Positions 1 to 37,291 of a stretch of 37,291 nt of DNA are shown here, in pieces. Position numbers and translations under genes: made by a program. Under the pieces are notes generated by a model, which did no database searches, was not told where the DNA came from, and saw only the letters and a list, made by a program, of their open reading frames with translations. The stretch comes from a virus. The DNA is taken from the IMG/VR virus record IMGVR_UViG_3300023242_001021, positions 1-37,291 of that record, one strand, 5' to 3'. Each line of letters starts with the position of its first letter. Within the stretch, counting starts at the first letter, position 1.

Positions 1-571
1 CAGGTTTTAAATGGAAATCTTGATGATAAACTATCGAATCAGCAATTGCATCTATATTTAACCTAAGTTTATTATGTTGTTTTATCATTTTTTCATCCGT
101 AATACCACCTTGAGGTGTTTCTACCCCCACAACGGGTACTGAATTGCTAAATTTAGGGCTAATAGATAATAAATGGATAGGGTAGTCTGTAGGTAAGAAA
201 TGACTACCTTCTGTTTCGATAGTAATAAAGATATCATTTTTGTAGGCAAAATGTGTTAATTCGTTTACTAACGCAGGGTGCATTGTAGGTGAACCTCCGG
301 TTAACATCATCTCTTTGATGTGGGGGTTTTTGATATAAGCCTCTTTAATATCATTAAAGTTAAATTGTCCTTTTTCTGGGTGGATTGATGTATAAAAAGA
401 ATCGCACCATCCACCTTCACCAAAATAACATCTGTGGGTACATCCTGTTGTACGTATAACTACTGTTGGGTATCCTGCTCTAGATCCTTCTGATTGTACA
501 GCGGTGTAAACTTCTACAATAGGTAAAACCTTATCATAGTCTGGTAATCGTTTTAATTGTTTTTGTTCCAT
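1..571 (-). CDS. queE: QueE-like 7-carboxy-7-deazaguanine synthase (radical SAM), 3' end outside window
   Basis: Partial: the ATG is at 571 and the frame stays open through the left edge (190 codons seen). Radical-SAM enzyme that converts 6-carboxytetrahydropterin to 7-carboxy-7-deazaguanine, the step after QueD. Seen: substrate-side start 'VYTAVQSEGSRAG' near residues 22-34, then GCTHRC...GWCDS with cysteines at 44, 48 and 56, then LTGGSP (the GG motif that contacts SAM). Cysteine spacing is CX3CX7C instead of the common CX3CX2C, as if five residues (about FGEGG) were inserted before the third cysteine. Lies 33 bp downstream of queD, so probably co-transcribed with trx and queD. Family confidence is high; the metal-cluster variant is a direct observation. 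Confidence 0.9.
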   Translation of the reverse strand, partial: MEQKQLKRLPDYDKVLPIVEVYTAVQSEGSRAGYPTVVIRTTGCTHRCYFGEGGWCDSFYTSIHPEKGQFNFNDIKEAYIKNPHIKEMMLTGGSPTMHPALVNELTHFAYKNDIFITIETEGSHFLPTDYPIHLLSISPKFSNSVPVVGVETPQGGITDEKMIKQHNKLRLNIDAIADSIVYHQDFHLKP

Positions 572-604
572 AATTTTTTTAAGTGGTTTTTGTTTCACTA
601 TTTT

Positions 605-1069
605 TTATTCGCAATAATAGGCAGCATTTTTTCCATGTTCCATGAACTTCACCTTAGTAACCCTAACTCTATTAAACGTTTCTGTTTTAACAAATACATT
701 TAATTTACCAAAGATATACTCTGCGAATTTTTCTGCTCCTGTAGAAGGTATTACTCTTACCTGAGCAACTCCTGCTTCTCCCATTTGTTTAAATGCTTCT
801 ACTTCAGGATCATCTTCTGCTACAATCAAGGTATGATCGAAAGTATAATCCATCCAAGCTTTTGGTTGTTTACCATCAATTAAAGTAGATGCGCGTTTCA
901 TTCCACCGAAATCCCAAACCCAATTCCTATCGTCTAATTCACCCTCAAAGTAAACTTTGAATGAAATTCCATAACCGTGTATGAATTTACACATTGTACC
1001 CTCTGCTCTCCATTGACGGAATACAGTGCTGAATCCGTCGAATACTTTACTTGATTGAAATTTACCCAT
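605..1069 (-). CDS. queD: QueD-like 6-carboxy-5,6,7,8-tetrahydropterin synthase
   Basis: 154 residues, 6-pyruvoyl-tetrahydropterin synthase fold family. Expected to turn dihydroneopterin triphosphate into 6-carboxytetrahydropterin for the QueE/QueC pathway. Seen: catalytic Cys27 in MCKFIHGYG, the Asp-His pair (FDHT, residues 77-80) and the late Glu144 of MEHGKNAAYY. In the classical enzyme zinc is held by three His, in AH...HGH. Here the first is Phe17 (STVF) and the third is Tyr33 (HGY); only His31 remains. It may belong to a divergent FRQW/HGY subfamily with altered metal binding. The start overlaps the end of the thioredoxin-like gene by 8 bp, indicating translational coupling. Confidence 0.85.
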   Translation of the reverse strand: MGKFQSSKVFDGFSTVFRQWRAEGTMCKFIHGYGISFKVYFEGELDDRNWVWDFGGMKRASTLIDGKQPKAWMDYTFDHTLIVAEDDPEVEAFKQMGEAGVAQVRVIPSTGAEKFAEYIFGKLNVFVKTETFNRVRVTKVKFMEHGKNAAYYCE

Positions 1070-1313
1070 TATAGAAGTTTTGAATTGCTTGTTCTGTATT
1101 TAACCCTAATAATCTATCTTTTGCTTCACCATTTTCTAGTAAGACTAGAGTGGGGATGTTTCGTATTGCGTATTTCGCCGTAAGCTCGGTATTTTGGTCT
1201 ACATCAACTTTTTTGAAGTTGATTTTTCCTTCGGATTGTAATTTTTCCATTCGGGGTGCTAACTGTTTACATGGTCCACACCAGGTCCCTGTGAAGTACA
1301 ATATTTCTCTCAT
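1062..1313 (-). CDS. Thioredoxin-like protein
   Basis: 83 residues, shorter than bacterial thioredoxin (about 105) but with the full active-site signature: WCGPC at residues 11-15 and the cis-proline loop IPT at 53-55 (RNIPTLVLL). Cytoplasmic dithiol-disulfide reductant; in T4-type phages such proteins reduce ribonucleotide reductase, and this phage encodes NrdA/NrdB. First gene of a tight trx-queD-queE run (8 bp overlap with queD). A 54-residue membrane protein lies just upstream. Glutaredoxin is less likely because the site is CGPC. Confidence 0.92.
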   Translation of the reverse strand: MREILYFTGTWCGPCKQLAPRMEKLQSEGKINFKKVDVDQNTELTAKYAIRNIPTLVLLENGEAKDRLLGLNTEQAIQNFYNG

Positions 1314-1338
1314 TTTTAGTTATTTAATTTATTTTGGT

Positions 1339-1503
1339 TTATACTAATTCTTCTACTATTCCTATTCCTTCACTTAATATAAGTAAACCTACTGCGAAAT
1401 CCAAACTATAACATAAAGAAATGTAACCTAAGATACGGATACATGACTTAGTGAAGTTAATTCTTTGGTGAAGGTGGTCATCTGGGTTTTTTTGGTTGTT
1501 CAT
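1339..1503 (-). CDS. Small hydrophobic protein, 54 aa
   Basis: Open frame with ATG at 1503-1501 and TAA at 1339-1341. The protein starts MNNQKNPDDHLHQRINFTK, followed by a hydrophobic stretch (about residues 21-46: IRILGYISLCYSLDFAVGLL...) and an acidic end GIVEELV. One or two short membrane segments are likely. The repeated promoter-like element and a hairpin lie directly upstream (1514-1552), so this may be the first gene of the trx-queD-queE transcript. Resembles short uncharacterised phage membrane proteins; no function assigned. Confidence 0.6.
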   Translation of the reverse strand: MNNQKNPDDHLHQRINFTKSCIRILGYISLCYSLDFAVGLLILSEGIGIVEELV

Positions 1504-1513
1504 AATTTATGTG

Positions 1514-1552
1514 TTAATATACAAAAGAAGACTCGCATTGGCAAGTCTTCTT
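1514..1552 (-). terminator. Hairpin terminator after the tRNA array, overlapping a promoter-like element
   Basis: On the minus strand a 12-bp stem (AAGAAGACUUGC pairing with GCGAGUCUUCUU, one G-U pair) closes a CAAU loop and runs into UUUUGUAUAUU. It would end tRNA-array read-through or separate it from the next unit. The 3' flank is also a copy of the repeated TTTNGTATATT element. The same stem core recurs at 13183-13206. Confidence 0.7.
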
Positions 1553-1586
1553 ATACATTTATTTGAGATATTGGATAAAATTATTG

Positions 1587-1659
1587 TGGTCCGTATAGGA
1601 ATCGAACCTATGACCTTTTCGTTATGAGCGAACTTCTCTACCAGCTGAGATAACGGACC
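1587..1659 (-). tRNA. trnM: tRNA-Met (CAT)
   Basis: Complete cloverleaf of 73 nt: acceptor GGTCCGT/ACGGACC, D-arm TCTC...GAGA, anticodon loop CTCATAA, T-arm ATAGG-TTCGATT-CCTAT. CCA not encoded. Last tRNA of the array. A CAT anticodon could also be an Ile tRNA modified with lysidine. Confidence 0.9.
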
Positions 1660-1722
1660 TTGCCTTTTTTAGAGTTTTTAGGATAGAACTCAAGGACAGA
1701 ACGACCTGTAAAACTATTTAGA

Positions 1723-1791
1723 AGCGGATTGAGGACTCGAACCTCGCCTCAGGGTTATGAGCCCTACATGCTGCCAATTACACCAAACCGC
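1723..1791 (-). tRNA. trnM: tRNA-Met (CAT), short
   Basis: 69 nt: acceptor GCGGTTT/AATCCGC with one T-T mismatch, reduced D-arm, anticodon loop CTCATAA on a GGG/CCC-rich stem, T-arm GAGG-TTCGAGT-CCTC. CCA not encoded. The GC-rich anticodon stem recalls initiator tRNA, but this is only suggestive. Confidence 0.8.
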
Positions 1792-1795
1792 AATT

Positions 1796-1870
1796 TGGCG
1801 GTCTATGAGGGTTTCGATCCCTCTACTCTACCGTGACAGGGTAGCATGATAGCCAGTTCACAAATAGACC
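1796..1870 (-). tRNA. trnD: tRNA-Asp (GTC), CCA encoded
   Basis: Acceptor GGTCTAT/ATAGACC, discriminator G, anticodon loop CTGTCAC, T-arm GAGGG-ATCGAAA-CCCTC. One of only two tRNAs here followed by an encoded CCA (1796-1798 on the complementary strand). Confidence 0.92.
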
Positions 1871-2086
1871 GGTTTTGCTTAGTGAGATTACTAAGCTAGA
1901 TTTTAACGGTTTTATTTCCTTTCAAACAAACTCATAAGTGTCTTACCACATGAAACAAAGTCAAATTACTGGGAGACTCTATTACCCGTCTTTATTCCTC
2001 AGAGAGCGGCGTTAAGGATGTCCACTCTAGTACCCCCATTTTGTTTATAGACTCCATGGATGTCTGTAAGTATCTCTTACTTATTG
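1871..2086 (-). other. Structured spacer between tRNA-Ala and tRNA-Asp
   Basis: No gene seen. Contains perfect hairpins, for example GCTTAGT/ACTAAGC (1877-1896) and GTAAG/CTTAC (2067-2081, 5 nt from tRNA-Ala). The middle has further partial pairing but no convincing tRNA. Confidence 0.5.
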
Positions 2087-2159
2087 TGGAGTAGATGGGA
2101 CTCGAACCCACATACTTTACCTTGCAAAGGTACTGCTAAGCCAATTTAGCTACAACCCC
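2087..2159 (-). tRNA. trnA: tRNA-Ala (TGC)
   Basis: 73 nt: acceptor GGGGTTG/CTACTCC with a wobble and a mismatch, anticodon loop TTTGCAA, T-arm GTGGG-TTCGAGT-CCCAT. CCA not encoded. Discriminator A, as expected for Ala. Confidence 0.88.
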
Positions 2160-2163
2160 AATT

Positions 2164-2330
2164 AATTAAAAACTCTTTGTCCAAATTTCAGTTATGGAAT
2201 TACGCTCCTTTGTTTCAGAGAGTAGATAACCTCTACAATAAACACAACTGCTGATACAGCTTACATATTACTTGAGGTATTTTACAAGTCTGAATACTAT
2301 TGTTTATCTTCAAGCAAAGAATTTTTAATT
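2164..2330 (-). other. Spacer closed by a 16-bp inverted repeat between tRNA-Glu and tRNA-Ala
   Basis: 2164-2179 pairs with 2315-2330. As minus-strand RNA all 16 positions pair, one as G-U; on the plus strand that position would be a C-A mismatch. The helix begins 4 nt from tRNA-Ala and ends 2 nt from tRNA-Glu, so it brackets the whole spacer. A small internal hairpin GTAGA/TCTAC lies near 2225. Confidence 0.6.
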
Positions 2331-2332
2331 TG

Positions 2333-2404
2333 TATTCCTGGAGGGTATCGATCCCTCTACTCTACCGTGAAAGGGTAGTGACTTAGCCAGTTGTCGACAG
2401 GAAC
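2333..2404 (-). tRNA. trnE: tRNA-Glu (TTC)
   Basis: 72 nt: acceptor GTTCCTG/CAGGAAT (G-U at position 1), anticodon stem CTACC/GGTAG with loop CTTTCAC, T-arm GAGGG-ATCGATA-CCCTC. Anticodon and T arms nearly match the Asp tRNA at 1796, suggesting common origin by duplication. Confidence 0.88.
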
Positions 2405-2410
2405 ATTCAG

Positions 2411-2492
2411 CGGAAGAGATAGGATTCGAACCTACAAAGCTTTTACACCCGACTGTTTTCAAGACAGCTTAACAACCATTGTCCACTCTTCC
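2411..2492 (-). tRNA. trnS: tRNA-Ser (TGA), class II
   Basis: 82 nt with long variable arm; acceptor GGAAGAG/CTCTTCC, discriminator G, anticodon loop CTTGAAA, T-arm TAGG-TTCGAAT-CCTA. A second Ser(TGA) tRNA lies at 7659. Confidence 0.92.
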
Positions 2493-2496
2493 AATT

Positions 2497-2670
2497 GTAA
2501 CTTTTAGAACACCTTAGAGTTACCAACTAATTCGACAAAACGATTCGAATGGCATCCGCGCCCATCTGTTTAACAATCCAATACTCGAAAGATATTGAGG
2601 TTTAATATTAAACAGACCCGTCATCCGTGTGCTTCGTTCCCTATCCTATGCATCGGAATCAGGCCGTTTT
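2497..2670 (-). other. Structured spacer between tRNA-Gly and tRNA-Ser
   Basis: Tiled by closed helices: GTAACT/AGTTAC (2497-2502 with 2518-2523), then AAAACG/CGTTTT (2537-2542 with 2665-2670, 2 nt from tRNA-Gly). An internal 9-bp repeat TCTGTTTAA/TTAAACAGA lies near 2567-2620. No ORF or canonical tRNA. Confidence 0.5.
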
Positions 2671-2671
2671 G

Positions 2672-2743
2672 AGCGAATAGAGAGAATCGAACTCTCGTCC
2701 TCTGGTTGGAAGCCAGATATAATAGCCATTATACTACACTCGC
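2672..2743 (-). tRNA. trnG: tRNA-Gly (TCC)
   Basis: 72 nt: acceptor GCGAGTG/TATTCGC with mismatches, anticodon stem TCTGG/CCAGA with loop CTTCCAA, T-arm GAGAG-TTCGATT-CTCTC. CCA not encoded. Confidence 0.9.
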
Positions 2744-2746
2744 ATT

Positions 2747-2809
2747 AAAAGTAAAACATTGACCACCCCACATGAGGTTCTGCTCAATAGGCGAGGTTGA
2801 ATTACTTTT
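2747..2809 (-). other. Spacer closed by an 8-bp helix between tRNA-Thr and tRNA-Gly
   Basis: AAAAGTAA (2747-2754) is the perfect complement of TTACTTTT (2802-2809). The helix starts 3 nt from tRNA-Gly and ends 1 nt from tRNA-Thr, leaving no unpaired linker. Confidence 0.55.
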
Positions 2810-2810
2810 G

Positions 2811-2882
2811 AGCCTCCACAAGGAATCGAACCCTGTTAATCCGGGTACAAACCGGGTACATTACCATTTATGCTTTGGAGGC
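2811..2882 (-). tRNA. trnT: tRNA-Thr (TGT)
   Basis: 72 nt: acceptor GCCTCCA/TGGAGGC, anticodon loop TTTGTAC on a CCGG/CCGG stem, T-arm CAGGG-TTCGATT-CCTTG. CCA not encoded. Confidence 0.9.
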
Positions 2883-3306
2883 AAATATAAGAGAGGTTCG
2901 GGTCTTTCGAGGTTTCTAGAAATATCTGGGACTGGAGATAAACCTTTATCTTATTCCAGCTTGTCCTAGCTTCACTTACTCTCTTAATATTATAAGTTAG
3001 AATGGTTGTTTGAATCCCTTTTCAGTTCACCCTTGAACGTCTAACTTTATATTTTACTTCTAATTCTACCCAATACTTCTGTATGGACTAGTATCTAAAC
3101 TTTTAACGCGTATTAATTATTTAGCGTAGTTATTAAATAAGTTTTCTCTTATCAGCAGGGCCGGCATATCTTCCTTGGTTGTTTATACCTTGGTTTCAAA
3201 TCCTTAGCTTACTTTAATAACAATCAGAAGCTCTTTATCCTTACGGTCCCGTAGTTTTGGCTGCATACCAACTCCACAGTTAGGCCAGGGCTTTAAAGAG
3301 ATTTTG
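2883..3306 (-). other. Long non-coding tRNA spacer with successive closed RNA domains
   Basis: 424 nt with no convincing gene. Closed helices: TAAGAGAG/CTCTCTTA (2888-2895 with 2979-2986), AAGTTAGA/TCTAACTT (2994-3001 with 3040-3047; the latter domain also holds a GTTCA/TGAAC hairpin), and CTCTTTA/TAAAGAG (3231-3237 with 3294-3300), which abuts the next tRNA-like gene. 3050-3230 has weaker pairing only. Confidence 0.45.
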
Positions 3307-3458
3307 TAGTCCTAGTTGGAATCGAACCAACCTTTGATAAGTTACTTACTCTAATGCTTTAACTTTCTCTTCAAACTAGTATAAGAAGTGTTAAACCAAA
3401 AGCCGTAACGTTACCCCACTAGTAAGAGTAGGGGCGACCTACTACTACATATAGGACT
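3307..3458 (-). other. Expanded tRNA-like gene (152 nt) with intact acceptor and T-arm
   Basis: A canonical T-arm (GTTGG-TTCGATT-CCAAC) is followed by TAGGACT, which is perfectly complementary to AGTCCTA 152 nt upstream. These ends would form a normal acceptor and T-arm, but the middle is about twice normal length. I could not fold it into one D-arm plus one anticodon arm with U33. It contains hairpins such as CCCC/GGGG and AAGTTA/TAACTT. It could be a tRNA with an intron, a tRNA interrupted by a spacer-type element, or a decayed gene. No anticodon assigned. Confidence 0.5.
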
Positions 3459-3469
3459 ATTTTAATTTT

Positions 3470-3574
3470 GTAGCTATGTTAGGATTTGAACCTAATCCGG
3501 CTTTACAATACTAAGTGAACTTATCGTTAAACTTAACCTTGGAGAGGTGCTATCAACCAATGATCTCACAGCTA
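3470..3574 (-). other. Second expanded tRNA-like gene (105 nt)
   Basis: Ends pair as an acceptor (TAGCTGT with ATAGCTA, one G-U) and the T-arm is TTAGG-TTCAAAT-CCTAA. A D-like loop with GG is present (ATCATTGGTTGAT). About 30 nt more than a class I tRNA lie between D-like and T-arms, with hairpins such as GTTAA/TTAAC. No anticodon can be named with confidence. It directly precedes the other expanded gene in the transcript. Confidence 0.5.
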
Positions 3575-3767
3575 TATTTTTTGCACTAACAGTAACTAGC
3601 TTATCCTTTTAAATCTGTTAATACTTCGGAATCTAACCGCTCATATCTCAAGTCCAGCGTAAGGACTAATGCTTATATGTTCTTGATATGCAACCTTCTA
3701 GGTATAAAGTTCCCACCACTTCACATCTAGAGTAATAAGTCGTAGATGCTACTCGAGAAGTTTTTTG
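3575..3767 (-). other. Structured spacer downstream of tRNA-Leu(TAG)
   Basis: No ORF or tRNA seen. Helices: TAACAG/CTGTTA (3587-3592 with 3615-3620), CATATC(T)CAAG with CTTGATATG (3642-3652 with 3682-3690, one bulge), CATCTA/TAGATG (3724-3729 with 3743-3748). Confidence 0.45.
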
Positions 3768-3849
3768 TACGTTTGGAGAGATTCGAACTCTCACACCTTA
3801 AGGCACTAGATTCTAAATCTAGCATGTCTACCAATTCCAACACAAACGC
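3768..3849 (-). tRNA. trnL: tRNA-Leu (TAG), class II
   Basis: 82 nt: acceptor GCGTTTG/CAAACGT, D-loop with TTGG, anticodon stem CTAGA/TCTAG with loop TTTAGAA, long variable arm, T-arm GAGAG-TTCGAAT-CTCTC. First gene of a tRNA segment, preceded by the conserved leader at 3852-3880. Confidence 0.92.
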
Positions 3850-3882
3850 AATTTAATCTTATCCAATTATGTCAATGATCTT
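3850..3882 (-). promoter_or_regulatory. Conserved leader upstream of a tRNA segment (copy 1)
   Basis: Minus strand reads CATTGACATAATTGGATAAG, then ATTAAA, directly before tRNA-Leu(TAG). Almost the same sequence lies before the first tRNA of the array (7746-7775). Both sit after protein-coding or promoter-like DNA and before a tRNA run. The TTGACA and TAAGAT parts are too close for a classical -35/-10 pair, so the role (promoter or processing site) is inferred. Confidence 0.4.
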
Positions 3883-3891
3883 TTATTAATC

Positions 3892-4092
3892 TTAAAACCT
3901 AAGTTTTAATGTTTTTAATTCGCTTTCGATACGAATTATATTCTTATCAGTTAAGGGAATTTGTTTTTTTGTTTCCTTACAAGTTTTTGTTCCAGATTTT
4001 AATTGATCTGATAATCTTGAATAAACTGTTCTTCTTCTATCTTTTGCTGATAATAGCATACTATGTGAAACTCCATTACTCTTTGATGACAT
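3892..4092 (-). CDS. Small basic hypothetical protein, 66 aa
   Basis: Starts MSSKSNGVSHSMLLSAKDRR; Lys/Arg-rich with a C-terminal amphipathic, coiled-coil-like stretch (DKNIIRIESELKTLKL, about residues 49-64). No domain recognised. ATG at 4092 is preceded by an A/T-rich leader and a copy of the TTTCGTATATT element, supporting expression. An opposite-strand frame over the same DNA (3909-4094) is hydrophobic low-complexity and is taken as a shadow. Confidence 0.5.
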   Translation of the reverse strand: MSSKSNGVSHSMLLSAKDRRRTVYSRLSDQLKSGTKTCKETKKQIPLTDKNIIRIESELKTLKLRF

Positions 4093-4118
4093 AACTTCTC
4101 GGTTTTTATATTTATTAC

Positions 4119-4157
4119 TTATACGTGAATATACGAAACATACCCCACGTATCCTAA
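4119..4157 (-). promoter_or_regulatory. Repeated intergenic element (promoter-like) upstream of the 66-aa gene
   Basis: Minus strand: TTAGGATACGTGGGGTATG, then TTTCGTATATTCACGTATAA. Contains the inverted repeat ATACGTG/CACGTAT. The core TTTCGTATATT ends about 35 nt upstream of the ATG. Nearly identical to the copy at 4421. Confidence 0.55.
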
Positions 4158-4385
4158 TTATTCTTTAATTATTTTTACAATATCATGATCAGTTTCTGGT
4201 ATTCTATTTTTTAGAAATACAAACCCATCATGTGTTCTTGTTCCTTGACCTAATCCTTTATCTAAATAACCTACAACATGATCTAGATATTCAGTATCAG
4301 TTGTTGGTCTCAAATACATTAACTTAGCACCGTGTGAACTGATTAAAATATCACCTTTTTTACAATTTCTTAAATCTACGCTCAT
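4158..4385 (-). CDS. Small conserved-looking phage protein, 75 aa
   Basis: Sequence of the type KKGDILISSHGAKLMYLRP (residues 9-27) ending with a Gly-rich turn GYLDKGLGQGTRTHDGF; looks like a small all-beta (SH3-like) domain. Seen as an uncharacterised small protein type in tailed phages, to my recollection. Start supported by the upstream leader AATAAAGGTT and a promoter-like element at 4421. Nested among tRNAs. No function assigned. Confidence 0.65.
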   Translation of the reverse strand: MSVDLRNCKKGDILISSHGAKLMYLRPTTDTEYLDHVVGYLDKGLGQGTRTHDGFVFLKNRIPETDHDIVKIIKE

Positions 4386-4420
4386 AACCTTTATTGTTTT
4401 TAATGTTCGAACCTTACGAA

Positions 4421-4457
4421 CACGTGAAGATACGAAACATACCCCACGTATCCTAAT
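4421..4457 (-). promoter_or_regulatory. Repeated intergenic element upstream of the 75-aa gene
   Basis: Minus strand: TTAGGATACGTGGGGTATG, then TTTCGTATCTTCACGTG. First 28 nt identical to the copy at 4119. Core variant TTTCGTATCTT. Confidence 0.55.
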
Positions 4458-4487
4458 ATTTTTGCAATTACTGTTTAATTGCTTTTG

Positions 4488-4560
4488 AGAGTGAGACAGG
4501 AATCGAACCCGTTAAAAATTGGTTTTGCAAACCAACTGCCCAACCATGAACATCCCACTC
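4488..4560 (-). tRNA. trnC: tRNA-Cys (GCA)
   Basis: 73 nt: acceptor GAGTGGG/CTCACTC, anticodon stem TTGGT/ACCAA with loop TTGCAAA, T-arm CGGG-TTCGATT-CCTG, discriminator T (usual for Cys). Only a few bases separate it from the HNH gene stop at 4564. Confidence 0.92.
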
Positions 4561-4563
4561 TTT

Positions 4564-5073
4564 TTACATACCTAAATATGGTTTCCATTCATCCGGGATA
4601 AATGTTGTCTTTTTTAATAACATCAAATAATGCGGCCTTTGGGGTTTTGGTATTGGTTTACCATATTCCTTTAAAGTTAAATCCGCTTTTTCATTGTTAC
4701 ATCTTTTACAAGCAGTAACTAAATTATCCCATTTATTAGGCCCACCTTTAGATTGAGGTATAACGTGATCTAACGTTAGAGTCTTGCGGTTTTCACAACC
4801 ACAATACACACACTCATACCCATCTCTTTTGAATATATTCTCACGTGTTAGAGGTACTTTATGAAAATTCATCTTCACATAAGTGTGTACTCTAATAATA
4901 GAGGGTTTAAAGATTGTTAATTCTGGGTTTACTACACCAAATGTTTCTGGGTATTCCGTTACTACATCAGCATTTCCCTTATATGAGATTACGAATGCCC
5001 TTTCTGTAGTAATAATACTCCTAGCAATATAACTAGTGTCAATTACTAAGGTTTTGTCATAACGGTTTTTCAT
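4564..5073 (-). CDS. HNH endonuclease
   Basis: 169 residues. HNH domain at about residues 79-130: RDGYECVYCG (Cys88/Cys91), LDHVIPQSKGG (Asp102/His103), DNLVTACKRCNNEKAD (Asn117, Cys122/Cys125, Asn126). The two CxxC pairs make a structural zinc site. The N-terminal 75 residues are beta-rich. Free-standing HNH enzymes in phage genomes are usually homing endonucleases or DNA-cleavage factors; the position inside a tRNA array suggests a mobile gene. Closely resembles bacterial 'HNH endonuclease, RDGYxCxYC' proteins, so a DNA-repair or restriction role is also possible. Confidence 0.88.
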   Translation of the reverse strand: MKNRYDKTLVIDTSYIARSIITTERAFVISYKGNADVVTEYPETFGVVNPELTIFKPSIIRVHTYVKMNFHKVPLTRENIFKRDGYECVYCGCENRKTLTLDHVIPQSKGGPNKWDNLVTACKRCNNEKADLTLKEYGKPIPKPQRPHYLMLLKKTTFIPDEWKPYLGM

Positions 5074-5083
5074 GATTAAATAA

Positions 5084-5263
5084 CTATGGTTTATATTGTG
5101 TGTTTCTAAACGTTTTCCAATTTATCTCTTTACGTTTATTCCTACCATTACATCCACTATTGGGACCACATAATGGACACCCTAATACTTGTCCGGAGTG
5201 GTACATTTTGTACGTACGAGAATTGGTTGTTGTTTGTTGAAATTTTTTTACTTTTTTTAACAT
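5084..5263 (-). CDS. Small protein with Cys-rich knuckle, 59 aa
   Basis: ATG at 5263, TAG at 5084-5086. Basic N-terminus (MLKKVKKFQQ...) followed by LGCPLCGPNSGCNGRNKRK (residues about 33-51), three closely spaced Cys that could bind a metal. Ends 10 bp before the HNH start, so it may be co-transcribed or a partner. Function unknown. Confidence 0.5.
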   Translation of the reverse strand: MLKKVKKFQQTTTNSRTYKMYHSGQVLGCPLCGPNSGCNGRNKRKEINWKTFRNTQYKP

Positions 5264-5337
5264 GTTTGCTCTGTTTTTAGGTTAATTTACCTAAAGAGCA
5301 TCGAATTTTTTTTTCATTTTTAAATTATTTAATTTTG

Positions 5338-5406
5338 CACGCCATCAAAGAATCGAACTCTGTCCTACGGGGTTGGAATCCGTTTGGTTACCATAACCTA
5401 TGACGC
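5338..5406 (-). tRNA. trnW: tRNA, probably Trp (CCA); Gly (TCC) is the alternative
   Basis: 69 nt: acceptor GCGTCAT/ATGGCGT (two wobbles), D-arm GTTATGGTAAC, T-arm AGAG-TTCGATT-CTTT. The anticodon stem is imperfect. Loop TTCCAAC on ACGG/CCGT with an A-C mismatch gives CCA; loop ATTCCAA would give TCC with a worse stem. Discriminator G favours Trp over Gly. No other Trp tRNA is evident. Confidence 0.6.
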
Positions 5407-5408
5407 AT

Positions 5409-5472
5409 ATAGAAAAACTGTTCAGATTCAATCCTGCCGAAGCTGTCCAGATTGGGGATCCTGTTTTTCTAT
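5409..5472 (-). other. Spacer closed by a 10-bp perfect inverted repeat
   Basis: ATAGAAAAAC (5409-5418) pairs with GTTTTTCTAT (5463-5472), 2 nt from the upper tRNA's partner and 4 nt from the next. Inner CAATC/GATTG pairing gives a compact 64-nt domain of tRNA-like size but with no anticodon arm. Confidence 0.55.
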
Positions 5473-5476
5473 TTTG

Positions 5477-5549
5477 AACCCCTGCCCAGATTCAAACTGG
5501 GATTGGAAGGATAGAAGCCTACTGTTTTATTCAGTTAAACTACAAGGGC
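5477..5549 (-). tRNA. trnR: tRNA-Arg (TCT)
   Basis: 73 nt: acceptor GCCCTTG/CAGGGGT, anticodon loop CTTCTAT, T-arm CCCAG-TTTGAAT-CTGGG (unusual T-loop TTTGAAT). Confidence 0.85.
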
Positions 5550-5556
5550 ATTAATG

Positions 5557-5629
5557 AATTCCCGGAGAGATTCGAACTCTCAATCTCTCGATTCGTATTC
5601 GAGGGCATTGCCATTTATGCTACGGAAAT
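5557..5629 (-). tRNA. trnR: tRNA-Arg (ACG)
   Basis: 73 nt: acceptor ATTTCCG/CGGGAAT, D-arm GCAT...ATGC, anticodon stem CTCGA/TCGAG with loop ATACGAA, T-arm GAGAG-TTCGAAT-CTCTC. A34 would need deamination to inosine by a host TadA. Confidence 0.9.
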
Positions 5630-5651
5630 ATTTGGAGGTTTTTCCTTATTG

Positions 5652-5731
5652 TACCCGTGATAGGATTCGAACCTACAAGCCGAAGCAATCGCGTTTAAGA
5701 CGACCATGTTTTCCAATTTCATCACACGGGC
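5652..5731 (-). tRNA. trnL: tRNA-Leu (TAA), class II
   Basis: 80 nt: acceptor GCCCGTG/CACGGGT, anticodon loop CTTAAAC, variable arm with a TTCG-type tetraloop, T-arm TAGG-TTCGAAT-CCTA. Confidence 0.9.
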
Positions 5732-5830
5732 ATAAAGCCAACCCCGTAGGTTAGCAGGACATCTTTAGGTAATGTCTTTGCAAGAATTTTCATCTCTGAC
5801 CAATTCGATCACCCTTTGGGCGTCAATAGG

Positions 5831-5904
5831 GGTGTAAGGTGGGTTTCGATCCCACTACCCTTCGGATCACAACCGAACGCTCTTCCGATTGAGCTACAAA
5901 CACC
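5831..5904 (-). tRNA. trnH: tRNA-His (GTG)
   Basis: 74 nt with the extra G at position -1 opposite C73, the hallmark of His tRNA. Anticodon stem TTCGG/CCGAA with loop TTGTGAT; T-arm GTGGG-ATCGAAA-CCCAC. Two mismatches in the acceptor stem. The upstream spacer 5732-5830 holds hairpins AACC/GGTT and GACAT/ATGTC. Confidence 0.9.
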
Positions 5905-6005
5905 ATATTTGTAAGGCTCCCACTTTCCTTACTTGTTAGTCTAAAGTTTTATCTTTGCAGAAGCAGGTGACTAAATTATCCTTTAACCCGAGTGGTTTTA
6001 AATAG

Positions 6006-6077
6006 TATCAATAGATAGGATTGAACCATCGACCTGTTCCATATGAAAGAACCGCTCTACCACTGAGCTATATTGAT
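6006..6077 (-). tRNA. tRNA-Met or tRNA-Ile2 (CAT)
   Basis: 72 nt, well formed: acceptor ATCAATA/TATTGAT, D-arm GCTC...GAGC, anticodon stem GTTCT/GGAAC with loop TTCATAT, T-arm GATGG-TTCAATC-CTATC. One of four CAT anticodons here; at least one of them could be an Ile tRNA reading ATA after lysidine modification, which sequence alone cannot show. The spacer 5905-6005 has hairpin GTAAGG/CCTTAC and TTAGTC/GACTAA. Confidence 0.9.
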
Positions 6078-6083
6078 GTTTTG

Positions 6084-6169
6084 AGGAAGAAATCGGAATC
6101 GAACCGAATGCCTTTTACAGCACGATTATCTTAGCAGGATACCCTAATCACCATCATAGTTTATCTTCC
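6084..6169 (-). tRNA. trnS: tRNA-Ser (GCT), class II
   Basis: 86 nt: acceptor GGAAGAT/TTCTTCC, anticodon stem TATC/GATA with loop CTGCTAA, long variable arm, T-arm TCGG-TTCGATT-CCGA. Discriminator is T rather than the usual G. Confidence 0.88.
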
Positions 6170-6174
6170 TTTTG

Positions 6175-6247
6175 TCGAAGTGGTAGGTTACGATCCTACT
6201 ACCTTTGTCGTATCAGGACAATGCTCTACCAATTGAGCTACACTCCG
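6175..6247 (-). tRNA. trnI: tRNA-Ile (GAT)
   Basis: 73 nt: acceptor CGGAGTG/CACTTCG, anticodon stem TTGTC/GACAA with loop CTGATAC, T-arm GTAGG-ATCGTAA-CCTAC, discriminator A. Confidence 0.92.
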
Positions 6248-6253
6248 GAATTG

Positions 6254-6327
6254 CTCCTCAGGTAGGGTTCGAACCTACTACCTACGCATTAACAGTGCGC
6301 CGCTCTAACCAGATGAGCTACTGAGGA
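6254..6327 (-). tRNA. trnN: tRNA-Asn (GTT)
   Basis: 74 nt, perfect acceptor TCCTCAG/CTGAGGA, anticodon stem GCGCA/TGCGT with loop CTGTTAA, T-arm GTAGG-TTCGAAC-CCTAC, discriminator G. Confidence 0.93.
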
Positions 6328-6334
6328 ATTTTTA

Positions 6335-6415
6335 GTTACGATTAAAGGACTCGAACCTTCATTGGACATATCTGCCGCTACTGCTCATGAGACAGTCAAC
6401 GCACCTGCATCGTAA
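6335..6415 (-). tRNA. Atypical class II tRNA with CAT anticodon
   Basis: 81 nt: perfect acceptor TTACGAT/ATCGTAA, discriminator C, anticodon stem ACTGT/GCAGT with loop CTCATGA, then a long variable arm (GGCAGATATGTCC) and T-arm AAGG-TTCGAGT-CCTT. The D-arm is reduced and lacks an obvious GG loop. Class II tRNAs are normally Leu, Ser or Tyr, so CAT is unexpected. Confidence 0.65.
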
Positions 6416-6423
6416 TGTAATGG

Positions 6424-6496
6424 TGGTACTGATTGGTATCGAACCAACTACACCTAGATTTTCAGTCTAGTGCTCTACCGTTTGAGCTACAGTACC
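6424..6496 (-). tRNA. trnF: tRNA-Phe (GAA), followed by CCA
   Basis: 73 nt: acceptor GGTACTG/CAGTACC, anticodon stem CTAGA/TCTAG with loop CTGAAAA, T-arm TTGG-TTCGATA-CCAA. The three bases after discriminator A (6421-6423) encode CCA. Confidence 0.94.
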
Positions 6497-6583
6497 AAAT
6501 AAGAATGTGGTGGGACCCGATGTAATTTAACCACACCCTTTATACATTGTCCTAGGTTGTATAAAGGTACATCTTCACTATCG
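6497..6583 (-). other. Structured spacer between tRNA-Tyr and tRNA-Phe
   Basis: Contains a perfect 10-bp hairpin CCTTTATACA/TGTATAAAGG (about 6537-6567) and a GTGGT/ACCAC stem (about 6506-6536). No gene. Confidence 0.5.
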
Positions 6584-6664
6584 TGGGCGATGGTGGACTC
6601 GAACCACTCCCTTTCGGACGGAATTTACAGTCCCGCTGTCGTATCCGAACGACTTTCAACCCCC
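6584..6664 (-). tRNA. trnY: tRNA-Tyr (GTA), class II
   Basis: 81 nt with long variable arm (GTCCGAAAGGGA), anticodon stem CGGGA/TTCCG with loop CTGTAAA, T-arm GTGG-TTCGAGT-CCAC, discriminator A. Acceptor has two mismatches. Confidence 0.9.
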
Positions 6665-6739
6665 ATTTTCTAATCTTAAAATAATCTTTACCAAGACTTT
6701 TACACCTTGTTTTATTTCTAACGTTTAAAACTAGAATTA

Positions 6740-6811
6740 GTTAACGTACAAGAATCGAACTTGCTTCTCCCGGCTCATTGCCGGGCGTGGTCACCATTCC
6801 ACTAACGCCAA
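6740..6811 (-). tRNA. tRNA with anomalous anticodon loop (no U33)
   Basis: 72 nt and well folded: acceptor TTGGCGT/ACGTTAA (two G-U), D-arm GTGG/CCAC, anticodon stem CCCGG/CCGGG, T-arm GCAAG-TTCGATT-CTTGT. The seven-base loop is CAATGAG, with A at position 33 instead of the near-universal U; positions 34-36 read ATG. Identity unassigned. Confidence 0.6.
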
Positions 6812-6910
6812 AAACTATAATTAATTGGAACTACAATTCCTAACCTCTATAGAGTAGTCTGTGTTTAGATCACTATTGTAGTAATGATTCTCTTCACCCA
6901 ACTATTTTTG

Positions 6911-6981
6911 TACCTCCTGATGGAATCGAACCATCGCACTTTGCATGTAAAACAAATACGCTACCATTACGTCAAAGAGGT
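6911..6981 (-). tRNA. trnV: tRNA-Val (TAC)
   Basis: 71 nt: acceptor ACCTCTT/AGGAGGT, anticodon stem TTTGT/GCAAA with loop TTTACAT, T-arm GATGG-TTCGATT-CCATC, discriminator A. Confidence 0.9.
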
Positions 6982-6994
6982 AAGTTTAATTTTT

Positions 6995-7059
6995 TAGTTA
7001 TGATAGGATTCGAACCTATATCTTGCGGACCGCCATGTTAACCGTTACACCACACAACC
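6995..7059 (-). pseudogene. Truncated tRNA lacking most of the anticodon loop
   Basis: 65 nt: acceptor GGTTGTG/CATAACT, normal D-arm GTGT-AACGGTTA-ACAT and T-arm ATAGG-TTCGAAT-CCTAT. Only 15 nt (GGCGGTCCGCAAGAT) lie between the D-arm and T-arm, where about 22 are needed. The remnant GCGG-TC-CGC looks like an anticodon arm that lost its loop by a 7-8 nt deletion. Probably non-functional. Confidence 0.6.
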
Positions 7060-7091
7060 CCGGAAATTAATAACCTCAACTTGCAAATTTG

Positions 7092-7163
7092 TACCCCTGT
7101 TAGGAGTCGAACCTAACCCCACTGTTTAAAAGACAGTTGCCTACACCGGTTTGCTACAGGGAT
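7092..7163 (-). tRNA. trnK: tRNA-Lys (TTT)
   Basis: 72 nt: acceptor ATCCCTG/CAGGGGT, anticodon stem ACTGT/ACAGT with loop CTTTTAA, T-arm TTAGG-TTCGACT-CCTAA, discriminator A. Confidence 0.92.
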
Positions 7164-7170
7164 AGAAGTA

Positions 7171-7357
7171 AATAAAAGATTGGTGTATCAATAACCTCCA
7201 TTTAAATGTTTTGATATCATTACATTTAAACCTGTTTCACAGTTACCCCTTTGGCTAAGAGAGCTTATTATGATATTAAGCTTAATCTTTTATTAAAACT
7301 ATTGCGGACTCTTTTCGAACTTTGCGGGCTCGTATCATTCCTTCTTTTGATAGTTTT
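7171..7357 (-). other. Spacer made of two abutting inverted-repeat domains (tRNA-Pro to tRNA-Lys)
   Basis: Domain 1: AATAAAAGATT (7171-7181) pairs perfectly with AATCTTTTATT (7284-7294) and encloses a nested CATTTAAA-type stem. Domain 2 starts on the next base: AAAACTAT (7295-7302) pairs with ATAGTTTT (7350-7357). Domain 2 ends 2 nt from tRNA-Pro. No ORF or tRNA inside. Confidence 0.6.
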
Positions 7358-7359
7358 TG

Positions 7360-7431
7360 TCGGGTAGACAGGAGTCGAACCTGCCGCCTCTCGCTTCCAA
7401 AGCGAGCTTCTCACCTCGAGAATACTACCCG
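7360..7431 (-). tRNA. trnP: tRNA-Pro (TGG)
   Basis: 72 nt, perfect acceptor CGGGTAG/CTACCCG, anticodon stem CTCGC/GCGAG with loop TTTGGAA, T-arm GCAGG-TTCGACT-CCTGT, discriminator A. Confidence 0.93.
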
Positions 7432-7498
7432 AATTAATCTACTTTTAGCCTGGTTATTTTAGCTAAGCCTTTTAGCCAGGTTATTTTGTAAATTATTG

Positions 7499-7570
7499 TT
7501 GGTCTGGAGAGAATCGAACTCCCATTAATTGAGTCAAAGTCAAATGTAATAACCGTTATACCACAGACCA
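7499..7570 (-). tRNA. trnQ: tRNA-Gln (TTG)
   Basis: 72 nt, perfect acceptor TGGTCTG/CAGACCA, anticodon stem TTTGA/TCAAT with loop CTTTGAC, T-arm GGGAG-TTCGATT-CTCTC. Confidence 0.92.
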
Positions 7571-7658
7571 ATAATGTAAGAGTTGGGCTCTTACTACCTC
7601 AATTAAGCATATCAGCTGGACCATTATGCCAGCGTTCGAATCAGAATTGATAGTTTTG

Positions 7659-7745
7659 AAGAAGGTGTGGGATTCGAACCCACGGATCTTTTACAATCAC
7701 TAGTTTTCAAGACTAGCACAATAAGCCAGACTCTGTCAACCTTCC
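7659..7745 (-). tRNA. trnS: tRNA-Ser (TGA), class II, second copy
   Basis: 87 nt: acceptor GGAAGGT/ACCTTCT, anticodon stem CTAGT/ACTAG with loop CTTGAAA, long variable arm, T-arm GTGGG-TTCGAAT-CCCAC. First tRNA of the array in transcription order. The downstream spacer 7571-7658 has hairpins GTAAGAG/CTCTTAC and GCTGG/CCAGC. Confidence 0.92.
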
Positions 7746-7778
7746 TTTAATCTTATCCAATATGTCAATGAACCTTTT
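7746..7778 (-). promoter_or_regulatory. Conserved leader upstream of the tRNA array (copy 2)
   Basis: Minus strand: CATTGACATATTGGATAAG, then ATTAAAGG, into the first tRNA. Matches copy 1 (3850-3882) at almost every base. Candidate tRNA-operon promoter or 5' processing signal. Confidence 0.45.
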
Positions 7779-7790
7779 TTACTTTCTACC

Positions 7791-7825
7791 CCATGAAGAT
7801 ACGAAATCTACTCCGGGTAACCTAA
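7791..7825 (-). promoter_or_regulatory. Repeated intergenic element upstream of the tRNA array
   Basis: Minus strand: TTAGGTTACCCGGAGTAGA, then TTTCGTATCTTCATG. Lies about 15 nt upstream of the conserved tRNA leader, making it the likely promoter of the tRNA array. Confidence 0.5.
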
Positions 7826-7841
7826 TTTTTTTGCATAAATT

Positions 7842-7877
7842 TTAAAAAAAAACCCGAATCTTTTCAGATCCGGGTTT
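7842..7877 (-). terminator. Rho-independent terminator before the tRNA array
   Basis: Minus strand: 12-bp stem AAACCCGGATCT/AGATTCGGGTTT with a GAAA loop and one G-T pair, followed by a run of T. Ends the transcript from the 51-aa gene and the glucosaminidase. Confidence 0.85.
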
Positions 7878-7904
7878 TATATAAATGATATGTATTTTAA
7901 ACTA

Positions 7905-8060
7905 TCAACTCATAATGTACCCGGAAATATGTCTCGGTTGCTTATATTCGCTATTAAATGTAAAGCCACAAATCACATCACTACATAACGATAACGTCCA
8001 TATATTAAGGACCTGCATCGAGGCATGTAGATTTGTAAATATGTTTTGAAGTGTTTTCAT
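7905..8060 (-). CDS. Small hypothetical protein, 51 aa
   Basis: ATG at 8060, TGA at 7905-7907. Starts MKTLQNIFTNLHASMQVLNI; no motif recognised. It has its own upstream TTTCATATATT element (8074-8095) and a strong terminator 30 nt after its stop, so it looks like an independently transcribed unit. It may be a small regulatory peptide or a non-coding RNA read as an ORF. Confidence 0.4.
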   Translation of the reverse strand: MKTLQNIFTNLHASMQVLNIWTLSLCSDVICGFTFNSEYKQPRHISGYIMS

Positions 8061-8073
8061 GTTTATTTTTATT

Positions 8074-8095
8074 CTATAATAAATATATGAAAAAG
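8074..8095 (-). promoter_or_regulatory. Promoter-like element upstream of the 51-aa gene
   Basis: Minus strand TTTTTCATATATTTATTATAG, ending about 14 nt before ATG. Variant TTTCATATATT of the repeated core. Confidence 0.5.
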
Positions 8096-8130
8096 ATATT
8101 AAGTCGCCAAGGAATTTTTTTCTTTTTCTT

Positions 8131-8670
8131 TTATTTTTTAATTATTTTTTTTAACGCATTTACATAGTTGGGATCCTCCGCATAATATTGAGATAGATAA
8201 CTATAATATTCTTGTTCTGTTCTAATTTTATATAGATAAGTTGAATAATACAGGGCATAATCTAGTACCGAGTCTTGCCAATTGTTATAATGAGCATGTG
8301 ATCTCTTAGTTCCAACTGCTAAATTAGCTCTTGATCTTGCTTCTTTCATCCCAAATAAATTATTATTTTCCAAAAATATGTGGGAAGAGAAATTAGAGGA
8401 CTCGAGTTTAGCTTGTGCCAATACAATATGGGGAAATTTAAAGTTTAAACTATATATTTTCTCTTTTAATTTTTCTTCAGAAAAAGTATTTGCTTCTCGT
8501 ATTATAATAAGCCTATCTTCTAAGGATATATTTTCTGTTTTTTTGTTATTATTGTAAGTAAGACCAAATATGGTTACTAACCCTAATACCGCCCCAAACC
8601 CCAATAAGGATCTGCTTGTTATACTAGTTTTTTCATATAACATCGTTTCTTGATTAAATTTATAATACAT
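8131..8670 (-). CDS. Membrane-anchored glucosaminidase-like protein (FlgJ-type lytic fold)
   Basis: 179 residues. One membrane segment at about 21-39 (LLGFGAVLGLVTIFGLT), then a glucosaminidase/lysozyme-like domain: PHIVLAQAKLES (79-91, putative catalytic Glu90), NNLFGMK (104-109), AHYNNWQDSVLDYALYYSTY (126-145). The family cleaves peptidoglycan glycan strands. With the GH19 endolysin and the tail peptidase this is a third candidate cell-wall enzyme. The N-terminal anchor would hold it at the inner membrane, facing the periplasm. Preceded by AATTAAGGTT leader and a TTTCGTATATT element. Its 3' end runs to 8131, close to the 51-aa gene's promoter. Confidence 0.8.
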   Translation of the reverse strand: MYYKFNQETMLYEKTSITSRSLLGFGAVLGLVTIFGLTYNNNKKTENISLEDRLIIIREANTFSEEKLKEKIYSLNFKFPHIVLAQAKLESSNFSSHIFLENNNLFGMKEARSRANLAVGTKRSHAHYNNWQDSVLDYALYYSTYLYKIRTEQEYYSYLSQYYAEDPNYVNALKKIIKK

Positions 8671-8697
8671 AACCTTAATTGTTTTTAATTGTTATTA

Positions 8698-8735
8698 TAC
8701 CTGAATATACGAAAGATATTATGGGAAACCAAATT
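8698..8735 (-). promoter_or_regulatory. Repeated intergenic element upstream of the glucosaminidase-like gene
   Basis: Minus strand TTTGGTTTCCCATAATATC, then TTTCGTATATTCAGGTATAA, about 30 nt from ATG. Leader after it is almost identical to that of the 134-aa gene (AATTAAAAACAATTAAGGTT). Confidence 0.6.
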
Positions 8736-8767
8736 TATTGAATATTCAGTTTATGGGTTTAATTTTT

Positions 8768-8956
8768 CTAATTTATTAACTTTAACCAACCCCATTTTAT
8801 GCCTTTAGTCATTCGGTTTTTAATTGTAATGTAATCTCCTGATTTTTCACATGCTATAAAGTCACGTAATATTATTTCTTTTCTTTGTTGGTTGAATTCA
8901 CCCTCATCTTCAACTACTATTTCGTAATTTTTATTTCTATACCTATAAACTACCAT
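8768..8956 (-). CDS. Small hypothetical protein, 62 aa
   Basis: Starts MVVYRYRNKNYEIVVEDEGE; beta-rich, no domain recognised. The frame is open 10 codons further upstream (ATG at 8986), but the chosen ATG sits just after the stop of the preceding gene (8958), giving the usual tight spacing. Downstream member of a three-gene overlap chain (9592 to 8768). Confidence 0.55.
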   Translation of the reverse strand: MVVYRYRNKNYEIVVEDEGEFNQQRKEIILRDFIACEKSGDYITIKNRMTKGIKWGWLKLIN

Positions 8957-8957
8957 G

Positions 8958-9284
8958 TTATATAGTTTTTGATAGAGTATACACACTATTAGAAGTTCTA
9001 AACTTCACATAACCCTCAGATTGCTCAAGGATTTCAGTTACGGTAGTGGTTTGCCAAGTAAAAAATTGATTAAAGGGTGACATTATTAACGTAAAACCTA
9101 CTTCAGGTAATGTATGCATAGCTTTAACACCCTTGCCATTTTCATTAAATTCCAACCATCTTACGTCTTTACTATTTTTGGTTAACCCGTCTCTTTCCCT
9201 AACTAGTTTGTAATTAAATTCTGTTTCTATACCTTGTTCTTTTAGAATATTAACCGGTATTTTTATTTGTTTTATTTTACTCAT
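8958..9284 (-). CDS. Hypothetical protein, 108 aa
   Basis: Begins MSKIKQIKIPVNILKEQGIE; mixed alpha/beta with Thr-rich strand region (FFTWQTTTVTEIL). No family recognised. Start overlaps the stop of the 103-aa gene by 4 bp, so translation is probably coupled. Function unknown. Confidence 0.6.
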   Translation of the reverse strand: MSKIKQIKIPVNILKEQGIETEFNYKLVRERDGLTKNSKDVRWLEFNENGKGVKAMHTLPEVGFTLIMSPFNQFFTWQTTTVTEILEQSEGYVKFRTSNSVYTLSKTI

Positions 9285-9592
9285 ACTATACCATTATTAT
9301 TGATTTCCTCAAGTCTATCTAATATTATAAATTGTTTATCTAATAAATTTTGTATATATTTTTTTGTAATTGTTGGTGATTCGATATCACAATATAAAAT
9401 AAAAAGGAGATTGTGTGTTTTTTTAAATAATTTTTCACCAAATAACCAATACCTTTTTCTAACTTTAATAATGGGTAACGTGTCGTAAAAATAGGTATTA
9501 TAACCCGTAAAGTCCCTACCATGTTCTAACTCACCACCAAATTCTTTAACACTGTATAGGAACTTTCGACCTTTATACTCTAATTGTTTCAT
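9281..9592 (-). CDS. Hypothetical protein, 103 aa
   Basis: Aromatic and basic (KVRKRYWLFGEKLFKKTHN in the middle). No recognisable domain. Its start overlaps the stop of the metallophosphoesterase by 4 bp and its stop overlaps the next start by 4 bp, so it sits inside a coupled operon. No function proposed. Confidence 0.6.
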   Translation of the reverse strand: MKQLEYKGRKFLYSVKEFGGELEHGRDFTGYNTYFYDTLPIIKVRKRYWLFGEKLFKKTHNLLFILYCDIESPTITKKYIQNLLDKQFIILDRLEEINNNGIV

Positions 9593-10269
9593 ATCTCTAA
9601 AATATTTCCATTACTACTCAATCTACCAAATTTTCCATCAGTAACCACGGAACCGTTTGAAAATACTGTATCCAAACCATCAACAGTTCGAGTCCCAGCA
9701 TTGATAATGTCTTTACAGTTATGTATGTGACCGAACAACATGAGTTGAGGGTTGATTAATTTAACAACGTTCCATAAACTTTTACACCCACAAAACTCCA
9801 TTACGTTCATTCTATCAATACCCATATCCAATATTCCTTTTGGTGGGCCATGGGTTACAATAATATCCACATCCTTATCAATTATACCACTCCAAATTCT
9901 ATCTAACTTGTTTCTTGCTTTGTTGAATGACCAACCATTACCAAATGATGGTGTTAATGGTGAACCAAATATTTTGATTCCTTCAATAGTAATATGCTCA
10001 TTCTCTAAGTAGTGAATACCATTCACTTGAATATCAGATATGGATACCAATCCTTTTTCAATTGAACTATCGTGGTTACCTGCTACAAATATTTTATGTT
10101 TGATAGGTAATTCAGAAAACCAATCTATAAAGTTTCTAACTTCAGGTTCATTGTTATAAGGATCTCTAGGGTTAGAACAGTCACCACTAAAGATGACCAT
10201 ATCTATTCCTTTTGGTATTTCTAATAAACCGTGGTATGTGTGAGTATCCCCAATATGCCAAATCTTCAT
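9589..10269 (-). CDS. Metallophosphoesterase (copy A)
   Basis: 226 residues, calcineurin-like fold. All metal-site motifs present: GDTH (Asp8/His10), SGDCSNP (Asp30), GNHD (64-67), THGPPKG (about 139-145), GHIH (about 176-179). Two-metal phosphodiesterase or phosphatase; the DxH...GD...GNHD pattern is shared by cyclic-nucleotide and RNA-end phosphodiesterases, so the substrate is open. Near-duplicate of copy B at 11274-11954, including the leader. Followed by a 4-bp-overlap chain of small genes. Confidence 0.9.
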   Translation of the reverse strand: MKIWHIGDTHTYHGLLEIPKGIDMVIFSGDCSNPRDPYNNEPEVRNFIDWFSELPIKHKIFVAGNHDSSIEKGLVSISDIQVNGIHYLENEHITIEGIKIFGSPLTPSFGNGWSFNKARNKLDRIWSGIIDKDVDIIVTHGPPKGILDMGIDRMNVMEFCGCKSLWNVVKLINPQLMLFGHIHNCKDIINAGTRTVDGLDTVFSNGSVVTDGKFGRLSSNGNILEI

Positions 10270-10274
10270 TACTT

Positions 10275-10414
10275 CTATTTTTTAGGTCTACCTCTTTTTG
10301 AGGTAATAATATTGTATTTTTTATATTTATCTTCTATAATATAATAGAGATCTATTATTTCCCCACTACATTCTACACATTCATATATTGCTTAGTTTCT
10401 ATCAAATTTAACAT
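10275..10414 (-). pseudogene. Frameshifted small CxxC / AT-hook-like gene
   Basis: ATG at 10414 opens MLNLIETKQY and then hits a stop. Skipping two bases (an extra AT in CAATATATGAA) restores YECVECSGEIIDLYYII...KRGRPKK ending at 10275-10277. The joined product would be 45 residues, with a CVEC metal-knuckle half and an AT-hook-like GRP core. Only the last part (NIITSKRGRPKK) is repeated before copy B of the phosphoesterase. Its 3' region also carries a GATAAATATAA motif (10317-10331) and the TACCTC/GAGGTA hairpin. Confidence 0.4.
10290..10316 (-). repeat. Hairpin leader duplicated before both metallophosphoesterases (copy A)
   Basis: Minus strand ATATTATTACCTCAAAAAGA, then GGTAGACCT; hairpin TACCTC/GAGGTA, about 25 nt before the start codon. 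The same sequence precedes copy B (11972-11998). Candidate translational or transcriptional control site, or the duplicated tail of a small gene. Confidence 0.5.
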
Positions 10415-10430
10415 GTTTTATTTATTTTAA

Positions 10431-10634
10431 TTATGCTTCTTCGTGACCAAATGCATTTACCCATTCTTCTGGTGTAATACCTGAGATTATAAACTCTCTT
10501 TCATCTGAGCTTATATTTGTAAATACATTTTGAGCTAATTCTCCTCTTTCATGTCTTACTAATTGCTCATTAGTTGCATCCAATTCCATGGTGTTTGTTT
10601 TACCGGATAACTGTGATTTTCTTGTGATTTTCAT
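10431..10634 (-). CDS. Conserved small phage protein, 67 aa
   Basis: Begins MKITRKSQLSGKTNTMELDA and ends with ERE-FIISGITPEEW, a pattern I recognise from an uncharacterised small protein family in T4-like and other tailed phages. Acidic C-terminal half. Start overlaps the stop of the 188-aa gene by 4 bp. Function unknown. Confidence 0.7.
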   Translation of the reverse strand: MKITRKSQLSGKTNTMELDATNEQLVRHERGELAQNVFTNISSDEREFIISGITPEEWVNAFGHEEA

Positions 10635-11197
10635 AATGATACTTTTATATTTCCTGTATCTTTTGTTGTTAACATAACATGAGAATCCACTGTTATACTA
10701 CTTCTTGTTTCATCTGCTTTCCAGAACTCATGTCTTATTACCTGAATTATATCATACGCTTCTCTACAAGATTCATCTACTTTTGGGTTATGTATTCCCC
10801 AACTCCCATTTTTTCCTACTGAATAATCCTGTATTAAGTTATTTCTAACTTCGGCAAGTTGGTTATCAATATTATCCCTAATTTGGTGATATTTTGTGTA
10901 GTTGGTAGATAATTTAACATCCTTTAATTTTTTCCAAACATGCTCCTTATTCCAATACCCATCCTTCACACTTCCTGATATTAATGCCTTCCCCTCTTTT
11001 ATTTCAAGGATTTTTCCTTGAGGGGTTCTGTCTCCTACTTCAATCTCTTTAACAGGGCTACAAACCTCATATAAATGTTTTTCAAATGTTGGGTGTTCTT
11101 TAATCACATTAAATTGACCCATTCCTATTCTTGAGTAAAAGTCTAATGCTTTCTGTATTAACCTTAATTGATTATTATTTACTTCTAATGTTGACAT
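10631..11197 (-). CDS. Conserved hypothetical phage protein, 188 aa
   Basis: Starts MSTLEVNNNQLRLIQKALDF ... YSRIGMGQF and has a C-terminal block SCREAYDIIQVIRHEFWKAD ... SSITVDSHV. Both blocks are typical of an uncharacterised phage protein found next to the small KITRKS protein, as here. Mostly helical. Leader and TTTCGTATATT element lie upstream (11221-11257). No catalytic motif identified. Confidence 0.7.
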   Translation of the reverse strand: MSTLEVNNNQLRLIQKALDFYSRIGMGQFNVIKEHPTFEKHLYEVCSPVKEIEVGDRTPQGKILEIKEGKALISGSVKDGYWNKEHVWKKLKDVKLSTNYTKYHQIRDNIDNQLAEVRNNLIQDYSVGKNGSWGIHNPKVDESCREAYDIIQVIRHEFWKADETRSSITVDSHVMLTTKDTGNIKVSL

Positions 11198-11220
11198 AAC
11201 TTTTATTTAAAATTTAACTT

Positions 11221-11257
11221 ATAAGTAAATATACGAAAGAAAACACGGGTAGCCAAA
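11221..11257 (-). promoter_or_regulatory. Repeated intergenic element upstream of the 188-aa gene
   Basis: Minus strand TTTGGCTACCCGTGTTTTC, then TTTCGTATATTTACTTATAA, about 25 nt before ATG. One of the best matches to the consensus. Confidence 0.6.
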
Positions 11258-11273
11258 CCCCCGCGCATTACTT

Positions 11274-11954
11274 TCAATTTATTTCTAATATGTTCCCATT
11301 ACTACTCAATCTACCAAATTTTCCATCAGTAACCACGGAACCGTTTGAGAAAATTGTATCTAATCCTCTTACTGTTCTAGTACCAGCGTTTATGATATTG
11401 TTGTTATCATGAATATGACCAAATAACATTAACTTGGGTTTTACTATTTGAACTTTATTCATCAGTGATTTATCCCCACAATTTTCAAGGTTTCCTCTTC
11501 TATCATAAGATAAATCTAACATTCCCTTAGGAGGACCGTGCACTACTATAATATCTGAGTCATCCTCTATTATATTATCCCACATTCTATCCAGTTTATG
11601 TCTTTCTTTCATGAAAGACCATTGCCCAAATTGGGGTGTATAAGGAGAACCAAATATCTTTATACCCTCGATAGTAATATGAGTATTTTCTAAATAATAA
11701 ATATCTTTTTTATCGAAATCTTCTTTAGTTACTAAACCTTTTTCTATTGAACTATCATGATTCCCCGCAATAAATACTTTATATTTAATTGGTAATGAAC
11801 TAAACCAATCTATAAATCTTCTTACCTCAGGCTCATTGCTGTAAGGGTCTCGGGGGTTTGAGCAATCACCACTAAAGATGACCATATCAACACCCTTTGG
11901 TATTTCTAATAAGTTGTGGTACGTGTGAGTATCCCCAATATGCCAAATTTTCAT
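11274..11954 (-). CDS. Metallophosphoesterase (copy B)
   Basis: 226 residues, same motifs as copy A: GDTH, SGDCSNP, GNHD, VHGPPKG, GHIH. By eye roughly three quarters of residues match copy A; the middle (about 75-170) differs most. The first 45 codons and the last 20 codons are almost identical in DNA. The stop lies just before the promoter element of the next gene. Tandem duplication with intervening genes is clear; substrate unknown. Confidence 0.9.
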   Translation of the reverse strand: MKIWHIGDTHTYHNLLEIPKGVDMVIFSGDCSNPRDPYSNEPEVRRFIDWFSSLPIKYKVFIAGNHDSSIEKGLVTKEDFDKKDIYYLENTHITIEGIKIFGSPYTPQFGQWSFMKERHKLDRMWDNIIEDDSDIIVVHGPPKGMLDLSYDRRGNLENCGDKSLMNKVQIVKPKLMLFGHIHDNNNIINAGTRTVRGLDTIFSNGSVVTDGKFGRLSSNGNILEIN

Positions 11955-11971
11955 AACTTCTATTTTTTAGG

Positions 11972-11998
11972 TCTACCTCTTTTTGAGGTAATAATATT
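11972..11998 (-). repeat. Hairpin leader duplicated before both metallophosphoesterases (copy B)
   Basis: Same TACCTC-AAAAA-GAGGTA hairpin and flanks as at 10290, again about 25 nt before the start codon. Marks the outer limit of the duplicated segment. Confidence 0.5.
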
Positions 11999-12003
11999 TT
12001 TTT

Positions 12004-12324
12004 TTATTTTATTTCTTCTAAGTCTTCTTTTAATCTACTTATAAATGAATCCTCCCCATCATCTCCGGATAGGTACCAATCTACTCTTTGTGCATATATC
12101 TCGGCTTGTCTTAATACCTTAATGGCCTTTTTAAATTCCTCTTGAACATCCTTTCTATAAATACGATTATATCTTTCCTCTGGGTATTTTTCAAGATAAG
12201 CATCAGCAAAATAAGAAAGCTCGTATTCAGGTATATCTTTACCTTGATTATCTAGTTCTGTTTGGATATCATCCGCTATATCTCTAATTTTAAATTGGTT
12301 GTATTCAAAGTGTCCTCCGCTCAT
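12004..12324 (-). CDS. Conserved hypothetical protein (MSGGHFEY type), 106 aa
   Basis: N-terminus MSGGHFEYNQFKIRDIADDI matches a small uncharacterised family with the signature SGGHF-Y. Helical and acidic (FISRLKEDLEEIK end). Separated from the upstream 64-aa gene by 2 bp. Function unknown. Confidence 0.7.
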   Translation of the reverse strand: MSGGHFEYNQFKIRDIADDIQTELDNQGKDIPEYELSYFADAYLEKYPEERYNRIYRKDVQEEFKKAIKVLRQAEIYAQRVDWYLSGDDGEDSFISRLKEDLEEIK

Positions 12325-12326
12325 AA

Positions 12327-12521
12327 TTATTTATTTTTAAATTTAGTATTTTTCCAAAGGTGTAAAAACTCATTTCTTTCTATTTGACTTGGTTCCGGGT
12401 CTCCTTCATCCGGGGTTATCGATATGTAATCGGAGTTGGGAGTTGCTTGTAATTCATAAGCCCGTCTGTCAGCCGTTACGATCAATAATATATCATCTAT
12501 TTCTCTACTATAAAGCTTCAT
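12327..12521 (-). CDS. Small hypothetical protein, 64 aa
   Basis: MKLYSREIDDILLIVTADRR start, acidic centre with Pro (SITPDEGDPEPSQIE). No family recognised. Tight spacing with the SGGHF gene supports it being real. Confidence 0.55.
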   Translation of the reverse strand: MKLYSREIDDILLIVTADRRAYELQATPNSDYISITPDEGDPEPSQIERNEFLHLWKNTKFKNK

Positions 12522-12532
12522 TTTTATTAAGT

Positions 12533-12937
12533 TTAATATTTATTTAAATCTCTTAATAATCGAGTTAGTGAGTTTTGTATGTTATTTTTGATCTCATTCT
12601 CCATGTTGTTTCTTATTACCTCCATCCGATTATCAAAGGATTTAGTAATTTTTCGTAAAATGATAGAGTTCATAGGGATAATATAACTATAAACATGATT
12701 GATTATTTCTATAGTTTCTTTACCTATAATAATAAATAAATTTCCTTTTTCTTGTCTTAAATATCTTTTACCACTTAAGGGGGCTATGTGCAAGGTAGTT
12801 TTTTCATTTTCTATAATTTTTTTGCAAATAAGATATATAGATGTTTGTTGAGGATCCCTTTTGGGGATATGGTTTGGGTCTACTAATTTTTTAATGTGTA
12901 TAAATGTTTTTTGACCTAATCTTTTAATATAATGCAT
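12533..12937 (-). CDS. Hypothetical protein, 134 aa
   Basis: Basic, N-terminus MHYIKRLGQKTFIHIKKLVD, a predicted beta-rich middle (SGKRYLRQEKGNLFIIIGKE) and a C-terminal helix (RNNMENEIKNNIQNSLTRLL). No family recognised. Leader AATTAAAAACAATTAAGGTT is almost identical to that of the glucosaminidase-like gene. Confidence 0.6.
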   Translation of the reverse strand: MHYIKRLGQKTFIHIKKLVDPNHIPKRDPQQTSIYLICKKIIENEKTTLHIAPLSGKRYLRQEKGNLFIIIGKETIEIINHVYSYIIPMNSIILRKITKSFDNRMEVIRNNMENEIKNNIQNSLTRLLRDLNKY

Positions 12938-12960
12938 AACCTTAATTGTTTTTATTTGTT

Positions 12961-13000
12961 ATTATGTTTAAATATACGATAAATCCTTCGGGTAGCCAAA
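12961..13000 (-). promoter_or_regulatory. Repeated intergenic element upstream of the 134-aa gene
   Basis: Minus strand TTTGGCTACCCGAAGGATT, then TATCGTATATTTAAACATAA. The 5' arm matches the copy at 11221 (TTTGGCTACCCG). Confidence 0.55.
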
Positions 13001-13001
13001 T

Positions 13002-13142
13002 TTATGACATAGTAATTTTATCTAATTCTTGTTGGAGTTTTTGAATACGTAATTTTGTTAGAGGTGTTTTAATAGATGATTTTAATTCTAAAATAGTTTT
13101 ACTAATTACTTCAATTTTGTTTAATTTTTCTTGAAATTCCAT
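13002..13142 (-). CDS. Small coiled-coil-like protein, 46 aa
   Basis: ATG at 13142, TAA at 13002-13004. MEFQEKLNKIEVISKTILEL ... heptad-like Leu/Ile pattern along its whole length. Its stop touches the promoter element for the 134-aa gene. Own promoter-like copy at 13161. Function unknown. Confidence 0.5.
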   Translation of the reverse strand: MEFQEKLNKIEVISKTILELKSSIKTPLTKLRIQKLQQELDKITMS

Positions 13143-13160
13143 ATTGTAGGTATGTTTAAA

Positions 13161-13182
13161 TGTTATACTTGAATATACAAAA
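13161..13182 (-). promoter_or_regulatory. Promoter-like element upstream of the 46-aa gene
   Basis: Minus strand TTTTGTATATTCAAGTATAA, joined to the terminator hairpin at 13183. Same terminator-plus-element arrangement as at 1514-1552. Confidence 0.5.
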
Positions 13183-13206
13183 AAAGACTCGCATAGGCAA
13201 GTCTTT
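13176..13206 (-). terminator. Rho-independent terminator after the queC / non-coding segment
   Basis: Minus strand stem AAAGACUUGC with GCGAGUCUUU, loop CUAU, then a run of U. The stem core matches the terminator at 1514-1552, so the element is duplicated in the genome. Confidence 0.8.
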
Positions 13207-13508
13207 ATGTAATTGTTTCAGAAAAAATGTTGATGTATAAGGATTTAAATAAAAAAATATCATCCTTAAAAGAATTAATAAGTAGTAACGTTTACACAGC
13301 TATCTTCAAGAAGCCTAAATAATTAATTATCTTTTCTCTCTGTTGCCCATGTGCTAGCGTAGGCGGATAAAACGGTTACTACTAATTAACCTTTTGTAAG
13401 TAGGGGTTTTAATCCTTCCTTACGTAAAAGACTCATCCTGGTACGCTCAAGGAAGTAAAGATTAATCCCCTGAGCGTGATGAGTACTGTTTATTATCCTA
13501 TTAGGGGT
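13207..13508 (-). ncRNA. Non-coding region with strong RNA pairing potential downstream of queC
   Basis: About 300 nt without a credible ORF, between the queC stop and a strong terminator. Minus-strand helices: ACTCATC/GATGAGT (13431-13437 with 13478-13484) stacked on ACGCTCA/TGAGCGT (13443-13449 with 13471-13477). The loop bases 13451-13470 (GGAAGTAAAGATTAATCCCC) can also pair with GGGGTTTTAATCCTTCC at 13403-13419, giving a pseudoknot or an alternative fold. A second stem AAGGATGATA.../AAATCCTT lies near 13238-13270. Looks like a stable RNA or 3' control element; no known family recognised. Confidence 0.45.
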
Positions 13509-14381
13509 CTACTTGTTATGTTGTGCAAGTATTTGTTTTACGTGTGCTTCTGCCACTTCGTAAGATACTGGTCCTGTTTCATCTGCATAACTCGCAGGAT
13601 CAGGACGTCCTAATTTGATAAAGGCTTCGATACGTTCTACTGAACTTGCTGATTTGTAATCTGAGTACCATTCTCCCTTCATAGAATTGTCATTACCATC
13701 AACTGAACCTATAAAAATTGGTTTATATGAAGTAAGTGTTCTTTTATAAACCTCGTCGAAGGTTATTCCAAATTCTTCACATAATATTTCTCCATCTTGT
13801 AATATTGTAAATTTATTACCTTTAATATAGGGTGTAAAATAACCTACTCTATCTGCATCCCAATTTCCTTCTCTAAAGGCTTTATCGTCTGCATCTCTAA
13901 ACTCTTGTCGGCAATCAGGATAAACTTCGAAATCTCCAGCATGAATCCCCATAGCGATATCACAATTTTCCCCTGTTCTATTTGCTATTGATAAGGCAAC
14001 CGCTTGTGTAATAGAAGCAAATATTTTATTACGATTAGGAACAACTGTTTCTTTCATGTTGTCGTTTTCATAATGCCCTTCAGGTACATCATTACCTCCT
14101 TCTACTAATGCTGAATCCAATAAATCTGATAAACCATCTAATTTAATTTGACGGTAAGTGATTTGATGGTATGTAAAAGTATTTGGATGTTCTGATTCCC
14201 CATGTCTGTTTAGATATCTTACTAATGATTTAGCTCTATCTAATTCTACTCTGTGTTTTTGACCATAATCGAAGCTGATGGCGGTACAAGTGTCGTAATC
14301 TTTTAATGCTCTTAATAATAATGTGCTACTGTCCATTCCACCTGAGAGACTAACCACACAATGTTTTTTTGTTTTACTCAT
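13509..14381 (-). CDS. queC: QueC-like 7-cyano-7-deazaguanine (preQ0) synthase
   Basis: 290 residues, longer than the usual 220-240. PP-loop ATPase signature SLSGGMDSST (11-20). Converts 7-carboxy-7-deazaguanine to preQ0 using ATP and ammonia. Other conserved parts: ISFDYGQKHRVEL (35-47), VVPNRNKIFASI, AMGIHAGDF-YPDCR. The C-terminal zinc site of typical QueC (four Cys around WSCY and CGxCxxC) is absent: the matching region reads TLTSYKPIF and DYKSASSVERIEAF without any Cys. Neighbour of the DpdA-like gene, so its product probably feeds DNA modification. Confidence 0.9.
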   Translation of the reverse strand: MSKTKKHCVVSLSGGMDSSTLLLRALKDYDTCTAISFDYGQKHRVELDRAKSLVRYLNRHGESEHPNTFTYHQITYRQIKLDGLSDLLDSALVEGGNDVPEGHYENDNMKETVVPNRNKIFASITQAVALSIANRTGENCDIAMGIHAGDFEVYPDCRQEFRDADDKAFREGNWDADRVGYFTPYIKGNKFTILQDGEILCEEFGITFDEVYKRTLTSYKPIFIGSVDGNDNSMKGEWYSDYKSASSVERIEAFIKLGRPDPASYADETGPVSYEVAEAHVKQILAQHNK

Positions 14382-14435
14382 TTTATTTAATTTAATTTAT
14401 TGCCAGGTATTAAAAGCGTATAGGCAAACGCTATT

Positions 14436-14705
14436 TTACAATTGATAATCTTGTAGATCACCTGTAGAAGGTTCTACTTCGGATTGTTCATATACTCTAT
14501 TCCCAAAATAATCGTCTAAAAATTCTCTACGATATAAGTGGACATTTCCTTTATATTTTGGATTTTCAATAGCCCTTTCCTGAATTGTTTCTTTTAATTG
14601 TACTGCTACAATACAAACCTCTTTTCCTAATTCACTACCTGCGGCTTTTCCTAGGTAATCATAAAGTGACATCATATCGGATGAATCATTTTTTTTTGTA
14701 CTCAT
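14436..14705 (-). CDS. Possible internal gene: small SLYDYLGKAAGSELG protein, 89 aa
   Basis: In frame with the dpdA 3' part. Starts at ATG 14705 with MSTKKNDSSDMMSLYDYLGK and ends with the dpdA stop. Content (SLYDYLGKAAG..LG...NPKYKGNVHLY-REFLDDYFG) looks like an independent small phage protein. The DNA before its ATG (TTTAAATATAAAAACAATC) resembles the leaders of other genes here, including that of dpdA. It may be made both as a fusion and alone. Start choice is an inference. Confidence 0.45.
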   Translation of the reverse strand: MSTKKNDSSDMMSLYDYLGKAAGSELGKEVCIVAVQLKETIQERAIENPKYKGNVHLYRREFLDDYFGNRVYEQSEVEPSTGDLQDYQL

Positions 14706-15515
14706 GATTGTTTTTATATTTAAATTATTAATTTCTCTGAATTTATTTACATTATATCCAACTCTAGAAATACCAATTTCATCCAACTCCATATCAAAGT
14801 AGTTATTGATATTTGCGGTTGGTTTAGTGTTTAAACCATAACTTTTGTATTCAACCCCTTCTAAAGCTGACATTACGGGGTTTGAGGTGTCAATGGATTC
14901 TATTTGAGGGTGGTTATCATACCAACCAAATTCTTGTGGTATTGAACAACCCAATAAATGTAACTTAATATCTTTTAAATGGCGTAAATTTAGTAAACCT
15001 TGTACAAATCGTACTCTACCCAATGCCTTTCCCATATCCGCGTTACTATGTGGGAAAAAATCATTATACCAAGTAGCACCGTAAGATACACATAATTTTT
15101 CATATCCTAATTCCCTTAACAATCCAGCACACAGATATGCGTCATTTTTATCCTTACCTTGGATTACTGCTATTTTCTTGGTTTTTTTAGGGAATTTAAA
15201 CTGTTTCCAATACTTGGCCTGTGCCGCGGTTTGATGACAATCCATCCAAACATCAGGTACTATGAATTCATCTGGTTCTAATTCTTTAACCCAAAAAAGT
15301 AAACGACTATGGTCATAACCGTGCCCCCCGTTTTCATCTTTAAGTTCATGTAAGGAATTATCCATAATAACATACCTCCCTTTAGCTTTTGCTTCTTTAA
15401 AATATTTTAAATATTCTTTATCTTGGTCCAATAAATGGGGTAAGCAAAAATCATACTCATTAAACTCAGGAGAAATATTGAGTAGGAATTTTGGCACTTC
15501 GTGGTTTACTATCAT
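14436..15515 (-). CDS. dpdA: DpdA-like 7-deazaguanine DNA transglycosylase fused to a C-terminal segment
   Basis: 359 residues. Residues 1-265 resemble the phage tRNA-guanine-transglycosylase-like (DpdA) family that swaps guanine for a 7-deazaguanine in DNA: YVIMDNSLHEL (49-59), FIVPDVWMD (84-92), KIAVIQGKD, RVRFVQGLL, LHLLGCSIPQEFGWY, SIDTSNPVMS. Conserved Asp52, Asp88 and Asp209 are candidates for catalysis. Residues 271-359 look like a separate small protein; an in-frame ATG at 14705 has its own AT-rich leader. Next to queC. Confidence is high for the TGT-like fold and moderate for DNA as target. Confidence 0.8.
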   Translation of the reverse strand: MIVNHEVPKFLLNISPEFNEYDFCLPHLLDQDKEYLKYFKEAKAKGRYVIMDNSLHELKDENGGHGYDHSRLLFWVKELEPDEFIVPDVWMDCHQTAAQAKYWKQFKFPKKTKKIAVIQGKDKNDAYLCAGLLRELGYEKLCVSYGATWYNDFFPHSNADMGKALGRVRFVQGLLNLRHLKDIKLHLLGCSIPQEFGWYDNHPQIESIDTSNPVMSALEGVEYKSYGLNTKPTANINNYFDMELDEIGISRVGYNVNKFREINNLNIKTIMSTKKNDSSDMMSLYDYLGKAAGSELGKEVCIVAVQLKETIQERAIENPKYKGNVHLYRREFLDDYFGNRVYEQSEVEPSTGDLQDYQL

Positions 15516-15525
15516 AATTTATAAC

Positions 15526-15539
15526 TTTTTATATTTAAT
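15526..15539 (-). promoter_or_regulatory. AT-rich leader motif upstream of dpdA
   Basis: Minus strand TTAAATATAAAAAG, 11 nt before ATG. Similar AAATATAAAAA-type leaders precede several genes (4101-4115, 14711-14724, 16140-16151, 18833-18843, 21263-21280). They may be late-type promoters or ribosome-accessible A/T leaders. Confidence 0.4.
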
Positions 15540-15759
15540 ATATTAATTCATCGGTATTGATGTCATGATCATCTAATAAACCATTCAACGCTTCTCTATA
15601 AGTTTCTAAATTAAAGTCTGAGTCATCATGTTTCCATTTTCTCCAAAAGTTATGTGTTAATTCCCATATAAAAGATGCCATATCTGAGGATTTCATAGCT
15701 ATTTTCATTGCCATCTCATCATCTCTGTCGTCTAAATCGTATTCTAATATTCCTTTCAT
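15535..15759 (-). CDS. Conserved small phage protein, 74 aa
   Basis: Starts MKGILEYDLDDRDDEMAMKI, then a helix with WELTHNFWRKWK and a final acidic segment LLDDHDINTDELIY. The MKxILEFDLPEE-like start is common in an uncharacterised small phage protein family. The promoter-like element TTCGTATATTGATAAATA lies directly upstream, partly inside the lipoprotein gene. Confidence 0.7.
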   Translation of the reverse strand: MKGILEYDLDDRDDEMAMKIAMKSSDMASFIWELTHNFWRKWKHDDSDFNLETYREALNGLLDDHDINTDELIY

Positions 15760-15764
15760 AATCT

Positions 15765-16121
15765 TTATTTATATTTATCAATATACGAAGAAGGTGTTGT
15801 TTCTCCACTTTTTCTTAAAGAGTTATTTATAGGTTTAAGTTCTACTTCAACTTCAATATTAGGGTTTGATAAATTAACTAATTTGATAATTTGTAGAGCT
15901 TTATCATTAAATTTAGAGCTTGTTAAGACAAATGTAACTTCTCTGACTATTTTTTTATTATCATATGAAATTTCGACGGCGGATAGAGTTGCACATAATT
16001 CTCCCATATAATATATACCGGTTTCTTTATACGTTAGACCCTCAGTAGAAATGTTTTTTAAAGGGTTTGAGGCGCACCTTGTAAATAATAATAATAATAT
16101 TACTAATACTACTTTTTTCAT
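15765..16121 (-). CDS. Predicted small lipoprotein, 118 aa
   Basis: Signal peptide with lipobox: MKKVVLVILLLLFTRCASNP, cleavage expected before Cys16 (LFTRC is a loose lipobox). Mature part is beta-rich (EVTFVLTSSKF, NIEVEVELKPI). Would be exported and membrane-anchored; phage lipoproteins often act in lysis control (o-spanin) or superinfection exclusion, but nothing here decides which. Stop lies 3 bp from the next gene on the downstream side. Confidence 0.65.
   Translation of the reverse strand: MKKVVLVILLLLFTRCASNPLKNISTEGLTYKETGIYYMGELCATLSAVEISYDNKKIVREVTFVLTSSKFNDKALQIIKLVNLSNPNIEVEVELKPINNSLRKSGETTPSSYIDKYK
15771..15790 (-). promoter_or_regulatory. Promoter-like element inside the 3' end of the lipoprotein gene
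   Basis: Minus strand CTTCGTATATTGATAAATAT. Same core as the intergenic copies but embedded in codons for SSYIDKYK, 12 nt before the next ATG. Confidence 0.5.
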
Positions 16122-16124
16122 GAC

Positions 16125-16601
16125 TTATAATTTATTTGTTTTATATTTATCTTTTATAATGTAATAAAAATCTATTAAGGATCCCCTAGATTTTAACATT
16201 TCTTCTTCAACTTCTTCTATACTTAATTTACAATGTTTAGTAAATAAAGACATGAGTTCAGACAATTTATTATTTTCATCTTTTTCAAAATCTTCTAATA
16301 AACGTTTTCGACGTGTGCGTAGTAAAGAGGACATTTCGTTGAATTTACCAATATCAGGATAGCATTCCCCCCATATTTGGTTTATTTCATGTTCACACCA
16401 TTCCGCTTGATACTTGTAGTGTGAATATTCAAAATCACCATTTAAAATTCTATCTCTAAGGGATTGTTTATGGTGTAAGGGTGGTTTTGGGTTATCGTAC
16501 ATCCTCCACCAACGAAATTGGTTATATTTTAATTTGCGAAGATTAGAGAATTTTTTATCTAATTGTTCTTTAGATAAAATTGGAGAATACAAATTTTTCA
16601 T
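16125..16601 (-). CDS. Hypothetical protein, 158 aa
   Basis: Basic, Trp/Tyr-rich N-terminal half (KYNQFRWWRMYDNPKPPLHH) and a helical, charged C-terminal half (RRKRLLEDFEKDENNKLSEL). The last residues LIDFYYIIKDKYK closely match IIDLYYIIEDKYK of the broken small gene at 10275, and the DNA coding for them contains GATAAATATAA. No enzyme motif. Preceded by a full promoter-like element. Confidence 0.6.
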   Translation of the reverse strand: MKNLYSPILSKEQLDKKFSNLRKLKYNQFRWWRMYDNPKPPLHHKQSLRDRILNGDFEYSHYKYQAEWCEHEINQIWGECYPDIGKFNEMSSLLRTRRKRLLEDFEKDENNKLSELMSLFTKHCKLSIEEVEEEMLKSRGSLIDFYYIIKDKYKTNKL

Positions 16602-16610
16602 GTTAACCTT

Positions 16611-16653
16611 TATTTATTACTTAAATATACGAAGGCTCCACTAGGGAGCCAAA
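16611..16653 (-). promoter_or_regulatory. Hairpin plus repeated promoter-like element upstream of the 158-aa gene
   Basis: Minus strand: hairpin GGCTCCC-TAGT-GGAGCC, then TTCGTATATTTAAGTAATAA. The hairpin would end the membrane-protein transcript and the element start a new one. A near-identical hairpin occurs at 31328-31346. Confidence 0.65.
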
Positions 16654-16659
16654 TATATT

Positions 16660-17736
16660 TTAATAAGTTTTAACATCCTCTTCAGAATCTAGAAGAGATT
16701 GTAGGAGGTTAATTTCATTTATGATTTTGTTTCTCCTCCACCCTGAGAGGGGTTGTGTAAGGGTGTTTTTTAGTTTAGAAATTTTTTGATGTGCTGAGAT
16801 GATTTCTTCCTTATCAACAATACCATCCTGGTTGGTATCTAGGATATTAAATTCTTTTTCTAGTGGGGATGTTACATCTTCAATTTCATCTAGATCTGAA
16901 TCAACTAAAACTTTTTCTTTATGTTTAGGGTAAGCTCTATCAAACGCAAAATTAGATGCAATTACAAGAGCAATGGCTAAAGGGTCAAATACAAATATGA
17001 TTACAAGTAAAAGTATGTTAATAATCTTATCCATAGGTGCACCTGTAAGACCGGATAGGTATTGTAGTGGTCCTAATTCCCCTGCCAAATCAATATTGTT
17101 TTCTAGTTCTAATATTTGGAGTTGGTATTTTTGTAAACTATCCGCCGATACTTCCCTTTTAGATTGAACTTGTTTTCTATTTTCTTCTTCCACCCCGATA
17201 CGCTGTTGGGAAAGTCTAAGCTCTGTAGTAGAGACGGTGGTTCTAAAGCCCCCAACCACCGATGCGTCTTTAATCTGGATTGAGGTAGATTTTGCGTTAC
17301 TGAGAGAAGAGATATTACTAGAAATTCTTTTAAGTTCTGAGTCATGACGTATAACATCTGTTTCATAAAAATCTTTTTTCTGTTCTAAGAATTTAGTTTG
17401 GTTTTCTTTTATTGTAAATTTGCTGTAAGTGTTTTGATACGCCGAGCTTAAAAACCCATAAATACCCATACTAGTAATCAATACTAGTACTACAGTTGCG
17501 ATTGACAAATATACCCTTAATGTTTTACTTAATTCACTCCAATATTGGTATAATAGAGATGCGGTTACTAACTTAGCAAATTCTAGAGAACTTGCCATCA
17601 ATATGACTGCAAATTGTGCTCCCGCAAATAACTTACTTAACCCACTAACCGAGTAATATGCTGCTGAACCCGATACTGTTAGGGCTGATAACCCTATAAG
17701 GAATGGGAATAGTCCTTTTTGAATATTTTTTACCAT
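16660..17736 (-). CDS. Multi-pass membrane protein with coiled coil and EF-hand
   Basis: 358 residues. N-terminal membrane segments at about 9-28, 32-52 and 72-96; a long charged coiled-coil region (about 105-215, KFTIKENQTKFLEQKKDFYE); another membrane segment near 237-262 (INILLLVIIFVFDPLAIALV); then a cytosolic tail with an EF-hand calcium loop DTNQDGIVDKEE near residue 298-309, and a final helix. Lies at the end of the lysis cassette. Might sense the envelope or anchor a complex; no family with known function recognised. Coding with one clear ATG at 17736. Confidence 0.75.
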   Translation of the reverse strand: MVKNIQKGLFPFLIGLSALTVSGSAAYYSVSGLSKLFAGAQFAVILMASSLEFAKLVTASLLYQYWSELSKTLRVYLSIATVVLVLITSMGIYGFLSSAYQNTYSKFTIKENQTKFLEQKKDFYETDVIRHDSELKRISSNISSLSNAKSTSIQIKDASVVGGFRTTVSTTELRLSQQRIGVEEENRKQVQSKREVSADSLQKYQLQILELENNIDLAGELGPLQYLSGLTGAPMDKIINILLLVIIFVFDPLAIALVIASNFAFDRAYPKHKEKVLVDSDLDEIEDVTSPLEKEFNILDTNQDGIVDKEEIISAHQKISKLKNTLTQPLSGWRRNKIINEINLLQSLLDSEEDVKTY

Positions 17737-17772
17737 AGATGTAATATAAAAAAAGATTAGAATGATTCCAAC

Positions 17773-18192
17773 CTATTTTTCTCTTTCTCCTTTATGTTTG
17801 TCTAATTTATCTAGGATTTGGACCAATAATTCATTTTTTATAATACCTAACATTGAAGCATTTTTAAAAATTGAAATTAATTGAAATACTAAAAAGGGTG
17901 CTATAATGGTTTCACTTAACCAGCTAGTCCCGGTAAATCCTTTTTCAATTGTTAAAATAGCAGAAAGAATTATGACCCAAAAGCCAAATGTTTTTAATAC
18001 TTTTAATGCTCTAAAGGTTTTAAATCCTTCTCTTTTGATACCTGCCCATACACCAAAAAAACCATCAGCAAATATCACAAAGGATACTGAGAGGTATTGT
18101 TCAATATTGTTAATAGTTAGGTTCATGAAATACGAACATATAAATGCTAATACGGTTGTCAATGATAGTGTTATTAAAAGGGTTGTTTTCAT
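17773..18192 (-). CDS. Holin-like membrane protein
   Basis: 139 residues with four hydrophobic segments (about 5-24, 30-50, 66-86, 90-112) and a basic C-terminal tail (LDKLDKHKGEREK). The centre DGFFGVWAGIKREGFKTFRA matches the phage_holin_4-type pattern (segment, GxWxGxKxxxF, basic turn). Placed 15 bp after the endolysin stop, the normal place for a holin. Holins permeabilise the inner membrane to let the endolysin reach the wall. Confidence 0.8.
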   Translation of the reverse strand: MKTTLLITLSLTTVLAFICSYFMNLTINNIEQYLSVSFVIFADGFFGVWAGIKREGFKTFRALKVLKTFGFWVIILSAILTIEKGFTGTSWLSETIIAPFLVFQLISIFKNASMLGIIKNELLVQILDKLDKHKGEREK

Positions 18193-18206
18193 CTTATAAC
18201 TTTATT

Positions 18207-18824
18207 CTATTTTACGTATTCGTAGTATTTTTTAGTTTTCTGGTTTCGATCTTCTAACCCATGAATTCCACCATTAATTCTTTTTGTAAGAGATAATATG
18301 GATTTATCATTAATCCCTTGATCACAGATGGCCCATAATTTATTTCTTTCAAAAAAGAACATAGCGGATTCAAAAGAGAAATCTGTTGCCACTAAATCGG
18401 GGTTATCCATTATTTCGGGTTTGTCTATATATTCTGCAAAGGTTTGATAATTAGCTCTACCTGTTAATTGTAATGCTCCTCTACCTCTAAATTTCCAACC
18501 ATCACCCGAAGCTTCGTTCCCATTAGCCATTCTAGAGGCATATACTAGGTTTGCAATTTTTTCGGGGTTACGGGCATATAAATTAGAATCTTTACCTGTG
18601 TTTTTAAAATATTTAGAGAAAATCTTATTTAACCCGCTGGCAGAATAGTTTAAATTTTCTGAGAATAATTTAAAATTACCTGTTTCGTGGGAGGTTTGTG
18701 CAAAGAAATGAGCGGCTCTTACAGGAGTTAGTTTATAAAACTCCATTGCTTTTTTCATTGTACCTGGCCCAAAAACACCGTCTGATGTTGTTCCAATTTT
18801 TTTCTGTAGGTTTTTTAAACTCAT
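18207..18824 (-). CDS. GH19-type endolysin (chitinase-like lysozyme)
   Basis: 205 residues. N-terminal short repeat-like segment GTTSDGVFGPGTMKKAMEFY (11-30) resembling a peptidoglycan-binding fragment, then the GH19 core: AQTSHETGNFKLFSENLNYS (42-61; catalytic Glu47 and Glu56), GDGWKFRGRGALQLTGRANY (about 106-125), NPDLVATDFSFESAMFFFE. Cleaves peptidoglycan glycan strands at lysis. No signal peptide, so it depends on the neighbouring holin. Confidence 0.93.
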   Translation of the reverse strand: MSLKNLQKKIGTTSDGVFGPGTMKKAMEFYKLTPVRAAHFFAQTSHETGNFKLFSENLNYSASGLNKIFSKYFKNTGKDSNLYARNPEKIANLVYASRMANGNEASGDGWKFRGRGALQLTGRANYQTFAEYIDKPEIMDNPDLVATDFSFESAMFFFERNKLWAICDQGINDKSILSLTKRINGGIHGLEDRNQKTKKYYEYVK

Positions 18825-18845
18825 AAAATAATTTTTATATTTGTA

Positions 18846-19607
18846 TTAAGAATCTAATTTAGAAAAACCGTTTGGAACAACTCCTTCACAAATTAAGGTT
18901 GCTACTATTGGAGATACTACTGAACCTACAAATATACCTACTCCTGCTGGTGTTGATAATGCTGCTGTTGCATATATTGGATTTGCTTTACCTACTACAT
19001 TAGTAAGTACCTTTGTTAGTAACTCTTTATTACATTTTCCTTTTACTCCAGGTATTAAAAAGATACCATCAGCTAAAAGTTTACCAACTACGGTAGATAC
19101 TGCCATCATTGCTGCTTTCTCTCCCATTGTTGCCATTGTTGCTAGCATAGTAGCACTAATAGTTGTAGAAGTTACAGTACCGGGATCTGTTGGTGCTGGT
19201 TTAGGAGTGAAGTACATTACACACCCTGTTGTAAGTGCCATATTTAATCCAATGTAACAAGCGTTTTCATCCAACCAATCTACTGCTACGTTAGCTGTAT
19301 CTTCTACTACTTCCAATCCATCTTTAGCAAAATCAATTGCTTGAGCACTACCCGCTTTCCAAGTATCATCTTCTACATCTAATCCTTGTTTTGCAGCTTC
19401 TTCAGTATTCTTAGCAACCACATTAGTTGTGTGTACTACTGCTTTAGTAGAATCCTTATAGATGTTTGTAGTTGTTTTAGCAACATCATTCACTGTATCT
19501 ACAATTACATCAATTGGATTAGGTATTTTTGGTACACTTGGTAATTTTGGTACACTTGGTATTTTTGGTACACTTGGTAGTTTAGGTTTTTTAAATGGAT
19601 TCTTCAT
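18846..19607 (-). CDS. Proline-repeat protein with C-terminal membrane-active region
   Basis: 253 residues. N-terminus is a repeat of KPxLPSVPKI-type units (residues about 5-31), coded by four near-identical 24-30 bp DNA repeats at 19515-19593. Middle is helical and charged with repeated VV..T patterns (KTTTNIYKDSTKAVVHTTNV). The C-terminal 130 residues are Ala/Gly/Val-rich with several possible membrane helices (TISATMLATMATMGEKAAMM, GVGIFVGSVVSPIVATLI). No family recognised. Lies between endolysin and small membrane proteins; a lysis or virion-membrane role is a guess. Confidence 0.65.
   Translation of the reverse strand: MKNPFKKPKLPSVPKIPSVPKLPSVPKIPNPIDVIVDTVNDVAKTTTNIYKDSTKAVVHTTNVVAKNTEEAAKQGLDVEDDTWKAGSAQAIDFAKDGLEVVEDTANVAVDWLDENACYIGLNMALTTGCVMYFTPKPAPTDPGTVTSTTISATMLATMATMGEKAAMMAVSTVVGKLLADGIFLIPGVKGKCNKELLTKVLTNVVGKANPIYATAALSTPAGVGIFVGSVVSPIVATLICEGVVPNGFSKLDS
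19515..19593 (-). repeat. Tandem repeat coding for PSVPK units
   Basis: Repeats of TGGTACACTTGG-type units (plus-strand reading) separated by ATTTT or AATTT. Length changes here would alter the N-terminal proline repeat in steps of about five residues. Confidence 0.7.
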
Positions 19608-19620
19608 AATCTATATAACT

Positions 19621-19821
19621 TTATTTATCTTTATTATTATTCATACCGAAATAAGTACCCACTATGGCTACTAATCCGGTAATAGTTACTTGTAAAAGGT
19701 GTATTATATTTTCGTTTATGGGTCTACTATCTTCCATGGCTATATGGAAATCTCCTACTACTATAATTAATAGTAATAACATTATGCCCGTAACTAATAT
19801 CAATACAACTCTTTCTTTCAT
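19621..19821 (-). CDS. Small membrane protein, 66 aa
   Basis: Two membrane segments: about 4-22 (VVLILVTGIMLLLLIIVVG) and 40-60 (LLQVTITGLVAIVGTYFGM), short charged ends. Typical size and topology of a class II holin or small phage membrane protein in a lysis cassette. Ten bp separate it from the next gene upstream. Confidence 0.7.
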   Translation of the reverse strand: MKERVVLILVTGIMLLLLIIVVGDFHIAMEDSRPINENIIHLLQVTITGLVAIVGTYFGMNNNKDK

Positions 19822-19830
19822 TTTAGTAAT

Positions 19831-20085
19831 TTATTCTTTCTTACCAAATATTTTACCTGCTTCCGCTATCCCAAAAGAACCTAGAGTTATGATTACAAAT
19901 GAATTGTAAATAAGTTCGTTTATTACTAAGTCTTTTCCAAAATAACCCGTGATAATATCTACAAAGGCAAATATTACCATTACAGTGAAAGATAAGAAAC
20001 CAACCACTGATTTCTCGTTAATATCGTTTTCGTCTTTAAAAATGTCTTTAAAAGCCATCCATTTATTTTTTATAAAGTTTAACAT
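19831..20085 (-). CDS. Small membrane protein, 84 aa
   Basis: N-terminal charged stretch MLNFIKNKWMAFKDIFKDEN, then two membrane helices (about 28-47 and 55-76) and a basic end FGKKE. Resembles small T4-like phage membrane proteins of unknown function and could act as a second holin or antiholin. First gene after the terminator at 20160, so it heads the lysis transcript. Confidence 0.7.
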   Translation of the reverse strand: MLNFIKNKWMAFKDIFKDENDINEKSVVGFLSFTVMVIFAFVDIITGYFGKDLVINELIYNSFVIITLGSFGIAEAGKIFGKKE

Positions 20086-20159
20086 GGTATAACTGTTTTA
20101 AATTAACAACTCGATTTTATTATAAATATAACAAATAATTTAAATATTAAATTTCCCTC

Positions 20160-20202
20160 AAAAAAAAATACCCCTAATTACTTAGAGGTATTTAATTTTT
20201 TT
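20160..20202. terminator. Strong, apparently bidirectional terminator between nrdA C-half and lysis genes
   Basis: 12-bp stem AAATACCTCTAA/TTAGGGGTATTT (one G-T), loop GTAA, flanked by A8 on one side and T7 on the other, so it has a U-tract in both directions. Only minus-strand genes are present around it. Confidence 0.85.
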
Positions 20203-20240
20203 GTTTAAATTTTTTCACTGAAAGTGTTTAAAAACACATC

Positions 20241-21254
20241 TTATCCTTCACAACTCACACAAAGAGCTTGTCGGGAGCCTAAGTCACCTTTGATAACTGA
20301 ATCTGTTCTTAAATAGTAAAGTGTTTTAATGCCTAATTTCCAACTCTCTAAGTGGACTTGATTAATCCATTTAGGTGAATCATTTACATCAAAACTTAAA
20401 TTTAGAGATTGAGTTTGATCAATATATCTTTGTCTAATCGCTGCTTGACGTACTAATTCTAATTGATTAATTTCAGGAAAGGTTAAGAATAATTCTTTTT
20501 CATCAGGAGATAGGACATTATCAGGTAATCCTACTACAGACCCATTATCTCTTAACATTTGGTCCCAATATTCTTCTTGGTTTTCACCTTTACTTTCCAA
20601 TAATACTTCTAATACTTTATTTTTTCTAATAAAAGTACCTTTAGCACCATTAAAGGTATAGATATTAGCAGGAAGTGGTTCAATACCTGCAGAGATACCA
20701 CCGGTTATTACAGAATTAGATACTGTAGGGGCAATTGCCAACAGATGTGTATTTCTCATGCCCGTACCCTTACACCATAATGGTTCTCCATATTCTACAG
20801 CCAGGTCCCGGGATGCTCTTTCCGCTTTGATTCTAATATCGCTAAAAATATTATGAGTGTGGGCGGTGGATGCTATTGAATTGAAGGGTAATCCTTTTTG
20901 TTGCAAAAACGTATGCCACCCCATTACACCCAAACCTAATGCTCTACCTTTTCGGGCATGGGCATTCGTCCTAGTTAATGAATCTATACCATTAGATTTT
21001 TCTATAAATTCTTGCATTACACCATCCAAAAACCAGGTAGACATTTCCACAGTATCTGTGTCTTTCCATTCTTCGTATTTTGCTAAATTTAAAGATGATA
21101 AACAACAAATAAAAGAATGTTCTTCATCTGTAAATAAGGTAATTTCAGAACAGTTATGAACTACAGCACCATTAGCATAGAAATTTTTATTGTCCTGTAC
21201 CGTTATATCATATACCGGTTTTTTATTTGATAATTTCGAAATTTTTAATCCCAT
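20241..21254 (-). CDS. nrdA: NrdA C-terminal half preceded by split intein C-fragment (IntC-NrdA-C)
   Basis: 337 residues. Residues 1-34 are the intein C-fragment: block F-like KPVYDITVQDNKNFYANG and block G AVVHN, ending His33-Asn34. The next residue is Cys (+1), followed by SEITLF..., the NrdA active-site strand whose Cys carries the thiyl radical in class I reductases. C-extein features: KTLYYLRTDS (radical-transfer Tyr pair) and the C-terminal redox pair ALCVSCEG. Makes functional NrdA only after trans-splicing with the product of 22352-23470. Confidence 0.93.
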   Translation of the reverse strand: MGLKISKLSNKKPVYDITVQDNKNFYANGAVVHNCSEITLFTDEEHSFICCLSSLNLAKYEEWKDTDTVEMSTWFLDGVMQEFIEKSNGIDSLTRTNAHARKGRALGLGVMGWHTFLQQKGLPFNSIASTAHTHNIFSDIRIKAERASRDLAVEYGEPLWCKGTGMRNTHLLAIAPTVSNSVITGGISAGIEPLPANIYTFNGAKGTFIRKNKVLEVLLESKGENQEEYWDQMLRDNGSVVGLPDNVLSPDEKELFLTFPEINQLELVRQAAIRQRYIDQTQSLNLSFDVNDSPKWINQVHLESWKLGIKTLYYLRTDSVIKGDLGSRQALCVSCEG

Positions 21255-21265
21255 TTTTTTAATTT

Positions 21266-21910
21266 TTATATTTTATATTTCCATTTATACCCATATATTG
21301 TGGGTCTTTTTCCTTTGGCACATTCCCCAATAGCGGCTCCTGTTTTTTTATTTAAAGAATGAGCCGCCTTAATTATAGATTCCCATTCTTTTATAAAATT
21401 TAATTCTAAATCATATTGTAATATAGGTTTATTATTTTTACCTAAATTATTTAATCTTGCTTTTTCTCTAGACTCTGGGGATTGGGTTTTCCCTTTCATT
21501 GGGGATATTCTACCTTTATGACCCTTAGATTTACCCTTATGGGCAATTCTTAAATTTTCACAATGCCATTTTGGTTTTTTTCTACCATATGGGTAACCAA
21601 CTCCCTTTCTGCTTTTATTGTAAAATAATTCGCTTTCAAAAGCATTATACTGTCCTATGTAATATTCCTCCATTTCTTTCATTACTTTAGAATTAAGGAC
21701 ATTCTCTAATATTTCTCTTTTAAAATTATCTACACCATATTTTTTTAAAGCTAACTTTAAATAAGTTCCACTCCCTAAGTATCCATCATTTAAATCTTTA
21801 CAAGTATGGGAACCTATATATTTTTTCTCATTTACTAAATTAGTTGTTATATAAACTATGAATTTAGGAGTTGGCTTTTCTTTCGTGATACTTTCTTTTA
21901 ACATTTTCAT
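21266..21910 (-). CDS. GIY-YIG homing endonuclease with NUMOD-type DNA-binding repeats
   Basis: 214 residues. GIY-YIG core: FIVYITTN (17-24) and KKYIGSH (29-35), with Arg/Glu-bearing helices after. Then short repeats like GKSKGHKG and GKTQSPESREKARLNNLGK (NUMOD3 type, about 128-155), and a C-terminal SLNKKTGAAIGECAKGKRPT-YGYKW block (NUMOD1/helix-turn-helix type). Lies between the two nrdA halves, 11 bp upstream of the IntC gene. Free-standing homing enzymes of this kind cut alleles lacking the insertion and spread it; here it probably mobilises or once mobilised the split nrdA. Confidence 0.9.
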   Translation of the reverse strand: MKMLKESITKEKPTPKFIVYITTNLVNEKKYIGSHTCKDLNDGYLGSGTYLKLALKKYGVDNFKREILENVLNSKVMKEMEEYYIGQYNAFESELFYNKSRKGVGYPYGRKKPKWHCENLRIAHKGKSKGHKGRISPMKGKTQSPESREKARLNNLGKNNKPILQYDLELNFIKEWESIIKAAHSLNKKTGAAIGECAKGKRPTIYGYKWKYKI

Positions 21911-22007
21911 CTACTTTTGTTTTATTTTTCCAATAATAAGTTTTACTATATTCAAGTTGTTTTTGAACACGTTCATCCTCGGTTTGATATTTTTTTATAC
22001 GTCCCAT
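21864..22007 (-). CDS. Possible small ORF overlapping the endonuclease start, 47 aa
   Basis: ATG at 22007, TAA at 21864. Starts MGRIKKYQTEDERVQKQLEY and continues KTYYWKNKTKVDENVKRKYH; strongly basic, similar in style to small ORFs found with phage homing nucleases (to my recollection). Overlaps the GIY-YIG start by 47 bp, so either it or the N-terminal extension of the endonuclease is not used. Low confidence. Confidence 0.35.
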   Translation of the reverse strand: MGRIKKYQTEDERVQKQLEYSKTYYWKNKTKVDENVKRKYHERKANS

Positions 22008-22041
22008 TATCGTTTATAAATATATAGATCTAAGAAAAAGT

Positions 22042-22371
22042 CTAAGAAAATTTTAATTGTTTTTTTAAGTTTTTTAATTCATTTTTGTATAACTTTTTAA
22101 AAGTTGGAGTGGTCGATATAAACTCATTTTTATCCGTTAGAATATTATACTCTATTTCCCCAACAATCTGATCATCAGATACATCTAGAAACCAAACTTT
22201 CTGCCATTCCTTTTGTATAAAAATCAATAAATCTTTTTTATTATCAAACATACAAAAATAATCCCCTACCTCCAAATTTCTAGTAGATTGATTTTTAGAC
22301 AACCCCAAAAACATACCTTGAGAAGTTAATATTTTTTCTGTATGATGGTTTTTAGTAAATAAGTTCATCAT
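22042..22371 (-). CDS. Hypothetical protein in the nrdA insertion, 109 aa
   Basis: MMNLFTKNHHTEKILTSQGM start, beta-rich (NLEVGDYFCMFDNKKDLLIF) with a helical Lys-rich end (KKLYKNELKNLKKQLKF). Overlaps the stop of the NrdA N-half gene by 20 bp. No family recognised. Not part of the intein blocks, which are complete in the flanking genes; probably cargo of the insertion. Confidence 0.5.
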   Translation of the reverse strand: MMNLFTKNHHTEKILTSQGMFLGLSKNQSTRNLEVGDYFCMFDNKKDLLIFIQKEWQKVWFLDVSDDQIVGEIEYNILTDKNEFISTTPTFKKLYKNELKNLKKQLKFS

Positions 22372-23470
22372 CTTCTATTAAATTTTGAGCCTCAATCCAA
22401 CCTCTATTTTTAGTTAATATTTTATGTTCTGGAGTGCATTGTATTTTAAATCCCGTTACTTCATCCTCAATCTCTAATAATTCAGCTTCAGGGTTGGTTA
22501 CTCCATAATTGGTAATAAGTTTATATTCCTTTTCCAAAGTCTCAAGATTATAACTTAAAACATAAACTTCAGAATGGGTTTGAAGTAAAAACTCAAGGTC
22601 TTGAATTTCTATTTCTTGTTTTTTATCTCCTATTTTAATGTTAATTTTAGTATCCCCAGTAACACATATATTGGTCATTGTTACTTCTAGATTATTTAGC
22701 ATGTAAGCCATTGGATTTTGTTTATTTACATTATCTTTGTACATAATGTAAGGTTCACCTGTTTCCATTCTTGATTTTAAGACTTTAGCCCAAGTATTTA
22801 AAGCTTCAGAATCCCGTGTTTCTAATCTACGCATAAAATGATCATCTACAACAACACATTGGTGTAAATTTAAACATTGTCTGTTTGGGTCTCCTTTTGG
22901 TCTTCTAATTTCTAAAAATTCATTAATATCCTCGTGATTGATGTCTAAATTAACTGAAGCTGCTCCTCTTCTAACATTGCCCTGATTTGTAGCTATAATA
23001 GATGAATCGAATATTTTAGCCCAAGGTACAACCCCTTCAGATTTCCCATTTCCCGAGATTTCAGTACCGCGTGGTCTGATGCGAGATAAGCCAATACCTA
23101 CCCCACCACCGGAGGCGGTTAATTTCATTAGTTCTGCGTTTGTTAAACCTATTCCACGTATAGAATCGGGTGTATCTATACCAAAACATGAAATTGGTAA
23201 CCCACGGCTTGTTCCCATATTTGATAAAACGGGGGATGCCAGGCCTAACCAACCATTCCACATTATTTTAAAGAATTTGGATGCTAATTCTGGTTTTTTT
23301 AATCTAAAAGCGGAGGCATTTGCTACTCTTTTATATGCTGTTCTTACTGTTTCTCCAGGTAGTAAGTAACCCTTGCTGATTGTTGCTAATGAGATTTCAT
23401 CCATGTATTCAGGGTAATCTTTACCTGCAATCCAATTACTATAATCTGCTATTAGTGAATTATTGTCCAT
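22352..23470 (-). CDS. nrdA: NrdA N-terminal half followed by split intein N-fragment (NrdA-N-IntN)
   Basis: 372 residues. Residues 1-268: ribonucleotide reductase large subunit without an ATP-cone, with SPVLSNMGTSRGLPISCFG (substrate-site Cys), TASGGGVGIGLSRIRPRG, NQGNVRRGAASVNLDINHED. N-extein ends MTNI. Residues 269-372: intein N-fragment starting CVTGDTKI (Cys1, block A) with block B CTPEHKILTKNRGW. Cys1 codon is at 22664-22666. Ends with a stop directly after the block B region, so splicing must occur in trans. Together the exteins give a 571-residue NrdA. Confidence 0.93.
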   Translation of the reverse strand: MDNNSLIADYSNWIAGKDYPEYMDEISLATISKGYLLPGETVRTAYKRVANASAFRLKKPELASKFFKIMWNGWLGLASPVLSNMGTSRGLPISCFGIDTPDSIRGIGLTNAELMKLTASGGGVGIGLSRIRPRGTEISGNGKSEGVVPWAKIFDSSIIATNQGNVRRGAASVNLDINHEDINEFLEIRRPKGDPNRQCLNLHQCVVVDDHFMRRLETRDSEALNTWAKVLKSRMETGEPYIMYKDNVNKQNPMAYMLNNLEVTMTNICVTGDTKINIKIGDKKQEIEIQDLEFLLQTHSEVYVLSYNLETLEKEYKLITNYGVTNPEAELLEIEDEVTGFKIQCTPEHKILTKNRGWIEAQNLIEDDELIY

Positions 23471-23487
23471 TTTTTTGTTTTAGTTTA

Positions 23488-24477
23488 TTAAAATAAGTCG
23501 TTTACATCCCAATTCTGTACTCCTTTTGAATAATTAGTTACCCTTGAGGCAAAGAAATCGGTATGTTGTTTTCCAGCAGATAAACTATCAAACCATTTCA
23601 TTCTTTTAATAGAAGCTGCATCTATACCATTTACAATAGAATCATATCCTAAATCTTGCATTTTAGTATTAACTCTATATTTGATAAAAGATACTAAATC
23701 GTATTTTGAGCATCCCTCTAAATCTCCCATTGCATATACTTTGTCAATGAAGCCTAATTCAAGTTTTAAAGATAATTTAGCTGCTTCTTCAATTTCAATT
23801 CTTAATTCAGGGGTATTTAGGTCAGGGTTTTCTACCATTAATTGTCTAAATAACCAACATCCTGCTTCTGAGTGTAATGATTCATCTCTGATGCTCCATT
23901 CTACAATTTGTCCTACTCCTTTTAATTTATTTTGTAATTTAAAAGATAATAAAATAGCAAAGGATGAAAATAAATTAACACCCTCGGTAAATGCAGAGAA
24001 GATTGCTAAGGATTTTGCTCGGGCAGACCAATCTGGTTCCCCATTATGTGAATCTCTCACATCCATTAAAGCTTGAATTTTTGCCATTGTAGCTTCATCT
24101 TCTAAAAATTCAGAAAAATTATCTAAACCTAATTCTTCATTTAATAGAGAATAGGCTTCAGCATGTATAGTTTCAAATGCCCCGAATGTAACCGCCATTT
24201 TAATAATCTCGGGTTTTCTGAACCAAGAGGTAACTAAATTGGTCCAATAATCATTTACTACAGTTTCAGTTTGTGCAAATCCTTTTAGGATTGAACCTAC
24301 AATATTTTTTTCATTTACTGTTAAATTTTGTTTCCAATCATTTACATCTGACATCATGGGAACTTCTGTGTGGAGCCAATGTGCTTGGTGTTGTTTTAAC
24401 CAATAATCGTGGGCTTCAGGGTATTCGAATGGCTTGTAAACTATTCTTTCTTCTTTAATGTCTCTTTTTTTACTCAT
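23488..24477 (-). CDS. nrdB: Ribonucleotide reductase class I small subunit (NrdB)
   Basis: 329 residues. Di-iron ligands in order: TETVVNDYW, AFETIHAEAYS (Glu and His three apart, with Tyr seven after the Glu, the position of the radical Tyr), FTEGVNLFSSF, and IRDESLHSEAG (Glu/His). So a tyrosyl-radical class Ia/b type is likely. Partner of the split NrdA 17 bp downstream. Supplies reducing radical for dNTP synthesis during replication. Confidence 0.95.
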   Translation of the reverse strand: MSKKRDIKEERIVYKPFEYPEAHDYWLKQHQAHWLHTEVPMMSDVNDWKQNLTVNEKNIVGSILKGFAQTETVVNDYWTNLVTSWFRKPEIIKMAVTFGAFETIHAEAYSLLNEELGLDNFSEFLEDEATMAKIQALMDVRDSHNGEPDWSARAKSLAIFSAFTEGVNLFSSFAILLSFKLQNKLKGVGQIVEWSIRDESLHSEAGCWLFRQLMVENPDLNTPELRIEIEEAAKLSLKLELGFIDKVYAMGDLEGCSKYDLVSFIKYRVNTKMQDLGYDSIVNGIDAASIKRMKWFDSLSAGKQHTDFFASRVTNYSKGVQNWDVNDLF

Positions 24478-24491
24478 GATTTAATAATTAA

Positions 24492-25868
24492 TTATTCGTT
24501 ACCTAATTCAAAAAACCTTTCTCTTAATAATTGTTTATCTGTAGCATTTACACCCGTATCAAACTTATTTGATTGGTGGGCAGGGGTTAAATGCTCGTCC
24601 CCATTACTCGTATCTTGGTAATCGTATACTTCAAAATGTCCAGTTGAAGTGTTAGCATTTACACCAAATGTAAGACCGTCAATACCATATCTATTTTTCA
24701 TTATATGGAATCTTCCGGTATTGTTAACTTTATCTTCTTTTTTACGTGAAAGAGACATACAGAAATCAGTAATCATAATCTTATCATAAGACCCTGCTGC
24801 TTTATCCCCTTCAATAATATCATCTTTTGCACCTGCACGATTAACTTGAGAAACTGACCAAATAGGTATATTTAACTGTTTTGCTAATCCCTTAGTGCTT
24901 GTATAAATATCATCAATTTCATCTTTACGCTCACGGTTGGTTTTTCTTGATGCAAGAAGATCTACATAATCTATAATAATCATATCAGGTTTTATCCCTA
25001 AGCTAATACACTTAGATATATGAGATTCAATGGTTGATACTGTTGCTCTACCTGTAGGGTATTCCTTTACAATCAAACTTCCAGGTAATTGAGGTAGAAT
25101 TTCTTCTACTTTATCACGGTGGGAGTCTATTTTATCAACTGGTATTTTGGTGAAAAAAGCATCGTATCTTTTAGCTACATATTCTTCACCTAATTCTAGA
25201 GTATAATGTAAAACATTATACCCCAATTTAACAGCATACCCTCCTAATGCTACTAATGACCAGGATTTACCACCCCCAGGATTACCAAATATAAGACCGA
25301 AATCACCATTACCTAAACCTCCCTGTAGGATAGTATTTACGCGTTCCCAAGGAGTAGGAACAGTAGTTCTTGAATTTTCTCTATAACGAGATTCAATGTC
25401 TTTAACATATTCATGCCCCAAATTTTTATCTTGCCCCGATTTTAAAGCACTATCAATCAAAAAACGAATCCCATCATAATCCCCGGCTTGTAACATATCA
25501 ACCGAAGACATTAATGCCTTTTTCAATTGTTGGTTTTTACAAAAATTAGTAAATTCTTCTTGAACATATTCTAAATCATCATCAGAAGAAATATAGGCTT
25601 GTTTAAGTTGCTCTCTAATTGAAATTTGTAAAACCTCGTTGTCTACTTTTTGTAATTCTACTTTTAAAATATCTAATGAGGGTGTTGTGTGGTATTTTTG
25701 GTAATATTTTAAAATTTCTCTAATAATCCACTTCATTGCACTATTCTCAAAATCATCTTCCGAAATAATATCGTGGATGTTAATTAGAAATTCTTTATGA
25801 CTTAATAAAGATGATAACACTTTTATTTGGAAGTCATTTCCATACTGGTTTACTGAGGAAAGGGTCAT
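24492..25868 (-). CDS. Replicative DNA helicase (T4 gp41 / DnaB-like)
   Basis: 458 residues. N-terminal DnaB-like helical domain (about 1-150), then RecA-type ATPase: Walker A GNPGGGKS (195-202), Walker B-like DMIIIDYVDLLAS, and the IPIWSVSQVNRAGA sensor strand, GAKD loop and DKIMITDFCMSLSRKKED. Hexameric 5'-3' helicase that loads at the fork with primase. In T4-like genomes it lies in the same cluster as UvsX and gp32, as here. No intein insertion visible. Confidence 0.92.
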   Translation of the reverse strand: MTLSSVNQYGNDFQIKVLSSLLSHKEFLINIHDIISEDDFENSAMKWIIREILKYYQKYHTTPSLDILKVELQKVDNEVLQISIREQLKQAYISSDDDLEYVQEEFTNFCKNQQLKKALMSSVDMLQAGDYDGIRFLIDSALKSGQDKNLGHEYVKDIESRYRENSRTTVPTPWERVNTILQGGLGNGDFGLIFGNPGGGKSWSLVALGGYAVKLGYNVLHYTLELGEEYVAKRYDAFFTKIPVDKIDSHRDKVEEILPQLPGSLIVKEYPTGRATVSTIESHISKCISLGIKPDMIIIDYVDLLASRKTNRERKDEIDDIYTSTKGLAKQLNIPIWSVSQVNRAGAKDDIIEGDKAAGSYDKIMITDFCMSLSRKKEDKVNNTGRFHIMKNRYGIDGLTFGVNANTSTGHFEVYDYQDTSNGDEHLTPAHQSNKFDTGVNATDKQLLRERFFELGNE

Positions 25869-25897
25869 TTATATAACTTTTATTTTTAATATTAATA

Positions 25898-26935
25898 CTA
25901 ATTGTATTTAGTAAAGGGGGTAAAGATTTCTTTTAACCATATGTCTAAATTTCTAATCATACCCCCAAGTTTATCTTCATTATAAAACTGAATAAACATT
26001 TCGGGATAGAAATCAGGTAAGTCATTTTTAATTAAAGTGTCGATGTGTGCTTTACCCCTATCATCTATCATAGGATTACTTAGATCCATTACCTTGTAAT
26101 TAATCTCTATTCTACTTCTTTCTTGAAGTATACGTGAATATACAATATGTTCTTTAAATTTTCCGGCTGATATCTCAAATATATTTTCTAAAGTTAATTC
26201 TTGGGTTTTTAATTCCGGGAATTTTTTAAATAAACCTTTAGCTCCTAAACCCTTGATACCTTGGATATTATCGGATGAATCTCCTAATAATGTTTTCATT
26301 AAAATAAAATTTGAAGGTAAAAGCCCAAATTTCTCCTCTACCACCTTTGGAGTATAATATTCTTTTTCCATAGGTCGGTACACAATAATTTTATCCGTAA
26401 CTAACTGAAGGAAATCTTTATCAGAGGATACAATAAAGCAAGTAGAATTAAATTTTTCTACCAACTTTTCGGATAATACCGCTATGATATCATCTGCTTC
26501 TACTTTATCAAGTATAGTAGTTTTAACAGGTAATAGTTTTAGGTATTGAATAATCCTTACAATTTGATCGATTTTAGAATCATGTTCATCTTCTAGATTG
26601 TCAAATGCCTCCCAATTAGTAATACGTTGTAAATTTCTAGTTCCCTTATATTCAGAGATTAGATTTTTTCTACTCGAGGATGAACCCGCGCCATCAAACA
26701 CCACATACACAGATGTGGGGTTTGTTTGACGGATCATAGCTCCTAATGAACGAAAAAAACCACCTAGTCCCCCAACATGCACCCCATCGGGGTTAACCAT
26801 ATTCATCATAGCAAAATTTCTAAAAAATAGGTTTAACCCATCTAATATTAAAACTCTATCATGTCTTTTTAATTGAGGCTCTTCCCCTTGTTCCTGGATA
26901 TTATCCAGGAGACTAAATAATTCTTTGTTGTTCAT
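25898..26935 (-). CDS. rnh: 5'-3' exonuclease / flap nuclease (T4 RNase H-like)
   Basis: 345 residues, FEN/5' nuclease family. Acidic metal-site motifs: LILDGLNLFFRNF (28-40), VYVVFDGAGSSSSRKN, KVEADDIIAVL, FIVSSDKDFLQLV, then helix-hairpin-helix LLGDSSDNIQGIKGLGAKG (about 227-245). Removes RNA primers and flaps on the lagging strand. Start 4 bp from the uvsX stop, so coupled to it. PIN-domain overlap possible but the helical arch and H3TH layout favour this call. Confidence 0.9.
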   Translation of the reverse strand: MNNKELFSLLDNIQEQGEEPQLKRHDRVLILDGLNLFFRNFAMMNMVNPDGVHVGGLGGFFRSLGAMIRQTNPTSVYVVFDGAGSSSSRKNLISEYKGTRNLQRITNWEAFDNLEDEHDSKIDQIVRIIQYLKLLPVKTTILDKVEADDIIAVLSEKLVEKFNSTCFIVSSDKDFLQLVTDKIIVYRPMEKEYYTPKVVEEKFGLLPSNFILMKTLLGDSSDNIQGIKGLGAKGLFKKFPELKTQELTLENIFEISAGKFKEHIVYSRILQERSRIEINYKVMDLSNPMIDDRGKAHIDTLIKNDLPDFYPEMFIQFYNEDKLGGMIRNLDIWLKEIFTPFTKYN

Positions 26936-26938
26936 ATT

Positions 26939-28018
26939 TTATTCTGGTTCTACTTCAAAATGGGACATACCTTGGCTTTCATCTCCTTCTTCAACAACCT
27001 GGAAGTCATCTCCACCTAAAAATTTACTCCATTCTTGAGAATATTTGGCTTTATATGCTTTCAGTTCCTTCTCATCATCATTAATGAACCCATGAGGAGT
27101 CATAATAATTTTACCTCTAGTAGTTACACCGTTAACGTGGTTTTTATCAATTTGTAAATTAGTACGTTTAGCAAATTCAACCTGTTTCCCATCTTTAATT
27201 GCTTTGATTTTAGAGGTCCCGGCATTAGATATATTTCCAAATGTAACTACGAATGTTGCATCGTACCACATAGCCATACCCCCTTTATTCATCATCTTAG
27301 GTTGACCCATAGGTGATTCAGCTTTAGCAGTCCAGACTTTATTGATACAGCACAAAGTATTGGTATAAGGTGCTGATTCTTTACGAGACAATACAATACT
27401 TTGATTAACTGTATTACCAAATTGTGTTGACATTGCACCTGCATTCCATTCATTGTTATTTTTCAATTTTTCAACTGACATAGCACAAGGAATAGAACCA
27501 ATTGAGTCCCAAAAGAAACATAAATCATAAGGTAAATTACCTTTTTTCTGCTCATTTGTTAAATCCATAATAAAGGCAGCTACATCTTCTATAGTATGAA
27601 CTGTCTCTCTATCAACGTAGATAAAATTACCATCATAGTCAAGAACTTCACCTGTATCCTTATCTTTAATAATATTAACTTCTAGCCCCATTTGTGAAGC
27701 GTGTTCCCAATTCCATTTCATTTCCGTAATGATGAAGACGGGTAATACCCCCATTTTCTGTGCTGATACGGCTGCTTCAAGCAAAGCAGTTGTTTTACCA
27801 GTATCAGAATGTCCTCTAAGTAATGAAATGTGTCCCATAGGTATACCAGGTATTCCAGCGATTTCTTGAAAAGCAGGGGATAATGGTATCCATTTTTGAT
27901 CCTTAAATTTGATGTTTTTATCTAATCCCTTCTTGCTTTTAAATTTATTTAAATCAAATTTACTTTGTATTTCAGCGGACACTGCCGCTGAAAGGGATTT
28001 AGGTGGTCTTTTTGCCAT
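26939..28018 (-). CDS. uvsX: UvsX-like RecA recombinase
   Basis: 359 residues. Walker A GHSDTGKTT (69-77), Walker B-like YDLCFFWDSIGSIP, DNA-loop region FGNTVNQSIV, and an acidic C-terminus (GGDDFQVVEEGDESQG). Strand-exchange protein for recombination-dependent replication, working with the gp32-like protein encoded just upstream (4 bp). Typical T4-like arrangement. Confidence 0.93.
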   Translation of the reverse strand: MAKRPPKSLSAAVSAEIQSKFDLNKFKSKKGLDKNIKFKDQKWIPLSPAFQEIAGIPGIPMGHISLLRGHSDTGKTTALLEAAVSAQKMGVLPVFIITEMKWNWEHASQMGLEVNIIKDKDTGEVLDYDGNFIYVDRETVHTIEDVAAFIMDLTNEQKKGNLPYDLCFFWDSIGSIPCAMSVEKLKNNNEWNAGAMSTQFGNTVNQSIVLSRKESAPYTNTLCCINKVWTAKAESPMGQPKMMNKGGMAMWYDATFVVTFGNISNAGTSKIKAIKDGKQVEFAKRTNLQIDKNHVNGVTTRGKIIMTPHGFINDDEKELKAYKAKYSQEWSKFLGGDDFQVVEEGDESQGMSHFEVEPE

Positions 28019-28021
28019 ATA

Positions 28022-28858
28022 TTAAAAAGGTAGATCATCTGTTTCTAAAGTTGGATCTCCAAATAAAGTATCAAATTGGTTTCCTTTAGATTGTTTAACT
28101 CTTGGTGTTGATGTATTTAATGAAAAATCAGTTTTATTAGACTCAAACCCTACTGATGGTTCTGAGATTATATCACCTTCCCTGTTTGCGTCTTCGGGTG
28201 ATAACCATTTTTCAAGGGCAGATTTCATCTCTTCAAATGAATATTTCTTAAATAAATCTTCAGGGTTTGGTTGGTCTTTCATCCAAGTTTCAACTTCTTC
28301 TTTATTTTCACTTAATGGTGTTGATTTTAATCTAACACGAACCGATGATTTATTATAAGCGGTACCTGTAGATTCTGGTCCTACTGTCTCCACTGTTAAA
28401 TCTCTCCCATTTACAATGTCAGTATAATCTCCAATTTCATCATCCACCGCAAGGGCTAATAATTCTTCATATACTTGTTTTCCAAACTGCCACAATCTAG
28501 CACCTTTATCTTCTTCACCTCTAACTACTACAGGGATAAAAATACGGTTTTTAGGGTCTAATTTTTTAGCAAGTAAATAATTTTCCTTGTTATACTCTTC
28601 TCTAAGTTTTTGTGCAAACAATGCAATTGGGTCCTTCTCACCAAAATTTAAGGGTGAAACCATAACCTTATTAGTAATACCATAGTAGAATTTTAATTCC
28701 TTAAATGGGTTTTTAGGGTTAAAAACAGAGGGTACAATTCTAATTTGGTGCTTTCCTACTTTAGGTGACCAAAAAATGGTAGTGTAATCTGTTTTTAAAT
28801 TTGAGGTTTGTTTTTGTTGAAGACCTTCTAACTTCTTTTTCAATACTGATAAATCCAT
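28022..28858 (-). CDS. Single-stranded DNA-binding protein (T4 gp32-like)
   Basis: 278 residues. N-terminal helix MDLSVLKKKLEGLQQKQ (basic, LAST-like), then TTIFWSPKVGKHQIRIVPSV and NPFKELKFYYG matching the gp32 core style; C-terminus is acidic and ends ETDDLPF, the usual partner-interaction tail. The zinc-binding Cys cluster of T4 gp32 is absent. Coats ssDNA and recruits UvsX, helicase and polymerase. Preceded by its own promoter-like element. Confidence 0.85.
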   Translation of the reverse strand: MDLSVLKKKLEGLQQKQTSNLKTDYTTIFWSPKVGKHQIRIVPSVFNPKNPFKELKFYYGITNKVMVSPLNFGEKDPIALFAQKLREEYNKENYLLAKKLDPKNRIFIPVVVRGEEDKGARLWQFGKQVYEELLALAVDDEIGDYTDIVNGRDLTVETVGPESTGTAYNKSSVRVRLKSTPLSENKEEVETWMKDQPNPEDLFKKYSFEEMKSALEKWLSPEDANREGDIISEPSVGFESNKTDFSLNTSTPRVKQSKGNQFDTLFGDPTLETDDLPF

Positions 28859-28890
28859 AACTTTACTTTTATTTGATAACTGTTTGTAAT

Positions 28891-28925
28891 AATTAAATAT
28901 ATGAAACCCCTTCCGGGGTTCCTAA
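28891..28925 (-). promoter_or_regulatory. Hairpin plus promoter-like element upstream of the gp32-like gene
   Basis: Minus strand: hairpin AACCCC-GGAA-GGGGTT, then TCATATATTTAATTATTAC. Sits between the 112-aa gene's stop side and the ssb gene, so it can both end and start transcripts. Variant core TTTCATATATT. Confidence 0.6.
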
Positions 28926-28942
28926 TTTGTTTTGTTTTTTCT

Positions 28943-29281
28943 TTAGACGTTGTATGATATAGCATAAAGTGTTTTTCCTCCTACTTCCAAAGTGAAATTA
29001 TATGCATCACCAAAAATATCTTCTACTTTGCTTTTATCAAAAGAGAAATCTAAACCTGCTTCACCAAATCCTGCTATTGCATTGTCTAGTTCACCTTCAC
29101 TATCTCCACCTACTTCAATTTCCATCCCATTATACTCTTCTTTATCATCTTCATCAAATCGAAGCTCTTGGGCTAACTTACCTATAAATTCTGCTTTATT
29201 TTGTTTAAGGAAGGAAAGGATGTTATCTTCTCTAATTTCTCCTTCTGCTAAGTATTTTCTAAATGTGTTTAATTCTTTCAT
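28943..29281 (-). CDS. Acidic hypothetical phage protein, 112 aa
   Basis: Starts MKELNTFRKYLAEGEIREDN; NTFRKYLAEGE-type starts recur in small proteins of some marine T4-like phages. Very acidic (EYNGMEIEVGGDSEGELDN). Overlaps the 158-aa gene by one base. No domain function recognised; a scaffold-type or regulatory role is a guess. Confidence 0.6.
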   Translation of the reverse strand: MKELNTFRKYLAEGEIREDNILSFLKQNKAEFIGKLAQELRFDEDDKEEYNGMEIEVGGDSEGELDNAIAGFGEAGLDFSFDKSKVEDIFGDAYNFTLEVGGKTLYAISYNV

Positions 29282-29757
29282 TATAACTCTATTATTTTAT
29301 GTATTTTAGTATTCAATTGTGCCAACTCGTTGTTTTGAGTAAGTAATATACAATTTTTATAGTGTTTCCACTCAATTCTATATCTAGGATCTACCACACC
29401 ACCATTCAAACTCTTAATCAATTGATTTAAAGCATTAATAGTATATAAGGTATTAGAATCCTTTTTCCTATGCACTAGAATAGTATTATCTGGGATGGTA
29501 TTAACATTCCCTTGATCTACATTGTATGTAACTACATATTCGTCTTTATCTTCAATGGCAAGTACAAATATCTTATTGTACATTATGTCATATTTAGATT
29601 TTATATCTTCTATTAACTTATCTAATTCCTCGGTATTAGTAAAAGTTGCAAATAATTTATTGTTCAAATCACCAACATTTTTCAATTCGGTTATAATATC
29701 ATAACTCGAATTATACATATATGGGGATTTATCTAAAGTTGTAACTGCTTCCTTCAT
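29281..29757 (-). CDS. Conserved hypothetical T4-like protein, 158 aa
   Basis: Recognisable by TILVHRKKDSNTLYTINALN, then LIKSLNGGVVDPRYRIEW and LLTQNNELAQLNTKIHKII. I recall this pattern in uncharacterised proteins of cyanophages and other T4-like phages. Single alpha/beta domain with the N-terminal helix LDKLIEDIKSKYDIMYNKI. Function unknown. A promoter-like element lies 25 bp upstream. Confidence 0.7.
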   Translation of the reverse strand: MKEAVTTLDKSPYMYNSSYDIITELKNVGDLNNKLFATFTNTEELDKLIEDIKSKYDIMYNKIFVLAIEDKDEYVVTYNVDQGNVNTIPDNTILVHRKKDSNTLYTINALNQLIKSLNGGVVDPRYRIEWKHYKNCILLTQNNELAQLNTKIHKIIEL

Positions 29758-29780
29758 TTTCCTTTACTTTTAATTTATAA

Positions 29781-29822
29781 TTTATATGTAAATATACAAC
29801 CCTTACTTAGACCCACCTAATA
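29781..29822 (-). promoter_or_regulatory. Repeated intergenic element upstream of the 158-aa gene
   Basis: Minus strand TTAGGTGGGTCTAAGTAAG, then GGTTGTATATTTACATATAA. The 5' part also encodes the C-terminus of the 54-aa ORF. Confidence 0.5.
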
Positions 29823-29967
29823 TTTTTATATGGGGTTTCAATTCGTCTTCTATATAATTTTTAACTAATATATTATACTCCCCATTAATTGGAGAATTAA
29901 AATTATTTTTCTTACTCCAATTTTCTAAAGCAGGAATAAAGTGTAAATTTCTTGTATTTCCCCACAT
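29803..29967 (-). CDS. Small hypothetical ORF, 54 aa, possibly frameshifted
   Basis: ATG at 29967, TAA at 29803-29805. MWGNTRNLHFIPALENWSKK ... ends HIKILGGSK. In another frame just upstream, MKKCSKCGEIQ begins a zinc-ribbon-like start that runs out of frame. The two may be parts of one broken gene. Low confidence that either is translated. Confidence 0.35.
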   Translation of the reverse strand: MWGNTRNLHFIPALENWSKKNNFNSPINGEYNILVKNYIEDELKPHIKILGGSK

Positions 29968-30006
29968 TTAGAACATTTCTTCATTTTATTATACACATTA
30001 GAAAAA

Positions 30007-31299
30007 CTAGGGGGAGACCAGAGAATGGTAATTTTCTCCTTCCTTATAATTTAATTCAAACCCATAATTCGTATATATGTTCTTAATTATATTTAGGACA
30101 ACACCCATTTCACTATCCCTTATGTCTAAAAGTATTGAATCATATACATATAAAATTAGTTTTGAATCAAAACCCCTTAACTTACTAAGCACCTCCCATA
30201 AAATTGTTACTTGCATAGAAGATTCAAGACATTGTAATAAATAATTTAAAATTTTCCCAGGGTTCATATTAACATGATTGATTTTAGATAAAATATAACC
30301 AGATATGGGACATACTATATATCCTTGCTTATTATATTCATCCCATAAATTTTTTTTATATAATGATATTTTTTGGAAAAATTCTAAATCTTTATATTCT
30401 TCTAAAGTACTACTATTTATTTGTTTTAGAGTTAATATTTTTGCCTCTTTCCTCCCTAAGCCGTAAATTTCCCCTAAGTATTCATATATACCCCCAGAGG
30501 GTATTTTATAATCTATAAGTTTAGATAAAATAACCACATGCATACTTTTAACATCGAGTTCCACAAACCTGTTATTACGTGGTATAAAACTTTTTCTGCA
30601 TCCATTTTCTTTATTAAGTGCGGCATAATTTACGTTTTTAAATTTATTTGAGGGTCTTGTTGTTGTTGTTTTTAAGTTATATTGAGTGTAGACGTATTCC
30701 TCACCTGATAGGGGGTGGAAATATTCTTCGAAGGTTGGTACATGTACTTTAATTCCACTTCGCTCGATTGCGTTGAATACCATTGATACTTTATTATTAA
30801 AGAATTCATTGTATTTTGTTTTACATTGGTTTATAGTTGTTTTTAAATCTCTGAATATCGTTTCACATAATTCATAATGTTTAACAACCGGGATAATTTG
30901 GTTTATATTTGGGTTATCACCATGTTGTCTATAATATAATTCATGTGTTTGTGTTGTAGGTCGTATATACGTAGTGGGGGGTGGTGTGGTGTTCCAAAGT
31001 GTTTTTAGAGGAAAATAATGTAATATTTCCTTTTTATCTCTACAATATAGAACTTCAAAGTTTTTTAGTATGTCAAATATGTCTGTTTCATACGTGTTTA
31101 ATTCGTTTAAAGTTTCACTATGGTTGACCCCTAACATAAACCCCTTGCTTGATTCATTTGGTCTAATATACACTAAAGATATGTGGTTTTGTGTTGGGTG
31201 TATATTATCATTGTATGGTATTACTTCTATGAATGCCTCCTTATAACCACTATTGTGGAAACACCTTAATTGCTCTTCTGTTTCTATTAACCAATACAT
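30007..31299 (-). CDS. Divergent short family-A DNA polymerase-like protein
   Basis: 430 residues, about half the length of Pol I. Palm/finger signatures in order: TTTTRPSNKF (211-220, like TxTGRLS), motif A-like VELDVKSMHVVIL (247-258, Asp249), motif B-like GLGRKEAKILTL (280-291, Arg283, Lys287), the NYLLQCLESSMQV helix (352-364, like NxxIQGSAAD) and motif C-like LYVYDSILLD (383-392, Asp387). Together these give a family-A polymerase core without a recognisable 3'-5' exonuclease. The N-terminal 170 residues are unassigned. Could be the replicative enzyme of this phage or a repair polymerase; T4 uses a family-B enzyme instead. Confidence 0.7.
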   Translation of the reverse strand: MYWLIETEEQLRCFHNSGYKEAFIEVIPYNDNIHPTQNHISLVYIRPNESSKGFMLGVNHSETLNELNTYETDIFDILKNFEVLYCRDKKEILHYFPLKTLWNTTPPPTTYIRPTTQTHELYYRQHGDNPNINQIIPVVKHYELCETIFRDLKTTINQCKTKYNEFFNNKVSMVFNAIERSGIKVHVPTFEEYFHPLSGEEYVYTQYNLKTTTTRPSNKFKNVNYAALNKENGCRKSFIPRNNRFVELDVKSMHVVILSKLIDYKIPSGGIYEYLGEIYGLGRKEAKILTLKQINSSTLEEYKDLEFFQKISLYKKNLWDEYNKQGYIVCPISGYILSKINHVNMNPGKILNYLLQCLESSMQVTILWEVLSKLRGFDSKLILYVYDSILLDIRDSEMGVVLNIIKNIYTNYGFELNYKEGENYHSLVSP

Positions 31300-31327
31300 T
31301 TATAACCTTTTGTTGGTAATGTAATAA

Positions 31328-31392
31328 GGCTCCCTATGGGAGCCTAGTTATTTGTTGTTTGTTATTTGTTATTTGGTATAAATATATGAAAG
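31328..31392 (-). promoter_or_regulatory. Promoter-like element and hairpin upstream of the polymerase-like gene
   Basis: Minus strand: CTTTCATATATTTATACC (31376-31392), low-complexity AACAAATA repeats, then hairpin AGGCTCCC-ATA-GGGAGCCT (31328-31346), 30 nt before ATG. Here the hairpin follows the core, so it would be in the mRNA leader. Confidence 0.5.
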
Positions 31393-31411
31393 TAAATTAA
31401 GATATCAACAT

Positions 31412-32023
31412 TTATTTGCAGAATTGGTCGTATCTTTCTTTAAAGTAAGATGTAAAACCTCTTAACCTATTATCTCTTTGGGATTTTTCAACAATATTTT
31501 TATTTGTATTATACACTTGATTTCTATCTCCGGTTATGTCCCAGGGTAATGTAATTGGTTCATATAATTGATATGCTACCATTTCATCTCTATTTACATA
31601 TTTTTGATATTGTTCTTTGTTTACCTCTATGAATTTAGGTTCGTTTGTTTTACTTAAAAAATATCTTTGAAATTCACCTAATTTATAATCGGATTCTGTT
31701 GGTTGAGGATAGATTCTGATGGGTTGAGATGGTGTAACGGTATTTGGGAGGGGGGTGTTTAAATAATCCCAAGTCCATATTGTTGTTTTTGTTTTAGAAA
31801 TTAGGGAAAGATTGGCAAGGCCTAAACTTTGATCATTTATAATTTTTGATTCTAGTTCTATTAAAAGTCTTACAGGTTGGTCTTGTGGGTTTTTACCCGT
31901 ATAATAGGCACCAGTAGATGTTGAAAAATAAGAACCAATATATTCTTCTCCTGTGGCTTCAATTATAAATTCTTCACCAGATGTAGATAAATTTGTTTTT
32001 ATTTGTGATTTTGGGAAATACAT
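31412..32023 (-). CDS. Probable virion/baseplate protein, 203 aa
   Basis: Starts MYFPKSQIKTNLSTSGEEFI; beta-rich with Tyr/Thr-rich turns (GSYFSTSTGAYYTGKNP). No named family. Last gene of the structural operon, 10 bp after the 1096-aa tail gene, so a baseplate or tail role is inferred from context. Confidence 0.65.
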   Translation of the reverse strand: MYFPKSQIKTNLSTSGEEFIIEATGEEYIGSYFSTSTGAYYTGKNPQDQPVRLLIELESKIINDQSLGLANLSLISKTKTTIWTWDYLNTPLPNTVTPSQPIRIYPQPTESDYKLGEFQRYFLSKTNEPKFIEVNKEQYQKYVNRDEMVAYQLYEPITLPWDITGDRNQVYNTNKNIVEKSQRDNRLRGFTSYFKERYDQFCK

Positions 32024-32033
32024 AAATTAAGTA

Positions 32034-35000
32034 TTAAAAAAGGTTGTTGAAAATTGATGTTGCTGCTAAAATATTAGATTGAGTATCACTTACACTACTG
32101 ATTTGGTACTCCCAATGCCAAGCTTCCCAACTTTCATCTCTTGTTTTTGGATTTAGACGTTTAAAACCAAATTTTATTGCGTTTTTTGCTAACCATTTGT
32201 ATTGGGGGTCTTGTGGTTTTATTGCGGAAAAAGAGAGAGTTGCAAAATCTACAGCTACACCAAAACCATGATTTGATGATCCTGGGGATGCTGCTGCACC
32301 TTTTCCAGATATTGGTTGGCATTTTGCACCTCTTGCTGGTAGATTTGAGCAATTTTGTTTAAAGACTCTTTCTTGATCATCATACGTCCTATAAGCACTG
32401 TTGATTTTAAATTGAATGTTATCTTTTTTAGCTTGTTCTAATAACTTATCTAAGGCTAAAGATGCTTCGGTGAATAAACGGATTCTCTTTTCATCACTTT
32501 GAATATATCCTTTATATTCAAATTCATTATTAATAGTACGTAATTTATTATTTGGGATTTCTCCGTTTGTATATGTAGTTCCTAATATTTGTTTAGTTGT
32601 TCCTCCTCTATTCCCACTAAAATCTGTTACTATGACTTCAGGAAGATCTCCACTAACATTTGTAACACTTGATATGCCATTAGAAGTATTATCTTTTAAA
32701 TTAGACGTAGAAATTGTTCCTAATACGGTATCCCAATTATTGCCAGATATTCTATGGTTTATTTTGGTAACTAAAAAATCAAGAGCTTCCCCATAGTTAG
32801 GAGGTAAAAATCTAGTATCTATATTTAATTTATTATATATCTTTACACCCGAAAGTCCTTCCAAAGTAAGATCAAAAGATACAGGGATAAACCCTATGTT
32901 GCCTGAGGCTTCTTGGGTTTCTTTAAATTGGTTTTGGGATAAAGTATCTATATAAGATTTAAAGGTGGATTTACCCCTATTTATTAAATCATCATCAATA
33001 AATAATTTATTATATTTTTTTGATATGTTAAATTCTTTTTTTGCAGTTCCATTACTAAAAGTATAAGGGAAATTTGCACCGAATATATCATGTAAACAAC
33101 CTGCATATGTATTTTGTGTTATTCTTTCTATTTCATTTTCCTCATATGTTTTAGCATCTAATTCTATTTTTTTCTTAGTAGTATCTTGTACAAATTTTCT
33201 AGCAACATCTTCTTTAGTACCTAATTGATCTTTATAACCAATCCACTTACGACCACTTGTAGTAGGGTAACTGGATGAATAAGGTAAAATCCATTTAGCA
33301 TTACTTGAGTCACTCTCAAGGGTTGCTAAGGCATAATTATATGCATCCTTTTTATATTGAATTAAATCTGTACCGGTAGATGTTTTATCTTTAGAAGAGA
33401 GGAATGGTATGGGGTCTTTATATTGGAGTTGAAATCTATCTTTTAAACCTATATTCCATTTAGAAAAAGCAGTAGCATCAGAATTTTTAGTTGATTTACC
33501 ATCGGCTGTAGCCCCAATAGAAATCATACTAGCCATAGAGTTGTCTATTTTTGTTTGAAATTTTATATCTTTTAAAAAGTTGGATTTTCCACCATTATAA
33601 CCAAAAACTTCTATTTTTGGATTTGTCTTTGGTGATGGTGGGGATTTTTGGATAAATTTACTTAACCCCGGGATTGGGTTTTGGTCTATAATAACTAAAG
33701 TTTTATCATCTTTAATTACAGGTTCTAAATTGTTAAATCCTCCTAAAGATTGATTTAAACCATTACATATGGATTCAACTAAAGTATAAAGACTTAAGTT
33801 TCCATTTTCATCTACATTATCTTTTAAAATTTTTAGAAGAAAATTAACATTTAAATACACATTCATTAATTTGCCGGCAGTAAAACCATCTTTTTCTACC
33901 ATAAACTTTTGGGGTAAACCTACATTGATTTTACTAAAGGGTGATTTATCTTTTAAATTTTGATAAGAATCTAAAAAGTTTTTCCCCCACTTCATTGTAA
34001 ATAAACACACTTTGGGGTCAAATGGAAGTTGATTAAAATATGTTTTTATATAATTATCTTCAGGTGATGTTTCTATGGATATAATACTTTCATTTTCTGA
34101 AGCTTTAGGGATTACTAGGTCTGTTAGATTATCTAAAAAGAGTCCAAGTCTTATAAAATAATTGAATTCTCCTTTAGGTAAAGGTTTACCATATACTGCT
34201 TCAGTTACACCTGGGATATCTTTATATGAAATTAGAGGGGAATCTTTAGTATTTTTATCATGATTAATTATTTTTTTATTAAGATATCGACTTACTACGT
34301 CATTACCCATAGAAAGATAATTTAAAGATTCCTCATCAAAACCTTTAGCTTTTAATTTAGTTTGATTTAAGGTTAATTCCTCTTTACCTGCTATTGGGGC
34401 ACTAGTGTTAACCTTTAAAGATTCTACTACATCTCCAACTGTAATTAAGTTTATTGTTATATCATAACTACCATCGGGATTAAAATTCCATGTAAAGTTA
34501 TTTACTTTACCGAAAAACCCATCATAATTACCATGATATATATCGCTTCTATATCTTTCTATAGCTTGAATCATTTTAGAAGGGGTATAAGTTTCGTTTT
34601 TAAACCATAAATCTTCTATAATGGTATTTCCTGTCTCTTCTATAGTAAAGGTACCATCTTGTTTTATTTCCTTAATATATTTATCCCATCCCCATTCTAA
34701 CATCATAGTGTAACCTAATCTTAAGTAAAGCATTTCTATAATAGAAAATTGGTATCTATTGAATGCTTTTAAAGTTACAGTTGCTTTACGAATTGAGCCT
34801 CTATTTACACAATCTATAGATACATCTATTATACCTGGGGTGGGTTGTAGGCCCATTTCTGTACCTCCAAAACCGTAAGAAGAATCTACATCTAACCAAG
34901 ATTGTTGGGAGGTTTGTATACCCCTTCTAAAAGTATAATCAGAAAAATCTTGAGTTCCTTTTTTAAAGTTAAGATTAGATAAAGTATTAAATAATACAAA

Positions 35001-35324
35001 GTTTTTAGCTAAACCCTGACCATTATATTTAATATAACCAATTTTTGAAGACGGATCACCTAAATCTTTAGATATAGAAGTTAATCTAGATATTCCCGTA
35101 CTTTTTTCAGGTAGATTTTTCCCATCAATTTTATCAACTAAAGCTACACCTGAAGCCATTTTGACCCAAGCATTTCTATTATTTAAATAAGTTAATAGTG
35201 TTGTGTTGTTTGTTCTATTTATAGAAGATCCTACACTCCCCGCACCATTTAATTTTTGTCTTATATCTATTTGATCAAAAACGTATTGTTTAAATTCTTC
35301 ACCTAGGATATTCCCTTGTTCCAT
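32034..35324 (-). CDS. Large baseplate/tail protein with C-terminal M15-type peptidase
   Basis: 1096 residues. The N-terminal ~850 residues are beta-rich and contain TMMLEWGWDKYI (about 199-210), a signature I associate with baseplate hub proteins of T4-like phages. The C-terminal 150 residues form a zinc D-Ala-D-Ala carboxypeptidase/endopeptidase (M15, VanY type): INSAYRTYDDQERVF, GSSNHGFGVAVDFATL (His and Asp ligands) and EAWHWEYQ (His ligand). Would cleave the stem peptide of the cell wall during DNA injection. Two bp separate it from the gp53-like gene. Confidence 0.85.
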   Translation of the reverse strand: MEQGNILGEEFKQYVFDQIDIRQKLNGAGSVGSSINRTNNTTLLTYLNNRNAWVKMASGVALVDKIDGKNLPEKSTGISRLTSISKDLGDPSSKIGYIKYNGQGLAKNFVLFNTLSNLNFKKGTQDFSDYTFRRGIQTSQQSWLDVDSSYGFGGTEMGLQPTPGIIDVSIDCVNRGSIRKATVTLKAFNRYQFSIIEMLYLRLGYTMMLEWGWDKYIKEIKQDGTFTIEETGNTIIEDLWFKNETYTPSKMIQAIERYRSDIYHGNYDGFFGKVNNFTWNFNPDGSYDITINLITVGDVVESLKVNTSAPIAGKEELTLNQTKLKAKGFDEESLNYLSMGNDVVSRYLNKKIINHDKNTKDSPLISYKDIPGVTEAVYGKPLPKGEFNYFIRLGLFLDNLTDLVIPKASENESIISIETSPEDNYIKTYFNQLPFDPKVCLFTMKWGKNFLDSYQNLKDKSPFSKINVGLPQKFMVEKDGFTAGKLMNVYLNVNFLLKILKDNVDENGNLSLYTLVESICNGLNQSLGGFNNLEPVIKDDKTLVIIDQNPIPGLSKFIQKSPPSPKTNPKIEVFGYNGGKSNFLKDIKFQTKIDNSMASMISIGATADGKSTKNSDATAFSKWNIGLKDRFQLQYKDPIPFLSSKDKTSTGTDLIQYKKDAYNYALATLESDSSNAKWILPYSSSYPTTSGRKWIGYKDQLGTKEDVARKFVQDTTKKKIELDAKTYEENEIERITQNTYAGCLHDIFGANFPYTFSNGTAKKEFNISKKYNKLFIDDDLINRGKSTFKSYIDTLSQNQFKETQEASGNIGFIPVSFDLTLEGLSGVKIYNKLNIDTRFLPPNYGEALDFLVTKINHRISGNNWDTVLGTISTSNLKDNTSNGISSVTNVSGDLPEVIVTDFSGNRGGTTKQILGTTYTNGEIPNNKLRTINNEFEYKGYIQSDEKRIRLFTEASLALDKLLEQAKKDNIQFKINSAYRTYDDQERVFKQNCSNLPARGAKCQPISGKGAAASPGSSNHGFGVAVDFATLSFSAIKPQDPQYKWLAKNAIKFGFKRLNPKTRDESWEAWHWEYQISSVSDTQSNILAATSIFNNLF

Positions 35325-35326
35325 AA

Positions 35327-35629
35327 CTAGTTATTATTTAATTCATTAAATAAAGATGTAATTTGACTTATATTTGTTGGTATTCTTAATTGAGAACCAA
35401 CGGGTGGATAATATGAATTTTGTTTTAATTGTGGGTTTGCTATAGAAATTACCCACCATAGTGAGGAATTACTATAATAAGTTTGAGCTAAAGTATCAAA
35501 TCTGTCTCCCACAGTTGTATAAACGTAAATATCACTAAAACTTAAAGGAATATCCGGATATTTAGTTATTGTTCTAAATGTCTTTCCTTTAGTTGAGATT
35601 GTTGTTGGTATTTGTGTATATCTACCCAT
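35327..35629 (-). CDS. Baseplate protein with LysM-like fold (T4 gp53-like)
   Basis: 100 residues. YVYTTVGDRFDTLAQTYYSN (35-54) followed by WWVISIANPQ and LRIPTN is a LysM-type module, as in T4 baseplate wedge gp53. Small size and location between two large tail genes agree. Likely joins baseplate wedges. Confidence 0.75.
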   Translation of the reverse strand: MGRYTQIPTTISTKGKTFRTITKYPDIPLSFSDIYVYTTVGDRFDTLAQTYYSNSSLWWVISIANPQLKQNSYYPPVGSQLRIPTNISQITSLFNELNNN

Positions 35630-35650
35630 TTAATTTTAAATTTATGTTGG

Positions 35651-37291
35651 TCATACCAACCCAGTTGACAATGAAGTTGAAGAAACTAAAGGTTGGAGTG
35701 TTAAGGGTTTAAAAGTAGAGGTTAACGGAAAAGGGATGGGTTTAATCTTGGTATTTAAATTATAATTTGTTGTTAAACCATTACTTAATGCTATATATCT
35801 TTCATCACCATATTTAGTTAATTCTCCTTCATTATTCTTACCAAATGTATTCTTTTGTACAGCAGGTACAAAATCATGGATTGGGATAAATTTGAATCCT
35901 GTTACTTTAATCATGTGGGGTAATTCTTTTACACTATCATCTGATTCTACTTCTAGAGGTGAAGATTCTTTTGCTGACCCATAAGGGATTGCAATTTCCC
36001 ATGGTGACTCTTGAGGCACATCGTATGTAATAGAGGTCATTATTCCAACCTGTTCGTATAAGTACCCACCAATTGTTAATTTTACTAAATTACCACGCAT
36101 ATATCCTAATTTTGAATAATCAGGAGCACATACTGAGGCTAAATAGTTTAATTTTTGATACATAGGTATTAGTTCTGCTTTTGATTGGGCAACTACCGTC
36201 CAAGATAATGAAATTGATCTGTCAAACCCATTATATCTATAAAAGTTTTCACCTCTTCCCATAAATTTTTGGGATTGCCAATCTGCAGAATAAGAATCAC
36301 TCATCGAATCTATAAAAGCTCGGAAATGAATATTAGTTTTTTTAGTAGGGTCTTCATTATCTATAACACCTATTCTAAATTTAACAAGGTCATTTACAGC
36401 AGGAACATTTGATACATTTTGATTAGGTAATGTTTTATATATTTGCCTATAATTAATAGTATCTAATACTACACTATCATCTTTTTCTTTCTTTCCAGGG
36501 TTTCCTAAATTTACTCTTATTTCTATATTTCCTGCTTTATTATAATCTAATCTAGAATATCCTTTGGGGTTTAGGATATTAGGTCCTATTTTAGGTTCAA
36601 ACCTAGAAGATGTTTTTAATATTATTTGTTCCTGAGTAAGAGTGTTACTTCCTGCTATTTGGGTATTAGTTTTAAGAGTATTAGGCTTATATACTGATGG
36701 TGGAGGTGAAGCTTTACCATTTGATTGGAATACATTTTTTAGATTATCTAAATCCATGTTTGGAATAGAGCCTCCTAATAAACTTGCGTACTTTGGAGAA
36801 GCACCAACTCTTAAAAATTGGTCATTGTTAATTTTATTGTCATATTCTTTTCCTTCTTCTCTACGTGTAAAGGGGGTTTGAAATGGGAATATAGAAGATA
36901 TATAACTAGTGTTGTTTTGATTATTTAAAGTAGAACCAAATGTAAGAGTACTAGATGTAAATGAGTTTTGTGGTGAATTAAAATTAAAATTAAATTTGCC
37001 ATCAATTGGACTTGGTGTAAAATTTTGAGATTGAGAAAAGTTTACATCACTACTCCATCCTATTTTAACTGGGGTATAATTTAAATTGGGATTATTTATA
37101 CCGGTTCTATCATTTGGGGAAAGTAATTTAATTTTAGTTCTCCCTATCCCCAATATTGAACCTGGTCCTCCTGAATAGTCATATAAGTTTCCAGATGAAG
37201 TAGTTAAAATGTGTTTATTTAAATAACCCTCTAATCTACTTTTGCTTTTTTTGTTAACTAAATCTTTATAATAAGGTTGACCTAAAGGATC
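35651..37291 (-). CDS. Baseplate/tail structural protein, 5' end outside window
   Basis: The frame is open through the right edge: the residues before GIGRTKIKLLSPND (about 46 codons, DPLGQPYYKDLVNKKSKSRL ... GGPGSIL) are in frame, so the real start lies beyond 37291. At least 547 residues seen. C-terminal half: GENFYRYNGFDRSISLSWTV, YLASVCAPDYSKLGYMRGNL, TSITYDVPQESPWEIAIP, HDFVPAVQ, typical of T4-like baseplate or tail-tube-initiator proteins in the marine group. No enzymatic domain. Confidence 0.75.
   Translation of the reverse strand, partial: DPLGQPYYKDLVNKKSKSRLEGYLNKHILTTSSGNLYDYSGGPGSILGIGRTKIKLLSPNDRTGINNPNLNYTPVKIGWSSDVNFSQSQNFTPSPIDGKFNFNFNSPQNSFTSSTLTFGSTLNNQNNTSYISSIFPFQTPFTRREEGKEYDNKINNDQFLRVGASPKYASLLGGSIPNMDLDNLKNVFQSNGKASPPPSVYKPNTLKTNTQIAGSNTLTQEQIILKTSSRFEPKIGPNILNPKGYSRLDYNKAGNIEIRVNLGNPGKKEKDDSVVLDTINYRQIYKTLPNQNVSNVPAVNDLVKFRIGVIDNEDPTKKTNIHFRAFIDSMSDSYSADWQSQKFMGRGENFYRYNGFDRSISLSWTVVAQSKAELIPMYQKLNYLASVCAPDYSKLGYMRGNLVKLTIGGYLYEQVGIMTSITYDVPQESPWEIAIPYGSAKESSPLEVESDDSVKELPHMIKVTGFKFIPIHDFVPAVQKNTFGKNNEGELTKYGDERYIALSNGLTTNYNLNTKIKPIPFPLTSTFKPLTLQPLVSSTSLSTGLV

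What the first reader, a model, noticed from the sequence alone, without database searches (positions are those of the whole stretch)
20241..23470. Fractured nrdA: split intein in trans with a GIY-YIG homing endonuclease between the halves
The NrdA N-half ends in a 104-residue intein N-fragment (Cys1, CVTGDTKI, TPEH block). A separate gene begins with a 34-residue intein C-fragment (YDITVQDNKNFYANG, AVVHN) followed by +1 Cys. All splicing residues look intact, and the +1 Cys is the NrdA radical-site cysteine, so the reductase depends on splicing. The 1.1-kb gap carries a GIY-YIG/NUMOD enzyme plus small ORFs. Similar fractured genes with split inteins are known (Dassa et al. 2009, metagenomic NrdA, NrdJ and gp41 cases), but I recall an EDHD-type nuclease there; a GIY-YIG partner looks less familiar.
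Basis: partly seen in the sequence, partly recalled or inferred. Interest (0 to 1): 0.85.

Follow-up and report, generated by a model that had tools for sequence, protein, structure and literature searches.

The report
Phage nrdA broken by split intein
A virus of bacteria makes the key enzyme for DNA building blocks as two separate halves that a split protein-splicing element most likely joins, while a mobile DNA-cutting gene and a conserved protein of unknown function sit in the gap; the arrangement belongs to a known kind, but the extra conserved parts look new.

Summary
nrdA is broken exactly before the radical-site cysteine (E. coli C439) into NrdA-N + 104-aa intein N-fragment and 34-aa intein C-fragment + NrdA-C. 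In 77 of the 80 best relatives nrdA is uninterrupted there; the module recurs in phages whose exteins are mostly 54-68% identical. Splicing residues are invariant and the intein halves are under strong purifying selection, so trans-splicing is very likely, though not shown. One contig (L010) shares ~95% of module DNA with phages whose C-extein DNA is ~62% identical: lateral transfer ending at the intein edge, as homing predicts. A GIY-YIG partner is not new (AceL NrdHF, PMC7891396).

The parts
23488..24477 (-). nrdB, upstream neighbour (context)
   Evidence: Pfam Ribonuc_red_sm E 1.1e-62
22667..23470 (-). NrdA N-extein, 268 aa
   Evidence: 95% identical to the contiguous nrdA of L005 and L006
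22355..22666 (-). split-intein N-fragment, 104 aa (Cys1, TPEH); stop codon at 22352-22354
   Evidence: TIGR01445 above cut-off; profile hits solved NrdJ-1 intein 8ubs, E 2.2e-15; C1, T78, H81 invariant in 11 aligned rows
22042..22371 (-). ORF109, orphan gene, overlaps the end of the intein N-fragment gene by 20 nt
   Evidence: found on 18 contigs, all at this intein; open in 12 of 12 complete variants; dN/dS median 0.26; nothing above cut-off in Pfam or NCBIfam and only stray E >= 0.014 in PHROGs; no relative in cultured phages or by the pattern-based scan of genome contigs
22008..22048 (-). conserved non-coding header element (two TTCTTAGA units, then TATATATTTATAAACG in the window); overlaps the end of ORF109 by 7 nt
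   Evidence: one copy in each of 7 of 8 phage records searched, plus a 3-mismatch second hit in the eighth
21864..22007 (-). ORF47, 47-aa basic peptide gene at the head of the endonuclease cassette
   Evidence: 19 distinct sequences: pN/pS 0.127 in its own frame, 1.06 and 1.42 in the other two
21266..21910 (-). GIY-YIG/NUMOD putative homing endonuclease, 214 aa; start overlaps ORF47
   Evidence: PHROG 314 E 3.1e-34; TIGR01453 E 1.7e-13, below its cut-off; dN/dS median 0.146
21153..21254 (-). split-intein C-fragment, 34 aa, ends in HN
   Evidence: TIGR01443 above cut-off; D16, H33, N34 invariant in 9 aligned rows
20241..21152 (-). NrdA C-extein, starts with the +1 Cys (codon 21150-21152) = E. 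coli C439

Best explanation
This is a fractured nrdA. The two NrdA halves are translated separately, each carrying half of a class-1-type split mini-intein (104 + 34 aa). The halves associate and splice in trans, restoring the NrdA active site at the radical-site cysteine (inferred). The gap is filled by a mobile cassette: a control-like element, the 47-aa ORF47 and a GIY-YIG/NUMOD endonuclease that most likely cuts intein-less nrdA alleles, so that the whole intein region is copied into them by repair (homing). ORF109, started from inside the intein-N gene, travels with the intein. It is most likely a separate small protein under selection, translated by coupling to NrdA-N, with a role that does not need the endonuclease. 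Shown by sequence: anatomy, exact empty site, purifying selection, invariant splicing residues, lateral transfer of the module. Inferred: splicing, cleavage, promoter role of the element, any function of ORF109.
For: Exact empty site in 77 of the 80 relatives kept. C1, T78, H81 invariant in 11 intein-N rows; D16, H33, N34 invariant in 9 intein-C rows; 20 of 20 loci printed read HN-Cys. dN/dS medians 0.083 and 0.084 for the intein halves, 0.12 for the exteins, over pairs with unsaturated synonymous sites. Intein-N profile matches the solved NrdJ-1 intein. One nrdA only in the 138-kb twin contig. L010 against L096: ORF47+GIY 94.6%, intein C 94.1%, C-extein 61.5% nt identity, dropping at the intein edge. 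Among 5 relatives, without the window, fourfold sites match more in GIY (0.75-0.93) and ORF109 (0.68-0.95, only 17-25 sites a pair) than in exteins (0.43-0.64). No Rfam intron in the region.
Against: No experiment and no known host. For the window itself, fourfold sites of GIY (0.39-0.45) are no closer to the relatives than the exteins are (0.26-0.46), so its own acquisition is not shown to be recent. L010 could be a chimeric contig: L010, L096 and L097 come from metagenomes with neighbouring numbers, though 94.6% rather than 100% identity argues against. Single GIY/NUMOD models are below cut-off. No dip in identity to the empty relative L005 beside the junction, so no co-conversion tract was seen. 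ORF109 models are low confidence (mean pLDDT 64.7 and 60.5).
Confidence: 0.87

Rival explanations
1. Genes-in-pieces without splicing: the two NrdA halves assemble without being joined, as in Aeromonas phage Aeh1, and the intein pieces are leftovers.
For: Aeh1 NrdA split by mobE works in pieces (passages read, PMC2988022). A broken oxidoreductase gene with the same header and no intein exists in other phage contigs, so such assembly may occur there.
Against: Intein splicing residues are invariant and dN/dS is 0.08, which leftovers would not show. Unspliced halves would carry 104 and 34 extra residues right at the radical-site cysteine.
Confidence: 0.06
2. Pseudogene or assembly artefact.
For: An interrupted essential gene invites it; the GIY gene is indeed decayed in some relatives (L101, L102, L105).
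Against: Two further contigs identical in the module, and 12 complete variants on 18 contigs; in the window all parts are open frames and all seven parts tested have dN/dS medians of 0.26 or less.
Confidence: 0.02
3. ORF109 is merely the freed, decaying remnant of an older endonuclease domain of the intein, kept only by its overlap.
For: It sits where an intein's endonuclease domain would sit; its dN/dS (0.26) is the highest of the parts tested; fold models show five strands plus one helix with no informative match.
Against: Open in 12 of 12 complete variants while the GIY gene is broken or missing in 4 of 12; in L101 and L102 a second GIY gene lies upstream and ORF109 has another in-frame start inside its 3' end.
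Confidence: 0.2

Closest known systems
Fractured genes with split inteins of Dassa et al. 2009 (NAR 37:2560; nrdA, nrdJ, gp41 and others)
   Same: Conserved enzyme gene broken by a split intein with a free-standing endonuclease gene between the halves; control elements brought in with the endonuclease (abstract, recalled; the paper is not held). PMC3653736 tells of 7 nrdA and 2 nrdJ cases there (passage read).
   Different: Endonuclease here is GIY-YIG/NUMOD-type and not the Vsr-like type of half of those loci (recalled). Whether ORF109 or ORF47 occurs there could not be checked.
AceL NrdHF split intein (PMC7891396, one section read)
   Same: Phage-like contig, RNR gene in fractured organisation, GIY-YIG gene in the gap; trans-splicing assayed there with model proteins.
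   Different: Class 3 intein in the beta-subunit gene nrdHF, with Ala at position 1; here a Cys1 intein in nrdA. No ORF109 mentioned in the section read.
NrdJ-1 split intein (PDB 8ubs, 9omb)
   Same: Best match to the N half among solved structures (E 2.2e-15); split intein of an RNR gene (recalled).
   Different: Profile-level similarity only; other RNR class (recalled); C half matches weakly (E 0.061).
Aeromonas phage Aeh1 nrdA interrupted by mobE (passages in PMC2988022 and PMC3653736)
   Same: nrdA split into two genes by a homing endonuclease gene.
   Different: No self-splicing element; the split enzyme is functional; mobE is an HNH enzyme.

Membership tests
Fractured gene with split intein | Conserved enzyme gene in two separate ORFs on one strand | tested here: met
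   empty contiguous alleles in 77 of the 80 relatives kept
Fractured gene with split intein | Intein N-fragment on the first ORF and C-fragment on the second, together a full splicing domain | tested here: met
   NCBIfam N- and C-terminal intein models above cut-off; Pfam profile positions 4-93 and 125-155 of 155
Fractured gene with split intein | Free-standing endonuclease gene between the halves | tested here: met
   GIY-YIG ORF 21266-21910, PHROG 314 E 3.1e-34; single Pfam and NCBIfam models below cut-off
Functional trans-splicing intein | Nucleophile Cys1, block B T..H, C-terminal HN and +1 Cys | tested here: met
Functional trans-splicing intein | Ligated extein product | not testable with these tools
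   Needs co-expression and mass spectrometry
Homing endonuclease | Cleaves the empty allele near the insertion site | not testable with these tools
   Indirect only: exact empty site and transfer with a boundary at the intein edge
Vsr-like (EDxHD) endonuclease loci | Vsr-like nuclease in the gap | tested here: not met
   Gap enzyme is GIY-YIG type; no Vsr-like family among its hits
Group I intron | Intron RNA in the gap | tested here: inconclusive
   No intron family up to E 1 in window 19500-25000; a library miss is not proof

The most novel reading that the evidence does not exclude
The gap of this split intein is a homing-driven cargo island. The intein hides the break, the GIY-YIG enzyme drives spread, ORF109 is a dedicated third component of the intein that outlives the endonuclease, and a shared header (element + ORF47) lets cargo and endonucleases be swapped by recombination between different broken phage genes, nrdA with an intein and an oxidoreductase gene without one.
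Probability: 0.35. Interest if true: 0.68.

Novelty: new variant of a known kind. Interest (0 to 1): 0.52.

Why it matters
It shows a split intein with its empty alleles, a laterally moved copy, copies with decayed endonuclease and a distant endonuclease-free split form side by side, which makes the proposed path from gene breaking to permanent split inteins testable. The conserved ORF109 suggests that such loci may carry a third, undescribed component. The header shared among cassettes in different genes hints at how free-standing endonucleases swap loci and pick up passenger genes. The intein is also a natural split intein with Cys1 and Cys+1 that could be tried as a tool.

Tried and rejected
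Dassa et al. 2009 could not be read (not held), so the claim that ORF109 looks undescribed rests on its absence from the libraries and scans below and on six paper searches (listings seen, passages of a few papers read, none seen to describe it); it is not a proof.

The scans for relatives start from short peptide patterns, so far relatives can be missed: viral contigs 140 matches, 18 relatives; genome contigs 177 matches, no relative.

Considered: group I intron (no Rfam hit); the header as the phage's general late promoter (rejected as stated: one copy in each of 7 of 8 phage records of 19-160 kb and two, one of them with 3 mismatches, in the eighth; the records may be fragments, and the window and L086's contig are the same virus or nearly so); the header as an operator resembling the homing site, as for I-TevI (passage in PMC2988022; no likeness to the nrdA site seen by eye, not tested); the longer GIY reading frame over ORF47 (rejected: pN/pS about 1 there). 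Cargo proteins as ADP-ribosyltransferases: of the five cargo proteins scanned, only one gave a weak hit of that kind (Tox-ART-HYD1 E 0.037, below cut-off), so left open. A capsid-targeting reading of the MKKSELKQxIKEE start is recalled, not tested.
Full report
What is there. On the minus strand the order is nrdB (24477-23488), NrdA-N + 104-aa intein N-fragment (23470-22352), ORF109 (22371-22042), a conserved non-coding element (22048-22008), ORF47 (22007-21864), a 214-aa GIY-YIG/NUMOD-type ORF (21910-21266), and a 34-aa intein C-fragment + NrdA-C (21254-20241). The record is a 37,291-base virus contig with T4-like replication genes: DnaB-type helicase, RecA-like protein, gp32-like protein and a 5'-3' exonuclease. 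A 138,667-base contig (L086) is identical to it over the module and exteins and 99% identical in nrdB, and holds only this one nrdA.

The break. The C-extein's first residue aligns with E. coli NrdA C439, the radical-site cysteine (its role is established knowledge). Of the best 80 nrdA relatives kept out of 594, 77 read straight through exN|exC with no base between; L010 carries the module, L038 starts three codons before the junction and is empty there, and L084 does not reach it. The two closest relatives (L005, L006, perhaps one virus), 95% identical in both exteins, are empty. L195, whose exteins are of the other, more distant group (65% and 58%), is empty too. The nearest nrdA found in cultured phages (Flavobacterium phage immuto, 64% over 95% of the query) is annotated as one gene.

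The intein. The N-fragment profile hits the solved NrdJ-1 split intein (E 2.2e-15). Cys1, T78 and H81 are invariant in 11 intein-N rows, and D16, H33 and N34 in 9 intein-C rows. In one search, 20 of 20 loci continue HN-Cys. Median dN/dS is 0.083 and 0.084 for the intein halves, against 0.12 for the exteins; pairs with saturated synonymous sites drop out of these medians (7 of 36 for the N-extein, 12 of 78 for the C-extein, 2 of 55 for intein N, 1 of 66 for ORF109). I infer working trans-splicing; nothing here shows it. Other contigs give other states: L165 carries a 52%-identical split intein before the same CSEI motif with a spacer of some 100-125 nt and no endonuclease gene, and L166 a more distant continuous mini-intein in a reductase-like gene. 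Direction of change among these states was not tested.

Movement. The module recurs in phages whose exteins are mostly 54-68% identical in protein to the window's (73% over a partial stretch in L107; L010 80%), while intein-N is 70-81% (85% over a partial stretch in L095), intein-C 76-85% and window-type GIY 73-77% where complete. L010 is the sharpest case: its C-extein is 80% identical in protein to the window's, but its ORF47+GIY DNA is 94.6% and its intein-C DNA 94.1% identical to L096, while the C-exteins of L010 and L096 are 61.5% identical; the drop falls at the intein/extein border. A chimeric contig is not excluded, as these contigs come from metagenomes with neighbouring numbers, but the module is not 100% identical. 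Among five relatives (L090, L094, L095, L098, L099), fourfold-degenerate sites match at 0.75-0.93 in GIY and 0.68-0.95 in ORF109 (few sites), against 0.43-0.64 in exteins. Between the window and these relatives GIY (0.39-0.45) does not stand above the exteins (0.26-0.46), so those sites say nothing about when the window acquired its copy. No dip in identity to the empty relative L005 was seen beside the junction.

The endonuclease is modular and expendable. Grouping contigs with the same proteins gives 12 complete variants of the module's left part (window, L087, L090, L094, L095, L098, L099, L101, L102, L104, L105, L143; L149 is cut by its contig end and L010, L096, L097, L100 and L103 lack the left part). 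Six carry the window-type GIY gene complete (window, L090, L094, L095, L098, L099), two (L087, L104) keep a like start and the same C-terminal tail with a different GIY core, three (L101, L102, L105) are broken or cut down, and one (L143) has no match. In L101 and L102 a second GIY gene lies between the intein N-fragment and ORF109. A GIY-YIG gene in a fractured RNR gene is already in print (AceL NrdHF, PMC7891396, section read), so this part is not novel.

ORF109. A scan with an ORF109 alignment finds 18 contigs in the viral collection; all 18 have it directly after this intein N-fragment or after the second GIY gene that follows it, and in all 12 complete variants the frame is open. Its ATG lies inside the codons of the last residues of the intein N-fragment, except in L101 and L102, where it starts inside the end of the inserted GIY gene. 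Median dN/dS is 0.26. Nothing above cut-off was found in Pfam or NCBIfam, nothing convincing in PHROGs, and no relative in cultured phages or, by a pattern-based scan, in the genome contigs. Two predicted models agree on five strands and a C-terminal helix, with the first 35 or so residues at pLDDT under 50, and are too weak for a fold call. I take it to be a real small protein coupled to NrdA-N translation; what it does is open. My best guess is a passenger or regulator useful on its own, because it outlasts the endonuclease.

The header. An element of about 39 nt (two TTCTTAGA units, then TATAATATTTATAATC in most copies) with a sharp left border stands before ORF47. Codon patterns say that ORF47 is translated: over 19 distinct sequences pN/pS is 0.127 in its frame and 1.06 and 1.42 in the others. 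A scan for its 23-nt core found 30 stretches: 13 in this nrdA module, 13 with ORF47 but elsewhere, and 4 with the element alone; some are near copies of each other. Of six genes after ORF47 elsewhere that were scanned, one (L190) hits GIY-YIG and NUMOD3, four (L188, L196, L197, L204) hit NUMOD domains only, and L192 has no Pfam hit. In six contigs (L188, L199, L200, L204, L207, L211) the cassette lies between two halves of an oxidoreductase gene, as read by eye; the L204 halves were aligned and match residues 1-169 and 183-436 of the intact 437-aa protein in L210, with no intein. Seven of eight phage records searched hold one copy of the element and the eighth a second, 3-mismatch hit, so it is not a general phage promoter; a control element carried by the endonuclease cassette, as in the Dassa abstract (recalled), fits best.

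Cargo. Between ORF109 and the header (or, where the header is gone, the GIY remnant or the intein C-fragment) the gap ranges from none (window -5 nt, L090 10, L104 14) to 966 nt in the 12 variants. It holds different ORFs, several beginning MKKSELKQxIKEE. The L095 cargo shares 699 nt at 97.1% with L211 and 391 nt at 87.5% with L199 and L200, where the header cassette sits in the broken oxidoreductase gene. So cargo and header appear to be exchanged between an intein-borne and an intein-free site. This is the most novel reading and rests on few loci.

Verdict.

Noticed in passing
window 2-598, 605-1069, 13509-14381 (-): Radical-SAM (weak Pfam hit, below cut-off; QueE-like by my reading), PTPS (QueD-type) and QueC genes: a 7-deazaguanine precursor set, suggesting modified phage DNA.
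   Followed up: partly
L204 (by eye also L188, L199, L200, L207, L211): Oxidoreductase gene broken by a header + NUMOD-type cassette without an intein; intact form in L210.
   Followed up: partly
L165:3249-6541: Split intein before the CSEI motif of a distant NrdA, split at a like position, spacer of some 100-125 nt, no endonuclease gene.
   Followed up: partly
L101:2691-3311 and L102:3857-4477: A second GIY gene between intein N-fragment and ORF109; ORF109 has a start inside its 3' end.
   Followed up: partly
L098:884-1858, L101:3628-4455, L143:5317-5988: Cargo proteins with YHxT-like motifs that look ADP-ribosyltransferase-like by eye; Pfam gives one weak hit, for L143 only.
   Followed up: partly
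window 9589-10269 and 11274-11954 (-): Two similar metallophosphoesterase-like genes; the first hits Pfam Metallophos, the second resembles it by eye.
   Followed up: no
window 30007-31299 (-): 430-aa protein with weak DNA polymerase A similarity in its C-terminal part only.
   Followed up: no
window 32034-35324 (-): 1,096-aa protein with a VanY D-Ala-D-Ala carboxypeptidase domain near its C-terminal end.
   Followed up: no
L099:6581-7297: A further GIY-type gene just downstream of nrdA-C in one relative.
   Followed up: no
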